Shown piece after piece: positions 1 through 49,912 of a DNA stretch of 49,912 nt. The position numbers were made by a program, and so were the translations under genes. The notes below the pieces were generated by a model that worked only from the letters and a program-made list of their open reading frames with translations, was not told the DNA's origin and did no database searches. Within the stretch, counting starts at the first letter, position 1, and every line of letters starts with the position of its first letter. Source of the stretch: Candidatus Obscuribacterales bacterium (GTDB lineage: Bacteria; Cyanobacteriota; Vampirovibrionia; Obscuribacterales; Obscuribacteraceae); the NCBI GenBank assembly GCA_020050685.1, contig JAGVKG010000011.1, positions 1 through 49,912 of the forward strand, read 5' to 3'.

Positions 1-96
1 GTTTGCTCGCGCACAGTGTCTCTTAACCTGCGCTATGCACTGCCCTTCTTTCACCGCCGCCCATCAAGCGCTGCGCATACATACCATCTTCACTTC

Positions 97-115
97 GCAC
101 TGCTCCTCGCAGTGC
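97..115. repeat. 7-bp inverted repeat downstream of the YhaN-like gene
   Basis: GCACTGC and GCAGTGC flank a five-base loop (TCCTC), 27 bases beyond the stop codon of the minus-strand ATPase gene. It could form a hairpin at the 3' end of that transcript. It is not followed by a T-run in the minus direction, so a classical intrinsic terminator is not supported. Nothing else recognisable was seen in bases 1-141. Confidence 0.3.
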
Positions 116-141
116 TGTGTTTCGCTGGGGAAAGTCGGCTT

Positions 142-3069
142 TTATTTTCTTAGGCGGCAGAATTGCAGTTGTTCGCGTTCGCTGGCGTCTAGTTGGTTGA
201 CTAGCCATTGGTGGCGGGTGTAGTGGCAGCTAAAGATAATCACTTGATGATGTTTGAGCAAGTTGTTGATTAAGAAGCGAATCATTCTGAGAAAGCGCTC
301 GTCATCAGCTTCGGAAAATGGTTCATCCAAGATAAAGGGCAGCGAAATATTGTTTGAAAGGAAGCGCAAGAGCACCATGCGGGCAAGCCAGAACAATTGT
401 TCTTGAGCGCCAATTGAAAGCTGGCTTGATATTTGCGCTGGCTGTAATGGCTCGGTTACGCCCTTCTTGCGGGCAGTCATGCGTAGTTCCGGATCGAATT
501 GCAGGGTCTCAAAGTCAGTTTGTACTGAATCCAAAATTTGGCGCGAAATATTATTCAGGTGAGCTGACCAGTGGATATGTGTCTCGACAGAAAGTTTTTT
601 AAATGTGTCGCGTGCAAGCTCCAATGCAAATTTAGCTCGCCGGACTTTGGCCAGTTCTTGTTCGCAAGATTCCAGCTCATCCATGGAGCCAAGGTAATTG
701 TCGTCATATTCTTTCGTGGCTGAGCGCACATGAATTGCCAGCTCTTGTTGCTCCGCTTTCAAGTTGCCTTGTACTTCTCTCAACATGATTAGTTTTGAGG
801 CTGTGGAAAAATCTTGTGGTGGCGGGGCAAGCTTAGCGATTTCAGGATATTTTTCCACTGCATCGGCTAGCTTTTGCCAAACCTCGCCTTGCTGAAGTTG
901 CAAACGATCGATTAATTCCGGTAGTCGGTCGGCACTTAATTCCGATGTCGTATCTTGCTCAAAGCGTTTGATCTCAGATACTACTTGTTGCCATTGGCGA
1001 TATGAGCTGGCGGCTTGTTGATATTCTTTATAGCCTTTTTCCGGATCGGTAGGATCGGATACTTGGGCTATACGGAAATTTTCTGCCAAGTTAGCGTCAA
1101 TATCTCTGACTTCATCCAACAAGAATTGTACTTCGGCTTGCTGATGGTGCACCATGGACTTAGAGGCTGTCATGGCGCGGGCTTCTTCCAAATAACGATT
1201 AATGGACTCAGAAAGAGTAATTGCTTCTTTGGGTGATGCCGCATCGTCTGGGCGACCTGCACGTTTGAAGAATGGTGCCAGCTCAGATGTCAGTTGAGCT
1301 AAGTGATTTTTCCGTCCGGCAATGATTTGTTCTAGTAAATCCAAATCCTTAAATTGACCGGCGGCGGTTGCGTATCGTTCAATGTACCGGAGTAAAAGAT
1401 CGCCAGATTCCAGACCCGCTTTGCGAGCCAAGGCAGCCAGGTGAGCCTCTTTCTGAATAATTTGCACTTGCAAGTCTTGGGCTATTTGTACTTGCTTGGC
1501 TTCGTCTTGTTGGGCAGATTCAAGATTTTCTTTGCGAAAGTTGCGTGGGCGCGAGAGAAGCATGATGCAAAGTACAGCCAAACAAGCTGCGTGCAGCAAT
1601 AAGAGCACAACCATGATTGGATTGAAGACACTCAAGTGAAAATGCACAGTGGCAAAAGTGGCAACGGTGGTAAGCACAAAGGTCAAAATGCAAAAGAGCA
1701 AAACATTATTACGCCATGAATTCAGCTTATTCTTTTGTTCCTGCTCGATTTCCGATACTAATAAGCGTGCCCGCCATAAGAGTCGCTCAATTCCGGCATT
1801 CTGTTCTTTGATTGATTTGATTTCCGCAGCTGAGCCGTAAGCATCGTCCAGATCTTTGGCATCAAGACGAAAAAGGGCTTTGCGCACCTCGTTCAAGCTC
1901 TCTAAATCAATGCCGGCATTATCCAGGCGTTTGGTTTCTGCTTCGCGCTTTTTCTCAGCATCGTTCATTTCTTGCAAGACGGACTGCAATGTTCGGGCTA
2001 AGCCAAAAATTGTCTGTGCTTCATCGGTTGTAAACGTGGCTAAGCCTTCATAACGCTCACGCAGCTCCATGTCTTTCACATCGACTGATTTTTGCTTTGC
2101 CCGAATGTCATCAGATAGGCGTGCTCTGTCCTCAAGGCGTGATTCACGCTTGGTCCAAAGTTCTTCCACTGTTTTCAATTTATCAATTGGGAATGCTTTC
2201 CAACTTGCCAGTTCTCTTTCTTGCTGTCTCAATTCTGCCAGTCTAATTAGACGTTCTCTGGCCTTTAAAAGTCTCCCATCAATATCTGCTGCTTTAAAGC
2301 AGTAGTCTAGGTATTCGAGTGACTTGATTTCCTTTTCTGTTTGAGCAAGGTTCTCTTCGATTTGAGATAAACGTTCTAAATCATGGCGCACGTTTTCCCT
2401 TTGTTCAATGAGTTTATTTGTCTTTTGTTCTAAGTCTCTTTTTTGCATTTCGAGAGAGGCCACCAAGCGATCGGCTTTGAGCTTTTTGCCGTGATAAGGA
2501 AATCCGCTGAGTGCATCTTCAATCACACCGATGGCTTCTGCGGCAGTGGTTGATCCACCGGAAGAATCAGCAATTGATTGAATCAGACCGGCAAGCTGCC
2601 TGTCTCCTTCGAATCTGCTGTCTAACAATTGTCTTTGGCCAACAAAGCAGGTCTTCTGAAACAATTCTCGCCCCATGCCGCAAAGCATGAAACCAAGTTC
2701 GTCTTGGTTGGCACCATTGAGGTAATCTTGAGTGATTTCTCGATCGGAATTACTTAAGTCGAAAACACGCAAGGATTTTTCTTGAAAGTCACGCACTACA
2801 CGAATGGATCTGCCTTGATGATAAAGATCAGCACTTGCCTTGAAGGCATTTGTATAGAGTGGTTTGTGAGATTCCCTGTCTTTCAATTTTTCATCGGATG
2901 CTCTTTGGTGTGCCGGAAAATCATAAAGCAGAGCCAACAAGGCATCGGCAATGGTTGACTTGCCATATTCGTTTGATTCGACAACTAAATTGAGTTTGTC
3001 TGGGGCAAACTCAATGGTTGTATCGGAAAGCTTACCGAAGCCGGAAACGTTTAGGCGCTCAATCCACAT
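142..3069 (-). CDS. YhaN/SbcC-like AAA ATPase with central membrane hairpin
   Basis: A 975-residue ATPase of the Rad50/SbcC/YhaN type, probably the partner of the nuclease encoded just upstream in DNA end processing. The N-terminal half of the nucleotide-binding domain carries a Walker A-like ESNEYGKST at residues 31-39; long coiled-coil stretches follow (about 200-450 and 510-860). The C-terminal half carries an ABC-signature-like LSIGAQEQ and a Walker B LPFILDEPF. Two hydrophobic segments at about 454-474 and 482-505 sit where SbcC has its zinc hook, as in Bacillus YhaN, suggesting membrane attachment. The first Walker A residue is Glu where Gly or Ala is usual. The start overlaps the end of the nuclease gene by 11 bases, implying translational coupling. 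The family assignment is firm; the precise role is inferred. Confidence 0.85.
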   Translation of the reverse strand: MWIERLNVSGFGKLSDTTIEFAPDKLNLVVESNEYGKSTIADALLALLYDFPAHQRASDEKLKDRESHKPLYTNAFKASADLYHQGRSIRVVRDFQEKSLRVFDLSNSDREITQDYLNGANQDELGFMLCGMGRELFQKTCFVGQRQLLDSRFEGDRQLAGLIQSIADSSGGSTTAAEAIGVIEDALSGFPYHGKKLKADRLVASLEMQKRDLEQKTNKLIEQRENVRHDLERLSQIEENLAQTEKEIKSLEYLDYCFKAADIDGRLLKARERLIRLAELRQQERELASWKAFPIDKLKTVEELWTKRESRLEDRARLSDDIRAKQKSVDVKDMELRERYEGLATFTTDEAQTIFGLARTLQSVLQEMNDAEKKREAETKRLDNAGIDLESLNEVRKALFRLDAKDLDDAYGSAAEIKSIKEQNAGIERLLWRARLLVSEIEQEQKNKLNSWRNNVLLFCILTFVLTTVATFATVHFHLSVFNPIMVVLLLLHAACLAVLCIMLLSRPRNFRKENLESAQQDEAKQVQIAQDLQVQIIQKEAHLAALARKAGLESGDLLLRYIERYATAAGQFKDLDLLEQIIAGRKNHLAQLTSELAPFFKRAGRPDDAASPKEAITLSESINRYLEEARAMTASKSMVHHQQAEVQFLLDEVRDIDANLAENFRIAQVSDPTDPEKGYKEYQQAASSYRQWQQVVSEIKRFEQDTTSELSADRLPELIDRLQLQQGEVWQKLADAVEKYPEIAKLAPPPQDFSTASKLIMLREVQGNLKAEQQELAIHVRSATKEYDDNYLGSMDELESCEQELAKVRRAKFALELARDTFKKLSVETHIHWSAHLNNISRQILDSVQTDFETLQFDPELRMTARKKGVTEPLQPAQISSQLSIGAQEQLFWLARMVLLRFLSNNISLPFILDEPFSEADDERFLRMIRFLINNLLKHHQVIIFSCHYTRHQWLVNQLDASEREQLQFCRLRK

Positions 3070-4324
3070 GGCGAAGTTCCACCTTGTTTTGTTTTAGCGC
3101 GTCCAGCCCATAATAAAGTGCATCATCAATTACTTGGGCCGATGTGTAGTCGCCACTTGTGCTATCCATGCCGGCATCGGCAAGTTCGGCGTGCCGGCGC
3201 AATTGCAAGAGCGCATCAATAAATTTGCCTTCGGTTGTGCGTGGATCATAGCTTTGGCTCAAGTAATCGGGACGGGTTCTATCCTCGACGACAAAGTGCC
3301 AAAAGAAATCGCGGAAGCGCGGCTCGACATATGTGGGCTGACCGCCATGTGCATACTTTCCTTCTAGGATCAAATAAACAATATCTTGTTGCGTGCGCGC
3401 ACCACATTTGGAAAGCAAGTTGGAGATGGCATCGAGAACTTGAGTTGATGTCATGCCGGAAATGTTGAGGGTAAGCGCGATGATTTTGCGCTGGTCAAGT
3501 TCGTGTCGTTCTAATTTACATTCGACCTGGTTGCCTGCGCCTAAGCTGAGCTCGCCAATCAAGGCGTAGTGTGGGCCAGGTTCATCCAATCCACGACCAA
3601 CTAGACAGCCAGAGTAAGCCCCTAAGAGACGATCGTTTCCTTTGGCGCGTATCTCAAAATAGTCATGGTAATGACCGACAGCGCACCAGGAAAAATCCAG
3701 CTGCTCTAGTTCTTGAGCTGAAAACGGTGCGGTATGCTTTCCCGGTCTTTGTGCATCTTGGCCGTTGTAACCATCAAGCGAACCATGGAAGAGCAAGATA
3801 TTGTATAGCGCATGGTTATCTTTTGGACAGTCACCGGCTAAAAGTCTCGATGTCACAGGAACGTTATTGAGAAATGCCGAACCAGTAAAAGAAACATCTT
3901 CTCTGCCTGGATGTCCGAGTTTGACGAATGTCGGTGAAGTAATTATTTGCACGTTGGCCGGCCATAAACGCATGGCACGTGCTTTGAGAACAGTTTGATT
4001 ATAAAGTGAGTCTGTGGAGTAATAATCGTGATTGCCGGGAGCAATGATTATTGGTATGTGAGGAATTTCTTCTGAGGCCTCAATTACACGATTGATTGTC
4101 TGGCTGGTTACGGCTTCCGAATCCCAAACATCGCCCGGAATAATAATCGCATCGAGATTTCTTTCCTTGGCCAAAGTAAAACCCTTGAGCATGGCTTTGA
4201 GAATTTCACCCTTGCGCTCCAGTCGCTTTGCCGGGCTGAGTGCTAATCTTTTCGAGCCTAAAGGAGAGTCCAAATGAATGTCGGACATCTGTAGAAACGT
4301 AAATGGCTTAGGACTTTGTGACAT
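3059..4324 (-). CDS. YhaO/SbcD-like metallophosphoesterase (DNA repair nuclease family)
   Basis: A 421-residue calcineurin-like phosphoesterase. The metal-binding motifs are visible in order: SDIHLDSP near residue 14, GDVWD near 65, GNHDYY near 97, and later FHGSLDG and VGHYHD. These match the Mre11/SbcD/YhaO group, which cut DNA together with an SMC-like ATPase. The gene runs directly into the YhaN-like gene with an 11-base overlap, so the two almost certainly act together. The beta strand before SDIHLD needs the residues preceding it, so the first ATG is kept although no clear ribosome binding site precedes it. A CTGGGCACA plus TATTAT element lies about 50 bases upstream. The C-terminal 100 residues are variable and show no motif I recognise. 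Confidence 0.88.
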   Translation of the reverse strand: MSQSPKPFTFLQMSDIHLDSPLGSKRLALSPAKRLERKGEILKAMLKGFTLAKERNLDAIIIPGDVWDSEAVTSQTINRVIEASEEIPHIPIIIAPGNHDYYSTDSLYNQTVLKARAMRLWPANVQIITSPTFVKLGHPGREDVSFTGSAFLNNVPVTSRLLAGDCPKDNHALYNILLFHGSLDGYNGQDAQRPGKHTAPFSAQELEQLDFSWCAVGHYHDYFEIRAKGNDRLLGAYSGCLVGRGLDEPGPHYALIGELSLGAGNQVECKLERHELDQRKIIALTLNISGMTSTQVLDAISNLLSKCGARTQQDIVYLILEGKYAHGGQPTYVEPRFRDFFWHFVVEDRTRPDYLSQSYDPRTTEGKFIDALLQLRRHAELADAGMDSTSGDYTSAQVIDDALYYGLDALKQNKVELRHVD

Positions 4325-4375
4325 GGAGGAAGTGTCTGAGAAAGTAAGCTCGGTAATTATCTTTAAAAATAATAT

Positions 4376-4395
4376 CTATAATAGGCTGTGCCCAG
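4376..4395 (-). promoter_or_regulatory. CTGGGCACA element with TATTAT box upstream of the YhaO-like gene
   Basis: Read on the minus strand, CTGGGCACA is followed after three bases by TATTAT, placing a transcript start near 4371 and a leader of about 47 bases. The same nonamer next to a -10-like box recurs at 14056-14075 and 24267-24285, each time upstream of a minus-strand gene. Here it overlaps the short palindrome GGCTG-TGCC-CAGCC. No good -35 hexamer is visible. Confidence 0.4.
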
Positions 4396-4439
4396 CCAAC
4401 TTGCCTTTTTAACAAGGCAAAGTCTAAGCCCGCTTGGCT
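4394..4439. repeat. Nested inverted repeats between thiolase and YhaO-like genes
   Basis: An inner pair TTGCCTT (4401-4407) and AAGGCAA (4414-4420) is enclosed by an outer pair AGCCAA (4394-4399) and TTGGCT (4434-4439). A transcript of either strand could fold here. The position is downstream of the minus-strand thiolase, so a 3'-end structure is the simplest role, but no T-run follows. Confidence 0.35.
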
Positions 4440-4494
4440 TTGCTGTTCAAATAGGTGACAAATGATTATCGGCTAGTCCTGCGAGGCAAGAAAC

Positions 4495-5715
4495 CTAATC
4501 GAGACGCTCGATAATTGTCGCAGCACCTTGGCCGACACCGATGCACATGGTGGCAAGACCGTAGCGTACTCTTCGGCGCTGCATTTCGTGAACTAACGAT
4601 ACTAATAGACGAGCGCCGGATGCACCAAGTGGATGACCTAGAGCTATGGCACCGCCATTGACGTTAAGTTTAGCTTGGTCAATTCCCAGTTCATTGACGC
4701 AAGCCAAAACTTGGGCGGCAAATGCTTCATTAAGCTCGATCAAGTCGATATCATTTATGGTCAGACCGGCCCGCATCAAGGCCTTTCTCGTGGCTGGAAC
4801 CGGACCGATGCCCATAATTGCCGGATCAACGCCAGCAACTGCTGATGTGACAAAGCGTGCTAATGGTTTCAAACCAAGGCTTTCAGCCTTTTGCCTCGAC
4901 ATGATCAAAAGAGCGGCAGCACCATCATTGATACCAGAGGAATTGCCGGCAGTGACAGAACCACCTTCGCGGAAGGCCGGTTTTAGTTTGGTCAAATCCG
5001 CTATCGTGGTTTCCGCACGAGGATGTTCATCTAATTGTACGACCTTGGGATCGCCTTTTTTCTGAGGTATCGTGACTGGAATTAGCTCGGCATCATAGAG
5101 GCCGGCCTTTTGTGCTTGAGCAAATTTTTGCTGACTGCCCAAAGCAAACTCGTCTTGAGCCTCACGGCTGATTTTATATTGCTCGGCCACGTTTTCTGCT
5201 GTTTCGCCCATAGAAAAAGGGTGATACATAGAAGAAAGTTTTGAGTTGATGAAACGCCAGCCTAAAGTGGTATCAAACATCTTGATGTCACCACGGGGAT
5301 AGCTTGCCTCAGCCTTGCCCATCACAAATGGTGCGCGGCTCATTGATTCAACACCGCCGGCAATGAAAATATCACCCCAGCCGGATTGAATGGCGGCAGC
5401 TGCTTCATTTGCAGCCATCAAGCCAGATGCACAAAGACGATTGACTGTCGCACCAGCAACAGAAGTCGGCAGACCGGCAAGTAGCAGTGACATACGGGCA
5501 ACATTGCGGTTGTCTTCACCGGCTTGGTTAGCACAACCAAAAATTACATCTTCAATTTCTTCCAGATTGATTTTGCCGGCAATAGATTCGCGCTTGATCA
5601 GCTGAGAAATTGCACAAGCGGCTAAATCATCCGGGCGTACGGAAGCTAATGCTCCTGCGTATTTCCCGATTGGAGTTCGCACGCCATCGACAATTACTGC
5701 TTCTATCATATTCAT
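4495..5715 (-). CDS. Thiolase family acetyl-CoA C-acyltransferase
   Basis: A 406-residue thiolase of normal length. It should condense two acyl-CoA molecules or cleave a 3-ketoacyl-CoA. The nucleophile Cys95 lies in NRLCASG. The C-terminal catalytic pair is His361 in [14 protein letters not shown] and Cys391 in MCIGVGQG, with NEAF before them. The residue pattern resembles the acetyl-CoA acetyltransferase / 3-oxoadipyl-CoA thiolase branch, but the sequence alone does not fix the substrate. It follows the LRV-repeat gene by only 25 bases on the same strand and may share its transcript. Two AMP-forming acyl-CoA synthetases elsewhere in the window could supply CoA esters, though they are not adjacent. 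Confidence 0.93.
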
Positions 5716-5740
5716 AGTCTCCGATTGGAAATTTGTTGTC

Positions 5741-7759
5741 TTAGCGTTGTGGCAATATCGGCCCGCGATCGATCCAGGACTGAGTGGATTTCGCTAAATC
5801 CAAAAGCAGCTCAGGTGGGCAGCTTGGATTGCCTGCCACGGCTTCAATTACTTCCGGTTCATTGTCTTGTGAAAGTATCTTCAATGTTTCACCATTCGTT
5901 GATCTGTTGGCTGCCAGAGCAACGCGTACTGTTCTTCTGGGGTCGGATGAAAGCTGCGTAAGTTGGCTGGTTGCTAATCGTGGGTTTGCAGCCAATTTGG
6001 TGCGCACGGTACGACTATCATCCTTAATTAGCAAGGCAATACATTCATCGGGCAAGACAGGGTTGGAAGCGACAAAGGCACGAATGGTGGGATCCTTGTC
6101 TTGTGCCAGAACGGACAAGACTGCCGGTGGGCAATTGCGATTGGTCGCCAAAAGATAACGTTGCAAGTTATTTGCATCTTCGGCAATTTTGGCCAGGATG
6201 TCTGGTTGCAGATCTCTTCTACGCAAAAGTGCAAGTTGAATGGAAGAGTCAGTACTTTGTGTGAGCTTGAGCAAAGCCCCCGGAGGGCAGGCTCTATTCA
6301 TTGTCAGAGTTGTCACCACGGCAACTGAAATGTCGTCAGCCAGAGCAGCTAAAACATGTGCAGGTACTGCACCGTTTCCGGCAATTTCCGCTCGCACTTG
6401 TTCGTCGCTGTCTGCTGCTAATTTGCCATAGACACTGCTCGGTAACTTGATATTGCTTGCCAATGTTTGTCTAACCATTAGTACGTTGTCTGCTGCTAAT
6501 TTGGCAGCTAAATCCTCAGGTAAGTTTGGATTGAGGGCTGTTGTCTTGCGCACGAGTGGTGAGCTGTCGCCAGCAAGTTTAGCCAGCAAGTCCTTGGACA
6601 AATCTTGGCGAAATGCCAAAATCTGACGCACAGCAATTTGACTGTCGTTGGCTAATTTGGCTTGCAGACCGGCATCGAGGTTGGGATTTTCTGCTACGGC
6701 TGAACGAACGGCTACTTCCGGATCGGCAGCTAAGGACGCGAGTAGCACTGGTGATGCCTTGGGGTTTTCTCCTACGGCCCAACGGACTTTGATATTACTG
6801 TCTTTCGCTAATGCGTCTAAAGAAGATTCAGGACAATTGGGGTTGAGAGCAACTTCCACTTTCACTTCCCATTGTGGATCTTGGGCAAGTTTGGTCAGAG
6901 TCTCAGCTGTTGCTTGAGGATTGCCCGCGCAAGCCTCGCGCACCGATAAGCTAACATCCTTGGCTAATTTGTCCAAAGTTTGTTTGGACAAATTTTTGTT
7001 CGCCGCGACAAATGCTCTTACACCAAGGTCACCATCTTCTGCTAATTGATCCAAGCAAGCGGAACTGAGTCTGGCTTGACGGGCAAGAAAACTGCGCACC
7101 ATGCGGTCACCCATTTTGGTTAAGCGCAGCACCACCTCTGGTGAGGCATTAGCATTACGAGCAATTGAAAGCAAAAGAAATTCCGTTTGCATCGGAGTTT
7201 CTGCAAGCTTCTTGAGTGTGGCAGCCGGCGTTCTTGGATCTGCTGCTAAGGCTTCGTAAGTTTGTGGTTGCTGATCATGGGCCAATTCTGCCAATACCGA
7301 ATCGGTAAGCGGTTTTGGATTGTGCAAAAGTGCCAGCACCACCATTTGATCATCGTCTTTAGCTAATTGCAATTTGAGATCATCCGGACAACCAGGGTTG
7401 CTAGCAAGCGCTGCTCTCACCAAGCTTGAACTATCTTTAGCCAGGACTGTGGCAGCTTGACGTGGACAGGCTGGATTTTGGGCCACTGCTAATTTGATGC
7501 GAGGCGCGGGACCTTGTTGATTCCATAATGCAAGTGATTGAGGGCGTAATGCATCTTGCAAGATTGATTTTTGGTCTGGCTTACCAGCAGCGCTTTGCGG
7601 TTGTTGACTCTGAGCTTGCAGATTTTGTGCTTGTAGCTCTTGCGCCCATGCTTGATTGGCTCCAAGTACGGAGCAAAGTACCGTGACCAAGAGAAAAAAT
7701 CTGGTAAAAGATTTGGCAAAAGATCTGGAAAACAAATTGGCATTTCGAGCCAGCTTCAT
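5741..7759 (-). CDS. Exported LRV-type (leucine-rich repeat variant) repeat protein
   Basis: A 672-residue protein with an N-terminal signal peptide: basic start, hydrophobic core [14 protein letters not shown], and a likely cut after AWA near residue 40. A low-complexity Gln/Ala linker follows, then about 22 consecutive repeats of almost constant 26-residue length. The repeat pattern is LAxD....VR..(V/L)A.NP..P...L..., which is the LRV pattern of paired alpha and 3-10 helices that builds a curved solenoid. No catalytic motif is visible, so a binding or scaffold role outside the cytoplasm is the best inference. The N-terminal iron-sulfur cysteine region of the Azotobacter LRV protein is absent. 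The start is the first ATG, just before the signal peptide. Confidence 0.8.
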
Positions 7760-7884
7760 GACAATCCCTCGCTAATAATTGAAACTCTTATTCTACTGTT
7801 TATTCAAACGATGACTGTCCGTTTTAGCGTTCATCTGGCATTGCCCGACCAACTTTAATTCCGCATGCCGCAAGCGCTTGGGTC

Positions 7885-7913
7885 TTGACATATAAATTAG
7901 CGACGATTAAACT
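7885..7913 (+). promoter_or_regulatory. Sigma-70-type promoter for the pseudokinase pair
   Basis: A perfect TTGACA at 7885-7890 is followed after 17 bases by TAAACT at 7908-7913. A transcript would start near 7920, about 40 bases before the ATG at 7962. This is the clearest -35/-10 pair in the window. Confidence 0.5.
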
Positions 7914-7961
7914 TGGAGACCAATTGCGTTTGCCAATACGTAAATGCAACAAGGAGTTGTA

Positions 7962-10079
7962 ATGCGGCAAGGCTCTAATCCGAGGCAGAACATCGATCTG
8001 CTGAGACTAAAGCTTTATATTCTTTGCTGGGCCTTGCTGTTTTGGTTTTTCCAATATGGCGGTGCAGCGAAGACAGTGCGAGTGGAGACTGTCGATCCAG
8101 TTAGTGGGCGGGCTCATACTGAAGTTTACCGCCAGCCTTCAATTTGCTATTTGTTCTGGTCAAAACCGCTGGACCATTATGAGGCCGAATCTTCGCCCAG
8201 CTATCATGATCGTAAATGGTACAAGGCTCCCAAAGAAATTCTTATTGTAAGTAGAGATATAAATTGGAATCAACTTTATCTTGTGCCGAGCCTTTGGGAC
8301 GTAGTTGGTATTCATCATCCAGCGCAAGAAATTCACAAGTTAGGAATATTTGTTGCTACCAAAGTTCTTCATCTGAAGTTGCCGGCTGAGGCGTTTGTTC
8401 CGCCGAAGGAAACAATTAGACTCGGAAATCTTGTCGATATTATGGCTGCTTCAACGTGGCAGGTGAGCGCATTTTTCGATCTGGTTCTACCAATTATTTT
8501 AGCCTTGCCGCTCAGTTCTCTTTTGCTGGCTGTTTTTCTTTCTGTTGGGCGATGTGCTAAATATGGATTTGTTTTTGATAAGGCGATGTCAAAAAGCCTG
8601 AGGATTCCATTGAGAATTGAGTGGGCGAAAGTCAAAATCATATTCTCAACAGTGGTTTGGTTTTTGTTTTGTTATTCATTGATATTCTTTTTGGTGGCAG
8701 CCGCCCCGGGCCCGCTTGGACAGATGATCACCAATTGGCTTGATGCTCCCATTCTAGATTCCAATCTAGTAAAGGCTAACTTGGCAGATTATCCAAATTT
8801 CCAGTTGTTTCTGGCGGCGGCAATTGCCTCCATGGTGTCTGGTATGGTGACCATGACTGCTTGTGTATTCCTTCCACAGAAAAAACATCCAGAAATTATC
8901 TTGAATCAAGACGGCATTACATTTCCATTTGAATTTTTCATTGCCACTTGCCGGCATCGTTTTAGAGCCTGGAGCGACGTGGCAGAAGTCTCATGCCAGC
9001 GGTCAAGCAATAGCGCTCAGCCTTTGGACCAACCTTCTCCGATAGAAAATATCCGAATTTCATTTCGAAGTGGTGGCATGGTAAATCTCAAAGCAAAGAG
9101 AATGTCAGAGGAACATCTAGCCAATCTCCTCATGAGCATTGATGACCTTGCCGGCGATTGTGTGATGAAAGATGGATTAGACGCTGAGGTGGGAACTGAG
9201 CACATTGTGTCGGATCATAAGATTGCCATTTCGGCGATGACATTTTTGCCGCTAGCTCAAGGTGCGGAATTAGGAGATGGCAAAGTTAGGATCATTCGTC
9301 AGCTTTCCAGTACTCCTGTTAGTGCTACGTACCTCGCGCGCGATAACTCTACTTTGCTTGTCAAACTTGTGCAAATTGCGGCAAATGCAAATCAGGAATA
9401 CTCTCTTTCGCACAATGGTTGGGCTAATCAGCTTGAACAGCTTAAAGGGTTAAAGCATCATAGTTTGATTAACGAAATAACTGTGCTTGAGCAAGCAAAC
9501 AATATTTTTGCCGTTTTTGAAAATAAGCCGGGGAAATCGTTAAGAGCATACATAGACCTGAACGGTAGGAGATCTGCTTTGATTGCTCTTGCTATTGCTC
9601 TTAAGGTTTGTGATGCTCTTGAATATTTGCACGATCAGAGCCCGCCCATGGTGCATGGTGGCGTGAGTCCTGACAATGTCATTCTCGGAAATGACGGCGA
9701 AATCTATTTGTTTGCTTTCGGCCGTGAACATGAATTCGTAGAAGAGGCATGTAAGACATTATGGGGAGATCTCGGCTTCCGCGCGCCGGAGCAAATATAT
9801 GGATCTGCCTCTCCTCAAACAGATATTTTCGGTCTTGGAGCACTGTTGTCCTATCTTGTCTATGGTAAACAACCTAATGCTTTTGCTATGAATCCGGAAA
9901 GGAAGCAGCAAGTAAACCCGGTTGATCAACAAGTGCTTGCACTTATAGAAAAATGTACAGCCTATAAAACCGAGGATAGATACCAGACTATTGGCGAGGT
10001 GAAATTGGATTTGACGACAATTCATCAGAAGCTGAAGAACGCATACGTCAGATCAAGCCGAGTAGATTATGCAAAATAA
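7962..10079 (+). CDS. Membrane protein with C-terminal kinase-like domain lacking catalytic Asp residues
   Basis: A 705-residue protein starting at the ATG preceded by AAGGAG six bases upstream; an in-frame ATG at 7944 has no such site. Hydrophobic segments lie at about 16-34, 171-197, 223-248 and 281-304. A soluble region follows, then a protein-kinase fold from about 441 to 691. The beta-3 lysine is present (LLVKL, K468) and the RAPEQ and TDIFGLG motifs are kept. The catalytic loop reads HGGVSPDN where HRDLKPEN is expected, and the DFG position reads AFG. Both key aspartates are therefore missing, so this looks like a pseudokinase or ligand-binding signalling domain. The next gene, of the same architecture, overlaps it by 11 bases. 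Confidence 0.82.
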   Translation: MRQGSNPRQNIDLLRLKLYILCWALLFWFFQYGGAAKTVRVETVDPVSGRAHTEVYRQPSICYLFWSKPLDHYEAESSPSYHDRKWYKAPKEILIVSRDINWNQLYLVPSLWDVVGIHHPAQEIHKLGIFVATKVLHLKLPAEAFVPPKETIRLGNLVDIMAASTWQVSAFFDLVLPIILALPLSSLLLAVFLSVGRCAKYGFVFDKAMSKSLRIPLRIEWAKVKIIFSTVVWFLFCYSLIFFLVAAAPGPLGQMITNWLDAPILDSNLVKANLADYPNFQLFLAAAIASMVSGMVTMTACVFLPQKKHPEIILNQDGITFPFEFFIATCRHRFRAWSDVAEVSCQRSSNSAQPLDQPSPIENIRISFRSGGMVNLKAKRMSEEHLANLLMSIDDLAGDCVMKDGLDAEVGTEHIVSDHKIAISAMTFLPLAQGAELGDGKVRIIRQLSSTPVSATYLARDNSTLLVKLVQIAANANQEYSLSHNGWANQLEQLKGLKHHSLINEITVLEQANNIFAVFENKPGKSLRAYIDLNGRRSALIALAIALKVCDALEYLHDQSPPMVHGGVSPDNVILGNDGEIYLFAFGREHEFVEEACKTLWGDLGFRAPEQIYGSASPQTDIFGLGALLSYLVYGKQPNAFAMNPERKQQVNPVDQQVLALIEKCTAYKTEDRYQTIGEVKLDLTTIHQKLKNAYVRSSRVDYAK

Positions 10080-12117
10080 CCAACCAATCCACTCTCTAAA
10101 TGAAGAGACTCGAAAGGACCTCCACGAACTGGCCTCGGCAGTGCGTACACAGCCATGGATAAATAAGCTGATGGGCTTTTCAGTCGGCTTGAGTTTAGTT
10201 GTCGCAAATTATCTTTTGCGCCTGTTGTATGGAACCGGCGAAAGGACTTCGGAAGGTGCTCGTGCGGTTGGTGAGCTAAAAGCGGCTTATCGGGAAGGAC
10301 TCAAACAGTGCTGTGATTCGAATCAGCAACGTGAGGCTTGGCGACAATTTATACCATTTTTATTTGTGCCATATGTTTTTGGAGTCAAAGGCTTCGTGAT
10401 CATGATTGCACACCGCATCTATCTGCTTTCCGGCTTGCGGAAAAAGTTTGAAAGAAAAAGATCTGCTGATCTCTTTGTCTTTACGCAGAATAAGGAAACC
10501 GAACTACCTCTGGAAGAAGTCAACTTTTATCAATCTGCTATTTTCCCTGTCACTTTGTTGGCAATCTTTCTGCTTGGTTTGCCGGCGATGGTAACTCTTG
10601 CTTTCTATCACTATTTCGGCATTGATGCCTTCTTGGGTTATCCGTCAAGAAATCCTCAGTTTTTCTCAGTGATAGTGCTTATCCAGTTCTATTTGATGGG
10701 TTTGTGCTGGTGTCTTTGCCCGCTTGCTCTAAGAGCCTTTTTTATGTTCCCGCTTCATTTCTGGAACCCAGAGTGTGAAGTTGAGATTAGTTCTTCCGGT
10801 ATCAAAAAACTGAGTATCAAGGGCTGGTATTCAGAACTCTTGCTATTTTTTAACAGTGCATTTTTCCCTGCCAATTTGCATTGGCAAGACATAGTCCATG
10901 TTAATTATGCAGCCAATGGTTTTGGCAGATTGACCCCATTGCCTGATATGGGTTGGAATTATCCACGTCTTGATCCGTATCTAAAGATGCAGGCAGCGAT
11001 TACTGATGCTTTGGTTGATAAACACAAGCGATGCGAGTATGTGATTTTTCAAACAGGTGAGGATCTGGAACGTGAAAAGAAAATGATCATTAGCGGAAGA
11101 GGGTTGAAGATTCGCCTTGGCGACCTCAGTACGAAAGAGCGGGCAAGGCTGGCTGAATCTATTTATAAGTGGGCACCGCATGCGTCATTTAATCCGGAAG
11201 CGCAAAAGCAATTGCTTGGCTCGAGCAATCTTTGCGGTCCTGAGTCTAGTTCGATTTTATTAGGTTTGTTGACCTCGGCTATCAAAACCGATGCACCTAT
11301 TGATCTAGAAATTGGTTCTCGTTTGCAAGATGGCAAATATACAATCACGAAGAAAGTTAGCTTGCAAGATGGAACTTTGCAATATTTGGCCAAGACAGAA
11401 ACTGGTGAAGATGTCATCATCAAGGTATTTATTGTGCCAGTAAAGGCGTCTATAGCCTCGCAACTAAGCGCGCTCAAAGATTTTGAGCGCGAACATAGGG
11501 CTCATTTGCTCATCAATGAGAATCGGAACGGCGGGGACGATGGAATAATTCGCATGCGTGAAGTGTTCTATCAAAATGGAGCGGTATTCTTGGTTCTTGC
11601 CCGTCCGAAAGGCTGTACGCTAGGTGAATTTGTGAGAGAGCGTGGATCGATTTCCGAGACAAAAGCCATCGGTCTGCTTAAGCAAATGTGTGACATGTTG
11701 AGCTGTCTTCATAGTAGGCCGACGCCAATAATTTTGAGAAGCCTCAGTCCGGATAGTTTGGTAATTGATGGCGATGATACGTTGGTTCTAACGGATTTGA
11801 GTCTGGCAGGCAAAACCGGAGCCTTGGAACAATGTTCCGCTAAGGGTAGGCGTGGCTACGCCTCGTTGGAACAGCTCAGTGGAAATGCCACGATTACGAG
11901 TGATATTTATAGTCTTGGCGCGACGCTTTATTTTATGCTGACGGGCAAGGATCCTGATCCAATACATGGCTGCCAAATAGATTTTAGCTCTGAAACATCA
12001 GGCAAGATTTCCCCGGCGATGGCAAATATAATTACCAAGGCAACTCACAAAGATCCGAAGCTGAGTTATACATCGGCGGAAGGTCTTAAGTACGACTTGG
12101 TTTTGTCCAAACTCTAG
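10069..12117 (+). CDS. Membrane protein with C-terminal kinase-like domain, HRD motif lost
   Basis: A 682-residue protein built like its upstream neighbour. Hydrophobic segments lie at about 33-52, 94-115, 156-180 and 200-227; a middle region follows, then a kinase-like fold from about 415 to 680. The beta-3 lysine is present (DVIIKV, K452), and the DFG position is DLS with Asp576 kept. The catalytic loop reads LRSLSPDS, so the catalytic Asp, Lys and Asn are all replaced. SDIYSLGATLYFMLTG matches the F-helix region of bacterial Ser/Thr kinases. The start codon lies inside the end of the preceding gene, which implies coupled translation and perhaps a heteromer. Phosphotransfer is unlikely by sequence; nucleotide binding is possible. 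Confidence 0.82.
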   Translation: MQNNQPIHSLNEETRKDLHELASAVRTQPWINKLMGFSVGLSLVVANYLLRLLYGTGERTSEGARAVGELKAAYREGLKQCCDSNQQREAWRQFIPFLFVPYVFGVKGFVIMIAHRIYLLSGLRKKFERKRSADLFVFTQNKETELPLEEVNFYQSAIFPVTLLAIFLLGLPAMVTLAFYHYFGIDAFLGYPSRNPQFFSVIVLIQFYLMGLCWCLCPLALRAFFMFPLHFWNPECEVEISSSGIKKLSIKGWYSELLLFFNSAFFPANLHWQDIVHVNYAANGFGRLTPLPDMGWNYPRLDPYLKMQAAITDALVDKHKRCEYVIFQTGEDLEREKKMIISGRGLKIRLGDLSTKERARLAESIYKWAPHASFNPEAQKQLLGSSNLCGPESSSILLGLLTSAIKTDAPIDLEIGSRLQDGKYTITKKVSLQDGTLQYLAKTETGEDVIIKVFIVPVKASIASQLSALKDFEREHRAHLLINENRNGGDDGIIRMREVFYQNGAVFLVLARPKGCTLGEFVRERGSISETKAIGLLKQMCDMLSCLHSRPTPIILRSLSPDSLVIDGDDTLVLTDLSLAGKTGALEQCSAKGRRGYASLEQLSGNATITSDIYSLGATLYFMLTGKDPDPIHGCQIDFSSETSGKISPAMANIITKATHKDPKLSYTSAEGLKYDLVLSKL

Positions 12118-12147
12118 ACAGTTAAGTGGCTTCTATCATTGTCGTGG

Positions 12148-14025
12148 TTACTGATCTTTATGCACGGTGAAGACGATTGAGCGCAGTGTGTCGCGGTCGA
12201 GCTCGTGGCTTAAGTATTCGATGTATTTGACTTGCCAGTCTTCTAAGTTTTTGATCACAAGCGATAGTGATAAACCAGCTTGTCTGGCTGCGGCTAAATC
12301 GACACCAATTTCTCCGGCAGTGCCAATGGAGAACATGCGTGTTTTTACAGAATAGCCTTGAGTGCCTTGCAAGCCTAAACGCAGAAGCACGAAGTTGCGA
12401 TCTAAACCAATTTTTTCTTGTGCCAGGTGGGCAATTTCTTGGAATTTTTCCAATGGACCAGCAATACCCATTTGTGGTGCGGAGACAAGACCGTAATGCA
12501 ATAAGCGGTCCACTGCCATTGCTGCCTGATAAGTGGTGATAGTTTCTAAGTTATCAATAGTTTTGGAAATAGGTGTAAGTCCATCAAGGTCTTTCCACAA
12601 GAGCCTCATCGTTTCTATTTCTTCTGCTGTGCAAGGGGTCTTTGTTTGTGGGTCTTGCAGATTGCTTCCTTGCAAGAGATTTTGGCTGTCCGGCATTTTT
12701 TCTAGCGGTGAATTGGCCCCTTTGGGTAATTTCTTCCAGACAACTTCAACATTGTCTGTGGCTAAGGCGCCATCCAAGAGTAGTTTGTCCAAAGGCTTGG
12801 TGAGCTGGCAGGCGGTATCGGATAAATCCGGTGGTGGTTGTCTTTGAATGAATACGAAGATACCTTCGCGCCAAACTGAAACAAATTCGACAACTGCATC
12901 ATCGGATTTTATTTTGCCGAGTTTGGCATGTGTGAGTTTGCCTTGTTCAAACAGAGCACGGAACTGCTGTCCCTTATATTCGACTGAAAGCACTCCGGAT
13001 TCGCGGTTGTTAGCTAGTGATTGAAGGACACCGGAAGGGTCTGTCGTGCCAAGGTGACCGACCAGCGATTGGACTTGCGATTGTTCGGATGAATTGGCGA
13101 CAATTTTCACCTTGTCTGCTTCGCCACCTTGTCCATAAAATGCTTGGTCTTGCAGAGCGATTTCTAATTGGCGTGTGCTGAGATAAGTTTTGGCAACGGC
13201 CAAGGCGCCAAGATTGAGACGAGTCTTGCCCCGGCTGTTTTGTTGCTCAAACAAAAGTTCGTCTAACTGATCTTGGCTCAGCAAGCGAGATGAAGTCAGG
13301 TACTCGCTAAATTTGAAAGGAATTTTGTTGCGAAAACAGTGTACAAGAAACGGTACCTTGGGAAAAATTGGAAATATAGCCCGTACTTGTTCAAGCGAGC
13401 GCAACTCTTCCACAAGCTCGTCTAAGTTCATTGTGCCATCGACGGTCAGCCGCTGGGAAATTGTGCTCAGAGGTGTGTAATTGTCGATGGCACCTAAGAC
13501 AAGATTGCGTCTGCGATGTGATTCAACGCCACCTTTGAGTTTGATGCCAAAAGAAGTAAGCACAGGAATGGAAGACATTAGCACTTGGTCGGCTAAGTCC
13601 GTGCTTTCTTCCAGAATTCCGGCTGCTGAGCCAAGAATAGTTTGAATCAGCTGAGCCAGTGATGGCGAATAGTCATAAAGCTCGGCCAGCCTGTCAAAAA
13701 TATGCAAGGAAAGCGATCCCATAACAGTCTCGCGTACCAAGGCAACAGCCTTGTCTTGTTTGACAAACAAGAGTGCACCTTGCACGGTGAGCAAATTCCG
13801 TGCATGCCGGGCAGACTCAAGCAATACTTCCGTGGTGAAAAGAAAACCCGATTTGGTGGCATCAACAATCACAACATCATAGGTTTCTTTTTTTTGCGAA
13901 AGCGCACCGAGCTCATCGAGAAACGCGGGGCCATAAGTAAAGGCAAAAACTTTCTCGGACGCTGTATCTTGGTCCTTGCCTTGCGCGAACTTTCGCGTCT
14001 GCTCTTCGATTGGTTGGATGGCCAT
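12148..14025 (-). CDS. DUF4388 (PATAN) domain protein
   Basis: A 625-residue cytoplasmic protein with no membrane segment. Residues about 320-400 (SGVLQSLANNRESGVLSVEY through FEQGKLTHAKLG) match the PATAN/DUF4388 pattern seen in bacterial and cyanobacterial response regulators and gliding or phototaxis proteins. Residues about 240-295 (LTSSRLLSQDQLDELLFEQQ, LGALAVAKTYLSTRQLEIALQDQ) resemble MshEN-type helical repeats. A short helical region near 480-535 resembles the winged-helix tail of PATAN proteins. The first 100 residues have alternating strands and helices, but I see no phosphoacceptor set. The upstream neighbour also carries MshEN-like repeats, suggesting a shared signalling or surface-machinery role. 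The start is the first ATG, 31 bases after the TATATT box. Confidence 0.7.
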   Translation of the reverse strand: MAIQPIEEQTRKFAQGKDQDTASEKVFAFTYGPAFLDELGALSQKKETYDVVIVDATKSGFLFTTEVLLESARHARNLLTVQGALLFVKQDKAVALVRETVMGSLSLHIFDRLAELYDYSPSLAQLIQTILGSAAGILEESTDLADQVLMSSIPVLTSFGIKLKGGVESHRRRNLVLGAIDNYTPLSTISQRLTVDGTMNLDELVEELRSLEQVRAIFPIFPKVPFLVHCFRNKIPFKFSEYLTSSRLLSQDQLDELLFEQQNSRGKTRLNLGALAVAKTYLSTRQLEIALQDQAFYGQGGEADKVKIVANSSEQSQVQSLVGHLGTTDPSGVLQSLANNRESGVLSVEYKGQQFRALFEQGKLTHAKLGKIKSDDAVVEFVSVWREGIFVFIQRQPPPDLSDTACQLTKPLDKLLLDGALATDNVEVVWKKLPKGANSPLEKMPDSQNLLQGSNLQDPQTKTPCTAEEIETMRLLWKDLDGLTPISKTIDNLETITTYQAAMAVDRLLHYGLVSAPQMGIAGPLEKFQEIAHLAQEKIGLDRNFVLLRLGLQGTQGYSVKTRMFSIGTAGEIGVDLAAARQAGLSLSLVIKNLEDWQVKYIEYLSHELDRDTLRSIVFTVHKDQ

Positions 14026-14055
14026 ATTATTTGCACTAGAGAAGCTGTTTCAATT

Positions 14056-14075
14056 CCAATATAGTATGTGCCCAG
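14056..14075 (-). promoter_or_regulatory. CTGGGCACA element with TATATT box upstream of the PATAN gene
   Basis: On the minus strand the bases read CTGGGCACA, then TAC, then TATATT and GG. A start near 14051 would give a leader of about 26 bases. It shares the nonamer and the box with sites at 4376-4395 and 24267-24285. No strong -35 hexamer is seen. Confidence 0.4.
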
Positions 14076-14130
14076 AGATTCAAGCTTCTGACCGCGAAAC
14101 TTGCTCGAACACTCTTAGTTTATACATTAA

Positions 14131-14772
14131 TTAGTCGCGGCAGCAATCCGGAACTTCGGCGTCTAGCAAGGTATCGAGGATTTCTTGGGCAATCCAGCCT
14201 CTTTCGACGAGAATTCGACCAATTGATTTGCCGGATGTGCGCTGCTCAACTAAGGCAATCCGGACCATATCTTCCGTGACCAGCCCAAGACCAATCAGTC
14301 TTTGACCAATATGATAGGGTGAATCGCCGGGCAATTTTATCAGCTTCTGATTGAGTAAGAAATTGTCTAACTCCATCTGGGTGACCAGGGAAGCATTTTT
14401 GAGAATTTCTCCCAGAGGCAGGTCAATCTTTTCTTGTTCTTTTAAGGCAGCTTCTAATTCGGCAAGCGAAATTGTGCCGGAGGCGACCAATAATTGGCCA
14501 AGCTTGGGAGGCAATTCGTCTGTCAGGGCGCGAAGTTCCTCGATGCTATCGTCAGCTGTACCATCAACGATGGAATCGAAGGCATTGTCTATGGCCATGT
14601 AAGCCTGATGAGCTTGCACCCAAGACTGTGGTGATTCCATAAAGTTCTCTTCGGCAAACGCTGCTAGCAGCCGATCATAAACATTTTTTACTTCTGGCTC
14701 CGGACAGCCTGGTTTTAATCCTAAAACAACCCAAGGGCTAACTGCTTCTTCATGTGCGTACATTTGTGTCAT
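14131..14772 (-). CDS. J-like domain fused to MshEN/GspE-N-type repeats
   Basis: A 213-residue soluble protein. Residues about 12-66 (SPWVVLGLKPGCPEPEVKNVY ... AHQAYMAIDNAFDSI) follow the helix pattern of a J domain but lack the HPD tripeptide, so it cannot be assumed to stimulate DnaK. Residues about 90-210 contain repeats of the kind LGQLLVASGTISLAELEAAL and IGRILVERGWIAQEILDTLL, the pattern of the MshEN/type II secretion ATPase N-terminal domain, some members of which bind cyclic di-GMP. The arginine-rich ligand motif of true MshEN domains is not obvious here. The PATAN-domain gene follows 105 bases downstream with its own putative promoter. The function is unknown; an adaptor role is inferred. 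Confidence 0.65.
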   Translation of the reverse strand: MTQMYAHEEAVSPWVVLGLKPGCPEPEVKNVYDRLLAAFAEENFMESPQSWVQAHQAYMAIDNAFDSIVDGTADDSIEELRALTDELPPKLGQLLVASGTISLAELEAALKEQEKIDLPLGEILKNASLVTQMELDNFLLNQKLIKLPGDSPYHIGQRLIGLGLVTEDMVRIALVEQRTSGKSIGRILVERGWIAQEILDTLLDAEVPDCCRD

Positions 14773-14919
14773 AGCTATTTCCCAATGGTGAACTTTTCAA
14801 TGGTTCTAATTTCCAGTTTACCCCTTTTTCTGATGCTGGCGAGCGGTATACCCCTCTAATTTGCACCAAATAGCTAGAGCAACCAGCACCAAATCGTTGC
14901 AAGACAAGAATTTAGCGAC

Positions 14920-16122
14920 TCAAGTCTGGCCATTTCTTTCAATTCGCAAAAGTTTAACTAATGGTTCAGTGGTTAAGCCTTGAATCAAAAGCGTGAATAA
15001 AACTGTGCCAAAGGTTGTAACAATAATTGCTTCCTTGGCGAGAAATGCTTCCGGCAAACTCAGCGCCAGGGCCATGCAAAGCGATCCGCGCAATGCTCCC
15101 CAGACCAGCAAATGACGCCACTTCCGTGGCACAGGAGTGATTTTATTGGCAAGCGGGCAAAGCCCGTAAACAACAATCATGCGGGAAAGTAAAATAGCGA
15201 TAACGCCAACTGCTATTAATTGGCTGTGCTCGATGAGAAGCGCGGGTTTGATTTGCAAACCAATCAAGAGAAAAACCAGCGAGTTTATGACAAAAGCGGC
15301 ATATTCCCAAAATGTTGTTACAGCGAACCGGGTCTTTTCGGACATCGCAGATGTCTTGCCGTAATTACCAAAGATAAGACCGGCAATGACGACGGCAATC
15401 ACGGAAGAGACATGCAGGCGCTCTCCAATCAAATAAGCACCATAGGCCAAAATTGTCGTGAGCATGGTTTCGAGTAAGTGATCGTCAAGAAGCGAGATAA
15501 GCTTGGAGGCGGCAAATCCGCAAACCAATCCTACCAGCGTACCGCCAACAGTGACAACAAAAAAATTCGCCAGGAAAGTTGGTATTGATATTTCAGTGCC
15601 GGACATTGTTGCGGCGGATACGAGTCCAAACAGCACGACTGCTGTGCCGTCATTGAGCAAGCTCTCTCCTTCCAAGACCATGGTTAGGTTTTCCGGCAGG
15701 CCCATTTTTCGGAAGAGAGCCACCACAGATATTGGGTCTGTTGCAGATATAAGAGCACCAAATATCAAAGCTGTGCCAATTGTGAATCCTGCTCCAAAAT
15801 GCATGATGGTAGCAACTGCCAGCATCGAGATGAACACGCCGACGGTGGCAAGCAGCCAAACTGAGCACCAGTTCTTACGCAAGACGCCGATGTCCGTATT
15901 CCAACTTGCCTCAAACAATAGTGGCGGTAAACAGACAAGCAATATCAGGCTCGGCGTCATTTCTACTTCAGGTAGCAAATTGCTGGTACCAATAATCAGA
16001 CCAGCAATTACTAAGGCAATCGAATATGGAAGCCTGACCCATTTGACAGCAATTGCCACAGCCGAGGCAATCACAAGAAAGGCAACTAACATGTCAATGT
16101 GAAAGTTGGAAGCTTCAGACAT
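14920..16122 (-). CDS. CPA1-family sodium/proton antiporter
   Basis: A 400-residue integral membrane protein with about 12 hydrophobic helices, acting in the inner membrane to exchange Na+ or K+ for protons. The family signatures are clear: [11 protein letters not shown] with Asp129, and [13 protein letters not shown] with the Asn157-Asp158 pair that marks electroneutral CPA1 exchangers. The protein ends shortly after the last helix ([17 protein letters not shown]), so the long cytoplasmic tail of some NhaP-type members is missing. The ATG overlaps the stop of the upstream DUF255 gene by 8 bases and is preceded by AAGGAG eleven bases away, so the two are likely co-translated. Confidence 0.9.
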
Positions 16123-18262
16123 TGCTTGAACTTCTCCTTAGCTGCTTCACCAGCTTTGTACCGTTTTCTACCGGTTCGCTGCAGGTGTATTTGTGACAAA
16201 CATATGCAGTCGTTTTGTCGCTTAGTAAACTGCGCGAACGCAAAAGCGGACAAGCTTCAAGCCATTTGCCATTCTTTGCCGTATTGGAAAAGTCTTTGAG
16301 GGCAAAAACGCCATTTGGCAAATAAACACTATGAGTGGCAAACAACATCGGTCTAAAATCGTCTTTAGCTGAGTCGGTTAATAAAGCAATTTCGAGATTT
16401 TCTGCCAGATAAAAATCGAGAGCGCATATTAGATTGGCAAATTGATCCGGAGCTTTGACAAAATGCGGTGCGTAAAGCTTGAGTATCGCTTCGGCTTTTG
16501 CTCTGTACGTTTTATTATCCAAGATGTTTGCCAGCTTCAACAAATTATTGGTGACAACGGAAATGGCAGAAGGAGTCGGCCCGTCGTTGTAATTTTTTGG
16601 CCGCATCAAAAGGGTTTCATGGTCATCGGCTGTATAGAAGAATCCACCGTCCGTTTGATCCCAGAAATGCTCGATGGTTTTGTCAGTTAGTTCGATTGCT
16701 TCTTCGAGCCACTTACTTTCAAAATCAACTTCTGCCAGATCAATCAGTGCTTGAACAAAATAAGCATAGTCATCCAAATAAGCAGCAAGCTTGGCTTGGC
16801 CTTTACCCCAGGTTCTCAGCAAGCGCCCATCTTTGACTAGATTTTGCAGAATGAATTCGGAGGCCTTGCGCGCCGCTTGTAAATACTGAGGATCTTGCAA
16901 AACTACATAGCCTTTGGTAAGAGCCGAGATCATCAGACTATTCCAGCTAGTCAGGACCTTTTCGTCTCTGCCAGGGGCAATCCGCTTATTTCTTTCGCTA
17001 AGCAACTTCTGGCGCAATGGTATGAGGCGTTTGCCTAAATCAGCCTCTGAGCAATCGAATTGATTGGCCAAATTCTCCGGTGAATCTGATAGATGCAAAA
17101 CGCTGGTCATATGTTCAAAATTGCCCAAGTCAGTTACGCCGTACACTTTGTTGAACCACTGACCATCAACATGTCCGAGAATGTCTGTGATTTGGGTCGG
17201 TCGCCAAACATAGAACTTCCCTTCTTCCCCCTCGCTGTCCGCATCGAGGCTGGAATAAAATGCACCTTCCTCTGAGGTTAGCTCGCGCAAAACAAAATCA
17301 AGACAATCCTTGGCTACATCTTTCCAATAAGTATTGCCATTCAATAAATAACCATCAAGGTAGACGCGCGCCAACATGGCATTGTCATAAAGCATTTTTT
17401 CAAAGTGTGGTACAAGCCATTGCCGGTCTACCGAATAACGGGCAAAGCCGCCGCCAATTTGATCATGTATGCCACCATAAGCCATTTTGTTGAGCGTATT
17501 CTCCAGCATGGACTGGCATTGCTTAGTCAAATCATCATTGCCGAGAGAACCAGCCCGGCGCATGATCAAATTGAGACTTTGCGCTTGAGGAAACTTGGGT
17601 GCGCCGCCAAATCCGCCCCAAGATGGGTCGGCAACGCGCAGTAAATTTGTCAGGCAAGCAGAAACGGTCTCTTCGGCAAGCGCTTGATTGCCGCCTGCTT
17701 GTTCATCGGCTGTGATTTTATTCAAGAGCCCTAAGTAATGACTGAGTTCATCTGATCCCTTTTCAATATTTTCTCTTTGCTCAAGCCATGACAGGGCAAC
17801 AGACAATAAAACTCGCCGAAAACTTGGTAGTCCATGCCGATCCGCAGGCGGAAAGTAAGTGCCACCATAAAACGGTTTCAATTCCGGTGTGAGGAAAACG
17901 GTCATCGGCCAACCGCCATGACCGGTCATCATTTGCACGGACTTCATATAAATGTCATCAAGATCGGGACGTTCTTCTCGATCGACTTTAATTGGCACGA
18001 ATTTTTCATTCATGATTTTGGCAATCTCGGGATCTTCGAATGACTCGTGCTCCATTACATGGCACCAGTGACAAGCCGAGTAGCCAATGGAAAGCAATAT
18101 TGGTTTATCGTTTTGTTTGGCCTTGTCGAGAGCTTCGGCTCCCCAGGGATACCACTCAACCGGGTTGTAAGCATGTTGAAGCAGATAAGGGCTTGTCTCA
18201 TCTATTAGGCGATTGCTTTTGCCCTTGCCGTCCGCTTGACCAGTTTCACCTTGATGGCTCAT
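16115..18262 (-). CDS. DUF255 (YyaL-like) thioredoxin-fold protein with glucosidase-like barrel
   Basis: A 715-residue protein of the family that includes bacterial YyaL and animal spermatogenesis-associated protein 20. The thioredoxin-like N-terminus has [20 protein letters not shown] and the [10 protein letters not shown] motif with Cys64 and Cys67. The remainder resembles an alpha/alpha barrel. The reaction is not established for the family. The reading frame extends upstream to 18691, but that part lies opposite the divergent thioesterase gene and has no family similarity. The ATG at 18262 is preceded by GGAG at good spacing and begins just before the conserved region, so it is used here. 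The downstream antiporter overlaps by 8 bases. Confidence 0.9.
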
Positions 18263-18351
18263 GTGCTCTCCAATATCCTTTGCCTTCGCTATGATCTTAA
18301 ATGGTTTTTTCTTGTTAAGCTCATAGCAAATGGAAATAATTTGGCAAAGAA

Positions 18352-18801
18352 ATGGAAATGAAACGACCCTTAGAAATTGAACTAGTAATTCCTGTGCGAA
18401 CTTATGACATCGATTATGGCGGTGTTGTAAGCAATATTGTTTACATTCGCTGGCTGGAAGATATGCGCACCCAGATGATTTGTGAACATATTTCGCAAGC
18501 CAAGCAATTGGAGGATGGTTTTGCGGCAGTGGCTGCCTCGACTCATATTGAATACAAGCGACCACTGAGGCTCTTGGACCAGCCCATAGGCAGAATGTGG
18601 CTTGCCGATTTGGGAAGGGTGCGCTGGAAAGTCCAAGCAGAAATTGAATTAAATGGTCAAGTTGTGACCAAAGCAGAACAGACCGGTGCATTTGTTAGTT
18701 TAGCTACATTACGACCAATTACTCCTCCTTTAGAATTTAGTTTGCTTTGGCAAAAGCATTTAGAACGAGAGAATTTGATCGGCGCACGAGAAGGTGTTTG
18801 A
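18352..18801 (+). CDS. Hotdog-fold acyl-CoA thioesterase (4HBT family)
   Basis: A 149-residue single-domain protein of typical length. The N-terminal [24 protein letters not shown] fits the 4HBT signature (D..G.vsN..Y..w.E), with Asp21 in the usual catalytic position. It should hydrolyse an acyl-CoA thioester; the chain is not predictable from sequence. It is transcribed divergently from the DUF255 gene, with 89 bases between the starts, and converges on the alpha/beta hydrolase gene. Two close in-frame ATGs (18352 and 18358) are possible starts; neither has a strong ribosome binding site. Confidence 0.85.
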
Positions 18802-18875
18802 CTTACTCAAGCCCGACAGTTGGGTTTGTCAACCATTTCATCTTCAAGCATTAACAAGCACGTGCTAGATCAATT

Positions 18876-20018
18876 TCAGTTTTGCAGTGGCAGATGATAG
18901 TGACTTTGGGATTTAGCAACCAGTTGAGCCTTAACTTGCTCGTACTGATTGGCAATCACTGCTTCTTTACTGAGCCAGCCAGAGATGGCGCTGACGACAG
19001 AATCATTTAAGTAGATTGTGCCAAGCAAAACATGTCCACATTCCGGCAGCCAAACCATTTTCTTGTCTGACGATTGCAAATGATCATAAATTGCCTGGGT
19101 GGATTTTGGATCGACAATGCCATCAAGCCCGCCGGTCAAAAGCATCACCGGCATGTCGGGCGACAAGTGTTTGGCCTTGGTCATGGCGGCTGCTAGGAAA
19201 AATCTGGTTTTCAAAATCTCAATCGGATTGAGAGTCTGACGGGAAAGCGGATCGGTTACCATGCCCAGGCATATGCGCTTATCATTGGAAGAATAACGCA
19301 TGATGTAGCGAGTAACATCCATTTGTTTGTGTAACGCTTTTATGCCTTTGATGAAATCATTTGCCACCATCATTGGTGCATAAAGTCTTGGCGTTGTGCC
19401 GGCACTGACCAAAATCAAGCCGTCAATCAAATCCGGTCGCAATTCTGCAGCATTAATCGCGACAGCTGAACCGACACTTTCACCTAAAAGGTAAACTGGA
19501 ATGGTGGGAAACTTGTTTTGAATCTCTTGCATCAAAGAGATAAGGTCTGCTGTTGTATCGGCGAAATTTGCATATTTGCCTGCTTCCGGCCAAGAGTTTG
19601 TGTGATACCACTTTCCATGTCCGCGCTGATCAAGAGCGACAAAAGTAAAACCCTGGGCGGTTAGCTTATTGGCAAAAGTTTCAAACGTGCCTGAATGTTG
19701 AGTTAAACCGTGAACCCCAACCACAATAGCGTTAGGACGTGGACCTTTGCTTGCCCAAACGCGAATCGGTAAATTGGCGCCGACTTGTCCGGTTAAAAGA
19801 ACTTGATTGGCGGACTCGGCTTGGCTGACTTCAGGCTCTGGCGCAATGCTTTTGAGGTTTTGTCTAGAGGTTGCTTGGCTTGCCTTCGTGCCTAGACCGC
19901 TAGCTTGCACCATGTTTGTGCCGCTTAGAAGTAACATCAAGGCCGCAGTAAACTTGACCGGCAAGCTAAAGGCTCGCCGTCTGTCCTCTGATTCATTTGA
20001 CTGACAGACAAAGTTCAT
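18876..20018 (-). CDS. Exported alpha/beta hydrolase (monoacylglycerol lipase-like)
   Basis: A 380-residue serine hydrolase. Residues about 13-40 form a signal peptide (RRAFSLPVKFTAALMLLLSG ... VQASG), so it acts outside the cytoplasmic membrane. A linker to about 75 leads into the hydrolase fold: VGVHGLTQHSGTF for the oxyanion region, ALDQRGHGKW, the nucleophile Ser181 in LLGESVGSAVA, the acid in LLTGGLDGIVDP and the histidine in PECGHVLL. This order matches the Hydrolase_4 / monoglyceride lipase family. The substrate is unknown. It lies 107 bases downstream of the trxB-HDO-GT4 operon on the same strand but appears to have its own promoter. Confidence 0.88.
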   Translation of the reverse strand: MNFVCQSNESEDRRRAFSLPVKFTAALMLLLSGTNMVQASGLGTKASQATSRQNLKSIAPEPEVSQAESANQVLLTGQVGANLPIRVWASKGPRPNAIVVGVHGLTQHSGTFETFANKLTAQGFTFVALDQRGHGKWYHTNSWPEAGKYANFADTTADLISLMQEIQNKFPTIPVYLLGESVGSAVAINAAELRPDLIDGLILVSAGTTPRLYAPMMVANDFIKGIKALHKQMDVTRYIMRYSSNDKRICLGMVTDPLSRQTLNPIEILKTRFFLAAAMTKAKHLSPDMPVMLLTGGLDGIVDPKSTQAIYDHLQSSDKKMVWLPECGHVLLGTIYLNDSVVSAISGWLSKEAVIANQYEQVKAQLVAKSQSHYHLPLQN

Positions 20019-20063
20019 ACGCTACATCATCACACACAAAGAAGGGGGGTTGACAGCAGATCT

Positions 20064-20092
20064 ATATAAAACTCTCTTCATTACTGTAACAA
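20064..20092 (-). promoter_or_regulatory. Putative promoter of the exported hydrolase
   Basis: On the minus strand TTGTTA (20092 to 20087) is followed after 17 bases by TTATAT (20069 to 20064). A start near 20057 leaves a leader of about 39 bases. A short palindrome TTAC-T-GTAA overlaps the -35 box. Confidence 0.45.
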
Positions 20093-20125
20093 TTCAGTGT
20101 CCTTGGCGCCCAATTGCGCCTAAAG

Positions 20126-21307
20126 TCAACTTCTATGCACGCCATACAAGGCTAAAGCGTAAGCCTCAAGCGTTGCCTCGCAAGTCTCTTTCCAGGTCAT
20201 CTGGGCAGTAATATCTCTTGCCCGCTTACCCATAGTTTCTGTGACGCTGGGGTCTGACATTAGTTCCGTCATAAGATTAGCCAGCTCTTCTGCGTCCAAG
20301 TGATTTTCTAGAATTAAGCCGTCTTTGCCATGAGTAATTACTTCCGAAACTCCACAGCGGCGGCTGACGATTGCGGGCATGCCCCACTGCATAGCTTGCA
20401 AAACCACCATGCCAAAAGGCTCTACGCGAGATGGCAAAATCAGGGCTTGAGCCTGGCGATAAACTTTGCCCATGTCTTTTTGGAAGCCGAGATATTGGAT
20501 TTGTGATTCGAGCCCCAAAAGTTTCTTGCGCACATGGTCTTGTGGTTTGCCCTTTAGCCCAGCAATTACCAGGCGAAAGTCTTTGCCTTGCTTGGCCAAT
20601 AAATGGCAGGCGTGGAAAAGCACATCCAGACCTTTCTTGCGGAACCCTTTACCAACAAAGAGAAAGGTAAATGGCTCTTGGTCTGGCTTGGATGAGATGG
20701 GGTTCACACTTTCCGGATCCAATAGGCTTGAGCCTGGATAAGCAACTACAGAAGGTTTGTTTGGACTAATGTCGTATGTGTAATAGAAATCGTCGCGACA
20801 AGTCTTGGAAGAAAAAACAAAGTACTTTGCCGTCTGGCACATAAGCTCATCCTGTTGATCGCGTAAGCGATAAGCCGGTATGAATGCCGCTTTGAGTTTG
20901 TTGACCAAATTCTCCCAACCTTTGCCGACGTGAGACAAATAGGCGACAGAATGATTGTGGAAGGTAAACACATCGGCATTGGCGATGGGGAAATGTTGAG
21001 CGTTAACCAAATCGAATGGACCTGCACTTTCCACACAAGCCGTACCGGCATCAAAATAGTGTTTGAGCCTTTCTGCTTTGCGAGATTTGGCTTTGGGCTT
21101 GGCAAAAAAAACATAGTTTAAATTGGCGTGAACCAGGTCCGTTTTGTTCTCCTCACAAATAACTGTTACTTTGTGACCGCGCTCTAAAAGACCCTCTACT
21201 ACTTTATAGGTGTAAAGTTCCAGTCCGCCACCGGTGGCAAAGGAACGCAGGACCATAGCAATATGCATTGATCCGGAAATTGTCACTTCACTTGACTCTT
21301 GCATCAT
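20126..21307 (-). CDS. Family 4 glycosyltransferase (GT-B fold)
   Basis: A 393-residue GT-B enzyme. The N-terminal domain begins with HIAMVLRSFATGGGLELYTYKVVEGLLERGHKVTVIC; the C-terminal domain begins at FTFLFVGKGFRKKGLDVL and includes VEPFGMVVLQAMQWGMPAIVS. The usual EX7E pair is E296 and Q304, so the second Glu is Gln here. It should transfer a sugar from a nucleotide-sugar donor; donor and acceptor are unknown. The start codon overlaps the stop of the diiron-oxidase-like gene (ATGA), so the two are translationally coupled, which points to a role on the same molecule rather than in general cell wall synthesis. No membrane segment is present. Confidence 0.88.
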   Translation of the reverse strand: MMQESSEVTISGSMHIAMVLRSFATGGGLELYTYKVVEGLLERGHKVTVICEENKTDLVHANLNYVFFAKPKAKSRKAERLKHYFDAGTACVESAGPFDLVNAQHFPIANADVFTFHNHSVAYLSHVGKGWENLVNKLKAAFIPAYRLRDQQDELMCQTAKYFVFSSKTCRDDFYYTYDISPNKPSVVAYPGSSLLDPESVNPISSKPDQEPFTFLFVGKGFRKKGLDVLFHACHLLAKQGKDFRLVIAGLKGKPQDHVRKKLLGLESQIQYLGFQKDMGKVYRQAQALILPSRVEPFGMVVLQAMQWGMPAIVSRRCGVSEVITHGKDGLILENHLDAEELANLMTELMSDPSVTETMGKRARDITAQMTWKETCEATLEAYALALYGVHRS

Positions 21308-22038
21308 GAAATTGCAGCCGCGAGCCCATTATATAGATGGCAATTCGCCTCAAGCACGCCATAAAAACCAAATTCAACTTCTGCTTTTGCTTGGTGCTCG
21401 GAAATGAAATACTCGGCTAAGGCCAGCGATTCATCAGAGTGTTCCACTTCAATTGCTACGTGATTGAACCAAATGTGTTGGCTTTGACCAAGTTTGGCAA
21501 ATGCCTTTTGCAAATTTTGAAATTCAATAATTGCCAGCAACTCCGTAGCTGTGATTGCACCAGCGGCAATCGCAGGACGCAACATGGCTTTGGCGAAATG
21601 TTGTTTCACCGGATAATAAAAGTTGGTTGCTTTCTGAATGAATTGCCAAATGCCCGGTTCGATTTTAGTATCAAAATAAGTTGTCTTATCAATGCCACAA
21701 GCAAAAGCTAAGTCTTGCAGTTGCAATTGGTGGCGCCAATCAGGATGGCCCGAGCCATATTCCGTGCGTACATTTTCTAAAACAAAACAGACGGCCGGCT
21801 CCGGCATTATGGTGGCAACTTTTAGCAAGAGCCGACGCAAGAAAGTGGCGTGGACATCATAGTTGCGCAAAAGCTTGCAAGCCTGATCCAAAGTCAAATT
21901 GATAGAGGCAAGCTTTTCAAATAATGGATGATTTGCACAAGTATGTTGCCTGGCAATTTCAGTTAAATACGAAGCTGATGAAATATCAGCCTGCTGCAAT
22001 AATGGTTCAAGTGTGGCGCTCGTCAAATTCTTATCCAA
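21304..22038 (-). CDS. Heme-oxygenase-like diiron (HDO/TenA-fold) redox protein
   Basis: A 244-residue all-helical protein resembling the iron-containing redox enzyme family (heme-oxygenase-like diiron oxidases such as UndA, SznF and CADD). The conserved block LENVRTEYGSGHPDWRH supplies Glu93 and His103, and NHVAIEVEH supplies His193, Glu197 and His200. Glu172 on the preceding helix could complete a six-ligand diiron site. Such enzymes use O2 and external electrons to cleave or hydroxylate fatty or amino acids. The gene lies 22 bases after trxB and overlaps the glycosyltransferase, so reductase, oxidase and sugar transferase appear to be made together. The substrate is unknown; the TenA/PqqC branch of the same fold is the main alternative. 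Confidence 0.72.
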   Translation of the reverse strand: MDKNLTSATLEPLLQQADISSASYLTEIARQHTCANHPLFEKLASINLTLDQACKLLRNYDVHATFLRRLLLKVATIMPEPAVCFVLENVRTEYGSGHPDWRHQLQLQDLAFACGIDKTTYFDTKIEPGIWQFIQKATNFYYPVKQHFAKAMLRPAIAAGAITATELLAIIEFQNLQKAFAKLGQSQHIWFNHVAIEVEHSDESLALAEYFISEHQAKAEVEFGFYGVLEANCHLYNGLAAAIS

Positions 22039-22060
22039 CTTGAAGGAGATACTGTTTGGC

Positions 22061-23026
22061 TTACTTAGCGGAATTAACTACGCTTTCGTGTTTTTGCGCA
22101 GCTTCTTCGGCTTCCAAAAGCCATTGTGCCTCAAGTGCAGCCATGCAGCCTGTGCCGGCAGCAGTAACAGCTTGGCGATAAAGCGGATCTTGCACATCGC
22201 CTGCAGCAAAGACACCAGTAATTTTGGTCTTTACTCCATGGGTAACAATGTAGCCGGCTTCGTTCAATTCCAGCTGACCTTCAAAAAGTTCTGTGTTTGG
22301 TTTGTGACCGATAGCCACGAAGACACCATCTGCCGGTAGATCTTGAACTTTGTCCGTCTTCAAATCACGCAAACGAATGCTTGTCACCATGCCAGCTTTG
22401 ACGTCCATGATTTCTTCAATCACAGAGTTGAGGACAAATTTGATTTTGGAATTTTCCTTGGCGCGGTCAACCATGATCTTGGATGCGCGGAAGGAATCGC
22501 GGCGGTGCACCAAATGCACTTCGCTGGCAAAGCGTGTTAAGAACATTGCTTCTTCCATGGCGGTATCACCACCACCAACTACGTAAACTATTTTGTCTTT
22601 GAAGAAGAAGCCATCGCAAGTTGCACAAGCAGACACACCGTGTCCCATCAACTTGGATTCGGATTCCAATCCCAAAAGTTTTGCTGATGCACCAGTGCAA
22701 ATAATCAAAGTGTCAGTGAGAATCTCTTCTCCTGATGTGCGAATTTGAAATGGACGCTTGGATAAATCAACTGATTCAGCATTATCAAAAATGAATTGCG
22801 TGCCAAAGCGCTCAGCTTGCTTGTGCATTTCTTCCATCAAGTCTGGTCCCAATATGCCATTAGGAAAGCCAGGGAAATTCTCTACATCAGTAGTAATGGT
22901 CAATTGACCGCCGGCTTGTAGTCCTTGTATGACTAACGGTTGTAGATCCGCTCTGGCTGCATAAATTGCTGCCGTTAGCCCGGCAGAACCTGAACCCAAT
23001 ATTGTTACTTTCTTTTTGATGGTCAT
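22061..23026 (-). CDS. trxB: Thioredoxin reductase
   Basis: A 321-residue flavoprotein of normal length. FAD-binding GSGSAG lies at residues 11-16, the redox pair Cys134/Cys137 in SACATCDGF, the NADPH-binding GGGDTAMEEA at about 151, and the FAD-binding VFAAGDVQDPLYRQ near the end. It reduces thioredoxin with NADPH. The start has a clear GGAG site at 6-7 bases. It heads a three-gene minus-strand run with the HDO protein and a glycosyltransferase, so besides its general redox role it may supply electrons to the diiron protein. Confidence 0.96.
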   Translation of the reverse strand: MTIKKKVTILGSGSAGLTAAIYAARADLQPLVIQGLQAGGQLTITTDVENFPGFPNGILGPDLMEEMHKQAERFGTQFIFDNAESVDLSKRPFQIRTSGEEILTDTLIICTGASAKLLGLESESKLMGHGVSACATCDGFFFKDKIVYVVGGGDTAMEEAMFLTRFASEVHLVHRRDSFRASKIMVDRAKENSKIKFVLNSVIEEIMDVKAGMVTSIRLRDLKTDKVQDLPADGVFVAIGHKPNTELFEGQLELNEAGYIVTHGVKTKITGVFAAGDVQDPLYRQAVTAAGTGCMAALEAQWLLEAEEAAQKHESVVNSAK

Positions 23027-23103
23027 TTATATCTCCGGCATCGCCTGAGCCTGCCAAGGCCAAGATCTCAAGACTTTTTCTTGATCTTCACTTTATTCTT
23101 CTA

Positions 23104-23134
23104 ATTGTATGGCTCGGGGCTCGACTTTCATCAA
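23104..23134 (-). promoter_or_regulatory. Possible promoter of the trxB operon
   Basis: On the minus strand TTGATG (23134 to 23129) and TACAAT (23109 to 23104) are separated by 19 bases, longer than ideal. The start would be near 23097, about 70 bases before trxB. It is the best pair I can find in this gap. Confidence 0.3.
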
Positions 23135-23198
23135 GCCTCAAAATAAGTTAACGACAAATCACTTCATAGTGCGATGGCAGGAGGAAAAATTGCACTTG

Positions 23199-23230
23199 AT
23201 ATCCGGTATGGATATTTAGTTCGCATATGC
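23199..23230. repeat. Two adjacent palindromes between trxB and the CHAD gene
   Basis: ATATCC and GGATAT (23199-23204 and 23210-23215) form a 6-bp inverted repeat around GGTAT, and a perfect GCATATGC lies at 23223-23230. They lie about 175-200 bases upstream of the trxB start and downstream of the CHAD stop. They could be operator sites; no known binding motif is matched. Confidence 0.3.
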
Positions 23231-23285
23231 ATTTTGGCTATAGACAATAACCGAAGCTCAAAATTGATTTGTCATGAGATTGGCG

Positions 23286-24194
23286 CTAGGAACCATAGCT
23301 TGCCATGAAGGGACGAAGACCATAGCAAAGCTGATGACGAATGGTGGCAAATTTCTTGCGATACTCGCGCCGTAGCCTGTCTAATTTTGCTCTGGCTTTC
23401 TGATTGCCGGTTTCCGACAAGAGAATACGCAGCCGATCGAAATCGTTCAGCTTACCCAAACATTGCTGGGCCTTTTGCAGCTCCATGTTGGTTAAGCCAA
23501 AAAATTCAGCCAGCATGTATCGCCAGCGTTTTATTTCCAAACGCAGCTCGTGTAATTCTCCTGTTGTTTTGGCTTTTGCCTCTAATTTGCGAGCCAATTC
23601 TTCCTGCTTGCTTAAATGCGCATCAATGCGTTCGTAGGCTGATTCGGGAATGGCTTTGTTTCTGGATTTGGACATGTGCCGTTTCAGACCGGCGTATTGT
23701 TTGGCTAGATGAGCCTTTAGCTGGTCATCAATTTCTGGCACATCGAGCTTATCTATTGTCTTGCTGACTTTTCTGCGCACTTTTTCCCGTTCGGTTTTCC
23801 AGGTTTTGCGCGCTGATTGCGGCACTCCCAGGTCGCTGCCAGCCTGCGTGTTTACGTCCCAATCTCTCAGCTGACCCAGCTTCTTCAAAAGTTTGCGAAG
23901 CTTGCTCCCCACCTTGTTTTCAAAGGCGTCCGATCCCCAGCCATCTTTCTTGAGCACTTTCCAAACGGAAAACCAGCGCCGGAGCATGACGCGGCACTCA
24001 TGCACGCGTTTGGTCGTGGTTTTGGCGACCAGCCTGTCTAATTCGACAACTAAGCTAGCCGATAAATTCGTGATTGTCTGATATTCGAAATCCAGCCAAT
24101 TGGTTTTGCCTAAATGCGGCGCGATGGAAAGTGCAGAGCGTTTTTTCAATGTAGCTCCGTTGGCATGGCGAGGTGAAGTCTCACGAAATTTCAC
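23286..24194 (-). CDS. CHAD-domain protein
   Basis: A 302-residue, strongly basic, helical protein. The conserved CHAD signature TKRVHECRVMLRRWFSVWKVLKK lies at residues about 61-83, and a second copy of the pattern, ELHELRLEIKRWRYMLAEF, lies in the C-terminal half. This gives the paired four-helix bundle typical of the family. CHAD domains bind polyphosphate through conserved His, Arg and Lys residues and are often found at polyphosphate granules. No CYTH or TTM domain is fused or adjacent, so this is a stand-alone form. It starts with GTG, with GGAG ten bases upstream. A CTGGGCACA/TATATT element lies about 75 bases upstream. Confidence 0.85.
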   Translation of the reverse strand: MKFRETSPRHANGATLKKRSALSIAPHLGKTNWLDFEYQTITNLSASLVVELDRLVAKTTTKRVHECRVMLRRWFSVWKVLKKDGWGSDAFENKVGSKLRKLLKKLGQLRDWDVNTQAGSDLGVPQSARKTWKTEREKVRRKVSKTIDKLDVPEIDDQLKAHLAKQYAGLKRHMSKSRNKAIPESAYERIDAHLSKQEELARKLEAKAKTTGELHELRLEIKRWRYMLAEFFGLTNMELQKAQQCLGKLNDFDRLRILLSETGNQKARAKLDRLRREYRKKFATIRHQLCYGLRPFMASYGS

Positions 24195-24266
24195 AAAGGA
24201 ATATCTCCGCCAAAATTATCGCCCTGTTTGCTTTGCGGTTGTGAGAAAAAAAGCAAAATTAGGGTA

Positions 24267-24285
24267 CCAAATATAGTGTGCCCAG
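24267..24285 (-). promoter_or_regulatory. CTGGGCACA element with TATATT box upstream of the CHAD gene
   Basis: On the minus strand CTGGGCACA is followed after one base by TATATT and then TGG. A start near 24263 would give a leader of about 70 bases. The element resembles those at 4376-4395 and 14056-14075, with the spacer two bases shorter. Confidence 0.4.
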
Positions 24286-24302
24286 TTTGTTTGGAATCAA
24301 TC

Positions 24303-24331
24303 TTAGTCGTTAACAGGTCACTTAATATAAT
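24303..24331 (+). promoter_or_regulatory. Promoter of the exported TPR protein
   Basis: A consensus TATAAT at 24326-24331 lies 17 bases after TTAGTC at 24303-24308. The predicted start near 24338 lies downstream of the ATG at 24330, which argues that translation begins at a TTG a little further on. Confidence 0.45.
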
Positions 24332-24356
24332 GATAGATAGTTTGGGAGAAACGAAT

Positions 24357-25514
24357 TTGTTGGAATGGCGTTTGCGGCGTAAAGCACTTTGTTTAATGCT
24401 TGCCTTTAACTTGTTCGTCCTTGCCTTGTCTGGCTTAGCGGTTTCGGCTCAGGCGCAAGCTCAATCGGCAAAAACGCCCGCGGCGGATTCATCTGCCGGC
24501 TCATCGGCCAATTCATCGACTAACTCACCGGCCAGTTCACCGACTACTTCACCGACTAATTCATCGGCAAATCAGGACGCCACCTCGGTTGCTAGCCCAG
24601 AAGTGAAGCCTGAAGTACCGCCGGCAGAAAAAATTACTGGCACTTTTGAAGAGCATATGGACAAGGCTGCCAAATTGTTTAACGAAGAAAAGTTTGAGGA
24701 AGCAAGAAAGGAATTTGAGATTGCCTTGGTTCTGGATCCAAATAATGTGGTTGTCGAAAATTGGATTGGCTTTTGTTACGAAAGATTGAACAATTGGGAT
24801 AAGGCAATTGAGGTTTTAGCCAAAGCTGCCGAGCTGGACCCTGATTATGCCGAAGGGCAAAATAATTTGGCTTTTGCTTATCAGCAAACCAGGCATTATC
24901 CGGAAGCTGAAGAGGCTTATGTTAAGGCTGTGAAGTTGAAGCCGGATTTCTTTCAAGCGCATTTTAATTTGGGCTATGTTTACGAGCAAGAAAAAAAGTT
25001 TGACGAAGCGCAGGCAGAATATATGAAAGCCTTGGCGCTCGATCCTAAATACACCGATGCGCACTATCGCCTTGGTTGTGTTTTCCAGCAAAAGGCAGAT
25101 TTAGAAAAGGCCAAAGAGCATTACGATAAAGTTTTGCAAGCTGATCCTAAACATGCCGGCGCTCATACCAAGCTTGGCGTGATGGCTCATGAGCGTAAAG
25201 ATATTGAATTAGCCAAGAAGGAATTAGATTTGGCATTGCAAACCGATCCCAAATTTTACGAAGCCCGCATGCGATTGGGTGTGATTCTACTCAACGAAAA
25301 TAAATTGAATGAAGCATTGACCGAACTGGGACGTGCTTTGGAAATCAATCCTTATGACGACGCTATTCACTATGAATTGGGCAGGTTGTTTTATTATTTG
25401 CAGCAATGGAAAAATGCTATTGATCAATTGAAGCAAGCTATTTATTTGAATCCGGAAAACCAAGCTGCTAAAGATCAACTAGAAAAAGTTCTAGAAGCCA
25501 AGAAAAAAGCTTAG
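24357..25514 (+). CDS. Exported TPR-repeat protein
   Basis: A protein of 385 residues with this start. A signal peptide or anchor (LRRKALCLMLAFNLFVLALSGLAVSAQAQA) is followed by a low-complexity Ser/Ala/Thr/Pro/Asn linker of about 45 residues, encoded by imperfect short repeats at 24490-24570. About nine TPR units follow, for example AAELDPDYAEGQNNLAFAY and ALALDPKYTDAHYRLGCVF. TPR solenoids bind partner proteins; no enzyme domain is visible. The TTG at 24357 has GGGAGA at 7 bases and lies downstream of the predicted transcript start, so it is preferred; the ATG at 24330 and a TTG at 24228 extend the same frame. It is divergent from the CHAD gene. Confidence 0.8.
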   Translation: MLEWRLRRKALCLMLAFNLFVLALSGLAVSAQAQAQSAKTPAADSSAGSSANSSTNSPASSPTTSPTNSSANQDATSVASPEVKPEVPPAEKITGTFEEHMDKAAKLFNEEKFEEARKEFEIALVLDPNNVVVENWIGFCYERLNNWDKAIEVLAKAAELDPDYAEGQNNLAFAYQQTRHYPEAEEAYVKAVKLKPDFFQAHFNLGYVYEQEKKFDEAQAEYMKALALDPKYTDAHYRLGCVFQQKADLEKAKEHYDKVLQADPKHAGAHTKLGVMAHERKDIELAKKELDLALQTDPKFYEARMRLGVILLNENKLNEALTELGRALEINPYDDAIHYELGRLFYYLQQWKNAIDQLKQAIYLNPENQAAKDQLEKVLEAKKKA

Positions 25515-25561
25515 TTCGGAACGCAAGTTAGTGTGGCAAAGTTGTTCGTTGAACCGACGAA

Positions 25562-26929
25562 TCAGCCGCGCATCAAGTCGTCAATTAAAGCTTTTGATCT
25601 TTGGATGATCAAGTCTTTGCCGCCGCGTTCGTAAACAGCGCGCGCACGATCGGCCAATGTGGGCATGGTGATTTTTTGATGGCGGGGAAGATGATGTGGC
25701 TCGCGACAAAATTCCATCAAAGGTTCTGCTGCCTTTTGCCAAGTAAATTCTTTTGCCAAAGCGCTTGATCCTTGGCGGAATTTTTTAGCAAGCTCCGGAT
25801 TGTCGAGAATGGTGGTTAAGGCGGCTACCCAAGCGTCAACATCGCTGTAAGGAACTGCGATACCGGCAGAGCGCAAGGTCACGAGTTCGGCAAATTGATC
25901 ACCACCTGTGGTAACAATTGGCAGCTCGGTCCACAAGTAATCTAAGATGCGGGTGCGGAAAGAAAAACGTGTTTCGGGTAAATCAAAATGTGCAGATACG
26001 GCAATATCGGCATCTAACAAATAGTTGACGCGCGAGTCGTAAGAAATCCAACTTTGCGCATTTGTTGTACTGCCTGATGAATTACCAAAAAATACATTTT
26101 TGTTCAGCACGCCTAAAGTTTCGGCTAGCTTGCGCGCTCGAGCCACCATGCCCATTTCCGGTACTTGGGGATTGGGTGACTTTACGCCCATGAAAAATAG
26201 TTTTACGTCGGAACGGGTTTGGCTGATTTTTGCCACTGCAGAAATTATCGTCAGTGGATCAAACCATTCCCAAATGCCACCACCCCAAATGATTACCTTA
26301 TCTTCTTTGCCAATGCCATCGACAACGCCTTTGATTCCAGGGCCGTTTTTGGCTGGTGGTTGATTAGGCAGTCCATAAGGAACAACATCAATTAGTTTGC
26401 GGAATGACGGATCGAATTTGTACATTTCCGGGGTCAGGCGACCTAGTGCACAAAAACGCCCAATCCAATAATCTCTTTGTCTTTCTGAAGCACAGACAGA
26501 AAAATCACAGGCGGACATGTGAGCTTCCAGTACTTTATGCATTAGGCGATAACTGGCTTGCACGGAAAAAGAATCTTGATCGTATTGAGCCAGCAAGGAC
26601 AACAAATAAGGATCATAAAGATCAATTGCTAAAAACTTGCCCAGTTTCGCCAGCTGTGGATATGGCTTCAAGACATTTGATTGAATGAAGAGTACATCTG
26701 AGTTTTGCGCTAAGCCATAAAGCTTTTGTTTGTTCAAACCGCAGACAAGATCAAAATTATCTGGTCGTGGTAAATCGGTTGGGTAAGGAGAAAAAACCGA
26801 TACAGCAAATTCACTGGCTAATTCGCGTGCTAATTCATAAGCGCGTATAGCCGGCCCCGCCATTTGCTTGGCGATTGGCTCGAGTGTTACTAGCAATACT
26901 TTTCGCTTGTTCACGTGTTTGCCTTTCAA
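25562..26929 (-). CDS. Glycosyltransferase (GT-B fold, family 4-like)
   Basis: A 455-residue GT-B enzyme. The N-terminal region KQMAGPAIRAYELARELASEF is the glycine-containing donor-side loop of such enzymes. The C-terminal domain begins around KVIIWGGGIWEWFDPLTII and contains ETRFSFRTRILDYLWTELPIVTT, a pattern typical of a bacterial subgroup often found in polysaccharide clusters. No membrane segment is seen. The GNAT gene upstream ends 12 bases before this start, so the pair is probably co-transcribed. Sugar and acceptor cannot be told from sequence. It converges on the TPR gene. Confidence 0.85.
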   Translation of the reverse strand: MKGKHVNKRKVLLVTLEPIAKQMAGPAIRAYELARELASEFAVSVFSPYPTDLPRPDNFDLVCGLNKQKLYGLAQNSDVLFIQSNVLKPYPQLAKLGKFLAIDLYDPYLLSLLAQYDQDSFSVQASYRLMHKVLEAHMSACDFSVCASERQRDYWIGRFCALGRLTPEMYKFDPSFRKLIDVVPYGLPNQPPAKNGPGIKGVVDGIGKEDKVIIWGGGIWEWFDPLTIISAVAKISQTRSDVKLFFMGVKSPNPQVPEMGMVARARKLAETLGVLNKNVFFGNSSGSTTNAQSWISYDSRVNYLLDADIAVSAHFDLPETRFSFRTRILDYLWTELPIVTTGGDQFAELVTLRSAGIAVPYSDVDAWVAALTTILDNPELAKKFRQGSSALAKEFTWQKAAEPLMEFCREPHHLPRHQKITMPTLADRARAVYERGGKDLIIQRSKALIDDLMRG

Positions 26930-26941
26930 AATACCAAATTG

Positions 26942-27460
26942 CTATTTGACTCGCAAGCCGAGGATTACAAGGTCTCGATAAATCCCATCAAATGCGGCTA
27001 CTTTAGGCAATCTGCCCCACTCTTTGAATCCCAATTTGTTCATCAGTTTGATGCTGGCAACGTTTTCGGCGAAGATGCGGCCAACCAAACATTCAAATCC
27101 GAGATTGGCTGCTTGTTTGATTGCTTCTTCCATCATGAATTGGCCAACTCCGCGCGAGCGCTCTGGCTCTGAAATGTAAATGCTCAGCTCGCTAGTTATG
27201 TCGTAAGCCGGCTTAGAATCAAATTTGCTGAAGGCTAGCCAGGCAATTACTTTGCCTTGTCTTTCGTAAATCCAAATCGGATATTGGCTCGCGTCATGCT
27301 CTTTAAACCAGTCAATGCGGCCTTCTACCGTACAAGGTGAATTGTCGGCAGTGACAATTTGGCTTGAGATTGTTTGATTGTAAATTTCAACAATTGCTGG
27401 CAGATCATCCAAAGTTGCATTGCGTAAGCCATATTTAAGAAGCGAAGAAGTTGTGTTCAT
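26942..27460 (-). CDS. GNAT N-acetyltransferase (phosphinothricin acetyltransferase-like)
   Basis: A 172-residue acetyl-CoA-dependent transferase of the GNAT fold. It starts YGLRNATLDDLPAIVEIYNQTI, includes ELSIYISEPERSRGVGQFMMEEAIKQA (acetyl-CoA pyrophosphate loop around RSRGVGQ), and ends with LMNKLGFKEWGRLPKVAAFDGIYRDLVILGL. This order matches the Pat/Bar-like branch that acetylates amino groups of small amino-acid analogues. The ATG at 27460 has AAAGGT at 7 bases; a longer frame reaching 27496 has no support. It sits just upstream of a glycosyltransferase gene on the same strand, so a sugar-amine substrate is also conceivable. Confidence 0.85.
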   Translation of the reverse strand: MNTTSSLLKYGLRNATLDDLPAIVEIYNQTISSQIVTADNSPCTVEGRIDWFKEHDASQYPIWIYERQGKVIAWLAFSKFDSKPAYDITSELSIYISEPERSRGVGQFMMEEAIKQAANLGFECLVGRIFAENVASIKLMNKLGFKEWGRLPKVAAFDGIYRDLVILGLRVK

Positions 27461-27598
27461 CTGATTACCTTTGCCAATTACAAGAAGATAGCACAAGCGC
27501 TGTATAAATGTTGTGTAATCTTCTCTGTAAGCCGCACAGGCTCTGGGTTAGATGAATCATCTCCAGTGATGGCAAGTGGGCGCATCCGAATCGTGAGC

Positions 27599-27604
27599 TA
27601 TAAT
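27599..27604 (+). promoter_or_regulatory. TATAAT box seven bases before the GT2 start
   Basis: A consensus TATAAT ends 6 bases before the ATG at 27611, so a transcript would begin at or very near the start codon. No ribosome binding site precedes that ATG. A -35 box is not recognisable, so this remains tentative. Confidence 0.3.
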
Positions 27605-27610
27605 TTGGGC

Positions 27611-28624
27611 ATGTTTGAACCAGATCTCGTATCGATAGTAATTCCCAATTGGAACGGCAAACGCTTTTTGCCTGCCTGTCTTGATTCGCTTGCGGAGCTC
27701 AACTATCCGCAAGTAGAAATCATCGTTGTCGACAATGGCTCACACGATGGTTCGGTTGAGCTCTTGCAAGAGTCTTATCCGCATGTGCGTTTGGCTCGAT
27801 TTGAAAAGAACACTGGATTTAGTGTGGCAGTCAATCGCGGCATTACTGAAGCTCGCGGTGAATTTGTCGCGCTTCTAAACAATGACACCACAGTCGACAG
27901 CAATTGGCTATCTGAAATGGTCAAGGTAATGCGTGAGCATCCGGAAATTGCTAGCTGCGGTTGCAAGATGCTTTCTTATGACGATAGGACTATCTTAGAT
28001 GGTGCCGGTGATGGCTATCGACGTGGCGGTTTGCCAGGACGAATCGGACATCGCGAAAAGGATTGTGGGCAGTTCGATCAGATGCGCTACATCCTTGGTG
28101 CCTGTGGTGGCGCAGCTTTGTATCGCCGTACTTTGTTCGACGATATTGGTTTGTTCGACGACGATTATTTTGCTTATTTGGAAGATGTGGATATGGGGCT
28201 GCGCGCGCAAAGTGCAGGCTACAAATGTCTTTATGTGCCAACGGCAATCATGTACCACTTGGGTTGTGGCACCACAGGTAGTGGCTATTCGCCTCTAGTT
28301 GTAAAACTCTCTGCCCAAAATAATTGGAACACGATAATCAAAAATGTGCCCGGCTCACTCTTGCTGAAATTCTTGCCGCAGATATTTTATTGGCAAGCCT
28401 ATTATTTTGCTGTCGTGATCGTGCGCGGCGGTCAAGTCCTTCCATATCTTCACGGCACATGGAATGCGCTTAAGCTTCTGCCGCGCATGCTGAATAAGCG
28501 CAATCAAATTGCGGCAAAACGTCGAGTCTCTGCTGCTTATTTAGAAGAAATGATTGTTCAATCAGAAAAAGATTTAGCCGATTCCAGACAACGTTTAATT
28601 GCCCAAGAATTGCAACCTGTTTAA
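27611..28624 (+). CDS. Family 2 glycosyltransferase (rhamnosyltransferase-like)
   Basis: A 337-residue GT-A enzyme. It opens with VSIVIPNWNGKRFLPACLDSL, has VVDNGSHDGS at about 40-49 and the metal-binding region ALLNNDTTVDSNWL near 87-100. CGGAALYRRTLFDDIGLFDDDYFAYLEDVDMGLRAQ holds the catalytic acidic residues. The tail after about 245 contains one or two hydrophobic stretches (LKFLPQIFYWQAYYFAVVIV) that could associate with the membrane, as in O-antigen and capsule rhamnosyltransferases. The start at 27611 places the first strand at residue 7, normal for the family; upstream GTG/ATG codons at 27566 and 27569 are alternatives. It is divergent from the GNAT gene. Confidence 0.88.
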   Translation: MFEPDLVSIVIPNWNGKRFLPACLDSLAELNYPQVEIIVVDNGSHDGSVELLQESYPHVRLARFEKNTGFSVAVNRGITEARGEFVALLNNDTTVDSNWLSEMVKVMREHPEIASCGCKMLSYDDRTILDGAGDGYRRGGLPGRIGHREKDCGQFDQMRYILGACGGAALYRRTLFDDIGLFDDDYFAYLEDVDMGLRAQSAGYKCLYVPTAIMYHLGCGTTGSGYSPLVVKLSAQNNWNTIIKNVPGSLLLKFLPQIFYWQAYYFAVVIVRGGQVLPYLHGTWNALKLLPRMLNKRNQIAAKRRVSAAYLEEMIVQSEKDLADSRQRLIAQELQPV

Positions 28625-28649
28625 TCACTTGTTTGACAATCAGAAAGAC

Positions 28650-29699
28650 TTAGCGTGGTACTACGCCGAGACCTGGTTTGTCGGATAGTTTGAGGTAGCC
28701 GTCGTGGTACACGGCACCGACATAAGGATCGTTAGCTAGGAGCATGGCGCCGTCCAGATCTAAGTGATCGCAAAGACCTTGTAGTTGGGCTGCGGCAGTG
28801 GTGCCGATTGATGATTCGATCATCATGCCGAACATTACTTGCATGCCGTGAGCGCGTGCAGTGTTGATCACGCGCAATGCTTCCAGCATGCCGCCGGTTT
28901 TGGCAAGTTTGACTACCACTCCGTCAATGCAACCTGCCATTCTGGCCACGTCATGTGATTTGCAAATGCTTTCGTCGGCAAAAATTGGAATTGGTGAATT
29001 CTCGCGCACGAAGCGGAATTCATCTACAGGGGCATATTTTGGCAGCGGTTGTTCAATAAATTGCACACCATTGTCTGCCAAGAAGTGTGCCATGGATATG
29101 GCTTGTTTTGGTGTCCAAGCACCGTTTGCATCAACACGCAAAGGAATATCGCCGGCTATTTTGCGCACGCGTTGAATAATTTCTCTATCGTAACTTGTGC
29201 CTTGTTTGACTTTGAGAATTTTGTAGCCGGCTGCCACTGCTTCTTCTGTCTTGCGCTCAACCACTTCCAAACTGTCAATGCCAATTGTAAAATCGGTCAT
29301 TGGTGGTATCAGACCGGTTAGGCCAAACTTTTGGTAAGTTGGTTTGCCAACAATTTTGCCTGTGAGATCATGCAATGCCATTTCGACTGCGGCTTTTGCA
29401 GAGGCATTGCCGGCAACCGATTTGTCCATGCGATTACAAATCTCGACAATGGCAGTTGGATCGTGACCGAGAATTTCTTTCTCTTGCCAGAGCTTCAAAC
29501 AAGCCATGACAGTTTCCGGCGTTTCGTTGTGATATTGCGCGGGAGCCGCTTCTCCTAAACCGACGATGCCGTCAAGATTTAGCCTTACCAGAACATTGTG
29601 TGTGTCGGATGAGGTACCGTAAGATATACCAAAGGGATGAACGGTTTTGAGATTGAGCGGCTCAAAAGATAATTGGATTGAACGCAGGCTGGTCTTCAC
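28650..29699 (-). CDS. Dipeptide epimerase / N-acetyl-D-Glu racemase-like enolase superfamily enzyme
   Basis: A 349-residue enolase-superfamily enzyme. The KxK motif K163/K165 (ILKVKQG), the metal ligands Asp190 (RVDANG), Glu216 (IEQPLP) and Asp242 (FADES), and the opposite lysine K267 (VVKLAKTGG) are all present, as in L-Ala-D/L-Glu epimerases. It should abstract an alpha proton and invert the stereocentre of a glutamate-containing substrate. It starts with GTG that overlaps the TGA of the DUF1611 gene (GTGA). In some bacteria the same gene pair is described as DgcA and DgcN, which convert D-Glu to L-Glu through N-acetyl intermediates. The substrate here, muropeptide or N-acetyl-D-Glu, is not decided by sequence. 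Confidence 0.88.
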   Translation of the reverse strand: MKTSLRSIQLSFEPLNLKTVHPFGISYGTSSDTHNVLVRLNLDGIVGLGEAAPAQYHNETPETVMACLKLWQEKEILGHDPTAIVEICNRMDKSVAGNASAKAAVEMALHDLTGKIVGKPTYQKFGLTGLIPPMTDFTIGIDSLEVVERKTEEAVAAGYKILKVKQGTSYDREIIQRVRKIAGDIPLRVDANGAWTPKQAISMAHFLADNGVQFIEQPLPKYAPVDEFRFVRENSPIPIFADESICKSHDVARMAGCIDGVVVKLAKTGGMLEALRVINTARAHGMQVMFGMMIESSIGTTAAAQLQGLCDHLDLDGAMLLANDPYVGAVYHDGYLKLSDKPGLGVVPR

Positions 29700-30808
29700 G
29701 ATAACTTCTCCTTATGTTGCAAAATTGCGGCAAAAAGATTTTCACAACCAAAACGCACCGGATCGTTAGCAGGCAAATTAGTTTGCTTCTCTGCTTCGGC
29801 AATCGCCTTTTTCGCTTCGGCTTCCGACAAATCCGATGTATTAAGTGCAATACCAACTACTTTGGCTTGAGCCAAGGCAGATGCCATTTGTTCGTACACC
29901 GGAATAAAATACGACAACGGCGGAATTGTGTACTCGGTATCCTTGATCAACTTTCTGGATGGCTTATGGCAAAGAATCAGTGCATCCGGACAAGAGCCGT
30001 GCAAAATTGCCATTGTCACGCCGGAAAATCCTGGGTGAATAATTGAGCCTTGCCCTTCGATAAAAAGAAAATCTGCGTCGTTGCCGTGCGCAACCACCAT
30101 TTCTTCCACGGCACCGGCCATAAAGTCACCGATAATCCGATCGACCGGCATGCCGACGCCATCAATCATGATGCCGGTTTGACCAGTGGCAATAAATTTC
30201 GATTTGTGGCCTTTGCGACTGGCGAAAGCCGAGAGTTCTAAACTGACTGTCATCTTGCCAACCGAGCAATCAGTGCCGACAGTTAAGACGGTCATAGCAT
30301 TCACTTTCGCTGCTAAACCCGAAGCGACGGTGAGATCTTCCGGTGGGCGACGCACGTCAATCAAACGAACCTTGTGATTATCAGCCAAATGAGAAAATTC
30401 TTTGTCTTCACTAAGGAAGTCATGCAAGCCATTGATGATGTCGAGCCCAGATTTAATCGCCAAGTTAATATCGGCTCGCCATTGGTCAGGTAGGTGCCCG
30501 CCACTCCAGGCAGTGCCAAGCAAAAGCGCTTCCGGTTGAAGTTTAAGCGCATCATTGATCGATTTCACAATTGGGATATCGGACTTGATTCCCATGACAT
30601 CCCCGACGGTTTTTCCAGCTTCACTGCTATCAATCACGCAAGCAATTGGGTTCTTGCCGTAACGAATCACCCCTTCTGCTGTTTTGGAGCGTCCCTTATA
30701 AAATTCACCCTCTGCATATATGGCCAATTTGGCGGTTTGAGGGTAATACATGGCATTTGCTTCCTTGCTCAGACTGGCTATTTGATTGTTTCGTTCTTGA
30801 GTAAACAT
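29696..30808 (-). CDS. DUF1611 P-loop protein, DgcN-like
   Basis: A 370-residue protein of the DUF1611 family. The N-terminal domain (AIYAEGEFYKGRSKTAEGVIRY) is Rossmann-like, and the C-terminal domain has a P-loop GTDCSVGKMT at 178-187. FLFIEGQGSIIHPG follows, and ILCHKPSRK further on. The genes of this family usually sit beside an enolase-superfamily dipeptide epimerase, as here, with a 4-base overlap. Characterised members act as D-glutamate N-acetyltransferases (DgcN). A role in salvaging D-Glu from peptidoglycan is the natural reading. A second in-frame ATG at residue 20 has AAGGA upstream and may be the real start. Confidence 0.82.
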   Translation of the reverse strand: MFTQERNNQIASLSKEANAMYYPQTAKLAIYAEGEFYKGRSKTAEGVIRYGKNPIACVIDSSEAGKTVGDVMGIKSDIPIVKSINDALKLQPEALLLGTAWSGGHLPDQWRADINLAIKSGLDIINGLHDFLSEDKEFSHLADNHKVRLIDVRRPPEDLTVASGLAAKVNAMTVLTVGTDCSVGKMTVSLELSAFASRKGHKSKFIATGQTGIMIDGVGMPVDRIIGDFMAGAVEEMVVAHGNDADFLFIEGQGSIIHPGFSGVTMAILHGSCPDALILCHKPSRKLIKDTEYTIPPLSYFIPVYEQMASALAQAKVVGIALNTSDLSEAEAKKAIAEAEKQTNLPANDPVRFGCENLFAAILQHKEKLS

Positions 30809-30853
30809 GACTCTATCTGCCTATTTTTTTGCGGGCGCGGTATATAAACTTTG

Positions 30854-30866
30854 TATGTTTAACATA
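30854..30866. promoter_or_regulatory. Palindrome TATGTT-T-AACATA
   Basis: A perfect 6-bp inverted repeat around one T, about 45 bases upstream of the DUF1611 start. It shares the GTTNAAC core with the palindrome at 30907-30919. It has the size and symmetry of a dimeric repressor site; no regulator gene is nearby to assign. Confidence 0.35.
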
Positions 30867-30906
30867 TCTTATCTGCCGGATTTGCAGGCTAAGCGGCATT
30901 AACACC

Positions 30907-30919
30907 GCGGTTCAACCGC
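30907..30919. promoter_or_regulatory. Palindrome GCGGTT-C-AACCGC
   Basis: A perfect 6-bp inverted repeat around one C. Its centre is 53 bases, about five helical turns, from the palindrome at 30854-30866, so both would face the same side of the DNA. Confidence 0.35.
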
Positions 30920-31118
30920 AAAATCGCGTAAATAAGTATCCTAAATAATATCCTGGGTTTGTTGCGAAAAGGCAAAGGCGGCAATTAAAGTTTAAAATTA
31001 GACCTAGAATTATAGATAGGTGGAGGCAGTGCTTGAGGTAAGAGATAATCGGGGGCAATAGGCATCGACCGATAATCAAAGCGCTAGCTGGCTAAACAAA
31101 GGCAAGACAAGATATAAA

Positions 31119-31994
31119 ATGGACAAGAAGCATAAACGAGAGCATGAAGAGCCTGAGCTCGAAGCCGTCGAGGCTGTCGAGACTGCTGAGACCGATGTCG
31201 GCGATGAGACTGATGAAGCAGCGCAAGAAGCGTCGCGGCATGAAATGGCCAAGGCTTTTATGCGGGCAGTCAATGCTGGTATGGAAGTGAAGCCCGGGGA
31301 CTTTGGTTTAGGTGGTGGCGGCGGAGGCGAGGCACCGTCTTCTGGTCCTTGTCGCAATTGTCAGGATTTGGAGACTCGGTTGGCTCAGATGACCCAGAAA
31401 GCTCAAGATGCAGATGGGCATTATCGGCGCATGGCTGCCGACTTTGAAAATTATCGTAAACGCGTGGACCGCGAACGGGAAGATTTTCTTGGTCATGGAA
31501 TTAAGAAGGCTGTGGAAGCGATGCTGCCGGCCCTTGATGATCTGGATCGGGCACAACAAAGTTTGTCCACAGACTTGTCGCCAGAAAAGTTAATGGAGAG
31601 TCTGAATTTGATCTGCAACAGCGTCAAACGCAGTCTCGAAATGATTGGCGTTAAGTCCATGGATGTTCTTGGCGAGCATTTTGATCCGCGCTTGCACGAG
31701 CCAGTGCAAAATGTTGAAACCACCGAAGCACGGGATGGCACGGTTTTGCATGAGCTAAGACGCGGGTACACCTTAAATGACAAGGTGATTCGTCCGGCTT
31801 TAGTGAATGTGGCTTCCAATCATTTGGATGATTCGACCGTGCAAGGCGCTAATGAATTAGGTGACAGTGTAGACGAAACGGAAGCAAGTGTGGCGGACCG
31901 CTATGAAATACCGGAAGATGTTCTGGATAAGAGCATAGATATAGTGGCTCAGGTCGATACTGAACAAGGGGATGACGGAGGCGAGCGCGCCTGA
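31119..31994 (+). CDS. grpE: GrpE nucleotide exchange factor with extended tails
   Basis: A 291-residue GrpE, longer than the usual 180-200. Residues 1-75 are acidic and end in a Gly run. Cys78 and Cys81 form a CRNC motif just before the long helix (DLETRLAQMTQKAQDADGHYRRMAADFENYRKRVDRE). The beta-domain contains VLGEHFDPRLHEPVQ and the conserved GYTLNDKVIRPALVNVA. Residues from about 236 on form a second acidic tail. GrpE releases ADP from DnaK. Its TGA overlaps the dnaK ATG, so the two are translationally coupled. A CxxC pair in GrpE is unusual and could be redox-active or bind metal; that is inference. Confidence 0.93.
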   Translation: MDKKHKREHEEPELEAVEAVETAETDVGDETDEAAQEASRHEMAKAFMRAVNAGMEVKPGDFGLGGGGGGEAPSSGPCRNCQDLETRLAQMTQKAQDADGHYRRMAADFENYRKRVDREREDFLGHGIKKAVEAMLPALDDLDRAQQSLSTDLSPEKLMESLNLICNSVKRSLEMIGVKSMDVLGEHFDPRLHEPVQNVETTEARDGTVLHELRRGYTLNDKVIRPALVNVASNHLDDSTVQGANELGDSVDETEASVADRYEIPEDVLDKSIDIVAQVDTEQGDDGGERA

Positions 31995-33895
31995 TGTCTA
32001 GCGAAAAAATAATCGGCATTGATTTAGGTACCACCAACTCTTGCGTGGCAGTGTTGGAAGGTGGCAAGCCGGTCATTATTGAAAGTTCGGAAGGCTCGCG
32101 GCTGACACCATCGGTGGTGGCATTTACGCCGCGCGGTGAGCGGATTGTCGGACAAGTGGCTAAGCGTCAAGCAATTACTAATCCTGAGCGGACGGTCATG
32201 TCCGTGAAAAGAAAAATGGGATCGAACTTGCGCCGCTCGATTGATGGAGCCGCTTATAGTCCCGAGCAATTCTCCGCCATGATTTTGCAGAAAATGAAAA
32301 CCGATGCGGAAGCTTACCTGAACGGTCCGATTTCCAAAGCAGTAATTACTGTGCCAGCATACTTCAACGATGCGCAAAGACAAGCAACGCGTGATGCAGG
32401 ACAGATTGCCGGTTTGGAAGTGATGAGAATTATCAATGAGCCGACAGCATCAGCCTTGGCTTATGGCTTGAACAAGCTGACTATGCCAACATCCATTCTC
32501 GTATTTGATTTGGGTGGTGGCACATTCGACGTCAGTATTTTGCAGGTGAATGAGGGCGTCTTTGAAGTTAAGGCAACATCAGGCAACAATAAGCTTGGTG
32601 GTGATGACTTTGATCGTTGCGTGATGGACTGGTTGAAGTCAGAATTTCTGACTGAAACCGGCGTGGATATTTCCAACGATCTCTATGCATTGTCACGTTT
32701 GAGAGAAGCAGCAGAAAACGCCAAAATCGAGCTTTCAACAACATTGCAGAGCGATATTTATTTACCGTTTATTGCGGCAAACGATACTGGTCCGAAGCAC
32801 TTGCGCCGTACTTTGACTCGTGCCACCTTTGATGAGTTGACTCAACATTTGATTGAAGCAACTTTGGGACCGCTGCAAGCAGCCATGGATGATGCCAAAC
32901 TTAGCCCGGATGCAATCGGACACATTGTCATGGTCGGCGGTTCCACCCGCATTCCAGCAGTGCAAGAAACGATTAAGCATTATTTTGGCCGTGAACCAAA
33001 CAAGGCTATCAATCCGGAAGAAGCAGTGGCGCTTGGGGCTGCCATTCAGGCAGGCATTCTTTCTGGCGAGGTGCAAGATGTTTTGCTTCTCGACGTGATC
33101 CCACTTTCGCTTGGTATTGAAACAGCTGGTGAATTGTTTACCAGAATCATTGATCGCAACACAACTATTCCGACAAGTCGGACGATGAACTTCACTACAA
33201 GTGATGATTCTCAAACATCAGTAGAAATACATGTGCTGCAAGGGGAACGTGAGCTGGCAAAACACAATGTCTCGCTGGCCAAGTTTTACCTCACTGGTAT
33301 TCCCAGAGCTCCGCGCGGCATACCTAAAATCGATGTGACCTTTGAAGTTGATGCAGACGGAATTTTGCGTTGCTCAGCAGTTGATGGTGCAACCGGTATC
33401 AGCAAACAAATTGTGGTTAAGCGCACTGTTGGTCTAAATCCGGATGATGTTAAGCGCATGCAGAAAGAGGCCGAAGAGCATCAAGAACAAGATCAAGAAT
33501 TGAAAGATCAAATTTCCACCAAGATCAAAGCAGAGTCCATGCTTGTGGAAGCAAAGCGTACCTTGAACAAATACGCCAATCAATTGGACAAGATTTTTGT
33601 GGAAAAGGTAAAGGATGCCGCCGATAAGCTCAGTGCCTCACTGGGCACGGGAGCAGAGCATCCGGAAATCAAGACGCTGGTTGCAGCGCTTGATGCATCA
33701 CTTCTGGATCTCGGACGGGCAATTTATTCTCAAAGCCAAGAGCATTTGCCGAGAATGGATAGAAGTAACTATGATCAAACTGAACTTGAAGAAGGACCTG
33801 CTAAAACAGAAGCAGAATCTCTTTCTTCCGGCCAAGGCTCCGGACAGTCCAGCTCCGGTTCTGGATTAATGGATTGGACAGACAGCACCCAGTAG
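31994..33895 (+). CDS. dnaK: Chaperone DnaK (Hsp70)
   Basis: A 633-residue Hsp70 with all main landmarks: IGIDLGTTNSCVAV at the N-terminus, VITVPAYFNDAQRQATRDAGQIAGL, INEPTASALAYG, FDLGGGTFDVS, the GrpE-contact loop LKSEFLTETGVDIS, IVMVGGSTRIPAVQ, and the linker VLLLDVIPLSLGIET leading to the substrate-binding domain and helical lid. It binds unfolded peptides in an ATP cycle driven by DnaJ and GrpE. The tail is Gly/Ser-rich and ends MDWTDSTQ without the acidic EEVD-like end common in other DnaK proteins. It sits second in grpE-dnaK-dnaJ. Confidence 0.97.
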   Translation: MSSEKIIGIDLGTTNSCVAVLEGGKPVIIESSEGSRLTPSVVAFTPRGERIVGQVAKRQAITNPERTVMSVKRKMGSNLRRSIDGAAYSPEQFSAMILQKMKTDAEAYLNGPISKAVITVPAYFNDAQRQATRDAGQIAGLEVMRIINEPTASALAYGLNKLTMPTSILVFDLGGGTFDVSILQVNEGVFEVKATSGNNKLGGDDFDRCVMDWLKSEFLTETGVDISNDLYALSRLREAAENAKIELSTTLQSDIYLPFIAANDTGPKHLRRTLTRATFDELTQHLIEATLGPLQAAMDDAKLSPDAIGHIVMVGGSTRIPAVQETIKHYFGREPNKAINPEEAVALGAAIQAGILSGEVQDVLLLDVIPLSLGIETAGELFTRIIDRNTTIPTSRTMNFTTSDDSQTSVEIHVLQGERELAKHNVSLAKFYLTGIPRAPRGIPKIDVTFEVDADGILRCSAVDGATGISKQIVVKRTVGLNPDDVKRMQKEAEEHQEQDQELKDQISTKIKAESMLVEAKRTLNKYANQLDKIFVEKVKDAADKLSASLGTGAEHPEIKTLVAALDASLLDLGRAIYSQSQEHLPRMDRSNYDQTELEEGPAKTEAESLSSGQGSGQSSSGSGLMDWTDSTQ

Positions 33896-33934
33896 AGTGA
33901 TTGATGGGTAAGCGAGGGTACATCTCTGGTTACT

Positions 33935-35185
33935 ATGACTAAACGCGATTTTTATGAGATACTCGGTGTGCCACGCACCGCAAATTCCGATCAAATCAAG
34001 AAGGCTTTTCGCTCAAAAGCACGCCACCTGCATCCGGACAACATGGATAGCGGGGACGAATCTGCATTTAAAGAGCTTGCAGCGGCCTACGAAGTATTGT
34101 CCGATGACAATAAACGCGCACTTTATGACCGTTATGGACATGATGGTTTAGCTGGTGCTGCCGGAGGATTTGACGGTGTAGACCTGGGAGCCTTTGCTGA
34201 TCTGAGCGAAATCTTCAGCACCTTTTTTGGTGGCGGCAGAGGCGGTGGTGGCAGACGCTCGACTGTCGAACGTGGCTCTGATTTAAAGCTTGAGCTCAGA
34301 TTGGAATTTTCGGAAGCGATTTTTGGCACGGAGAGAAAAATCTCCATCAAGCGTCTTGAAGCTTGCACAGTTTGCACAGGCACTGGTGCGCAATCTGGAT
34401 CGCAACCGGTGCGTTGCACTACATGTAACGGTGCCGGACAAATTCGCCAAGCGACACAAACTTTGCTTGGTCAATTCATGCAGATTCTCACTTGCCCGAA
34501 TTGCGAAGGCGAAGGTACTCGCATCGAGAAAGCTTGTACTGTCTGTAAGGGCAAGGCTCAAGTGCGGACACAGCGCGATCTGGAAATCAAAATTCCGGCA
34601 GGCATCGATCATGGTGCACGTTTGCGCATTCCGCATGCCGGTGACCATGGTAGACGCAACGGACCTCCCGGCGATGTTTATGTATTGATTACAGTAAACG
34701 ATCATGCAAAGTTCGTGCGCGAAGGCCAGACCATTCATTTGCAACAACCAATTAGTTTTGCCATGGCTGCCCTTGGTGGCGAGATGATAGTTGATACTGT
34801 AGATGGCGAGAAACCATTGAGAGTTCCGCCTGGTACACAAACGGGTACCATTCTGCCGCTCAAAGGGCATGGTGCGCCTCAACTGAATTCTCCCAACTTG
34901 CGTGGTGATCAGTTGGTGCATTTGATAGTTGAGACTCCAACCAAGCTGACAAGCGAGCAAAAGAGGCTTTTGGAAAAATTTGCTGACTCGCGCGGTGACA
35001 AGTTGTCTGCGCCAAAATTCAAAAGACCTGATACGGCAAGCAGTGCAAACAGCAAACCTTCACCAGGCAAAAGTTCATCAATTAAAAATCCATCGGGCAA
35101 AGGCTCGTCCGGCAAGGCGGATTCTTCCCTAATCGACAAAATTGCGGACGTCTTCAAGCCTAAAGAAGGAGCCTCTGAAAACTAG
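33935..35185 (+). CDS. dnaJ: Chaperone DnaJ
   Basis: A 416-residue type I Hsp40. The J domain (2-68) has HPD at 33-35. A Gly/Phe-like region with a GGGRGGGG run follows to about 107, then four zinc-binding CxxC pairs: Cys144/147, 161/164, 187/190 and 201/204. The fourth repeat reads CTVCKGKA, without the usual second Gly. The C-terminal substrate-binding domains run to about 350. A 65-residue Ser/Lys/Gly-rich tail ends in SSLIDKIADVFKPKEG, longer than in E. coli DnaJ. It delivers substrates to DnaK and lies 39 bases downstream of it. Confidence 0.96.
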   Translation: MTKRDFYEILGVPRTANSDQIKKAFRSKARHLHPDNMDSGDESAFKELAAAYEVLSDDNKRALYDRYGHDGLAGAAGGFDGVDLGAFADLSEIFSTFFGGGRGGGGRRSTVERGSDLKLELRLEFSEAIFGTERKISIKRLEACTVCTGTGAQSGSQPVRCTTCNGAGQIRQATQTLLGQFMQILTCPNCEGEGTRIEKACTVCKGKAQVRTQRDLEIKIPAGIDHGARLRIPHAGDHGRRNGPPGDVYVLITVNDHAKFVREGQTIHLQQPISFAMAALGGEMIVDTVDGEKPLRVPPGTQTGTILPLKGHGAPQLNSPNLRGDQLVHLIVETPTKLTSEQKRLLEKFADSRGDKLSAPKFKRPDTASSANSKPSPGKSSSIKNPSGKGSSGKADSSLIDKIADVFKPKEGASEN

Positions 35186-35204
35186 GGTATCAAAAGGTTA
35201 TCAA

Positions 35205-36680
35205 ATGGTGTCTCTCAAAGGTTATGAACGGAAAGCGAATTACTTTGGTTGGTTAGTTGGACTGGTATTACTTTTAGCATTCAGCCAGCTACCAGCAGAA
35301 GCAACGCGCATTCCTCGTGATGTGAAAGAAAAAATCATTGAAGACTTTCCCGATGCAAAAATGCGTCTTGATGGTTCGATTGAAACTAAGGCTGGAGTAA
35401 TATTTGTGCCGTTGATACCGGCCTCTGAATGGAAGAAGCGCAGCAAAAATGCTACGCCATTGGTTCTGCCATCAAGCAAAAACCCAGAGTTCTTGCTTTA
35501 TCCCCAAGGTTGGTGTTTTCTCAAGATAACCAAAGTGGGAAAGTTTCTCACCATTACCTTGCCGCAACAATTGCCAGGTGAGTTGCGCAAGCAAATTCTC
35601 ATGTCCAAGTTGCCTTCCGATTTTATGGTGCCTGAGCACTTTATCTTGCCGAAATCCTTGAAAGCTTGTGCAGGCGATGCCGTAGTTGCCGTGGACGATG
35701 ATGCGCGACTTGTGCCCGAGCCTGGAGCCGCCAGCATTCCGCAGCCAAAGACTGCAAAGAAGAAACCCGTTTCGACCAGTGGCGTGATTTTTGTTACTTC
35801 GCTTGGTTCGGGAACAATCTCTTTGCTCGACGAAAAGAATCTCAATAAGGAAATGGATTTCCCGACCGAAGGTACGCCTGGGCCGATGGTTGCCGTTGAC
35901 GGCAAACTTTATATTGCCGATGCCACCAAAAACAGAATTTTGATTTTGGATCCTGAACATCGCAACTTCATCGGACAAATTGAATTGCCGGCAAATAGTC
36001 ATCCAAGAGGATTGGCGACATTGCCAAATGGCAGATTGATTTATGTTTCCGAAGGTGGTGCCTCTGCTGTTGCAATTATCGAAACTGCCGTGCAAAAGGT
36101 TTTGATGCGGACAAAAGTGCCACCCGGTCCTGGTAACATGGCGGTGACACCGGATGGCAATCGCTTGATTGTTTTGAATGTGCCATCAGGAAAAATAACC
36201 ATTCTTTCGACACTGAATCAAGCAGTGCAAGGTACGCTGCAAGTTGGCACTATGCCATCATCTGTGATTGTTTCCCATGACAGTAAGTATGCGTACATTG
36301 CCTGCCGGGTTTCCAACTATGTTGCAGTAGTGGATATTGCCACAAGAAAGCTGGAGGCAAAAATTACCACAGGTAATGGACCGACTGGATTGGCTCTCAG
36401 TGAAGATGGCACCAAGCTTTATGTGGCTAATGCCAGGGAAAATTCGATTAGTTGTTTTGATCGATTGACTCGGCAAAGGCTCAAGGATGTCAAATTGCCA
36501 ATGGAAATTGAGTTTCCTGGCGCGCTGATGTTGATGCCGGATGGCAAACATATGTTTGTCACGAGTGCGGCTTCCGACTCTGTTGGTTTGTTAAATCTGG
36601 ATACTTTTGAGTTTGATACGCTGAGCAATGTTGGACATTCATCGCACCAAGTTGTTTGGGTGCCGAAGCCAGCTAAGTAG
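35205..36680 (+). CDS. Exported YVTN/YncE-type beta-propeller protein
   Basis: A 491-residue protein with a signal peptide (FGWLVGLVLLLAFSQLPAEA). An N-terminal segment to about 190 has no motif I recognise. The C-terminal 300 residues form YVTN-type propeller repeats, for example GKLYIADATKNRILILDPE, GRLIYVSEGGASAVAIIE, SKYAYIACRVSNYVAVVDIA and TKLYVANARENSISCFDR. Such propellers bind partners or surfaces; a few are enzymes. The ATG at 35205 has AAAAGG upstream and stands before the signal peptide; a longer frame starting with TTG at 35142 overlaps dnaJ and is rejected. It lies 19 bases from the dnaJ stop, so it probably belongs to the chaperone operon, which is unusual for an exported protein. 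Confidence 0.85.
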   Translation: MVSLKGYERKANYFGWLVGLVLLLAFSQLPAEATRIPRDVKEKIIEDFPDAKMRLDGSIETKAGVIFVPLIPASEWKKRSKNATPLVLPSSKNPEFLLYPQGWCFLKITKVGKFLTITLPQQLPGELRKQILMSKLPSDFMVPEHFILPKSLKACAGDAVVAVDDDARLVPEPGAASIPQPKTAKKKPVSTSGVIFVTSLGSGTISLLDEKNLNKEMDFPTEGTPGPMVAVDGKLYIADATKNRILILDPEHRNFIGQIELPANSHPRGLATLPNGRLIYVSEGGASAVAIIETAVQKVLMRTKVPPGPGNMAVTPDGNRLIVLNVPSGKITILSTLNQAVQGTLQVGTMPSSVIVSHDSKYAYIACRVSNYVAVVDIATRKLEAKITTGNGPTGLALSEDGTKLYVANARENSISCFDRLTRQRLKDVKLPMEIEFPGALMLMPDGKHMFVTSAASDSVGLLNLDTFEFDTLSNVGHSSHQVVWVPKPAK

Positions 36681-36705
36681 AGAATCAGGCAATCAGCAAA
36701 TATCC

Positions 36706-39363
36706 CTAGCCACTATTGCCGGTATAAGGATTGTGGTGCACTTTATTCAAAAATTTCGTAGTGGTACTTTGGAACAAAAGATCCACAGATCCGGTCGGTC
36801 CGTTTCTATGTTTAGATATGATAATTTCAGCTTCACCGCGCTTGTCTGTATCGGGATTGTAGTAATCATCGCGATATATAAACATGACTATATCTGCATC
36901 TTGTTCGATGCTATTGTGTACGATAATGTTGTCTGCTACGAAATTATGTAAGCCTTCGACTGTCAAATCATAAACTTCTGTCTCGTCATTTGCCTCGATT
37001 GATACAATTTCATCCCAGTAAACGTCACTACTAGCCAATTTTGCCAAATTTTCAGAAGATACAACTTGTGCTAAGCGGGATGCTCTCTCTCGGCCAAGAC
37101 TACTCTTGTAAAGGCTTGAACCGGAGTAAGACATGTTTAAGTCTGCTTGCATTTGCCTGGTAGATAGACCTGCCTCCTGTCGCGCAGGTTCAACTATGAG
37201 CTTCCAAGCTTCAATCGGCAGTAAATCTCTATTTGTATTGGACAACACATTGGCGAGATGATCTTTGACGCGATGAGCTACGGCTTGTTTTCGTTCACCG
37301 ATAATCCCAATCTTTGTCATGAACTCTTTTTGATCTGGACTGCCGCTGATATCTACATGATATTGGTCTCTGCCCTTTCCGGGTTGAGCGGTGCGCCCAA
37401 TTCGCGCATTAATACCGAGGCGTAATAGTAATGATTGAACGTCGGTTGCTAGTTGCGGGCTGCTTGTAGCATAAAAAATTGTTGGACTTGATCTTGAAGT
37501 GCCGAATGAAATTGTTCCATCCGTAGCCCAAAGATGACGCAAGAAGCAAGCTATCTGCTCTTCTGGTTGGGAATAGACCAAATGCGGTATACGTTTTTCG
37601 TAAGAGCGGAGATTGAAAATGTCTAGATCGTCTAACCATTTGGCTATAGGATTGCGCTTGCCATGAGTAGGTCTCTTGGAACTGCTCAAGTACACTTGGT
37701 ACCAGTTCAGTTGCTGTACGATTCTTGGTACTAACTGTGCTCCGAATATATCCAATGCTAGTTTAGACACGTGAACGGCAAGATCGTGATCAGCAGTCGT
37801 GTATTGAATGGCATGATTGGCTAGTGTACAGCCATCACCAATCAAATAGCCAAGAAGAGCGAGCTCATCATCGCTCAATGTTTGCATTGAGGGTGATGGT
37901 AGCTTACGGGGTAAAGCAACTCTTGTACCCTCTTTGAGTTCGTCAAGTCGCTTCCAGCCATCTAAGGTTAGGAATTTGTGGTTGGCAGTAGCCTTTATAT
38001 TCCTATTTAGCTTGGTCGTTAACTTGAAAGTTTTCTTGCGCCCAGTGGGAAAAGCATTTGTGACTCTACGTGTTTCAAGTTTCCATGTGTCCGTATTGAT
38101 AGCTAAAATGTTGAAATTAGTTTGTCCGATCAAGCTGTCAAGTCGCTTATATTCGCCTAGGTCAGGTAGATAAATAAGGGTCTCTCCAGCAAGGCATCCT
38201 GATTCCCTAAGATCTGACAACATTGGCCGTTTGCTCTGCCTTGCCTCCACTGCACGTGAAAGCTGCGATAGGGCAATTACCGGAACTTCCAATTCGCGAG
38301 CCAATTGTTTCAATCCGCGTGAAATTTCGGAAATTTCTTGCACACGATTGTCGGTTTGTTTGCGCCCTTGCATAAGCTGGATATAGTCAATGATAATCAT
38401 ACCCAACTCTTTTTTCTCAGCCTTCAGTCGACGCGCCTTGGCCCGAATATCAAGCGCTGTGATCATGGCTGAATCATCAATGTAAATGGGAGCTTCGCCA
38501 AGTCTTCCCATGGCCATCGAAAGATTTGTCCAATCGTTGTTCTGTAAATGACCGGTACGCAATCGGGCAGCGTCTATATTAGCCTCTGTACAGAGCATGC
38601 GTTGGACAAGCTGCTCTTTGGACATTTCCAAACTGAAGAATGCTACCGGAATTCTTTTTTCAATAGCAATGTGCTGGGCGATGTTTAAGCAAAAACTCGT
38701 TTTGCCCATACTTGGCCTTGCAGCAACAATAATCAGATCCGAGGGCTGGAAGCCGTTGGTCATGGTATCAAGGTCGTAAAAGCCTGAAGCATATCCGGCT
38801 AGCGTGTCACGATTGGCGTAACGATCTTCAATTTTGGAGAATGACTCACCGACAATGTCGGCAATGGGCGTGAGCTGCTGTAAGTTTTTTCTTTGAGCCA
38901 GACCAAAGACCAAATGCTCAGCTTTGTCGACAGCGGCATCAGCATCCGGCTCTTCGTAACTTGATTGGACAATTTCCGTGCCAACTTTGATCAGATTGCG
39001 CAAAAGCGACTTGTCGTGCACAACATGAGCGTAATACTCGACGTTGGCAGTGGTGGCAATCGACATGGCCAAATCAGCCAGGTATTGACGTCCCCCCACC
39101 AAGTCCAACTTGTTTGCATCCTTTAAATACTGCGAGAGGGCGACAATATCAAGAGGCTCGCGCCGGTCAAACAAATCAAGCAGTGCTGCGTAAATCACTT
39201 GGTGCGACTTACGATAAAAACAATCAGGGGTGAGGAAATCAAGAACCTTGGTTATCGCTTCGCTGGAAACCAGCAAGGCGCCCAGCACGGCTTGTTCCGC
39301 CTCGGTCGACTGTGGCGGCAGTCGCTCGAGCTGTGATTCGGCAATGTTCAGTTCAGTGCTCAT
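36706..39363 (-). CDS. dnaB: Replicative DNA helicase DnaB with an intein
   Basis: An 885-residue precursor. The helicase part is 457 residues after splicing: N-terminal domain (ERLPPQSTEAEQAVLGALL), linker, and RecA-like domain with Walker A ARPSMGKTS at 215-223, Walker B GMIIIDYIQLM and the arginine-rich end SKHRNGPTGSVDLLF. A 428-residue intein, residues 390-817, interrupts the motif DLRESG/SIEQDADIV in the RecA-like core. DnaB is the hexameric helicase at the replication fork and should be inactive until the intein is removed. A TATATATATA stretch lies about 25-35 bases upstream, and a 14-base palindrome about 110 bases upstream. Confidence 0.95.
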   Translation of the reverse strand: MSTELNIAESQLERLPPQSTEAEQAVLGALLVSSEAITKVLDFLTPDCFYRKSHQVIYAALLDLFDRREPLDIVALSQYLKDANKLDLVGGRQYLADLAMSIATTANVEYYAHVVHDKSLLRNLIKVGTEIVQSSYEEPDADAAVDKAEHLVFGLAQRKNLQQLTPIADIVGESFSKIEDRYANRDTLAGYASGFYDLDTMTNGFQPSDLIIVAARPSMGKTSFCLNIAQHIAIEKRIPVAFFSLEMSKEQLVQRMLCTEANIDAARLRTGHLQNNDWTNLSMAMGRLGEAPIYIDDSAMITALDIRAKARRLKAEKKELGMIIIDYIQLMQGRKQTDNRVQEISEISRGLKQLARELEVPVIALSQLSRAVEARQSKRPMLSDLRESGCLAGETLIYLPDLGEYKRLDSLIGQTNFNILAINTDTWKLETRRVTNAFPTGRKKTFKLTTKLNRNIKATANHKFLTLDGWKRLDELKEGTRVALPRKLPSPSMQTLSDDELALLGYLIGDGCTLANHAIQYTTADHDLAVHVSKLALDIFGAQLVPRIVQQLNWYQVYLSSSKRPTHGKRNPIAKWLDDLDIFNLRSYEKRIPHLVYSQPEEQIACFLRHLWATDGTISFGTSRSSPTIFYATSSPQLATDVQSLLLRLGINARIGRTAQPGKGRDQYHVDISGSPDQKEFMTKIGIIGERKQAVAHRVKDHLANVLSNTNRDLLPIEAWKLIVEPARQEAGLSTRQMQADLNMSYSGSSLYKSSLGRERASRLAQVVSSENLAKLASSDVYWDEIVSIEANDETEVYDLTVEGLHNFVADNIIVHNSIEQDADIVMFIYRDDYYNPDTDKRGEAEIIISKHRNGPTGSVDLLFQSTTTKFLNKVHHNPYTGNSG
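36913..38196 (-). other. DnaB intein with LAGLIDADG-type homing endonuclease domain
   Basis: The intein runs from Cys390 (CLAGETLIYLPDL) to Asn817 (HN), followed by Ser818 of the helicase, so all nucleophiles for class 1 splicing are present. The N-terminal block, the block B-like TANHKFLTLDGWKRL and the C-terminal blocks YDLTVEGLHNFVADNIIVHN are intact. Two endonuclease motifs, LLGYLIGDG and LRHLWATDG, lie between them, each with an acidic residue before Gly, so the endonuclease may be active. The insertion point (RESG/SIEQ) is the one used by the Synechocystis DnaB intein. Such inteins spread by homing into intein-less alleles. Confidence 0.93.
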
Positions 39364-39471
39364 ATGTGGTTACTTTGATTGCTCCCCATATATATATAGA
39401 CGCGAAAGTCCGAAAAAAGTTCAAAAGAATTTTTCAAATCGATCTCAAGAGTCTAACTGAACAGACTTTGC

Positions 39472-39485
39472 CGCCAAAATTGGCG
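39472..39485. promoter_or_regulatory. Perfect 14-base palindrome between dnaB and an acyl-CoA synthetase
   Basis: CGCCAAAATTGGCG is fully self-complementary. It lies about 110 bases upstream of dnaB and 85 bases upstream of the divergent synthetase gene. A related but imperfect CGCCAAAATTATCG occurs at 24208-24221, just upstream of the CHAD gene. A dimeric regulator site is likely; the regulator is unknown. Confidence 0.45.
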
Positions 39486-39500
39486 TGAGATTACTTACAC

Positions 39501-39520
39501 TTCAAACTTACTATGTAAAT
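39501..39520 (+). promoter_or_regulatory. TTAC-TAT-GTAA palindrome and promoter region of the acyl-CoA synthetase
   Basis: TTACTATGTAA occupies 39508-39518, between a weak TTCAAA at 39501-39506 and a downstream TATAAG, 18 bases apart. If that promoter is used, the palindrome lies in the spacer, where a bound repressor would block it. A similar but longer-spaced palindrome lies upstream of acsA. Confidence 0.3.
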
Positions 39521-39568
39521 AGGATATAAGATCAGGGTGCAAAACTCCAAAGACAAGATTTTAATCAA

Positions 39569-41278
39569 ATGCCAGAAAAATTGAGTTATCAGCATAGGCC
39601 TTCCGCAGAGCCGTTATTGGGACGCACCCTGGGTGAGCATTTTGAGCTAATTGCCAAGCAAGAAGGCGATAAGTGTGCGGTTGTCGACAAGCCCCGTGGA
39701 CTGCGCCTTAGTTATGCGGAGCTGAATGAGAAGGCAAACAAGTTTGCTCGTGGCCTGATGAAGCTTGGTATCGTGCAGGGAGACCGCGTCGGTATTTGGT
39801 CGACCAACAATGTCGAATGGATTATCACTCAATTGGCGACGGCAAAAATTGGCGCGATTTTGGTCAACATCAATCCTGCCTATCGTGTGCACGAATTGGA
39901 ATATGCGCTTTTGCAATCTGGCGTCAAACTTTTGGTTTTGATTCCCGGCTTCAAAGGCGATGAGTATTTGGAAATGCTCCGCCAATTGGCGCCGGAACTT
40001 ATTACCGAGGCTAAAGATCACACAACCGTCTGTCCCGACCTCAAGCAACTGATTCTGATTGATCCGAAATCGGAATACAGCCGAATCAATAATCTTTTAA
40101 ATTTTGATGTGGTCTGCGAATTAGGCGACACCGTGCCACCAGAAGATTTGGTGGAAGTTTCAGAGAGCCTGCAGTTCGATGATGCCATCAACATTCAATA
40201 TACATCCGGTACAACCGGCTTTCCTAAAGGTGTGACACTCAGCCATCACAACCTGCTCAATAATTCATTGTATGGCGCAGAGGCTATGGGCATCAATCGT
40301 GATTCGAGAATGTGCATCCCGATGCCGTTTTATCATTGCGGTGGCATGGTGATTGGCACATTGTCCACGCTTTGCACGGGCGCTCAGGTCGTCATTCCGG
40401 CACCAAGTTTCAATCCGGAAAAGACAATGGAAGCAGTACAAGCTGAGCGTTGCACGCACTTGATCGGCGTGCCGACCATGTTCATCGAGCAGTTGGAACA
40501 TCCACGTTTTTCTGAATTTGATTTCAGTTCTTTGCGTTCCGGTTTTATGGCCGGTGCGCCTTGTCCGGTTGAGCTTATGCGCCAAGTGCAAACCAAGATG
40601 AATTTGACTGAGCTTGTGATTATTTATGGGCAAACAGAATGTTCGCCAATCATCACTTCCACTACTGCCAGTGATCCGCTTGAATTGCGCGCCACTTCAG
40701 TTGGCAAAGTGATACCACATTTGGAAATAAAAATAGTTGATCCGGAAACGGGCAAGACAGTGGCGATTGGAGAGCAAGGTGAAATTTGCTCGCGCGGCTA
40801 TGCGGTTATGCTTGGTTATTGGATGAACGAAAATGCTACCAAGGAATCTGTTGATCTGTCCGGCTGGTTGCACACAGGCGATCTCGGTAAGATGGACACA
40901 AGCGGCTACGTACATATTACCGGACGTAAAAAAGATATGATTATCCGCGGTGGTGAAAATATTTATCCACGCGAAATCGAAGAAGTCTTACATGGTCATT
41001 CGGCAATCGCTCAAGCCCAAGTGTTTGGCATTCCCGACAAACGCTTAGGTGAGGAAGTGGCCTGCTGGCTGCAAGCCAAAACCGGCGTGGCTGTCGATAC
41101 GCAGGACGTAAAGCTCTGGTTGAAAGAGCGAGTCGCTTACTTCAAAATTCCTACCCACTTCAAAGTGGTGCAAGAATTCCCGATGACCGTAACCGGCAAA
41201 GTGCAAAAACACATGATGCGCGAAATGATGATCAAAGAACTTGGTCTGGAAGCCGTTGCTAATATCGAGACGGCTTAA
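39569..41278 (+). CDS. AMP-binding acyl-CoA synthetase (medium/long-chain fatty acid type)
   Basis: A 569-residue ANL-superfamily ligase that activates a carboxylic acid to its acyl-AMP and then acyl-CoA. The P-loop YTSGTTGFPKG lies at 211-221, the A5 motif YGQTECSP near 354, A7 WLHTGDLGKMD and A8 GRKKDMIIRGGENIYPREIEE follow, and the catalytic lysine is in TVTGKVQKHMM near the end. The residue pattern resembles the ACSF2/FadD-like medium-chain group rather than acetate-specific enzymes. It lies alone on the plus strand. An upstream palindrome TTAC-TAT-GTAA (39508-39518) and a TATAAG box at 39515-39525 region suggest a regulated promoter. Confidence 0.92.
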   Translation: MPEKLSYQHRPSAEPLLGRTLGEHFELIAKQEGDKCAVVDKPRGLRLSYAELNEKANKFARGLMKLGIVQGDRVGIWSTNNVEWIITQLATAKIGAILVNINPAYRVHELEYALLQSGVKLLVLIPGFKGDEYLEMLRQLAPELITEAKDHTTVCPDLKQLILIDPKSEYSRINNLLNFDVVCELGDTVPPEDLVEVSESLQFDDAINIQYTSGTTGFPKGVTLSHHNLLNNSLYGAEAMGINRDSRMCIPMPFYHCGGMVIGTLSTLCTGAQVVIPAPSFNPEKTMEAVQAERCTHLIGVPTMFIEQLEHPRFSEFDFSSLRSGFMAGAPCPVELMRQVQTKMNLTELVIIYGQTECSPIITSTTASDPLELRATSVGKVIPHLEIKIVDPETGKTVAIGEQGEICSRGYAVMLGYWMNENATKESVDLSGWLHTGDLGKMDTSGYVHITGRKKDMIIRGGENIYPREIEEVLHGHSAIAQAQVFGIPDKRLGEEVACWLQAKTGVAVDTQDVKLWLKERVAYFKIPTHFKVVQEFPMTVTGKVQKHMMREMMIKELGLEAVANIETA

Positions 41279-41287
41279 GCGAGTGCT

Positions 41288-42100
41288 TTAGCGGATGCTT
41301 GGTTTGTCCGCCCAGCGGTGAATGTATTCAGTGTTGGCAATTTTGGCATGGTCTGCCGGAAACGCCGACTTGTCCAAATATTCTTGCGCTAGTGCTGTCT
41401 TGCCCAAATAGCGGTAGCACCAACTCAAATAATATTGCGGGGCATGGAAGTAATTTCCCGGCAGTTCGCCTGGTAATGCAGGTATGAAGCTTACCGGCTC
41501 ATCTGAACATTTCTGCAGATCGGGCAGCGCTTTTTGAGGTTGATTCAGAATCAAATACAAACGACCACGAGCAACTAAGGCATCACCCGAATGAGGATCA
41601 AGCTTGATTGCTTGATTGAGATCCTTAAGTGCTTCTTCGTACTTGCCTAAGTCCATACAACAGATGCCACGCTCTTTGTGGGCCAGCGCAAACTGCGGAT
41701 CTTGTTCAATAGCTCGAGTTAAATCAGCGATTGCCCAACCGGTGCAGCCAATGATGCCATAAAGATAGCCGCGTATGTAAAAGCAAATCTTGTTGTCAAT
41801 ATTGTGATTGATTCTGTCATTAGCGGAATTAAGCATGTCCATCAATTCTATGCCGCGCCCATTGTTGCGTACTGCGGATTTCCAGGCATTCAAAATTTGA
41901 ATTTGCTTGGCGTTTTCGGCTGGCAAAACAATTGATGGTCTTGAAGTGGACAAATACTTTTGCCGTTTGTCCTGGCGCTTCGATAACTTGATAGACGCTT
42001 CTTGCGAGCTCGCATCCTTGGCTTGCAAAGGCGTTGTGCATAAGAAAAAACATAATCCCAAGCACAAGCAATAGAGACTGCCCCATACCATTGCTGACAT
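41288..42100 (-). CDS. Exported TPR-repeat protein
   Basis: A 270-residue protein starting at the ATG preceded by a strong GGAGG at 8 bases; an in-frame ATG at 42136 has no such site. The N-terminus MSAMVWGSLYCLCLGLCFFLCTTPLQAKDA is a signal peptide with a likely cut after QAK or QA. After a basic linker come at least three TPR units (AWAIADLTRAIEQDPQFALAHKE, YEEALKDLNQAIKLDPHSGDALV, PQKALPDLQKC) and a final helical pair YYLSWCYRYLGKTALAQEYL. It probably binds another exported protein. It converges on the acyl-CoA synthetase gene. Confidence 0.82.
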   Translation of the reverse strand: MSAMVWGSLYCLCLGLCFFLCTTPLQAKDASSQEASIKLSKRQDKRQKYLSTSRPSIVLPAENAKQIQILNAWKSAVRNNGRGIELMDMLNSANDRINHNIDNKICFYIRGYLYGIIGCTGWAIADLTRAIEQDPQFALAHKERGICCMDLGKYEEALKDLNQAIKLDPHSGDALVARGRLYLILNQPQKALPDLQKCSDEPVSFIPALPGELPGNYFHAPQYYLSWCYRYLGKTALAQEYLDKSAFPADHAKIANTEYIHRWADKPSIR

Positions 42101-42218
42101 TTGCCCCACCTCCGGACACAAATCCAATCGTGGCAATATATAACGGATTATAAAAGCCAGTCATGGAGCACTTATGAAGATTGTGGATGAATTGTGGAGC
42201 AAGGTTCTGTAGCGTAGG

Positions 42219-42227
42219 TGCTATAGT
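42219..42227 (+). promoter_or_regulatory. Extended -10 box TGC-TATAGT
   Basis: TGC directly precedes TATAGT, an extended -10 arrangement. A start near 42234 would leave a leader of only about 4 bases before the ATG at 42238. No -35 box is evident. Confidence 0.35.
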
Positions 42228-42237
42228 ACATAAAGTT

Positions 42238-42756
42238 ATGAGCCAGAACGAGTGTAACTTAATTGGTATTGCAATCACGTTATTTTTCGTGATTCCTTAT
42301 GTCCCAGCTATATTGGCAGCTTGGAAGGTGGGCGTCTTTAGCACCTCAAATGCTTTCCACGGTCAATCAAGGCTTGGCTGGTACTTATCAATTTCGGTTA
42401 TCTTAGGGATAAGTATATTGTTGCTTGGGTTCTATTTGAGAACTTTCGGTGACTTCAACGGCATCTTTGTTGATAGTGCTGAAGGCGAGCCGATGTGCCA
42501 AGCATTGGTAGTGAGATGGGATATTGCTAGGCAGATCTCTGGCATTATGGGGTTACTATTAGGGGCGTTTTTCCTTTACCGCGCTTTTGTGTTTAGGAAA
42601 GCAGATAAAGGACCACATAGATTACTTTCTGCGTTAGGAATACTTTCGCTTATATACGGATTGTGTGTATCCTCATTTTTGCTTTCTGGGAATGCTAATT
42701 TGTATTTTGTATATCTGTTACTAACAAACCGTCTTGTGCGCAGTGGTCCATTCTAA
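42238..42756 (+). CDS. Hypothetical membrane protein with four helices
   Basis: A 172-residue protein I do not recognise. Four hydrophobic segments are visible at about 9-28, 48-67, 98-117 and 128-150, joined by short polar loops; the second loop contains FGDFNGIFVDSAEGEPMC. No catalytic or transport motif is apparent. The ATG at 42238 follows an extended -10 box by 10 bases and lacks a ribosome binding site; a TTG at 42181 extends the frame but precedes the box. The codon use looks more AT-rich than that of neighbouring genes. It sits beside another orphan membrane protein gene between two conserved metabolic genes. Confidence 0.6.
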   Translation: MSQNECNLIGIAITLFFVIPYVPAILAAWKVGVFSTSNAFHGQSRLGWYLSISVILGISILLLGFYLRTFGDFNGIFVDSAEGEPMCQALVVRWDIARQISGIMGLLLGAFFLYRAFVFRKADKGPHRLLSALGILSLIYGLCVSSFLLSGNANLYFVYLLLTNRLVRSGPF

Positions 42757-42888
42757 ACACGCCCAGTAATAAGCAAAGTTTCATCGGCTCCTTAGAGTAA
42801 AACAATCTGAAACCGTTATCTGATGCGGTTCTACGGGAATGACTGTTTCATACGCAGTGGAGAGACTGTTATCGGGTGGCGATCAAAG

Positions 42889-42936
42889 AAAGACCGCTAA
42901 GGAGACACGTTCCGTCGGAAGTCACTCTCGGTCTTT
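42889..42936 (-). terminator. Putative terminator hairpin of the 43.4-kb orphan gene
   Basis: AAAGACCG and CGGTCTTT (42889-42896 and 42929-42936) can pair across a 32-base loop that contains a small TTCCG-T-CGGAA palindrome. In the minus direction the second arm runs into TTTCTTTG. The upstream arm overlaps the last codons of the gene. The long loop makes it an imperfect intrinsic terminator. Confidence 0.4.
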
Positions 42937-43398
42937 GCTCTCTTCTATCACGCGACTTGGACAGTAGTAAATCCCTCCGGTATGATTGCCCCCGAGTACT
43001 TCAAATTTACAGGTGAACTTATCCCAATAACCAAGCACCGAAATGGGTGTGCCTTCTGGTAGGCTCACAATTTCACCAACAGCAACTTTTTGGTTGAGGA
43101 GCAATTCCTCATCTTCACGTATGGTTTTTTTTTGTAGTGTATGGAACTCAATTGTATTAACTAATTGAAGCGATTGAGGATCGGCAACCACGAAAGTATC
43201 TTTTGTAATTAGCGCTTTAGTTCCGGTTGCTAACTTCTTTGTGCTCTTGTTGTAATTGTACATAAGCATGAAGCCTAAAAAGACAAATGCAAATATCGCC
43301 CCTGTGGCCAATGAATTTCGTAACACGGTCTGGAGTACAACAAATGCGATGAATATCAGGATCGCAAACATAGGACTAGTTAGCCAGCTGTTTTTCAT
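42922..43398 (-). CDS. Hypothetical membrane-anchored protein
   Basis: A 158-residue protein of unknown family. Two hydrophobic helices lie at about 10-26 and 30-48 (FAILIFIAFVVLQTVL and GAIFAFVFLGFMLMY), followed by a basic stretch NKSTKKLATGTK. The remaining 100 residues look rich in beta strands (ALITKDTFVVAD, VAVGEIVSLPEGTPISVLGYWD) and may form an SH3-like or NfeD-like small barrel; this is only a resemblance. By the positive-inside rule the barrel is probably cytoplasmic. It is convergent with the orphan four-helix membrane gene, with 165 non-coding bases between them. Confidence 0.6.
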   Translation of the reverse strand: MKNSWLTSPMFAILIFIAFVVLQTVLRNSLATGAIFAFVFLGFMLMYNYNKSTKKLATGTKALITKDTFVVADPQSLQLVNTIEFHTLQKKTIREDEELLLNQKVAVGEIVSLPEGTPISVLGYWDKFTCKFEVLGGNHTGGIYYCPSRVIEESKDRE

Positions 43399-43460
43399 TT
43401 TGGTCTACTTTGTATGACTGACTTCACTTGTTGGTTCTTGAAATATTCTGACAGGCTGTT

Positions 43461-45287
43461 TTAGTCTTCTTCTAAAGACGACGTATCCCCTGTCGGCAAG
43501 CCAAGTTCCCAGGCCTTGAGCAGGCGGCGCATGATTTTGCCGGAGCGGGTTTTGGGTAGGCTGTCGCGGATTTCGATTTCGCGTGGGTAGGCGTGTGCTG
43601 CTAGTTTTCTCTTGGTGAAATCTTTGATCTCTTCTATCAAAGAGTCTGATGACTTCACATTGTTGGAGAGCACGATGAAGGCTTTGATGATCTCGCCGCG
43701 TTCTTTGTCTGGCTTACCAATCACACCGGCTTCGGCAACACTTGGGTGTTCGACGAGGGCGGATTCAACTTCGAATGGTCCGACGCGGTGACCGGCTGTG
43801 TTAATCACATCGTCTGCGCGTCCGACAAACCAGAAGTAACCATCTTCATCGGTCCAGGCATTGTCTCCTGAGAAATACCAACCAGGAATGCGATAGTACT
43901 CTTTGTGTTTTTCTTCATTGCGCCAAATATGTCTCAGTTCAGACGGCCAACCTGGCTTAACCACAAGGCGTCCTAATTGACCGGGCTCCAATTCATCGCC
44001 GTTATCATCGACGACTGCTGCCACCACACCCGGCAACGGTTTACCCATTGAACCTGGCTTGACTGGCATGCATGGGAGATTGGAGATCAATTGCATACCG
44101 GTTTCCGTCTGCCACCAATTGTCGTGAATTGGCAAACCGTAAACTTTCATGCCCCAGCGGACAACTTCCGGATTCAATGGTTCACCGACAGAGCAAATGT
44201 GACGTACGGTTTTTAGACTGTGGCGGAAGACAACATCGTCGCCGGCTTTCATCAACATACGCAAAGCTGTTGGTGCCGTGTACCAAACGGTAACTTGCAG
44301 CTCGTCCAATACGTTGTACCAGCTATCGGCATCAAAGCGCCCTTCGTAAGTGACAACCGATGCACCATTGGACCAAGGACCGAAGATGCCATAAACAGTA
44401 CCGGTCACCCAACCTGGGTCTGCGGTGCACCAGTAAATATCATCATCTTTTAAATCCAAAACCCACTTGGTGGTCATGTGGTGCCCAAGTATATCGTTGT
44501 GTACGTGGACAACACCTTTTGGTTTGCCCGTGGTGCCCGACGTATAAAGCAAATACAAAGGATCTTCAGCATCCATTGCTGCAGGCTTCAATTGATCAGA
44601 GGCACTGGCCATCAAGGCTTCATAGGACAATTCTTGTTTGCCCAGCTTGCCGGTATTTGCGCCAACTACAATCACATGTTCCAGATCCGGCAATTCACTG
44701 CGAATTTCATCCAGCTTTGCTTTCAGATCCGGTGTGGTGATGATTACTTTTGCCTGGCTATCAGCAAGTCTATCTCTCAAAGCATCAGGACCAAAGGCAG
44801 AAAACAGCGGACCCGCAACTGCACCAATTTTGGCAATGGCAATTGTGGAGACATAAAGTTCTGGAATGCGCGGCAAGAAAACAAAAACGCGATCGCCTTT
44901 CTGCACGCCCAGGCTCTTCAAAGCATTGCCCATGCGGTTGGACAAAAGGTAGATGTCCTGAAAAGTAAATTTGGAAATATTATTGTTGGAATCAACAGAA
45001 TAAAGCGCAACTTTATTGCGTCTACCATCATTCATATGCCTGTCGACAGCATTGTAAGCAGCGTTTAGCTTGCCTCCCGCAAAGTAGCTGATTTCCTTCT
45101 TGGCTTCGTCCCAGGAAAATGTGGCATAAGCCTTTTCGTAATCCTCAAGGTTTGCCTTAACTGGGAACTTCTTGATAATCTCCTGCCGCTCAGCAGCAAA
45201 GGAAGCAGTTTGTGGTTTGTCCTTCAATTCTTGTTTCCCCGCGATTTTTGTATCGGATGCCTTGCTGGGCTTGTCAACTGTCTTCAT
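43461..45287 (-). CDS. acsA: Acetate-CoA ligase (AMP-forming acetyl-CoA synthetase)
   Basis: A 608-residue ANL ligase making acetyl-CoA from acetate, ATP and CoA. The P-loop YTSGTTGKPKG is at 248-258. The acetate-pocket motif HDNWWQTETG and the upstream YWCTADPGWVTGTVYGIFGPW are those of acetyl-CoA synthetases, and PKTRSGKIMRR holds the catalytic Lys584, the usual acetylation target. It is shorter than the 650-residue E. coli Acs and closer to Bacillus AcsA. A charged, Lys-rich 30-residue extension precedes the conserved part. AGAGG lies 7 bases before the ATG. The upstream gap to the divergent dehydrogenase holds a nested palindrome. Confidence 0.94.
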   Translation of the reverse strand: MKTVDKPSKASDTKIAGKQELKDKPQTASFAAERQEIIKKFPVKANLEDYEKAYATFSWDEAKKEISYFAGGKLNAAYNAVDRHMNDGRRNKVALYSVDSNNNISKFTFQDIYLLSNRMGNALKSLGVQKGDRVFVFLPRIPELYVSTIAIAKIGAVAGPLFSAFGPDALRDRLADSQAKVIITTPDLKAKLDEIRSELPDLEHVIVVGANTGKLGKQELSYEALMASASDQLKPAAMDAEDPLYLLYTSGTTGKPKGVVHVHNDILGHHMTTKWVLDLKDDDIYWCTADPGWVTGTVYGIFGPWSNGASVVTYEGRFDADSWYNVLDELQVTVWYTAPTALRMLMKAGDDVVFRHSLKTVRHICSVGEPLNPEVVRWGMKVYGLPIHDNWWQTETGMQLISNLPCMPVKPGSMGKPLPGVVAAVVDDNGDELEPGQLGRLVVKPGWPSELRHIWRNEEKHKEYYRIPGWYFSGDNAWTDEDGYFWFVGRADDVINTAGHRVGPFEVESALVEHPSVAEAGVIGKPDKERGEIIKAFIVLSNNVKSSDSLIEEIKDFTKRKLAAHAYPREIEIRDSLPKTRSGKIMRRLLKAWELGLPTGDTSSLEED

Positions 45288-45347
45288 AGTATTGCCTCTA
45301 CGGTCTCAGAGATAAATCACCCACAAACCCACAAATAATGGGTTGGA

Positions 45348-45380
45348 GCGCTGCAAATTACATAGTGTAACCGGCAGCGC
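45348..45380. promoter_or_regulatory. Palindrome nested inside an inverted repeat between acsA and the dehydrogenase
   Basis: GCGCTGC (45348-45354) and GCAGCGC (45374-45380) flank the inner palindrome TTACA-TAG-TGTAA (45358-45370). It lies about 60 bases upstream of acsA. A hairpin in RNA or a protein-binding site in DNA are both possible. The inner half-site TTAC/GTAA also occurs upstream of the other acyl-CoA synthetase. Confidence 0.4.
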
Positions 45381-45499
45381 GCTCTTCATCCTTATCGCCA
45401 AGTTAAGAATGTCTCTACTCTGATAAACTTCCATTACGCTTTTTGAAAGTTAGGCGAAAAATACGTTGGACATGTGATGTCGTCAAGGAGAAGTCGGTC

Positions 45500-46552
45500 A
45501 TGGTGCAAACAAAAACTATGCAAATGAAAGCAATGATGGTTCAGGAGCATGGAGGGCCGGCTGTCATTAAGGAAGCATCGGTCAATGTGCCGGAACCTGG
45601 TTTTGGCAAAGTGCGGATTAAGGTTAAGGCATGCGCTCTAAACCATTTAGACTCGTGGGTACGTTCTGGTATTCCTGGAATTAAGTTACCGATTATTCCT
45701 GGCTGTGATGTGGCTGGTGAAGTCGAACACCTCGGACCGGAAGTTACTAATGTGAAGGTCGGGGACAAGGTTGTCGTCAGCCCCGGACTTTCTTGTGGCA
45801 CTTGCTATCATTGTTTGGCGGGTGATGAGAATCTTTGCCGCTTCTATCATATTCTTGGTGCCGGCTGTGACGGTGGTTATGCAGAATATGTAGTGGTGCC
45901 GGCTGTTAATTGCTTGCCGATGCCGACGACGCTTACTTTCCATCAAGCAGCAGCTGTTCCGCTTGTGTTTGTCACTGCGTGGCACATGCTTTTTGCTCGC
46001 GCTGATTTGAAGAAGCATGAAACCGTCTTGGTTGTCGGCGGTGGCTCGGGCGTGGGCTCGGCGGCAATTCAAATTGCTAAGCTCAATCGTTCGCACGTGA
46101 TTACAACAGTTGGGACGAAAGAAAAAGCTGCCAAAGCGCATGCACTTGGTGCTGATGAAGTGATTATTCACTCGGAAACAAAAATTAGTGATGCAGTAAA
46201 GAAGATGACGAACAAGCGCGGCGTTGATGTTGTGTTTGAGCATGTGGGACCTGCGGTGTTCAATGATTGTTTGGAATCACTGGCACATGGCGGACGATTG
46301 GTGACATGCGGTGCCACCACAGGACCAACTGTGGAAGTTGATATCACGCGACTCTTTATGAAGCACCAAGCTATCTATGGATCTATCATGGGCACGAAGA
46401 AAGAATTGATTGAGCTTCTGCCATTTTTTGATCAGGATTTGTTGAGACCGGTTGTTGACACAGTATTACCTTTGTCGCAAGCCGTTGCCGCGCACGAACT
46501 AATGGAATCACGCAAACATTTTGGCAAGATAGTTCTCGATCCAACTTTGTAA
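45500..46552 (+). CDS. MDR-family zinc-type alcohol dehydrogenase-like oxidoreductase
   Basis: A 350-residue NAD(P)-dependent medium-chain dehydrogenase. The structural zinc cluster is intact: Cys99, Cys102, Cys105 and Cys113 in CGTCYHCLAGDENLC. The nucleotide-binding motif is VVGGGSGVGSAAIQIAK. The catalytic-zinc region differs from classical alcohol dehydrogenase: ACALNHLDSW lacks the CGSD pattern and GCDVAGEV replaces GHE, so the enzyme may work without catalytic zinc, like quinone oxidoreductases. The ATG at 45500 has AAGGAG nine bases upstream; a longer frame to 45443 is less likely. The substrate is not predictable. It is divergent from acsA and precedes the NlpC/P60-like gene by 31 bases. 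Confidence 0.87.
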   Translation: MVQTKTMQMKAMMVQEHGGPAVIKEASVNVPEPGFGKVRIKVKACALNHLDSWVRSGIPGIKLPIIPGCDVAGEVEHLGPEVTNVKVGDKVVVSPGLSCGTCYHCLAGDENLCRFYHILGAGCDGGYAEYVVVPAVNCLPMPTTLTFHQAAAVPLVFVTAWHMLFARADLKKHETVLVVGGGSGVGSAAIQIAKLNRSHVITTVGTKEKAAKAHALGADEVIIHSETKISDAVKKMTNKRGVDVVFEHVGPAVFNDCLESLAHGGRLVTCGATTGPTVEVDITRLFMKHQAIYGSIMGTKKELIELLPFFDQDLLRPVVDTVLPLSQAVAAHELMESRKHFGKIVLDPTL

Positions 46553-46583
46553 AAGTTTCTGCGCAAAACCTGAGGGAATTTGG

Positions 46584-47432
46584 ATGAAAAAATTTGGTGT
46601 CTCGTTTGCGCAATTGACGTTGACTGCAATTGCGATGTCTTTGTTTGTTGTGATTGCGATTTTCGGGCAATTGCGCGAGCCGGCCTCGGCCAGTCCGGCC
46701 GTGGGCGAACAAGCGCATGATCGAAGTGATTCTGACTTGGCGGATAGAGCCTACCATGCTGCAGAATCTATTTTTGAACAAGCAGATGTGGTCCACTACA
46801 AACACTACCATCATGTTGCTGATGAACAAGTTCGCAATGTCGATTCGCGCATGGTCGTGGAAACAGACTGCTCAGGGTTCATCAGCTATGTTGTACATGC
46901 GGTTGCACCGAAGCACTATCATGTCATAAGACAAATGCAACCAAACTTCAAATATCCGCAAGCAAAAACATATGCCCGGTTTTTTGGCACCTTAGATCCC
47001 AGTGCGCCATACAGTGGCTGGCTTGGTGTGGCAAGCTATCGTGATTTGCGGCGCGGCGACATAGTTGCTTGGGAAAAAGGTGCATCGGTAAATGATCATG
47101 GTGGTCGTGGAAATTCCGGACACGTGATGATGGTTCTCGATCCGCCAAGCGCCGTACAAATGCAAATGGTGAATGGCAAACAAGTGCGCTATGTCAGCGT
47201 CCATGTCTTAGATAGTTCCTCTGTTTACCATTTTGCGCCGGAAGCATTGCCGCCAAATGCCCACCAGTCTCAACGCGATGGCTTGGGCAAAGGTTATATC
47301 AGACTGATTCTCGGTGATGGCGATAAAGTTGTCGGTTATTGGGAAGGTACTTATTGGGGTGAAGGCGGCAAGCAATTGAATAAGCCTTCCACAAGCAACA
47401 TGATTCATTTTGGACGTCTGGTTAATTTGTAA
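46584..47432 (+). CDS. NlpC/P60-like secreted cysteine hydrolase
   Basis: A 282-residue protein with an N-terminal signal or anchor (LTLTAIAMSLFVVIAIFG). The conserved VVETDCSGFISYVVHAV supplies Cys96, and NSGHVMMVLD supplies His180, in the order and spacing of NlpC/P60 and CHAP-type papain-fold hydrolases; RDLRRGDIVAW before the His also fits. It would cut peptide cross-links in the cell wall or a related amide bond. A His-rich stretch (HYKHYHHVADEQ) just before the domain and the long C-terminal tail are unusual. No SH3 or LysM wall-binding domain is present. It sits between the dehydrogenase and a polytopic membrane protein. Confidence 0.75.
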   Translation: MKKFGVSFAQLTLTAIAMSLFVVIAIFGQLREPASASPAVGEQAHDRSDSDLADRAYHAAESIFEQADVVHYKHYHHVADEQVRNVDSRMVVETDCSGFISYVVHAVAPKHYHVIRQMQPNFKYPQAKTYARFFGTLDPSAPYSGWLGVASYRDLRRGDIVAWEKGASVNDHGGRGNSGHVMMVLDPPSAVQMQMVNGKQVRYVSVHVLDSSSVYHFAPEALPPNAHQSQRDGLGKGYIRLILGDGDKVVGYWEGTYWGEGGKQLNKPSTSNMIHFGRLVNL

Positions 47433-47451
47433 GAGCGATTAACTGAGCAAC

Positions 47452-49038
47452 GTGAACGCATCTAATACCAAGCAAGCTTATGAGAAAGGCAAATTCGATG
47501 TGCCTCAATTGCCGTTTTACCTAATGATGCTGGCGACTGTCTTGTTTTGCTTGAGCTCGACAATTGCTGAGACGGATCTTTGGGGACATTTAAAGTTCGG
47601 TCTGGATTTTCTGGCTGCCGGAAAGGTCTTCGATGTTGACCCCTACTCATATGTCAACGGACAAACACGCTGGTTGGATCACGAATGGTTGGCGGAAATA
47701 TTTTTTGCTTTAGCTTATAAGACTGGTGGCATTGTCGGACTTTCAATTTTGCGCTTGAGCCTAATTGGCATTTTGTTTGCACTTTTGATCTGGCCTATGT
47801 ATAGACTTGGCTTGCCGCTTTTGGCCTCTGGTTGGCTGATTATTATTACCTTGATGGAAGTGACATCCGGAATAAGCACGCTGCGTCCGCAACTATTCAC
47901 TTATTTGCTTTTTGCTCTCGAGCTTTTGATTTTGCAGCAAGCCGATAGCGCCAAAAGCAAGACAAATCTTTTGTGGCTTTTGCCTGTCATGACTGTGTTT
48001 TGGGTAAACCTACATGGTGGTGTGCTGGCGGGCATTGGTTTGTTATTTATTTGGACAGCGGTGCGCATTTTAACTACATTGATTGAGGCGAAGAAAAACA
48101 CAAGCAAGTTTATTGTTTCGCTTGAACAGGCAGTTCGAAACAACATCACCTGGATCTCTGTCCTATTGCTCACGATTGTGGTGACTGGTGTCACGCCATA
48201 TGGTTTTGACTTGATTCAATTTCTGGTACAAACAGGCACAGTGCCTCGTCCGGAAATACCGGAATGGCAACCACTACATTTGGTATCAATTTCCGGCGCT
48301 GCCTATCTGATGGCTTGCATTTATACTGTCTGGATTGTTCAGAGAAAAATGCTTTCTGAAAGTCCTGTTTCTGCCATCGTCCTGATTATTCTTGCTCTCT
48401 TGCCGTTCTTAGCGCAAAGACATTTGCCACTTGCCGGCATTGCCATATGTGTGCTTTCGGCTCCCGCATTAGCAAAATATTTTTCAGAGCATGAAAAAGT
48501 TGCTCGACGTTATTCATTTTCATTGCCGAATGCTCAGCAAGCCAAGGCATTTGGCATATTGGCCTATGTCACGGCCTTGGTGATGATTGTCTTTACTTGG
48601 CCGAATGTCAAAGCTATTTGTGTTCCACCAAGTATGCCTGCCCATGCAGTTTCTATTCTCAAACAAAGTGGTGTGACAGGCAATATGGCTTGTTATTTTG
48701 ATTGGGGCGAATATTGCATTTGGCATCTTCATCCCAATATTAAAGTATCAATTGACGGACGCAGAGAAACCGCTTACGGCAAACGTGCCTATCAAGAAAA
48801 TGTTGATTTTACTTATGGTGTTGCTGGTGCCAATGCTTTATTGACAGAAGAAAAAACTGATTTAGCTTTGGTCAGCAAACATACAGCCAGTTATCTTCTA
48901 CTCAAACTGCAGCCTGCCTGGAAGTTGCTTTATGAAGATGATGAGGCAGCAATTTTTGCTCGCGCTGGCTCGGAGCAAGAAGCAAAAATTCAGCAGGTAA
49001 GAATCTGCCGTGTTGGTGGACAACATTTCTTTCCCTAG
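47452..49038 (+). CDS. Polytopic membrane protein, GT-C-like
   Basis: A 528-residue membrane protein with about ten hydrophobic helices between 21 and 395 and a soluble C-terminal domain. The first outside loop reads ETDLWGHLKFGLDFLAAGKVFDVDPYSYVNGQTRWLDHEWLAEIFF; an acidic residue pair in this loop and the DHEWL motif match a family of GT-C-like membrane proteins found widely in bacteria. GT-C enzymes use lipid-linked sugars and act outside the membrane. The C-terminal part (NMACYFDWGEYCIWHLHPNIKVSIDGR) is conserved in that family. It starts with GTG 19 bases after the NlpC/P60-like gene, with only a weak ribosome binding site. No activity is known to me for this group. Confidence 0.7.
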   Translation: MNASNTKQAYEKGKFDVPQLPFYLMMLATVLFCLSSTIAETDLWGHLKFGLDFLAAGKVFDVDPYSYVNGQTRWLDHEWLAEIFFALAYKTGGIVGLSILRLSLIGILFALLIWPMYRLGLPLLASGWLIIITLMEVTSGISTLRPQLFTYLLFALELLILQQADSAKSKTNLLWLLPVMTVFWVNLHGGVLAGIGLLFIWTAVRILTTLIEAKKNTSKFIVSLEQAVRNNITWISVLLLTIVVTGVTPYGFDLIQFLVQTGTVPRPEIPEWQPLHLVSISGAAYLMACIYTVWIVQRKMLSESPVSAIVLIILALLPFLAQRHLPLAGIAICVLSAPALAKYFSEHEKVARRYSFSLPNAQQAKAFGILAYVTALVMIVFTWPNVKAICVPPSMPAHAVSILKQSGVTGNMACYFDWGEYCIWHLHPNIKVSIDGRRETAYGKRAYQENVDFTYGVAGANALLTEEKTDLALVSKHTASYLLLKLQPAWKLLYEDDEAAIFARAGSEQEAKIQQVRICRVGGQHFFP

Positions 49039-49851
49039 TTACAAATTCATTAAGTCGCGCAAGCTCTCAATAAAATCATTGATCAGCATGTTTGCTCCAA
49101 AGAAGCGGTGCTCCTTCATTCGTAGAATACCGATTTTATGTTTTGCGGAGAAGCAGTGGTCATAGAGTGACTTTACGCTTTGAGTGTAAGGTGAATGTTC
49201 GTTGTCGGCAAATTGCTTTTTGGTTTGCTCAAATTGCGATTCGTTGAGCATTGCTACTATTCTGTACACGTCGAGAGAGTGGTGGCGCCCAAAATCCTCG
49301 TCAGCATTCTCCATCTGATCGCCAAATGCGGTGACTTTCATCATGAGATATGTAAACGGGTTGGGAATATTTACGATTGCTACATATCTACGATCATCGG
49401 GCAGACGCCCAGCGAGAGATAATTGTTCGAGATTCTTTGATAAATCTAACGCCTCTGGAACAGGGTGGGCGTGCAGTTGGAGATTGCCTTTTGGTCTGGC
49501 ACGCCGCGTATCACTTTTGACTTTACTCTTTACTGATTCTTCTATGGGACCAGTCAGCAAATCAATTTTAATTTGGTTGGTTGGCTTCACGAATTGGTAG
49601 TATTCTGAACCGGAAATTGGCACAAAGTTCATTTCGTCAATTATGGATCGTACTGATTGCATTTCTGGCAGGCTTATCAAAACTTGCAAGGTGAGAAATA
49701 TATCTAGATCTGAAGTACTTCTCGGTTTTGGCCAAGCGTCGATTGGCAAAAGAGTTCTAAGTTCTTGTTGCGACATCAAGTCTAGCTGTTTAAGGTAGAG
49801 TCCAAATCCTCCACCTAGCAGGGTGTTGAAATACACTGACTTTGGCGGCAA
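49039..49851 (-). CDS. Nucleotidyltransferase-fold protein (AbiEii-like)
   Basis: A 270-residue protein with the nucleotidyltransferase signature: a GGGFG at 13-17 and RSTSDLDIF with Asp48 and Asp50 as metal ligands, and a later basic/acidic helix region KVTAFGDQMENADEDFGRHHSLDVYRIV as in AbiEii and related substrate-binding halves. It could transfer a nucleotide to a protein, RNA or antibiotic. No antitoxin-like partner gene is seen downstream, and the upstream side leaves the window after 61 bases. A stop codon at 49885 shows the frame does not extend further. It starts with TTG (AAGGGA just upstream), with a GTG at 49836 as alternative. Confidence 0.68.
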   Translation of the reverse strand: MPPKSVYFNTLLGGGFGLYLKQLDLMSQQELRTLLPIDAWPKPRSTSDLDIFLTLQVLISLPEMQSVRSIIDEMNFVPISGSEYYQFVKPTNQIKIDLLTGPIEESVKSKVKSDTRRARPKGNLQLHAHPVPEALDLSKNLEQLSLAGRLPDDRRYVAIVNIPNPFTYLMMKVTAFGDQMENADEDFGRHHSLDVYRIVAMLNESQFEQTKKQFADNEHSPYTQSVKSLYDHCFSAKHKIGILRMKEHRFFGANMLINDFIESLRDLMNL

Positions 49852-49866
49852 AGTTTCCCTTGCCGC
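49845..49866 (-). promoter_or_regulatory. Hairpin over the start of the nucleotidyltransferase-like gene
   Basis: GCGGCAA (49845-49851) and TTGCCGC (49860-49866) pair around an 8-base loop. In the minus-strand mRNA the TTG start codon is inside one arm and the GGGA of the ribosome binding site in the loop, so folding could hide the start. Confidence 0.35.
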
Positions 49867-49912
49867 TCTTTTCGATTGGCTTTTTTAGGGTTCTTGGCAG
49901 ATCTGTTTATCA

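Follow-up and report, generated by a model that had tools for sequence, protein, structure and literature searches.

A tandem pair of putatively inactivated membrane kinases in Candidatus Obscuribacterales

Two overlapping genes of a Candidatus Obscuribacterales bacterium encode membrane proteins with a kinase fold, and each has lost residues of the catalytic center. The locus raises the question of whether this loss is an old property of a protein family or an event in one lineage, and what such a pair could still do. The window is the whole stretch of DNA analyzed, 49,912 nucleotides in length. The features of the pair are as follows.

7885-7913, + strand: candidate sigma-70-like promoter, TTGACA-17-TAAACT (consensus scan)
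7951-7956, + strand: ribosome-binding site AAGGAG ahead of ATG 7962 (sequence)
7962-10079, + strand: gene A, membrane pseudokinase by sequence, 705 aa (ORF, Pfam Pkinase)
A, aa 11-29, 175-193, 226-244, and 286-304: four hydrophobic segments, outside the kinase domain
8892-9149, + strand: middle domain of A, aa 311-396; strands followed by a helix in the AlphaFold2 secondary structure, PH-like by inspection only
9249-10076, + strand: kinase fold of A, aa 430-705 (Pfam Pkinase, AlphaFold2 model, Foldseek)
9654-9662, + strand: HRD position of A, HGG (H565-G-G) (alignments)
9714-9722, + strand: DFG position of A, AFG (A585-F-G) (alignments)
10069-10079, + strand: A/B overlap, 11 nt (ORFs)
10069-12117, + strand: gene B, membrane pseudokinase by sequence, 682 aa (ORF, Pfam Pkinase)
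B, aa 34-52, 95-113, 161-179, and 198-216: four hydrophobic segments, outside the kinase domain
10774-11172, + strand: middle domain of B, aa 236-368 (AlphaFold2 secondary structure, hhalign to the A middle domain)
11281-12114, + strand: kinase fold of B, aa 405-682 (Pfam Pkinase, AlphaFold2 model, structure match to PknB)
11734-11742, + strand: HRD position of B, LRS (L556-R-S) (alignments)
11794-11802, + strand: DFG position of B, DLS (D576-L-S), Asp kept (alignments)

The first-pass annotation described two genes of one build with an 11-nt overlap, and this description holds. The ORF of A spans 7944-10079, and the start at 7962 is favored by the AAGGAG. Pkinase scores of 69 bits for A and 60 bits for B, against a Pfam cut-off of 31.7, assign both to the Hanks-type Ser/Thr fold. 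The AlphaFold2 models have a bilobal kinase fold (Foldseek E 2.0e-16 for A and 4.2e-15 for B), which is expected in any case because an alignment of relatives was supplied. The matches listed from PDB searches with the two models were kinase domains, and the B model aligns to PknB (2fum_A) over 242 residues with a Z of 26.9 and an rmsd of 2.4. The upstream site was once taken as a clean promoter driving the pair. It is present with 10/12 consensus matches and ranks first among the 11 sites that the scan detected, against 7.4 +/- 2.9 sites in shuffled sequence; its role as the promoter of the pair is plausible.

A pseudokinase is taken here as a kinase fold in which at least one of the beta-3 Lys, HRD Asp, and DFG Asp is lost, and by this sequence definition both A and B are pseudokinases. 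In A, the HRD Asp and DFG Asp are both gone, as annotated; the alpha-C Glu is also replaced, by Gln490, and the catalytic Asn572 is kept. B has lost the HRD Asp, likewise as annotated, and has Ser563 in place of the catalytic Asn; it retains the beta-3 Lys (K452), the alpha-C Glu475, and the DFG Asp576. The reading of DLS in B as a lost DFG was rejected, since the Asp is present and Ser is usual at this position in the B family. The F-helix Asp is retained by both proteins, and the APE motif, said to be kept in both, is APE in A and SLE in B. The glycine loop is gone in A and B, as it is in six long-type A relatives. The reported beta-3 Lys of A (K468) is kept in alignment A2 but slips in alignment A6. 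Such a slip would suit the notion that these are ordinary active kinases that were misaligned. This notion is barely credible and is refuted at the sequence level, because several alignments are almost free of gaps on either side of the HRD and DFG positions.

Relatives of the pair occur throughout the order. A profile of the A membrane/middle domain, searched at E 1e-6, matched 48 of 53 order genomes (the window genome counted) and 0 of 338 other genomes drawn from the phylum. Matches reach 17 per genome, and in the window genome the profile matches the window A alone. The five order genomes with no A-type match at this threshold indicate that the A-B system can be lost. An N-terminal profile of short-type A proteins also matches window A, at 8763-9161 (E 1.6e-11). 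In scans of genome contigs for close relatives, a first yielded no match and a second 21 loci; two scans of viral contigs yielded no match. The A-B family is defined by adjacent, co-directional genes with a common middle domain and kinase, all of which are found in the window pair. From 53 adjacent pairs, 50 remained after removal of the window pair, a DYD-type tandem (L069), and a pair with a split A (L079). The order A-B is as in the window in 47 of the 50, and, with starts picked mechanically, the overlap is exactly 4 nt in 24 and at least 1 nt in 39. The tandem pair is old and, within the sampled genomes, specific to Candidatus Obscuribacterales. Among the matches listed from the literature on Obscuribacterales or Melainabacteria kinases, including excerpts of PMC4040986, no description of the A-B family was found.

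All 100 kinase domains of these 50 pairs, which come from 30 relatives, have the HRD Asp, the DFG Asp, and the catalytic Asn. Keeping both Asps is a family feature that the window pair lacks. Because every paired relative keeps them, an ancient family-wide pseudokinase pair is ruled out, and the catalytic loss arose in the window lineage after the pair originated. The window pair is, as judged from its residues, an inactivated derivative of the A-B family rather than a typical member. The first-pass annotation had proposed an old duplication kept for a non-catalytic job, to be checked by a family alignment. The duplication is upheld: in hhalign (100%, E 1.5e-86) the profiles of A and B align over 396 columns that take in the middle domain and the kinase, and the pair recurs across the order, which supports A and B as old duplicates. 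The idea of an old, shared loss is contradicted by the intact homologues, a result that the annotation had itself named as refuting, and the losses are not family-wide.

In relatives, the DFG position is almost always DFG in A, and in B it is always DFS, DFN, or rarely DFD. The A protein of G047 (L173 5692-7836) has Arg at the beta-3 Lys position and DFA at the DFG position, so partial degeneration is also seen elsewhere in the family.

The acceleration of the window pair is mostly in its kinase parts. Relative to the family median, the end branches of the kinase parts are 12.7 (A) and 9.2 (B), and those of the membrane/middle N-parts are 5.8 (A) and 3.6 (B). These trees hold 22 long-type relatives per alignment, with short-type proteins left out. 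The control genes gave 3.9 (DnaJ) and 2.4 (DUF4388 protein) in trees of 22 and 18 relatives that exclude partial or distant matches (DnaJ from L239 on, DUF4388 from L265 on). The identity of B to its relatives is 1.8 sd lower in the N-part and 12.3 sd lower in the kinase; the A N-part is 3.5 sd lower and also faster than the controls, with a possible floor effect because all N-parts are low in identity. Speed alone proves nothing, because the branches of the G005 pair are of similar length (2.41 and 3.68) and yet this pair retains its catalytic Asps.

The main rival explanation is decay, with the pair as a relic. The last A-B pair would have come under relaxed selection, the kinase parts would drift first, and gene loss would lie ahead as in other small-kinome lineages. 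The window genome has 16 kinase matches compared to at least 48 in 16 of 23 same-family relatives, and the order genomes without A-type matches and the kinase domains lying 12 sd under their relatives in identity fit the same picture. Mild erosion would also fit the base composition, in which GC1 is lowest in B and overall GC is lowest in A among the 19 window genes compared. In G016, which is closest to the window genome by DnaJ, the A copy carries a frameshift, though this may be an assembly error. Against decay, both frames remain open and overlapping after heavy change, with no internal stop in 1387 codons. The missense to nonsense opportunity is 17.8 and 18.6 to 1 in the two genes, and the excess of approximately 95 substituted residues in the kinases (identity deficits multiplied by alignment columns) would be accompanied by ~5 stops if unconstrained. 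Moreover, the N-part of B changes near the control rate, promoter-like and ribosome-binding sequences are present, and the codon-position order GC1 > GC3 > GC2 is retained. Decay is unlikely on this balance, though it deserves weight, and of the two, maintenance in a non-catalytic role is more likely.

Another explanation is altered catalysis, in which the pair, or B alone through Lys452, Glu475, and Asp576, binds ATP for another reaction or for weak phosphotransfer. B retains these nucleotide- and metal-binding residues, and SelO and SidJ are precedents (excerpts of PMC12599244). The HRD Asp is absent from both proteins, however, as is the glycine loop, B also lacks the catalytic Asn, and the rapid change of both kinase domains is not what a conserved new active site would show. 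This makes altered catalysis improbable.

The reading favored by a little over an even chance is that a co-translated kinase pair, active in its ancestor, became a non-catalytic membrane sensor or scaffold in the window lineage. A and B would be the last copy found in the window genome of an Obscuribacterales-specific, co-translated, multi-pass membrane pair whose ancestor was presumably an active heteromeric Ser/Thr receptor kinase. B may still bind nucleotide, as its Lys, alpha-C Glu, and DFG Asp are kept. A probably does not, since it lacks the glycine loop and has lost both the alpha-C Glu and the DFG Asp. Signals would then pass through conformation or binding rather than phosphate transfer. 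The divergence of A mirrors that of B across 19 pairs (r = 0.886, a value reached in 0 of 2000 label shuffles), and r is 0.75 with distant comparisons only. Together with adjacency and short overlaps, this is consistent with an A-B heteromer. A stronger version, in which the order-specific two-protein membrane receptor kinases are obligate heteromers and both halves became pseudokinases together here, leaving a non-catalytic heteromeric sensor or scaffold, is possible but falls somewhat short of an even chance. No intact A-B pair is found among the 16 kinase matches of the window genome, which leaves the window pair without an evident active pair to regulate, although one intact kinase with A-like motifs (HRDLTPDN and DFG) occurs on its own at L072 3979-5247.

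The kinase fold resembles that of PknB/Stk1-type Hanks kinases, which gave the top PDB matches to the A and B models and, in the case of B, to the sequence as well. The window pair differs in its four N-terminal hydrophobic segments, lost catalytic residues, and tandem arrangement, and no PASTA domain is among the Pfam matches of either protein up to E 1. EssB/YukC, described as monotopic and as part of type VII secretion, is a transmembrane pseudokinase that acts as a scaffold and whose kinase fold is degraded (excerpts of PMC12599244). It serves as a working analogy with no claim of kinship; the window proteins are multi-pass. According to the same excerpts, the CP1, DLHK, and DYD pseudokinase families also combine a bacterial kinase fold with the loss of motifs. 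CP1 is present in cyanobacteria, CP1 and DLHK have no transmembrane segments, and DYD has Arg at the beta-3 Lys position and a DYD motif (PMC12599244). The four hydrophobic segments of each window protein rule out CP1 and DLHK, and the kept Lys and the AFG and DLS motifs rule out DYD. The active-looking Obscuribacterales A-B pairs are homologous to the window pair and of the same build but keep both catalytic Asps.

Bacterial pseudokinases are described as experimentally largely unexplored (excerpts of PMC12599244), and the wider A-B family belongs to a poorly studied order. The 50 relative pairs with intact catalytic Asps and the one pair with both members inactivated form a natural contrast, which allows a direct comparison of what one membrane kinase system does with and without catalysis.

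No Pfam domain stood out in the N-terminal parts of 31 A-type and 28 B-type proteins (best 25 of 39 and 25 of 26 families, with match positions given for the two window proteins). A conserved operon around the pair was ruled out, as the commonest non-kinase neighbor cluster, with weak TPR matches in the two members scanned, adjoins 5 of 26 long-type relative loci. A cluster with a DUF2207 member lies directly 3' of B in 3 of the 26. The LRV neighbor in the window groups with proteins encoded close to two of the relative pairs (L077 and L172), and the window Na+/H+ exchanger groups with a protein beside one relative pair (L076).

Genes A and B of the window are neighbouring membrane genes with a kinase fold.

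7962-10079, + strand: gene A, ORF of 705 aa
10069-12117, + strand: gene B, ORF of 682 aa

The first-pass annotation described an 11-base overlap, four hydrophobic segments in each protein and a kinase fold, and all were found again; the segments lie outside the kinase domains. Its start for A at 7962 is backed by AAGGAG at 7951-7956, a short way 5' of the ATG, and the ORF list places the start at 7944. Pfam Pkinase scores 69 bits for A and 60 bits for B (cut-off 31.7). PknB/Stk1 kinases are the best structural matches of both predicted AlphaFold2 models (mean pLDDT 71.5 for A and 75.9 for B), a match to be read with caution because the input alignments are of relatives with intact kinases. Gene A has HGG at HRD, AFG at DFG and Gln at the alpha-C Glu, and retains the beta-3 Lys and the catalytic Asn. 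Gene B has LRS at HRD, Ser at the catalytic Asn and DLS at DFG, and retains the beta-3 Lys, the alpha-C Glu and the DFG Asp. HGG, AFG and LRS are as first described; DLS had been counted as a lost DFG, and its Asp is present.

The pair recurs in relatives. Sixty genome stretches, 56 from relatives, were picked for carrying A or B matches, and a profile search of their ORFs gave 53 adjacent, co-directional kinase pairs. Leaving out the window pair, a DYD-type tandem of the window genome and one split A gives 50 A-B pairs, spread over 30 genomes and 48 of the 56 stretches from relatives. In the other eight stretches one partner is cut or was not read, A is split (L079), or A and B are separated by ~1.6 kb (L177, L181). 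A precedes B in 47 of the 50 pairs. With start codons chosen mechanically, 39 pairs share at least 1 nt between the two genes, and in 24 the overlap is exactly 4 nt. In genomes of the same family, A matches adjoin B matches among the matches listed. Both proteins of the long type have roughly 680-1020 aa; in the short type, A mostly has 460-550 aa and B about 440-1230 aa. Twenty-one loci came from a contig search for relatives of long-type B: 13 Candidatus Obscuribacter/Obscuribacterales, 4 Melainabacteria, 1 Cyanobacteriota and 3 Bacteria.

An old duplication had been proposed, and it is borne out by this recurrence in 30 genomes and by the A and B profiles, which align over 396 columns including the middle domain and kinase (E 1.5e-86); the N-terminal parts alone align over 50 columns (62% probability). 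When the N-terminal parts of short-type A proteins were made into a profile, it matched 48 of 53 genomes of the order, the window's included, with 1-17 matches each (E 1e-6). Across 339 genomes drawn from the phylum it matched the window genome only; of the 338 others, 20 are listed, all from another family of the same class, and 318 are unlisted. In this sample, the A-B pair is old and specific to Candidatus Obscuribacterales.

Several observations accompany the relative pairs. In three relatives (L159 4803-6764, L160 11563-13521, L162 10813-12621) the gene directly 3' of B, on its strand, encodes a protein that is DUF2207 by a Pfam scan of the L159 copy and is possibly a third component there. 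Gene A appears split over two frames, with its motifs intact, in G016 (L079 6993-9607) and G056 (L160 6202-9262); the splits may be real or assembly errors. Two solitary kinases of the family resemble pseudokinases, at L073 13341-14600 (HRSLKPGN and DYG), directly 5' of an intact A-B pair, and at L188 11599-12999 (HGALKPES and DFG).

Loss of the catalytic Asp in both proteins had been read as a sign of an old duplication kept for a non-catalytic job. An old loss shared by the family is contradicted by the comparison: the HRD Asp, catalytic Asn and DFG Asp are present in all 100 kinase domains from the 50 pairs in relatives. Ninety-eight of these domains show the beta-3 Lys; of the other two, one is truncated where its contig ends, and the other, an A (G047, L173 5692-7836), has Arg there and DFA at DFG, with HRD intact in the pair. 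This A is a possible intermediate towards inactivation. The partners are consistently divided at the DFG position, which is DFG (49) or DFA (1) in A versus DFS (25), DFN (24) or DFD (1) in B; a residue other than Gly in third place is therefore normal for B. Among closer long-type relatives with strong matches, motifs were read at 22 of 23 B loci and at 24 of 25 A loci (the remaining two are cut by contig ends), and all have both Asps. Of the A-B pairs read, the window's alone has lost them.

The best reading is that an ancestral heteromeric kinase, which A and B would still form as an active membrane enzyme in relatives, turned into a non-catalytic membrane complex in the window lineage, where B may still bind nucleotide. 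The main rival is slow decay of the last A-B pair. Consistent with decay, 5 of the 53 order genomes have no A-type match, and G016, the nearest genome by DnaJ, has a frameshifted A in the copy examined. The reading frames bear on this alternative. Relative to long-type relatives, window kinase identity is 12.3 sd below the others in A and B alike, a deficit that alone corresponds to about 47 and 48 extra replaced residues. With missense/nonsense ratios of single-base changes of 17.8 and 18.6 for the two genes, about 5 stops would be expected without constraint; both genes lack internal stops and are in frame to the end of the alignment. This speaks for selection having continued to act on the proteins, without pointing to any particular function. 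The coding pattern of codon-position GC is kept, but B is lowest in GC1 and A lowest in GC among 19 window genes.

Both genes have long end branches in full-length trees (A 3.55 vs a median of 0.63; B 2.68 vs 0.69), in which placement of the window rows is unsure. With the proteins divided into parts, the window's end branch relative to the median of the other rows comes to 12.7 for the A kinase, 5.8 for the A N-part (the membrane and middle-domain portion), 9.2 for the B kinase and 3.6 for the B N-part, against 3.9 for DnaJ and 2.4 for the neighbouring DUF4388 protein, both of the window genome, as controls; the window genome is the sole representative of its genus here, and the end branch of any gene is long in a genome that has no close relatives. 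N-part identity to long-type relatives is 3.5 sd (A) and 1.8 sd (B) below the others, possibly a floor effect, as it is low in every row. Branches are similarly long in the G005 pair, which keeps its Asps.

Pairwise divergence of A mirrors that of B over 19 pairs (r = 0.886, a value that none of 2000 label shuffles reached; r = 0.75 when restricted to distant comparisons), part of which common descent alone would yield. Taken with the adjacency and short overlaps of the genes, the correlation suggests joint action of A and B.

The window genome (70 contigs) has 16 Pkinase matches: 11 with both the DFG Asp and the HRD Asp, the latter motif reading HRD, YRD or HGD, three of DYD type, and the window pair. 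The short-type A N-part profile matches window A alone (E 1.6e-11). One of the 11, a solitary 422 aa kinase with A-like motifs (L072 3979-5247, contig C33; HRDLTPDN and DFG intact), has no A-type N-terminal match and no B beside it. Kinomes are very large in many Obscuribacterales genomes, reaching 262 first-look Pkinase candidates in a single one.

No paper on such pairs was recognised among the literature matches listed. For Obscuribacter phosphatis, the accessible passages of PMC4040986 name polyphosphate and adenylate kinases and no protein kinases. "Melainabacteria", "tandem" and "heterodimer" are absent from the main text of PMC12599244, a review of bacterial pseudokinase families, which places a DYD family in actinobacteria and firmicutes. 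Its description resembles three tandem 604-674 aa proteins of the window genome with weak kinase matches (L069 5655-11405, contig C25), which have a beta-3 Arg (WAVR), HGDLQHGN or HCDLQHGN, DYD and, in the one protein scanned, weak TPR matches.

Elsewhere in the window, a divergently transcribed gene for an LRV (leucine-rich-repeat-variant) repeat protein, in which visual inspection suggests a putative signal peptide, neighbours the pair (5741-7759, - strand), and a DnaB helicase gene carries an intein with a LAGLIDADG domain inside (36706-39363, - strand).
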